A DNA stretch of 10,180 nt. It comes from a bacterium (GTDB lineage: Bacteria; UBP7; UBA6624). Numbering within the stretch: position 1 is the stretch's first letter; the number at the start of each line of letters is the position of its first letter. Of the stretch, positions 1 to 10,180 are shown piece after piece. The stretch covers positions 1 through 10,180 of the forward strand of contig JACNFQ010000021.1 of assembly GCA_014384545.1 (NCBI GenBank), read 5' to 3'. Under the pieces are notes generated by a model that was not told the DNA's origin, ran no database searches, and saw only the letters and a program-made list of their open reading frames with translations. A program made the position numbers and the translations under genes.

Positions 1-2035
1 GAGTTGGGCTGGGGTGTGGGAGAGACTTAGAAGCCTCCAAGACCTCAGCGATCGTTGCCCACTCTACCTGTCCTGATGCTACCAGCTCGTCACCTGCATC
101 TAGCCAAGCATCCAAAACAGAGAGGTTCGGATAGCTACCGTAAGACCAAACGACATAGTGGAAGTTCACCTTATGGGAATCAACCAAAGTGAGTGCTTCA
201 TCTATCTCGGAGCTCCAAGCGAGAATATCGTGGCGGTTGAAGGAGCATCTCGTGTGGCTTTCAGAACTTGCCGCCGCTTCGGCAAAACAGTTCAATGTGC
301 CTGAAGAGGGTGCCATGAGCACCCCTCTCTCTTGGGGGACGAGCCAATCACTGCCTGACCTCGCCCACCAGGGATGGAGTCTCATCTCTAATCCCTCGGG
401 AAAGACTTGATGGCACGCTCTGGGGTTGGCACAGTCCTTATAGGGGTCTGGTCGCATCGATCTAGGCATTGCGTTTAGACAGTAGGCAACGATTCCTGTG
501 ACGACTTGGAACCCTCCTCTTTGGGCTGCCCCTACCCAATCCAGATTGGAGCAAACACCAGAGACACCCTCTACACGAAGACTAGCCACCCTTTCCGCGC
601 GTCCCCGTCGATCTAGGAGATCAGAGGCAAACTCCCTTTGAGTATACCCTATATCAGGGTTTCCTCCCAAGTCAGCATGGACCCCAACGCCATGCCCCCT
701 AGCCAAAAGATCGGCCAGAAGAGGGTCGCCACGCGTTTCAAGCTCCACCACAAACTCGTCCCTAACTTCCCATGTGGGCGTGGCGTTATGGGCATCAAAG
801 AGGTCTGCAAGAGAAAGGAGGTCATTTCGGTAGTTCTCAAAAACAGTTACCACCTCCCAATGCCAACCTTCAAGGTGAAATACGAAACCGATCTTGAGTC
901 TGTTGCTGCTGCCAAATGAGGGCATTTCAACGATAGGAGGAATCCCTCTGATTTCGGTAGCGAGGGCAGGGTTTCTTGTTTGGTTTGATCTTTGGTGTTT
1001 TCTTTCGTTGAGCTTTGGGAACGACAACTTATTCCCTGATGATAGACACGCTTCCTGCCCCCCTCTCCCACCCCCAAATCCCAATGTGGGTAGCCCCGTC
1101 CCGATTCCTCTTGCACTTCGATACCTACTAACCAAGGCTGAAACCGTCTCAATGCGGTTTGGTTTTTCACCTACAAACTCTAACCACCGAGCAAAATCTG
1201 TAGCGGGGAGACCCCCCCTAACTTCTGCCTGATCCACGATATCCCAAACGTGGGTAACAAGACCAAATAGTTCCCTCTTACCACTTTGCTCAAAAGCAAC
1301 CTTCGTAGGGTCTAGAGAGGGCTGGTCATGTTCTTGATAGCTGGTGCCCACTTGGACGAATGAGAGGTTGGGGCAGAGGTCGGTAACGCGGTTGGGTGGG
1401 CGTCCTGCGACTGAGAGATCTCCTCCTTTGCCAGCCACATCAATAGGAAAGAAAGCGACTAGATCGGTCATTTCGGCCTTGCGGTCCGTCGGTGTGTTCG
1501 TATTCATCACGACACCTAATGATTCCATAATGGCGAGTAAATCCCCCATATCCCCTCGATACCTTCTGTCGCTTTGGGATTCGGGACGATTAGAGAAACC
1601 ATCCCAATCTGGATGGTCATAACCATGATGATGAAGCCCCCATTCGTGTCCATTTCTTACCCACTGTTGAGCGAGGTTCAATCGGGACGAATCGGCAGCA
1701 ATATACTCTACCCATTGGGGGTGGGCAAGGAGTGTCAGTTTCGCCTCTTTTTCATCGGCAAGATGAACGAGACGAACGAGATGTGGCCAATAGTGTGCTT
1801 GATACCGTGTGTGGGTGGTGGAACCTCCGTTGGAATAGGGTTTTCCTTGGTGAACAGGGGCGTTCCCGACTTCTAGATGAAGAGCAAAAAATGTGCCGAA
1901 GGGAGTCCGTTGGGCAACCCCACGATCCTCCTCTAAGGGTGCCTCCTGATGGGATGCGTTGTCGCCTTCAACTTTCGGTGCATTTCCCGCCAAGACGAGG
2001 AGAAGGACAGGAGGCAGCATCCAAGAGAGTCTCAC
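1..2035 (-). CDS. Secreted tandem polysaccharide-deacetylase-like protein (3' end outside window)
   Basis: The minus-strand frame is open from GTG at 2035 to the left edge, giving 678 residues with no stop, so the C-terminus is missing. Residues 1-17 form a signal peptide (R2, then a Leu/Val/Pro-rich core from about 6 to 16). Two copies of a deacetylase-like alpha/beta domain follow, roughly 46-305 and 380-666, joined by a Gly-rich then polar linker (about 312-378). Each copy starts with a strand ending in His-Leu-Glu (H53-E55, H387-E389), where classical NodB-type enzymes have an acidic motif. Copy 1 then has G129-H-E and an H137-x3-H141 pair like the metal-binding HxxxH of polysaccharide deacetylases. 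Copy 2 has G447-H and H453 but no second His, so it is probably inactive. Copy 2 has six Cys (495, 519, 535, 541, 583, 597), suggesting disulfides. The GTG start is preferred over ATG at 2020 because it supplies the basic N-region. The substrate is unknown. Family assignment rests on motif order and fold pattern, and is moderate. Confidence 0.6.
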   Translation of the reverse strand, partial: MRLSWMLPPVLLLVLAGNAPKVEGDNASHQEAPLEEDRGVAQRTPFGTFFALHLEVGNAPVHQGKPYSNGGSTTHTRYQAHYWPHLVRLVHLADEKEAKLTLLAHPQWVEYIAADSSRLNLAQQWVRNGHEWGLHHHGYDHPDWDGFSNRPESQSDRRYRGDMGDLLAIMESLGVVMNTNTPTDRKAEMTDLVAFFPIDVAGKGGDLSVAGRPPNRVTDLCPNLSFVQVGTSYQEHDQPSLDPTKVAFEQSGKRELFGLVTHVWDIVDQAEVRGGLPATDFARWLEFVGEKPNRIETVSALVSRYRSARGIGTGLPTLGFGGGRGGQEACLSSGNKLSFPKLNERKHQRSNQTRNPALATEIRGIPPIVEMPSFGSSNRLKIGFVFHLEGWHWEVVTVFENYRNDLLSLADLFDAHNATPTWEVRDEFVVELETRGDPLLADLLARGHGVGVHADLGGNPDIGYTQREFASDLLDRRGRAERVASLRVEGVSGVCSNLDWVGAAQRGGFQVVTGIVAYCLNAMPRSMRPDPYKDCANPRACHQVFPEGLEMRLHPWWARSGSDWLVPQERGVLMAPSSGTLNCFAEAAASSESHTRCSFNRHDILAWSSEIDEALTLVDSHKVNFHYVVWSYGSYPNLSVLDAWLDAGDELVASGQVEWATIAEVLEASKSLPHPSPT
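1058..1082 (-). other. G-quadruplex motif in the deacetylase-like gene
   Basis: Four runs (G3 ATTT G5 T G3 AGA G6) lie on the minus, coding strand and meet the usual four-tract, loop 1-7 pattern. They encode the Gly-rich start of the linker between the two domains (about residues 317-326). Confidence 0.5.
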
Positions 2036-2070
2036 AAGTTTATCCTAATGGGATTGCGGATGGGGGGCAA
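2036..2070 (-). promoter_or_regulatory. Predicted promoter of the deacetylase-like gene (leaderless or near-leaderless)
   Basis: On the minus strand TTGCCC (2070-2065), a 17-bp spacer and TAGGAT (2047-2042) are followed by 6 nt and the GTG start at 2035. The spacing fits a sigma-70 type -35/-10 pair with transcription starting at or next to the start codon. The AGGA inside TAGGAT lies 7 nt from GTG and could instead act as a Shine-Dalgarno, so the two readings cannot be separated here. The 53-bp gap after the upstream small gene shows no terminator hairpin, so read-through from the rmuC operon is also possible. Confidence 0.5.
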
Positions 2071-2088
2071 CTAGGCGTGTGCTCGTTA

Positions 2089-2319
2089 TCACTGTTTCTT
2101 GGGGGGGTTGCCTAGGTGCCACTTTCCGCAGTAAAGGCATTTGTAATGGTTGACTCGGTGGCCACGCTTATCCCACATCATTTCAGCCATCTTCTTCGCT
2201 TTCGCCTTGCTGGAATAGGCGCGTTTCTTGCCACACATCCGTTTCTTATGTCTTGCCGAATTTTTGCTATGGGGGGTCTCTCCCTTTCCTTTGGGCGAGG
2301 AAGAGTCCTTTGGGGTCAA
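2089..2319 (-). CDS. Small basic zinc-ribbon-like protein, 76 aa
   Basis: This is a 76-residue, strongly basic protein. A Ser/Lys/Pro-rich N-tail precedes a module from about C29 to L69: C29, then a Lys-rich YSSKAKAK helix-like segment, then C61-x2-C64-G-x-W67-H68-L69. C29, C61, C64 and H68 could make one CCCH zinc site (inference). The same pattern, with Cys-Gly-x-Trp-His-Leu at the end, occupies residues 18-59 of the protein encoded just upstream, so the two are paralogous modules. It resembles small uncharacterised proteins common in phages and actinobacteria that end the module in a CG-W-H-L motif; that comparison is from memory. The TTG start overlaps the upstream stop (TTGA), which favours translational coupling; no good Shine-Dalgarno is visible. 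An internal ATG at codon 28 would lose the tail but keep C29. A role in nucleic-acid binding is inferred only from charge and the putative zinc site. Confidence 0.6.
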   Translation of the reverse strand: MTPKDSSSPKGKGETPHSKNSARHKKRMCGKKRAYSSKAKAKKMAEMMWDKRGHRVNHYKCLYCGKWHLGNPPKKQ

Positions 2320-2819
2320 CCCGAAAAAGGTCTCTTACCGCAGGCTTTTAGGCACCTCTGATGTCCCAACACCAAATTCCCCACCCGATTACGCCCACCC
2401 TCCCTTGGCAATACGACAAAATCAAAGAAGATGTACCCTGGGTGGGTCCTGTCTAAGATCTTCCTATTCAAATGCTCCGAACAGACTGGACAATCCTCTC
2501 CATACTTAGAGAAAAGCTTGGTGATGCGCCGTGTACGCAACCGTCTCTTTCTCTTTTCACCCTCAGTTTTTGGGGGGATATACTTGAACTTATTCGCATC
2601 TCTTGCTTCCCACTTCTCTTTCTCTCCCTTGTAGTTCCTCCACAAGTGCCAATAACCGCAAGAACATTCGTAAGCCTCTAGTCTACCCGGGTAATCGCTG
2701 TGGAAAAACTCCCTTCTCTTTCGGGCTGCTGCCTTGGAACGGTATTTTCTCTTCCAGGGTGTGGGGCAGTTCTGTCGACTCGGTTTGCCTTTGCCCTTCT
2801 TCCCGATTGATGCACTCAC
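2316..2819 (-). CDS. Zinc-ribbon plus degenerate HNH-domain protein, 167 aa
   Basis: The N-terminal module (C18 to L59) has KRKYRSKAAARKRR followed by C52-x-C54-G-x-W57-H58-L59, matching the neighbouring 76-aa protein. A very basic segment (about 84-101) links it to an HNH-type domain: C110-x2-C113, D133-F134-V-V, G141-G142, N144, N148-L-V, H153-x2-C156. The framework (Cys pair, D-x-V-V, GG, N..NLV, second metal-binding pair) is that of HNH endonucleases. However, the catalytic His after the Asp is F134, and the Asn or His usually after the last Cys is L157. Only the middle Asn (N148) remains, so cleavage activity is doubtful and a DNA-binding role is more likely (inference). The GTG start shares one base with the rmuC stop (TAGTG), and a GAGGAG Shine-Dalgarno lies 8 nt upstream inside rmuC. 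It is therefore co-expressed with rmuC. Confidence 0.65.
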   Translation of the reverse strand: MSASIGKKGKGKPSRQNCPTPWKRKYRSKAAARKRREFFHSDYPGRLEAYECSCGYWHLWRNYKGEKEKWEARDANKFKYIPPKTEGEKRKRRLRTRRITKLFSKYGEDCPVCSEHLNRKILDRTHPGYIFFDFVVLPREGGRNRVGNLVLGHQRCLKACGKRPFSG

Positions 2820-4039
2820 TATTGGGGCTCCTCCTCGTCATCCTCCCCTTCCTGACACGCCAAGCCCTCGGGGAGGCTCTTCGTAGCTTGAACACCAAGT
2901 CTCTTGAGTTTCTCCACTTGCCCCACGAGATTACCCTGCCCCGTCTTGAGCTGTCCAAATGCCTTGTCAAGCGCCACTTGGGCTTTGCCCAATCGAGCCC
3001 CTACTTCAAGAAGGCTCTCCGCAAAGAGAACAAACTTGTCGTACAACATCCCACCCCTCTTCGCAATCTCTCGCGCATTTTGGCTTTGATCTTCTTGCCT
3101 CCAGGCTGTCTCCACGGTGCGCAGCAACGCCAATATAGTGCCGGGACACGCCATGACGATATTCTGGGCTAGCCCCAGTTGGTACAACGAATCATCCGCA
3201 CTGATCGCCTCAATGTATGCGGATTCGGGAGCGACAAACATCACCACAAAATCAAGCGTCCTTACCCCATCAGCTAACTCATACCTCTTCTTGCCTAGTC
3301 CCTTTAGGTGGTTTCGCATTGAGGTTAAGTGTCGACCAAATGCTTCTTCTCGTTCCCGATCGCCAGTCGCCTTCGTGTATTCAAGGTACGCCGTCATGGA
3401 GACCTTGGAGTCGATGAGAATCTGTCGCCCGTGAGGCAAATGAACGATGACATCGGGGCGGAGGTTTCTCTCTCCAGTTTCGGGGTTCTTGAGCCCTCCC
3501 TGTTTGGTATACTGACGACCCTCTTGGAGTCCTGCCATTTCTAGAAGGCTCTCTAAGACCATTTGCCCCCACTCGCCTTGGGCTGAAGTCTGCCCCGAGA
3601 GGGCGTTGGTCAAACCCTGCGTCTCTTTTTGGAGAAGAGCAGAGAGATCCGAAAGCCCCTTCATCTTCTCCTTGAGAACTTCCCTCGATTTTTCGCCCTC
3701 GGAGTGGGTCTCGTCCACACGCTTGCGGAAACCCTCAAGATCTCTTGTTAGGGGATTTAGGAGATTGCCGAGTCGCTCTTCTAGATCTTTGCGAGATTCA
3801 CCCAAGTCACCCTTCGTTTTCTCCCGAAACCCTTCCAGTGCCTCGTTAGCAATTTGCTTAAGTATAGCCTGGGAACCCTCTTGGTTCTCTGTAATGCTCT
3901 CCAGTCTTAGTTCTGCCCTTTGACAGTCATGGCGCGCCCTCTCTTCCTTCTCAAGCAACTCCTTTTTTTCCTTTTGAGAAGACCACCCCACCAAGAATGC
4001 TCCTAATGCCAATCCCACCAGTAGATAGAGGAACTCCAT
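2819..4039 (-). CDS. rmuC: DNA recombination protein RmuC homologue
   Basis: This 406-aa protein has RmuC architecture: an N-terminal membrane segment (about 3-18), a long charged coiled coil (about 22-145), then the RmuC domain (about 155-385). Diagnostic features are the GGLKNPETGERNLRPD stretch (181-196) and the ILIDSKVSM strand (207-215), where D196, D210 and K212 fit a PD-(D/E)xK nuclease-fold active site. LDFVVMFVAPESAYIEA (262-278) and the A-W-R-Q-E segment near 312-316 are also typical. The family is known from E. coli as limiting DNA inversion and short-repeat rearrangement; its biochemical activity is still poorly defined. The C-terminus is an acidic tail (EDDEEE). The ATG at 4039 has no Shine-Dalgarno but has TAAGAT 7 nt upstream. 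It heads an operon with the two zinc-ribbon genes, each overlapping its predecessor. Confidence 0.93.
   Translation of the reverse strand: MEFLYLLVGLALGAFLVGWSSQKEKKELLEKEERARHDCQRAELRLESITENQEGSQAILKQIANEALEGFREKTKGDLGESRKDLEERLGNLLNPLTRDLEGFRKRVDETHSEGEKSREVLKEKMKGLSDLSALLQKETQGLTNALSGQTSAQGEWGQMVLESLLEMAGLQEGRQYTKQGGLKNPETGERNLRPDVIVHLPHGRQILIDSKVSMTAYLEYTKATGDREREEAFGRHLTSMRNHLKGLGKKRYELADGVRTLDFVVMFVAPESAYIEAISADDSLYQLGLAQNIVMACPGTILALLRTVETAWRQEDQSQNAREIAKRGGMLYDKFVLFAESLLEVGARLGKAQVALDKAFGQLKTGQGNLVGQVEKLKRLGVQATKSLPEGLACQEGEDDEEEPQ
2828..2836 (-). promoter_or_regulatory. Shine-Dalgarno for the HNH-like gene inside the 3' end of rmuC
   Basis: The GAGGAGGAG sequence, which encodes the Glu run near the end of RmuC, sits 8 nt before the GTG at 2819. 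It is the clearest ribosome binding site in the window. It supports GTG as the start and translation of this gene from the rmuC message rather than from its own leaderless promoter. Confidence 0.7.
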
Positions 4040-4052
4040 AAGTTATATCTTA
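4040..4052 (-). promoter_or_regulatory. Predicted -10 box of rmuC, leaderless spacing
   Basis: TAAGAT (4052-4047) ends 7 nt before the rmuC ATG, and no Shine-Dalgarno is present in the 20 nt upstream. No convincing -35 is seen 16-18 bp further up (a C-run lies there). The 126-bp gap between the DUF502 stop and this site holds no recognisable terminator hairpin or other gene. Confidence 0.5.
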
Positions 4053-4165
4053 CAACTGGATGGGGGGGATGCCCGTTCTTCGTTTGTCTCTCACCTAGGA
4101 GATGGATGTTTGGTGACGTGTGGTGGCGTTGGGTTTACACTCCAATCTCACAGTCTAGCCAATAA

Positions 4166-4795
4166 CTAGCTTTTCTTGATCTTGGATATCTCACCTGTAT
4201 GGTCTATAGGGAAAGAGTCTGGTGTTGCTATCCCTAAAGAGAGAACAGCTTGCATCCCTTCCTCAATGGTCCAGCCGGGATCTCGCACTTTTCGTTCTTC
4301 CACAAAAACGACCCAGCCCGTAGCGGGGTTAGGAGGAATGGGAATAAAGCACTTTAGGAGTTTTTGCCCAGAGATATTATCCTGCACTTCGCCCGAAACG
4401 AATCCCACAGTCCATTGGTCGTCTCCCAAATAGGGGACGAGAACGGGGCGTTCAAAAGCTCTCCTCTCTTCAGGGGAGAGATGTTTGGCCAATTGCTTCC
4501 CTACTTTCCATGTTGTGCCCACAATCGGAATGCGCTCTGTCAATCTGTCTAAGAGCATCATCACACTCTTTCCCAGTAGATTGCTAGCGAGCAAACCCAC
4601 AAAATAGAGAACCGTTATAAGTGCAAGGAGTCCCAACCCTGGAATCCTGTCAAAAAGTTCAGGACCCAAGGAACGGACGGCTCGGTCGATGGCGACATAG
4701 GTCATCTTGACTACCCAACCCACCAACGCCAGTGGAATCAGAGTAAGAAGTCCCCTTAGTACATAACTCTTGAAATGGACACCCAACCGTTTCAC
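4166..4795 (-). CDS. DUF502 family membrane protein
   Basis: This 209-aa protein has two membrane helices near the N-terminus (about 13-33 and 52-73) and a soluble C-terminal part. Family signatures are the R14-G-L-L-T-L-I-P start of helix 1, the ERIPIVGTTWKVGKQ stretch (87-101), corresponding to the conserved IP-V---Y---KQ segment, and the PNPATGWVVFV stretch (155-165), corresponding to the PNP-(S/T)G motif. DUF502 proteins are found in many diderm bacteria, and no biochemical function is established. The GTG at 4795 starts 35 bp after the dsbD stop. The nearby ATG at 4803 is out of frame and closes after three codons. TAAAAT with a TTGCCC -35 lies just upstream, so the gene may be transcribed alone as well as with dsbD. 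Confidence 0.88.
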   Translation of the reverse strand: MKRLGVHFKSYVLRGLLTLIPLALVGWVVKMTYVAIDRAVRSLGPELFDRIPGLGLLALITVLYFVGLLASNLLGKSVMMLLDRLTERIPIVGTTWKVGKQLAKHLSPEERRAFERPVLVPYLGDDQWTVGFVSGEVQDNISGQKLLKCFIPIPPNPATGWVVFVEERKVRDPGWTIEEGMQAVLSLGIATPDSFPIDHTGEISKIKKS

Positions 4796-4830
4796 AGGAC
4801 CATTTTACTCTGCCACGGGCAAAAGGGCAA
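4796..4830 (-). promoter_or_regulatory. Predicted promoter of the DUF502 gene
   Basis: TTGCCC (4830-4825), a 17-bp spacer and TAAAAT (4807-4802) are followed by 6 nt and the GTG at 4795. The -35 sequence and spacer length are identical to those of the deacetylase-like gene promoter. No Shine-Dalgarno is present, which fits a leaderless transcript. The promoter occupies almost exactly the short gap after dsbD. Confidence 0.55.
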
Positions 4831-6348
4831 CTACCACTTCTCTAACGCTTCAACGATCTCCTCTACACCAAACTCCCCTTCGTGAATGAAGGTCGCTGGT
4901 TGGTCGGGATAGGGTACAACGATCAATGCGGGCACTCCATTCACACCATACTTCTCTCTCAACGCCCTTTCGTCTTCGCTCTCTTCGGTCAAATCGACGG
5001 TCACGAAGTCCCAACCCTCCAACACTTCCTGGACGGTTGGGTCGGTCAAGACATTCCTCTTTATACCCCAACAGGGAATACACCACCTAGCAGAAATATA
5101 ATAAACTGTAGCACCTAAAGGAGGAGGAACAGTGCCCTCTCCGGTATCAACCCGAGCCCACCCCAAGAACGCAGCATACCCCAAAAGGGCAACACCCATG
5201 AACTTCTTGAGCCTCATCAACCATGCTCCACCCTTTGGCAACTGAGCCCCAGCGACCGCAAATCCGAGCAAGGGGAGAGACATCCCCAACCCCAAAGTCC
5301 CAAATAGGAGCAAGCCCTCCGACAGACTTCCACTCGCTGCAGCAGCACCCGATGCACTCGCCAAGACGGGAGCCGTACAGGGGGCAGCGGCGACGCCAAG
5401 AGCTGCCCCCATACCGACTTTACCCCGTCCGCGCAACCAATCTGCTGCGTGGGAGAGTCCTGTCCCTGGGTGGGGGGTCCACCCTGTCAGCATGACCACG
5501 CCCATCACCCCAAACAAGAGAACCAACCCCCACCCCACCCACTCACTTTGGAGCACTGCTCCCGCTACCAACCCCAAACTCGCTGCCACCCCGCCCACCA
5601 CGGCGTATGAACCCACCAAACCGAATACAAAAGGAATCCCCCCTTTCAATGCTCCCCACCCCTTGTTTCCATCAGACAACGAAAGAAGAATAATAGGGAG
5701 AATGGGATAGATACATGGCGAAAAAGCTAGAGCCAACCCTGCTAAGAATAGAACCCAAAGACTGGGGGCAACCGTGCGATTTACCCCTGCCACCTGAGAG
5801 TGGTTATCTTCATCATCAACGGGAATCTGAGGGGGCATCTCCTCACTCTTGCCACTTTGATGGGGCAGAAGAGTCTCGGACATCCCAACGGCGTCTGGCG
5901 ACCATTCCAAGGCTCCCGTTTCCACTTCTAGAGATGTGGGGGGGAAACAGACCCTATCGGTACACGCTTGAAACTCCAGTGTACCAAGAACGGCTGAAGA
6001 CTCTTCCACCACCACACCGTTGACAATCAGGACAACTTCACCTTCATATACCAAGACAGGATCGTCCGACCAGCCAAAGCGAAGAGATACGGGCTTGGGA
6101 TACTGGACTTTGCCCCAATCCACAGCTCCTTCAGAAGGCGAGAACAAAGTAGGCACAAGGAAGTCATCTAATGGCTTCTCCCCATTGATGTGCCAGCCCT
6201 CGGGCAAATCAATGATGATCTCCCAAGAGACCTCCATGCCTATTCTCGCAGGCTGAGGATGGAGAAAGCCAATCGCTCTCACCTCTTCATCCTGTCCTGG
6301 AAAACCCCCTCCTCCCCATAATGTCAACGCGAAAAGAAGATGAACCAT
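4831..6348 (-). CDS. dsbD: Thiol:disulfide interchange protein DsbD, compact form
   Basis: DsbD passes electrons from cytoplasmic thioredoxin across the membrane to periplasmic thiol-reducing proteins. All three parts are present in 505 aa. A short signal segment (about 1-17) leads into an N-terminal domain (about 25-150) with its C129-x4-C134 redox pair. The membrane part has C212 in F-S-P-C-I-Y-P and C324 in A-A-P-C-T-A-P, the two conserved intramembrane Cys. A C-terminal thioredoxin-like domain (about 411-505) has W422-C423-I-P-C426 and the cis-Pro context G-V-P (471-473). I count about six membrane helices (197-222, 239-262, 271-290, 310-338, 343-367, 383-399), against eight in E. coli DsbD; the two helices normally just before the thioredoxin domain appear to be absent. 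An even number still leaves both soluble domains outside. The DUF502 gene follows 35 bp downstream. Confidence 0.93.
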   Translation of the reverse strand: MVHLLFALTLWGGGGFPGQDEEVRAIGFLHPQPARIGMEVSWEIIIDLPEGWHINGEKPLDDFLVPTLFSPSEGAVDWGKVQYPKPVSLRFGWSDDPVLVYEGEVVLIVNGVVVEESSAVLGTLEFQACTDRVCFPPTSLEVETGALEWSPDAVGMSETLLPHQSGKSEEMPPQIPVDDEDNHSQVAGVNRTVAPSLWVLFLAGLALAFSPCIYPILPIILLSLSDGNKGWGALKGGIPFVFGLVGSYAVVGGVAASLGLVAGAVLQSEWVGWGLVLLFGVMGVVMLTGWTPHPGTGLSHAADWLRGRGKVGMGAALGVAAAPCTAPVLASASGAAAASGSLSEGLLLFGTLGLGMSLPLLGFAVAGAQLPKGGAWLMRLKKFMGVALLGYAAFLGWARVDTGEGTVPPPLGATVYYISARWCIPCWGIKRNVLTDPTVQEVLEGWDFVTVDLTEESEDERALREKYGVNGVPALIVVPYPDQPATFIHEGEFGVEEIVEALEKW

Positions 6349-6360
6349 ATGGGTATTATC
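6349..6360 (-). promoter_or_regulatory. Predicted -10 box of dsbD
   Basis: GATAAT (6360-6355, one mismatch from TATAAT) ends 6 nt before the dsbD ATG at 6348. There is no Shine-Dalgarno, so the spacing again predicts an almost leaderless message. No clear -35 is seen. This is the only lead gene whose hexamer departs from TANNNT at the first base. Confidence 0.45.
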
Positions 6361-6370
6361 AACTACGGAT

Positions 6371-6382
6371 TAGACTATCACC
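6371..6382 (+). promoter_or_regulatory. Predicted -10 box of the DUF4139 gene
   Basis: TAGACT (6371-6376) ends 6 nt before the ATG at 6383. An alternative TATTAT (6354-6359) would give a leader of about 17 nt; it overlaps the dsbD GATAAT on the other strand. Both genes are driven from a gap of only 34 bp between start codons. Confidence 0.4.
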
Positions 6383-7786
6383 ATGACAAAGATCACATAC
6401 CTTATACTCTTAGCTTGGATCGTCGTTGCTCCGACGCGTTTAGAGTCTGTAGATGCTCCTGTCCAATCGACTGCGCTCACCCTATACAACGATGGCACAG
6501 GATTCGTGAGACAAGTGCTAGAAGGACGTCTCCCTGTAGGAGATGATGTGAACTGGGTTCTGTCTGATTTGGCGGCGACACTGGAAGCACCCACCGTGCG
6601 GTTGGTCTCCCTTTCCCATCCGGGTTCCTTTTTTATTCGGGAGCAGAATTTTGAATATGACTTGGTCAATTCCCAGAAGATTCTTGACAGATATCTGGGT
6701 CAAACGGTAGGTTTTGATATTGAGAATCGTGCCACAGGGGATCTTTCTCGGGTAGAAGGAACGATTCTCTCTACAGCAGGGGCGGGTGTATACGAGATTG
6801 ATGGAGAGATACATATCGGTGCTCCGGGTCGTCTCATCCTTCCCTCCCTACCCGGTGGGCTGGCATTGCGTCCCCAACTCAGATGGAGACTTGCCAATGA
6901 GGAGAGGAGCGTTCAAGATCTCCTCCTCTCTTACCTCATGAGTGGGACATCGTGGTGGGCAGATTACACGCTCCATCTTGGAAAGGAAGGAATCGCCGAA
7001 CTTGATGGCTGGGTGACCCTCCAAAACGACTCAGGCACCAGTTACCCCGATGCTGAAATCAAATTGGTTGCCGGTTCTATCCATCGAGCCCCCAAAGCAC
7101 CTCAAGAGCATATGAGGAGGGGTATGGTCGCCGATTCGATGATGATGGAAGTCATAGAAGAGTCTTTCTTTGAGTATCACCTATACCGTCTCCCCTCACC
7201 CACCAATCTCCCCGACCGCAGTCTCAAGCAGGTGCGCTTCTTGACCGGAGATTCCGTTCCCTACCAGACCGTCTATACGCTCTCTAACCCGTGGGGTTAT
7301 GGTGGTCCTTCTACCGAAGCAGGCGATCCTGCTCGAGTCCCCATTGCTGTCAGTATCGCCTTTAGGAACGATGAAGAGAGTAGCCTAGGACTCCCCCTTC
7401 CCGCAGGGACTTTGCGGATGTTCATGGAAGATAGTCGAGGAGAGGCTCAGTTAGTCGGTGAAGACAATTTAGGGCATACGCCCAAGAATGAAGAAATCTC
7501 TCTCCAAGCCGGAGAGGCTTTTGATCTTGTGGGGGAGATTCGCACCCTAGACTTTACGAAACTCTACGCCAATCGAACGAAGACCGATGTGGAGGTGCGG
7601 GTTAGAAACCACAAGGAAGAAGGAACCGCAGTGGTTAGGTATCGAGCTCGCCTTTGGGGGGATGTGACACTTTCTAGCACTTCGTCCATTCAACTGGAAC
7701 CCCTTGGGAATGGATGGTACGAAGCCCTCATCCCCATAGATGCCGGTCAGGAATCGATCCTTACCTACTCAATCCTCACCAAATAG
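6383..7786 (+). CDS. Exported DUF4139 domain protein
   Basis: This 467-aa protein has a signal peptide (about 1-23: K3, hydrophobic core 5-16). The mature N-terminal part is beta-rich, opening with LTLYNDGTGFVRQ (32-44). The DUF4139 hallmark comes next: YLMSGTSWWADYTLHL (184-199), GWVTLQNDSGTSYPDAEIKLVAG (209-231), and an aromatic FFEYHLYRLP (262-271) after a Met-rich loop (about 244-258). The last two thirds carry several predicted beta strands ending in the conserved R-x-R-N-H (405-410) and G-W-Y-E (444-447) regions. Bacterial DUF4139 proteins are usually predicted secreted or cell-surface proteins; their function is not established. The gene is divergent from dsbD and ends inside the 3' end of the convergent helicase gene. 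A role linked to DsbD-assisted folding is not supported by cysteines: I see none in the mature protein. Confidence 0.85.
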   Translation: MTKITYLILLAWIVVAPTRLESVDAPVQSTALTLYNDGTGFVRQVLEGRLPVGDDVNWVLSDLAATLEAPTVRLVSLSHPGSFFIREQNFEYDLVNSQKILDRYLGQTVGFDIENRATGDLSRVEGTILSTAGAGVYEIDGEIHIGAPGRLILPSLPGGLALRPQLRWRLANEERSVQDLLLSYLMSGTSWWADYTLHLGKEGIAELDGWVTLQNDSGTSYPDAEIKLVAGSIHRAPKAPQEHMRRGMVADSMMMEVIEESFFEYHLYRLPSPTNLPDRSLKQVRFLTGDSVPYQTVYTLSNPWGYGGPSTEAGDPARVPIAVSIAFRNDEESSLGLPLPAGTLRMFMEDSRGEAQLVGEDNLGHTPKNEEISLQAGEAFDLVGEIRTLDFTKLYANRTKTDVEVRVRNHKEEGTAVVRYRARLWGDVTLSSTSSIQLEPLGNGWYEALIPIDAGQESILTYSILTK

Positions 7787-9746
7787 GGCGGGAAGGGCGG
7801 GTTCGACCCACACGTTCCACAAAGTCCTTTCCTTCAGTTAGGAATCGGCTGGGGCGACTGATGATTGACCCTCCCCCTCCCTGCCCCGCCCCACCCCACT
7901 CCTGCCCTAGGAGGGGGTAAGTAAAGATGAGCTGACGCCTCGCTCGCGTCGCTGCTACATAGAAGATGCGGCGTTCTTCTTCTTCTCCTTCTTCATCCTT
8001 GAGTCCCATGGGGCTTGGGAAGGCGTCCTCGCTGGTGCGAACGACCCAAACGAGGTCCCATTCCAACCCTTTTGATCGGTGAATCGTAGAGAGGACCAGC
8101 CTGTCATCAGTTCCTCCCTTCAATAGATCCGTTCCGTAAAGTTCGCCCAACAAAATGAGTTCGCTAAGAAAAGCAGACAGAGTCTTATAACCATCCGCCA
8201 AGATACCCAGTTGGTCTAAGTCTTGTAGGCGGTTTCTAGGGTTCTGGTATTTCGTTTCAAGATACTCACTGTAGACACCACGCGCGACCATTCGCACCAA
8301 GTCCCCTAGGGGTTTCTTATTCTTGTGAGCACGATGGAGATCAGCGATGTCTGATTCGAACCGCATCCATGTACTGCGAACAGAGGGAGGCAGAACAGCT
8401 GTTGATGCCCCATCAGCCATCTTCTCAAAAGGGCGTTCTTCTCCCTTGACCCAAGCCCGCACTTTTGATGCCCGTTTTGGTCCCACCCCTGGACACATCC
8501 CCAACACCCTCGTCCACGCCACTTCATCATCGGGATTCTGGAGAATCTTCAGGAAGGCAACGACATCCTTCACATGGGCCTGCTCAAAAAACCGCAACCC
8601 ACTGCGCACTTCGTAAGGAATGTTCCGCTTGAGCAAATCTGCCTGAAGGAACGTACTATGGCTATGGCTTCGGTACAGAATCGCCATTCTCTCCAAGGGT
8701 GTTCCAGCTTGATGGGCATCGACAACTTGTCGTGCAATCCATGCCGCTTCTCCCATCCCATTGGGAAGAGGCTGCACTTTAGGGCGTGGTCCGTGCGTAG
8801 GGCGTGCGGGGCGTAGGGTCTTGTGGTATTGTCCAGGGTTGTTCAGGATCACAGCATTGGCTAAGTCAAGAATCTGCTTGGTTGATCGGTAGTTCTCTTC
8901 TAACCTGTGGATTTTGGCTTCAGGATACCTATCTTGAAAGCCAAGAATGTTCTGGTAATGAGCCCCCCTAAACGCATAGATGCTCTGACAATCGTCTCCT
9001 ACGACCATCAACCTCTTCCCATTCGCTTGGGCAATGCGCTCAACGATCTCCCCTTGGGCGGTATTCGTATCTTGATACTCATCAACCAATACTTCTGTAA
9101 ATCTCCTGCCCATCTCTGCCCATGTGTCCTTGTCGTCTAACAACCGAAGCCAATATATGAGGAGATCGTCATAATCGAGACAGTTTGCCGCCCTCTTTCG
9201 TTCTTCATAAGCCGTTCGTACAGATTCGACCTTCTCGATATAATCAACAGCAAGAGGGACTTTGTCCGCCAGACTTCTCTCTAGGGAGCAACCTCGATTA
9301 AAAGCGTAAGAGAAGATATTTACGAGGACACGAGGAGCCGGAAAGAAATGATCCAGTTTTCCCAAAGTCTCACGCACGGTAGCTCGGACCAAATCTCTTT
9401 GATCTTCGCTATCTAGAATGGAATATGTGGTATCTAGCCCCACCACCTTTCCGTCTTGACGAATCAACCTATTGGCAATGGAATGGAAAGTTCCACCCCA
9501 CAATCCTTGAACTTCGGGACCCATCAATCCCCCAGCTTGGGTCATCATGGAGCTCGCCGCCTTGTTCGTAAATGTCAAAAGAAGAATCTTTGAGGGGCTA
9601 ACACCTTGGTCAACGAGCCACGCTGCACGATAGGTAAGTGTTCGGGTTTTTCCTGTTCCAGCACCGGCAATCACCAGATGCATACCCCTTTCAGCCGTAA
9701 CTGCCCCCCTTTGGGCGTCATTCAAGCCAGAAAGATCAAGAACCAT
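7776..9746 (-). CDS. uvrD: UvrD/PcrA/Rep-family superfamily 1 DNA helicase
   Basis: This is a 3'-5' SF1A helicase of 656 aa with all motifs intact: Q-motif LNDAQ (8-12), Walker A AGAGTGKT (27-34), motif Ia LTFTNKAA (57-64), motif II VDEYQDTN (221-228), motif III GDDCQSIYAFRGA (250-262), motif IV ENYRST (284-289), motif V STIHRSKGLEWD (553-564), and motif VI VAATRARR (597-604). Such enzymes use ATP to unwind DNA in repair and replication restart. It is shorter than UvrD or PcrA (about 720 aa): after motif VI there is only a Gly-rich linker (about 618-626) and a short tail, so the C-terminal Tudor-like domain that contacts RNA polymerase is absent, making it Rep-like in size. I start it at ATG 9746 because the Q-motif lies just after it and a -10 box lies 7 nt before it. 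The 32-residue upstream extension to 9842 is Ser/Phe-rich and covers the divergent gene's start. Confidence 0.93.
   Translation of the reverse strand: MVLDLSGLNDAQRGAVTAERGMHLVIAGAGTGKTRTLTYRAAWLVDQGVSPSKILLLTFTNKAASSMMTQAGGLMGPEVQGLWGGTFHSIANRLIRQDGKVVGLDTTYSILDSEDQRDLVRATVRETLGKLDHFFPAPRVLVNIFSYAFNRGCSLERSLADKVPLAVDYIEKVESVRTAYEERKRAANCLDYDDLLIYWLRLLDDKDTWAEMGRRFTEVLVDEYQDTNTAQGEIVERIAQANGKRLMVVGDDCQSIYAFRGAHYQNILGFQDRYPEAKIHRLEENYRSTKQILDLANAVILNNPGQYHKTLRPARPTHGPRPKVQPLPNGMGEAAWIARQVVDAHQAGTPLERMAILYRSHSHSTFLQADLLKRNIPYEVRSGLRFFEQAHVKDVVAFLKILQNPDDEVAWTRVLGMCPGVGPKRASKVRAWVKGEERPFEKMADGASTAVLPPSVRSTWMRFESDIADLHRAHKNKKPLGDLVRMVARGVYSEYLETKYQNPRNRLQDLDQLGILADGYKTLSAFLSELILLGELYGTDLLKGGTDDRLVLSTIHRSKGLEWDLVWVVRTSEDAFPSPMGLKDEEGEEEERRIFYVAATRARRQLIFTYPLLGQEWGGAGQGGGGSIISRPSRFLTEGKDFVERVGRTRPSRPIW
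7869..7897 (-). other. Strong G-quadruplex motif in the sense strand of the helicase gene
   Basis: Six runs of 3-5 G separated by only 1-2 nt (G4 T G4 C G4 CA G3 A G5 A G3) lie on the minus strand, which is the helicase coding strand, so the mRNA carries them too. They encode the Gly-rich linker after motif VI, about 90-120 nt before the stop codon. Confidence 0.6.
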
Positions 9747-9762
9747 CCTTAGGATTCTAGGG
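9747..9762. promoter_or_regulatory. Divergent promoter with overlapping -10 boxes (helicase / recombinase)
   Basis: The start codons of the helicase (9746, minus) and recombinase (9763, plus) are 16 bp apart. The plus strand has TAGGAT at 9750-9755, 7 nt before the GTG. The minus strand has TAGAAT at 9759-9754, 7 nt before the ATG. The two hexamers overlap by 2 bp within the near-palindrome TAGGATTCTA. Both spacings predict leaderless messages. On the plus strand the AGGA within TAGGAT could alternatively be a Shine-Dalgarno 8 nt from GTG. Confidence 0.5.
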
Positions 9763-10180
9763 GTGAAAAAGAACGATGTGATCCAAACCGAAGACCTATT
9801 GGTTTCTTTCGTAAACGAACTCCGTTCGGAAGGGAAGAGCAAGGCTACTCTTTTGGCGTATGAAAAAGATGTCTTGGCTTGGCTAGGCGCTAAGGGGCGT
9901 TCTGCCGAGGCGTTGGCAGACCACCTTGCTGCGTTGGGTCTTTCGGGGGTTAGTGGGCGAACGGTTGCGCGTCACGCCTCTGCTCTTAGAAGATGGGCAC
10001 GGTTCTTGACGACTTCTGGCCTTGCTGCAGAGGATTTGGCTCGGTTTGCTGTCAACCCCGAGAAACGTCTCCATCTTCTCACCTTCTTCGGACCTAAACA
10101 GTGGGAGACTAATCTCAACGCCCCTTACCCGTTCATACCCTTGGGCCGTCTCTGCATGCCGAACTTGCCGCTGCTCTACG
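9763..10180 (+). CDS. Tyrosine recombinase, XerC/XerD-like, N-terminal part (runs off window)
   Basis: The plus frame is open from GTG 9763 to the right edge (139 codons). Residues about 8-97 match the SAM-like core-binding domain of Xer-type recombinases: LLVSFVNELRSEGKSKATLLAYEKD-type helix 1, a middle helix with G-V-S-G-R-T-V-A-R-H, then SALRRWARFLTTSGL, closely following the R-h-hS-hR-F-(Y/F) pattern. In the family this domain precedes the catalytic domain with the Arg-His-Arg-Tyr residues, which would lie outside the window, so activity cannot be judged. After about residue 100 the reading becomes unlike the usual linker. The GTG at 9778 is a second in-frame start, but 9763 has the better upstream signals. 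It is divergent from the helicase gene. It could be a chromosomal Xer or a mobile-element integrase; the housekeeping surroundings favour the former weakly. Confidence 0.75.
   Translation, partial: MKKNDVIQTEDLLVSFVNELRSEGKSKATLLAYEKDVLAWLGAKGRSAEALADHLAALGLSGVSGRTVARHASALRRWARFLTTSGLAAEDLARFAVNPEKRLHLLTFFGPKQWETNLNAPYPFIPLGRLCMPNLPLLY

Follow-up and report, generated by a model that had tools for sequence, protein, structure and literature searches.

Hexamers resembling -10 elements directly before start codons suggest leaderless expression of many first genes in a bacterial phylum known from three draft genomes

In Deinococcus, the hexamer TANNNT lies 6 to 7 bp before the open reading frame in about a third of genes, and genes preceded by a Shine-Dalgarno sequence form a second class (PMC12340547). 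Reporter experiments in Deinococcus have shown that this box alone is sufficient for expression, mostly with no -35 element (PMC12340547). In E. coli, Deinococcus promoters reportedly work only once a -35 element is added. A -10 motif adjoining open reading frames and leaderless mRNA had been described earlier for Deinococcota (de Groot et al. 2014, as cited in PMC12340547). A survey of 953 bacteria also found TA-led (leaderless) genes in Actinobacteria and others (PMC3160421). According to the figures quoted in PMC9581028, the leaderless class of GeneMarkS-2 covers ~21.6% of bacterial species and up to 40% of transcripts.

Here we analyze a stretch of DNA of 10,180 nucleotides (the window), which is contig 99 in a 1.39-Mb draft genome (G000) with a completeness of 79% and a GC content of ~52%. 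The phylum of this organism consists of three draft genomes in the genome collection, and therefore G000 is neither Deinococcota nor Actinomycetota in the collection's taxonomy. Its family is shared by two collection genomes only (G001 and G002), both of which are AT-rich and have an RpoB identity of 62-63%, and the remaining genomes listed as its kin have the domain alone in common with it. A 16S rRNA gene was searched for in the draft assemblies of G000, G001 and G002 and was not found.

The preliminary description of the window had placed a -10-like hexamer 6 or 7 nt before the start codons of seven genes, and we located each of the seven hexamers, with its gap and start codon, exactly where it had been placed (Table 1). 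Re-reading also bore out that six of the seven hexamers match TANNNT and that the hexamer of dsbD is off at its first base only. In the window, TANNNT stands at gap 6 or 7 of 2.4% of the 579 ATG and GTG triplets on both strands, and at this local rate the chance of six matches among seven genes is ~1.4e-9. With the decoy rate of lead genes across the genome, which is more generous (13/140, a choice among start codons being permitted), the chance is ~4e-6. The two operon-internal genes carry no box, as had been noted, with the HNH-like gene having the Shine-Dalgarno sequence listed in Table 1 and the small zinc-ribbon ORF (2089-2319) having neither signal.

Table 1. Boxes, related signals and genes in the window, and sigma factor genes of the three genomes (coordinates are those of the window unless a locus is given)
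Feature	Location	Strand	Gap (nt) and start codon	Gene and remarks
-10 box TAGGAT	2042-2047	-	6, GTG (2035)	Polysaccharide-deacetylase-like ORF 2-2035, without Pfam hit
Shine-Dalgarno GAGGAGGAG	2828-2836	-	8, GTG (2819)	Operon-internal HNH-like ORF 2316-2819
-10 box TAAGAT	4047-4052	-	7, ATG (4039)	rmuC 2819-4039 (PF02646)
-10 box TAAAAT	4802-4807	-	6, GTG (4795)	DUF502 gene 4166-4795 (PF04367)
-10-like GATAAT	6355-6360	-	6, ATG (6348)	dsbD 4831-6348 (PF02683); TANNNT mismatch at base 1
-10 box TAGACT	6371-6376	+	6, ATG (6383)	DUF4139-like ORF 6383-7786, without Pfam hit
-10 box TAGAAT	9754-9759	-	7, ATG (9746)	UvrD-type helicase gene 7776-9746; start backed by G001 and G002 orthologs
-10 box TAGGAT	9750-9755	+	7, GTG (9763)	Tyrosine-recombinase gene 9763-window end (PF02899); start backed by G001 ortholog
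Predicted bidirectional leaderless promoter CATCCTTAGGATTCTAGGGGTG	9744-9765			Both -10 boxes within; complete
Primary sigma factor gene	G000 L165:847-2292; G001 L164:1039-2478; G002 L163:1039-2478			Found via RpoD C-terminal match

Pfam hits in the window comprise RmuC, DUF502, DsbD, the UvrD-type helicase and the tyrosine-recombinase N-terminal domain. At a threshold of 0.001, the deacetylase-like, zinc-ribbon, HNH-like and DUF4139 ORFs have no Pfam hit, and therefore these four names were given by reading alone. Only the dsbD/DUF4139 pair (with a spacer of 34 bp) and the helicase/recombinase pair, i.e., four of the seven genes, are certainly first genes because they are divergent, and three of these four have a TANNNT match. 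The deacetylase-like, rmuC and DUF502 genes each follow a same-strand neighbor 35-126 bp upstream, so their label as lead genes is partly based on the box itself.

We then sampled 694 kb of G000, taking gene starts from a coding-potential model that is blind to upstream sequence. With these blind starts, TANNNT begins at position -13 or -12 in 40 of 129 divergent/edge genes compared to ~4.6 expected. The counts are 17 at -13 and 23 at -12, they fall sharply at the neighboring positions, and positions further upstream average 2.3. When near-equal alternative starts were permitted, TANNNT was present in 28 genes at gap 6 and 27 genes at gap 7, with low counts elsewhere. For divergent/edge genes, free-spacing motif discovery by EM from random seeds returned TAGAAT with gaps of 6 and 7 (log-likelihood gain of 204 versus at most 41 in shuffles), and for tight genes (closely packed and operon-internal) it returned GGAG, a Shine-Dalgarno sequence. 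The genome-wide check proposed in the preliminary description, an AT-hexamer peak at -12/-13 split by operon position, therefore gave a positive result in the sampled sequence, and the lack of a TANNNT peak that it had named as counterevidence is the opposite of the strong peak at gap 6/7.

Net of decoy gaps, box carriers account for 38-40% of divergent genes at every score cut-off, 19-24% of same-strand genes with a gap of at least 60 bp and 6-8% of tight genes. The statement that nearly every lead gene is boxed thus describes the window (six of seven) and does not extend to the genome, where about 40% of divergent genes have a box. At these frequencies, it is too strong to call leaderless expression the default for first genes. 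Approximately 60% of divergent genes are without TANNNT at gap 6/7, and some of them are missed because of miscalled starts or a deviating box, as in dsbD. The box is a major mode of first-gene expression alongside Shine-Dalgarno initiation.

A peak of this kind could be produced artificially by in-frame stop codons, by the choice of start codons or by base composition. The TA at gap 6 is in frame, such that TAG or TAA at this place is a stop codon, and start codons were picked by a coding score. However, the out-of-frame gap 7 is equally strong (27 versus 28 genes), the in-frame gaps 3, 9 and 12 lack a comparable peak, and a stop-codon artefact was rejected. The same pipeline found Shine-Dalgarno sequences and no box peak in E. 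coli and in lineages G020 and G024. Furthermore, the peak persists when only ortholog-supported starts are used: the 40 genes concerned have 17 boxes at gaps 6-7 and 0-3 at each other gap. We consider that an artefact has almost no chance of being the explanation. For a Deinococcus gobiensis plasmid, which is GC-rich and for which annotated gene starts were used rather than coding-potential calls, we observed a peak at gaps 5-7 in divergent genes (9/38).

The boxes are also conserved. Among 54 orthologous lead pairs from G000 and a relative, all with alignment-supported starts, both genes are boxed in 12 pairs and neither in 33, with a box in G000 only in six pairs and in the relative only in three (Fisher p 1.6e-5). 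In the AT-rich G001 and G002, TANNNT counts are barely above background and the spacing peak is broader, and EM run de novo found TAGAAT and TANAAT near gaps 6-9.

The commonest of the 53 boxes of divergent/edge genes are TAGAAT (16) and TAGGAT (15), and the best-conserved box positions are T1, A2, A5 and T6. AGGA within TAGGAT had been noted as open to a Shine-Dalgarno reading, and it is conceivable that the hexamers in general are variant Shine-Dalgarno sequences of ordinarily leadered genes. TAGGAT makes up 15 of the 53 boxes, and TAGGA is enriched in tight genes too (19 versus 1.5). Nevertheless, TAGAAT lacks AGGA and is equally frequent at both gaps, which makes it unlikely that TAGGAT acts as a Shine-Dalgarno sequence. 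TACAAT, TAAAAT and TATAAT likewise occur at the same two gaps without a Shine-Dalgarno core, the four conserved positions fit a -10 box and not GGAGG, and real GGAG sites in tight genes are found at loose gaps of 4-10. The occurrence of TAGAAT at equal spacing has already largely refuted this alternative, and we give it very little weight.

We therefore favor, with a probability of about 0.9, the reading that the boxes are -10 elements from which mRNAs would begin at the start codon without a leader and undergo leaderless initiation, with Shine-Dalgarno initiation downstream. In this model, the hexamers would be -10 elements of the primary sigma factor, with a discriminator that extends exactly 6-7 nt up to the start codon. 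Given this discriminator length, RNA polymerase would start on the A or G of ATG or GTG, yielding an mRNA without a 5' leader, and the ribosome would then initiate at the start codon at the 5' end, with no Shine-Dalgarno sequence. Genes further along the same transcript would rely on Shine-Dalgarno initiation. In 18 of the 26 genes with a box at gap 6, the last base before the start codon is T, and a T followed by A or G fits the pyrimidine-purine pattern seen at transcription starts. The start codon is TTG in one of the 46 boxed divergent genes.

Boxed promoters would apparently not need a consensus -35 element. Among 85 promoters, there is no TTGAC at a spacer of 15-19, TTG occurs at background level and TTGACA was not found. 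The -35 search did return a weak CAT-containing motif, which probably reflects the start codon of the divergent neighbor.

A different explanation accepts the boxes as true -10 elements and assigns them to a second, downstream promoter, with most mRNA being leadered and made from a promoter further upstream. Several promoters per bacterial gene are possible, and the presence of a Shine-Dalgarno sequence in 15 of 58 unboxed divergent genes means that leadered transcripts exist in G000. The sigma factor gene itself has a GGGAGG Shine-Dalgarno sequence before its GTG and TATACT further upstream. In contrast, none of the 46 boxed divergent genes has a Shine-Dalgarno sequence, and therefore a leadered transcript of a boxed gene would lack the usual start signal. 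In addition, divergent spacers of 16 bp in the window and of 29, 40 and 43 bp elsewhere are too short, since they cannot fit a leader and a promoter outside the coding sequence of the neighbor. We judge a predominant upstream promoter to be highly improbable.

With the exception of its "default" clause, the leaderless interpretation put forward in the preliminary description agrees with the position-exact genome-wide peak, the operon split, the ortholog conservation and the mutual exclusion of box and Shine-Dalgarno sequence. On this evidence, a large share of first genes are very likely expressed without a leader, although for G000 we infer from sequence where transcription starts, that a leader is missing and that translation is leaderless.

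The pattern in G000 resembles that of Deinococcota in its TANNNT boxes at gap 6-7 (in about a third of the genes of Deinococcota and ~40% of the divergent genes of G000), in the frequent lack of a -35 element and in having Shine-Dalgarno genes as a second class. The two differ in phylum and in box sequence, with TAGAAT and TAGGAT preferred in G000 at ~52% GC and TACACT in Deinococcota. The shortest divergent spacer also differs, being 16 bp in G000 compared to at least 59 bp in the Deinococcus sample. The TA-led genes of PMC3160421 are similar in that a large proportion of genes carry a TA-like signal ~10 bp before the start codon, but that study (2011) covered bacterial genomes complete at the time, whereas the phylum of G000 is known here from three drafts only. 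The mixture in G000, with first genes that are putatively leaderless and internal genes that have Shine-Dalgarno sequences, fits the leaderless class of GeneMarkS-2 and would make G000 a further lineage of the same kind. With three collection genomes in its phylum, G000 would thus extend a known mechanism to a new phylum. An otherwise unstudied phylum thereby joins the bacteria that apparently express many first genes without a leader, and gene callers that assume a Shine-Dalgarno sequence will misplace starts in G000.

Head-to-head gene pairs in this phylum are closely spaced. The median divergent spacer is 118 bp in G000, 58 bp in G001 and 53 bp in G002 versus 212 bp in an E. coli sample and 244 bp in Deinococcus, and single short-spacer values depend on start calls, with both starts being ortholog-supported in few pairs. 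For the helicase and recombinase genes of the window, both starts are ortholog-supported. Their start codons are 16 bp apart (the spacer of the G001 ortholog is 18 bp), and their TAGGAT and TAGAAT boxes overlap by 2 bp. The predicted transcription starts would be 17 bp apart, a geometry that would fit a symmetric bidirectional promoter. Bidirectional promoters of E. coli have shared or overlapping -10 elements with starts ~18 (10, 23) bp apart, 18 bp being the commonest distance (PMC12825309). The predicted promoter in the window would resemble these symmetric promoters in its overlapping boxes and in the distance between its predicted starts (17 bp, close to 18 bp), and would differ from them in that the predicted transcription starts are start codons too; the word "leaderless" is absent from PMC12825309. 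Start codons 16-29 bp apart with both boxes in the spacer were observed at window positions 9744-9765, at G001 L108:4168-4197 and at G000 L007:7134-7168. Such very short divergent spacers offer a clean test of minimal bacterial promoter size.

The primary sigma factor of this phylum has regions 1.1 to 4, and the stretch that reads the -10 element, KGFKFSTYATWWIRQAIT, is intact in all three genomes. Alignment to solved sigma factors breaks between residues 263 and 354, within region 3, where all three genomes carry an insertion of ~90 residues. This insertion, whose first half is rich in basic residues, is conserved in G000, G001 and G002. Among 290 genomes, the three of the phylum aside, a search for homologs of the insertion yielded a single marginal hit, in a short frame that is interrupted, and none that was clear.

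A connection between the insertion and promoters without a -35 element is a guess, and Deinococcus, which has -35-less leaderless promoters of its own, is not known to need such a sigma insertion. A more elaborate scenario, which we think unlikely, is that acquisition of this basic region 3 insertion permits firing from the -10 element alone, that promoters consequently shrank to the box and that one shared symmetric -10 element drives leaderless head-to-head pairs across spacers of 16-30 bp. The insertion offers one specific candidate for what might take the place of -35 contacts.

Two further features of the sigma factor and its gene were observed. In G000 only, six extra residues (~445-451) lie right before the region 4.2 stretch TRERVRQIE. 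The sigma factor gene and a gene for a membrane protein (UbiA-like by eye) are divergently oriented in both genera (G000 and G001), and the spacers between the two genes hold a palindrome, AGTATACT in G000 (L165:2293-2330) and GAGTATACTC in G001 (L164:988-1038).
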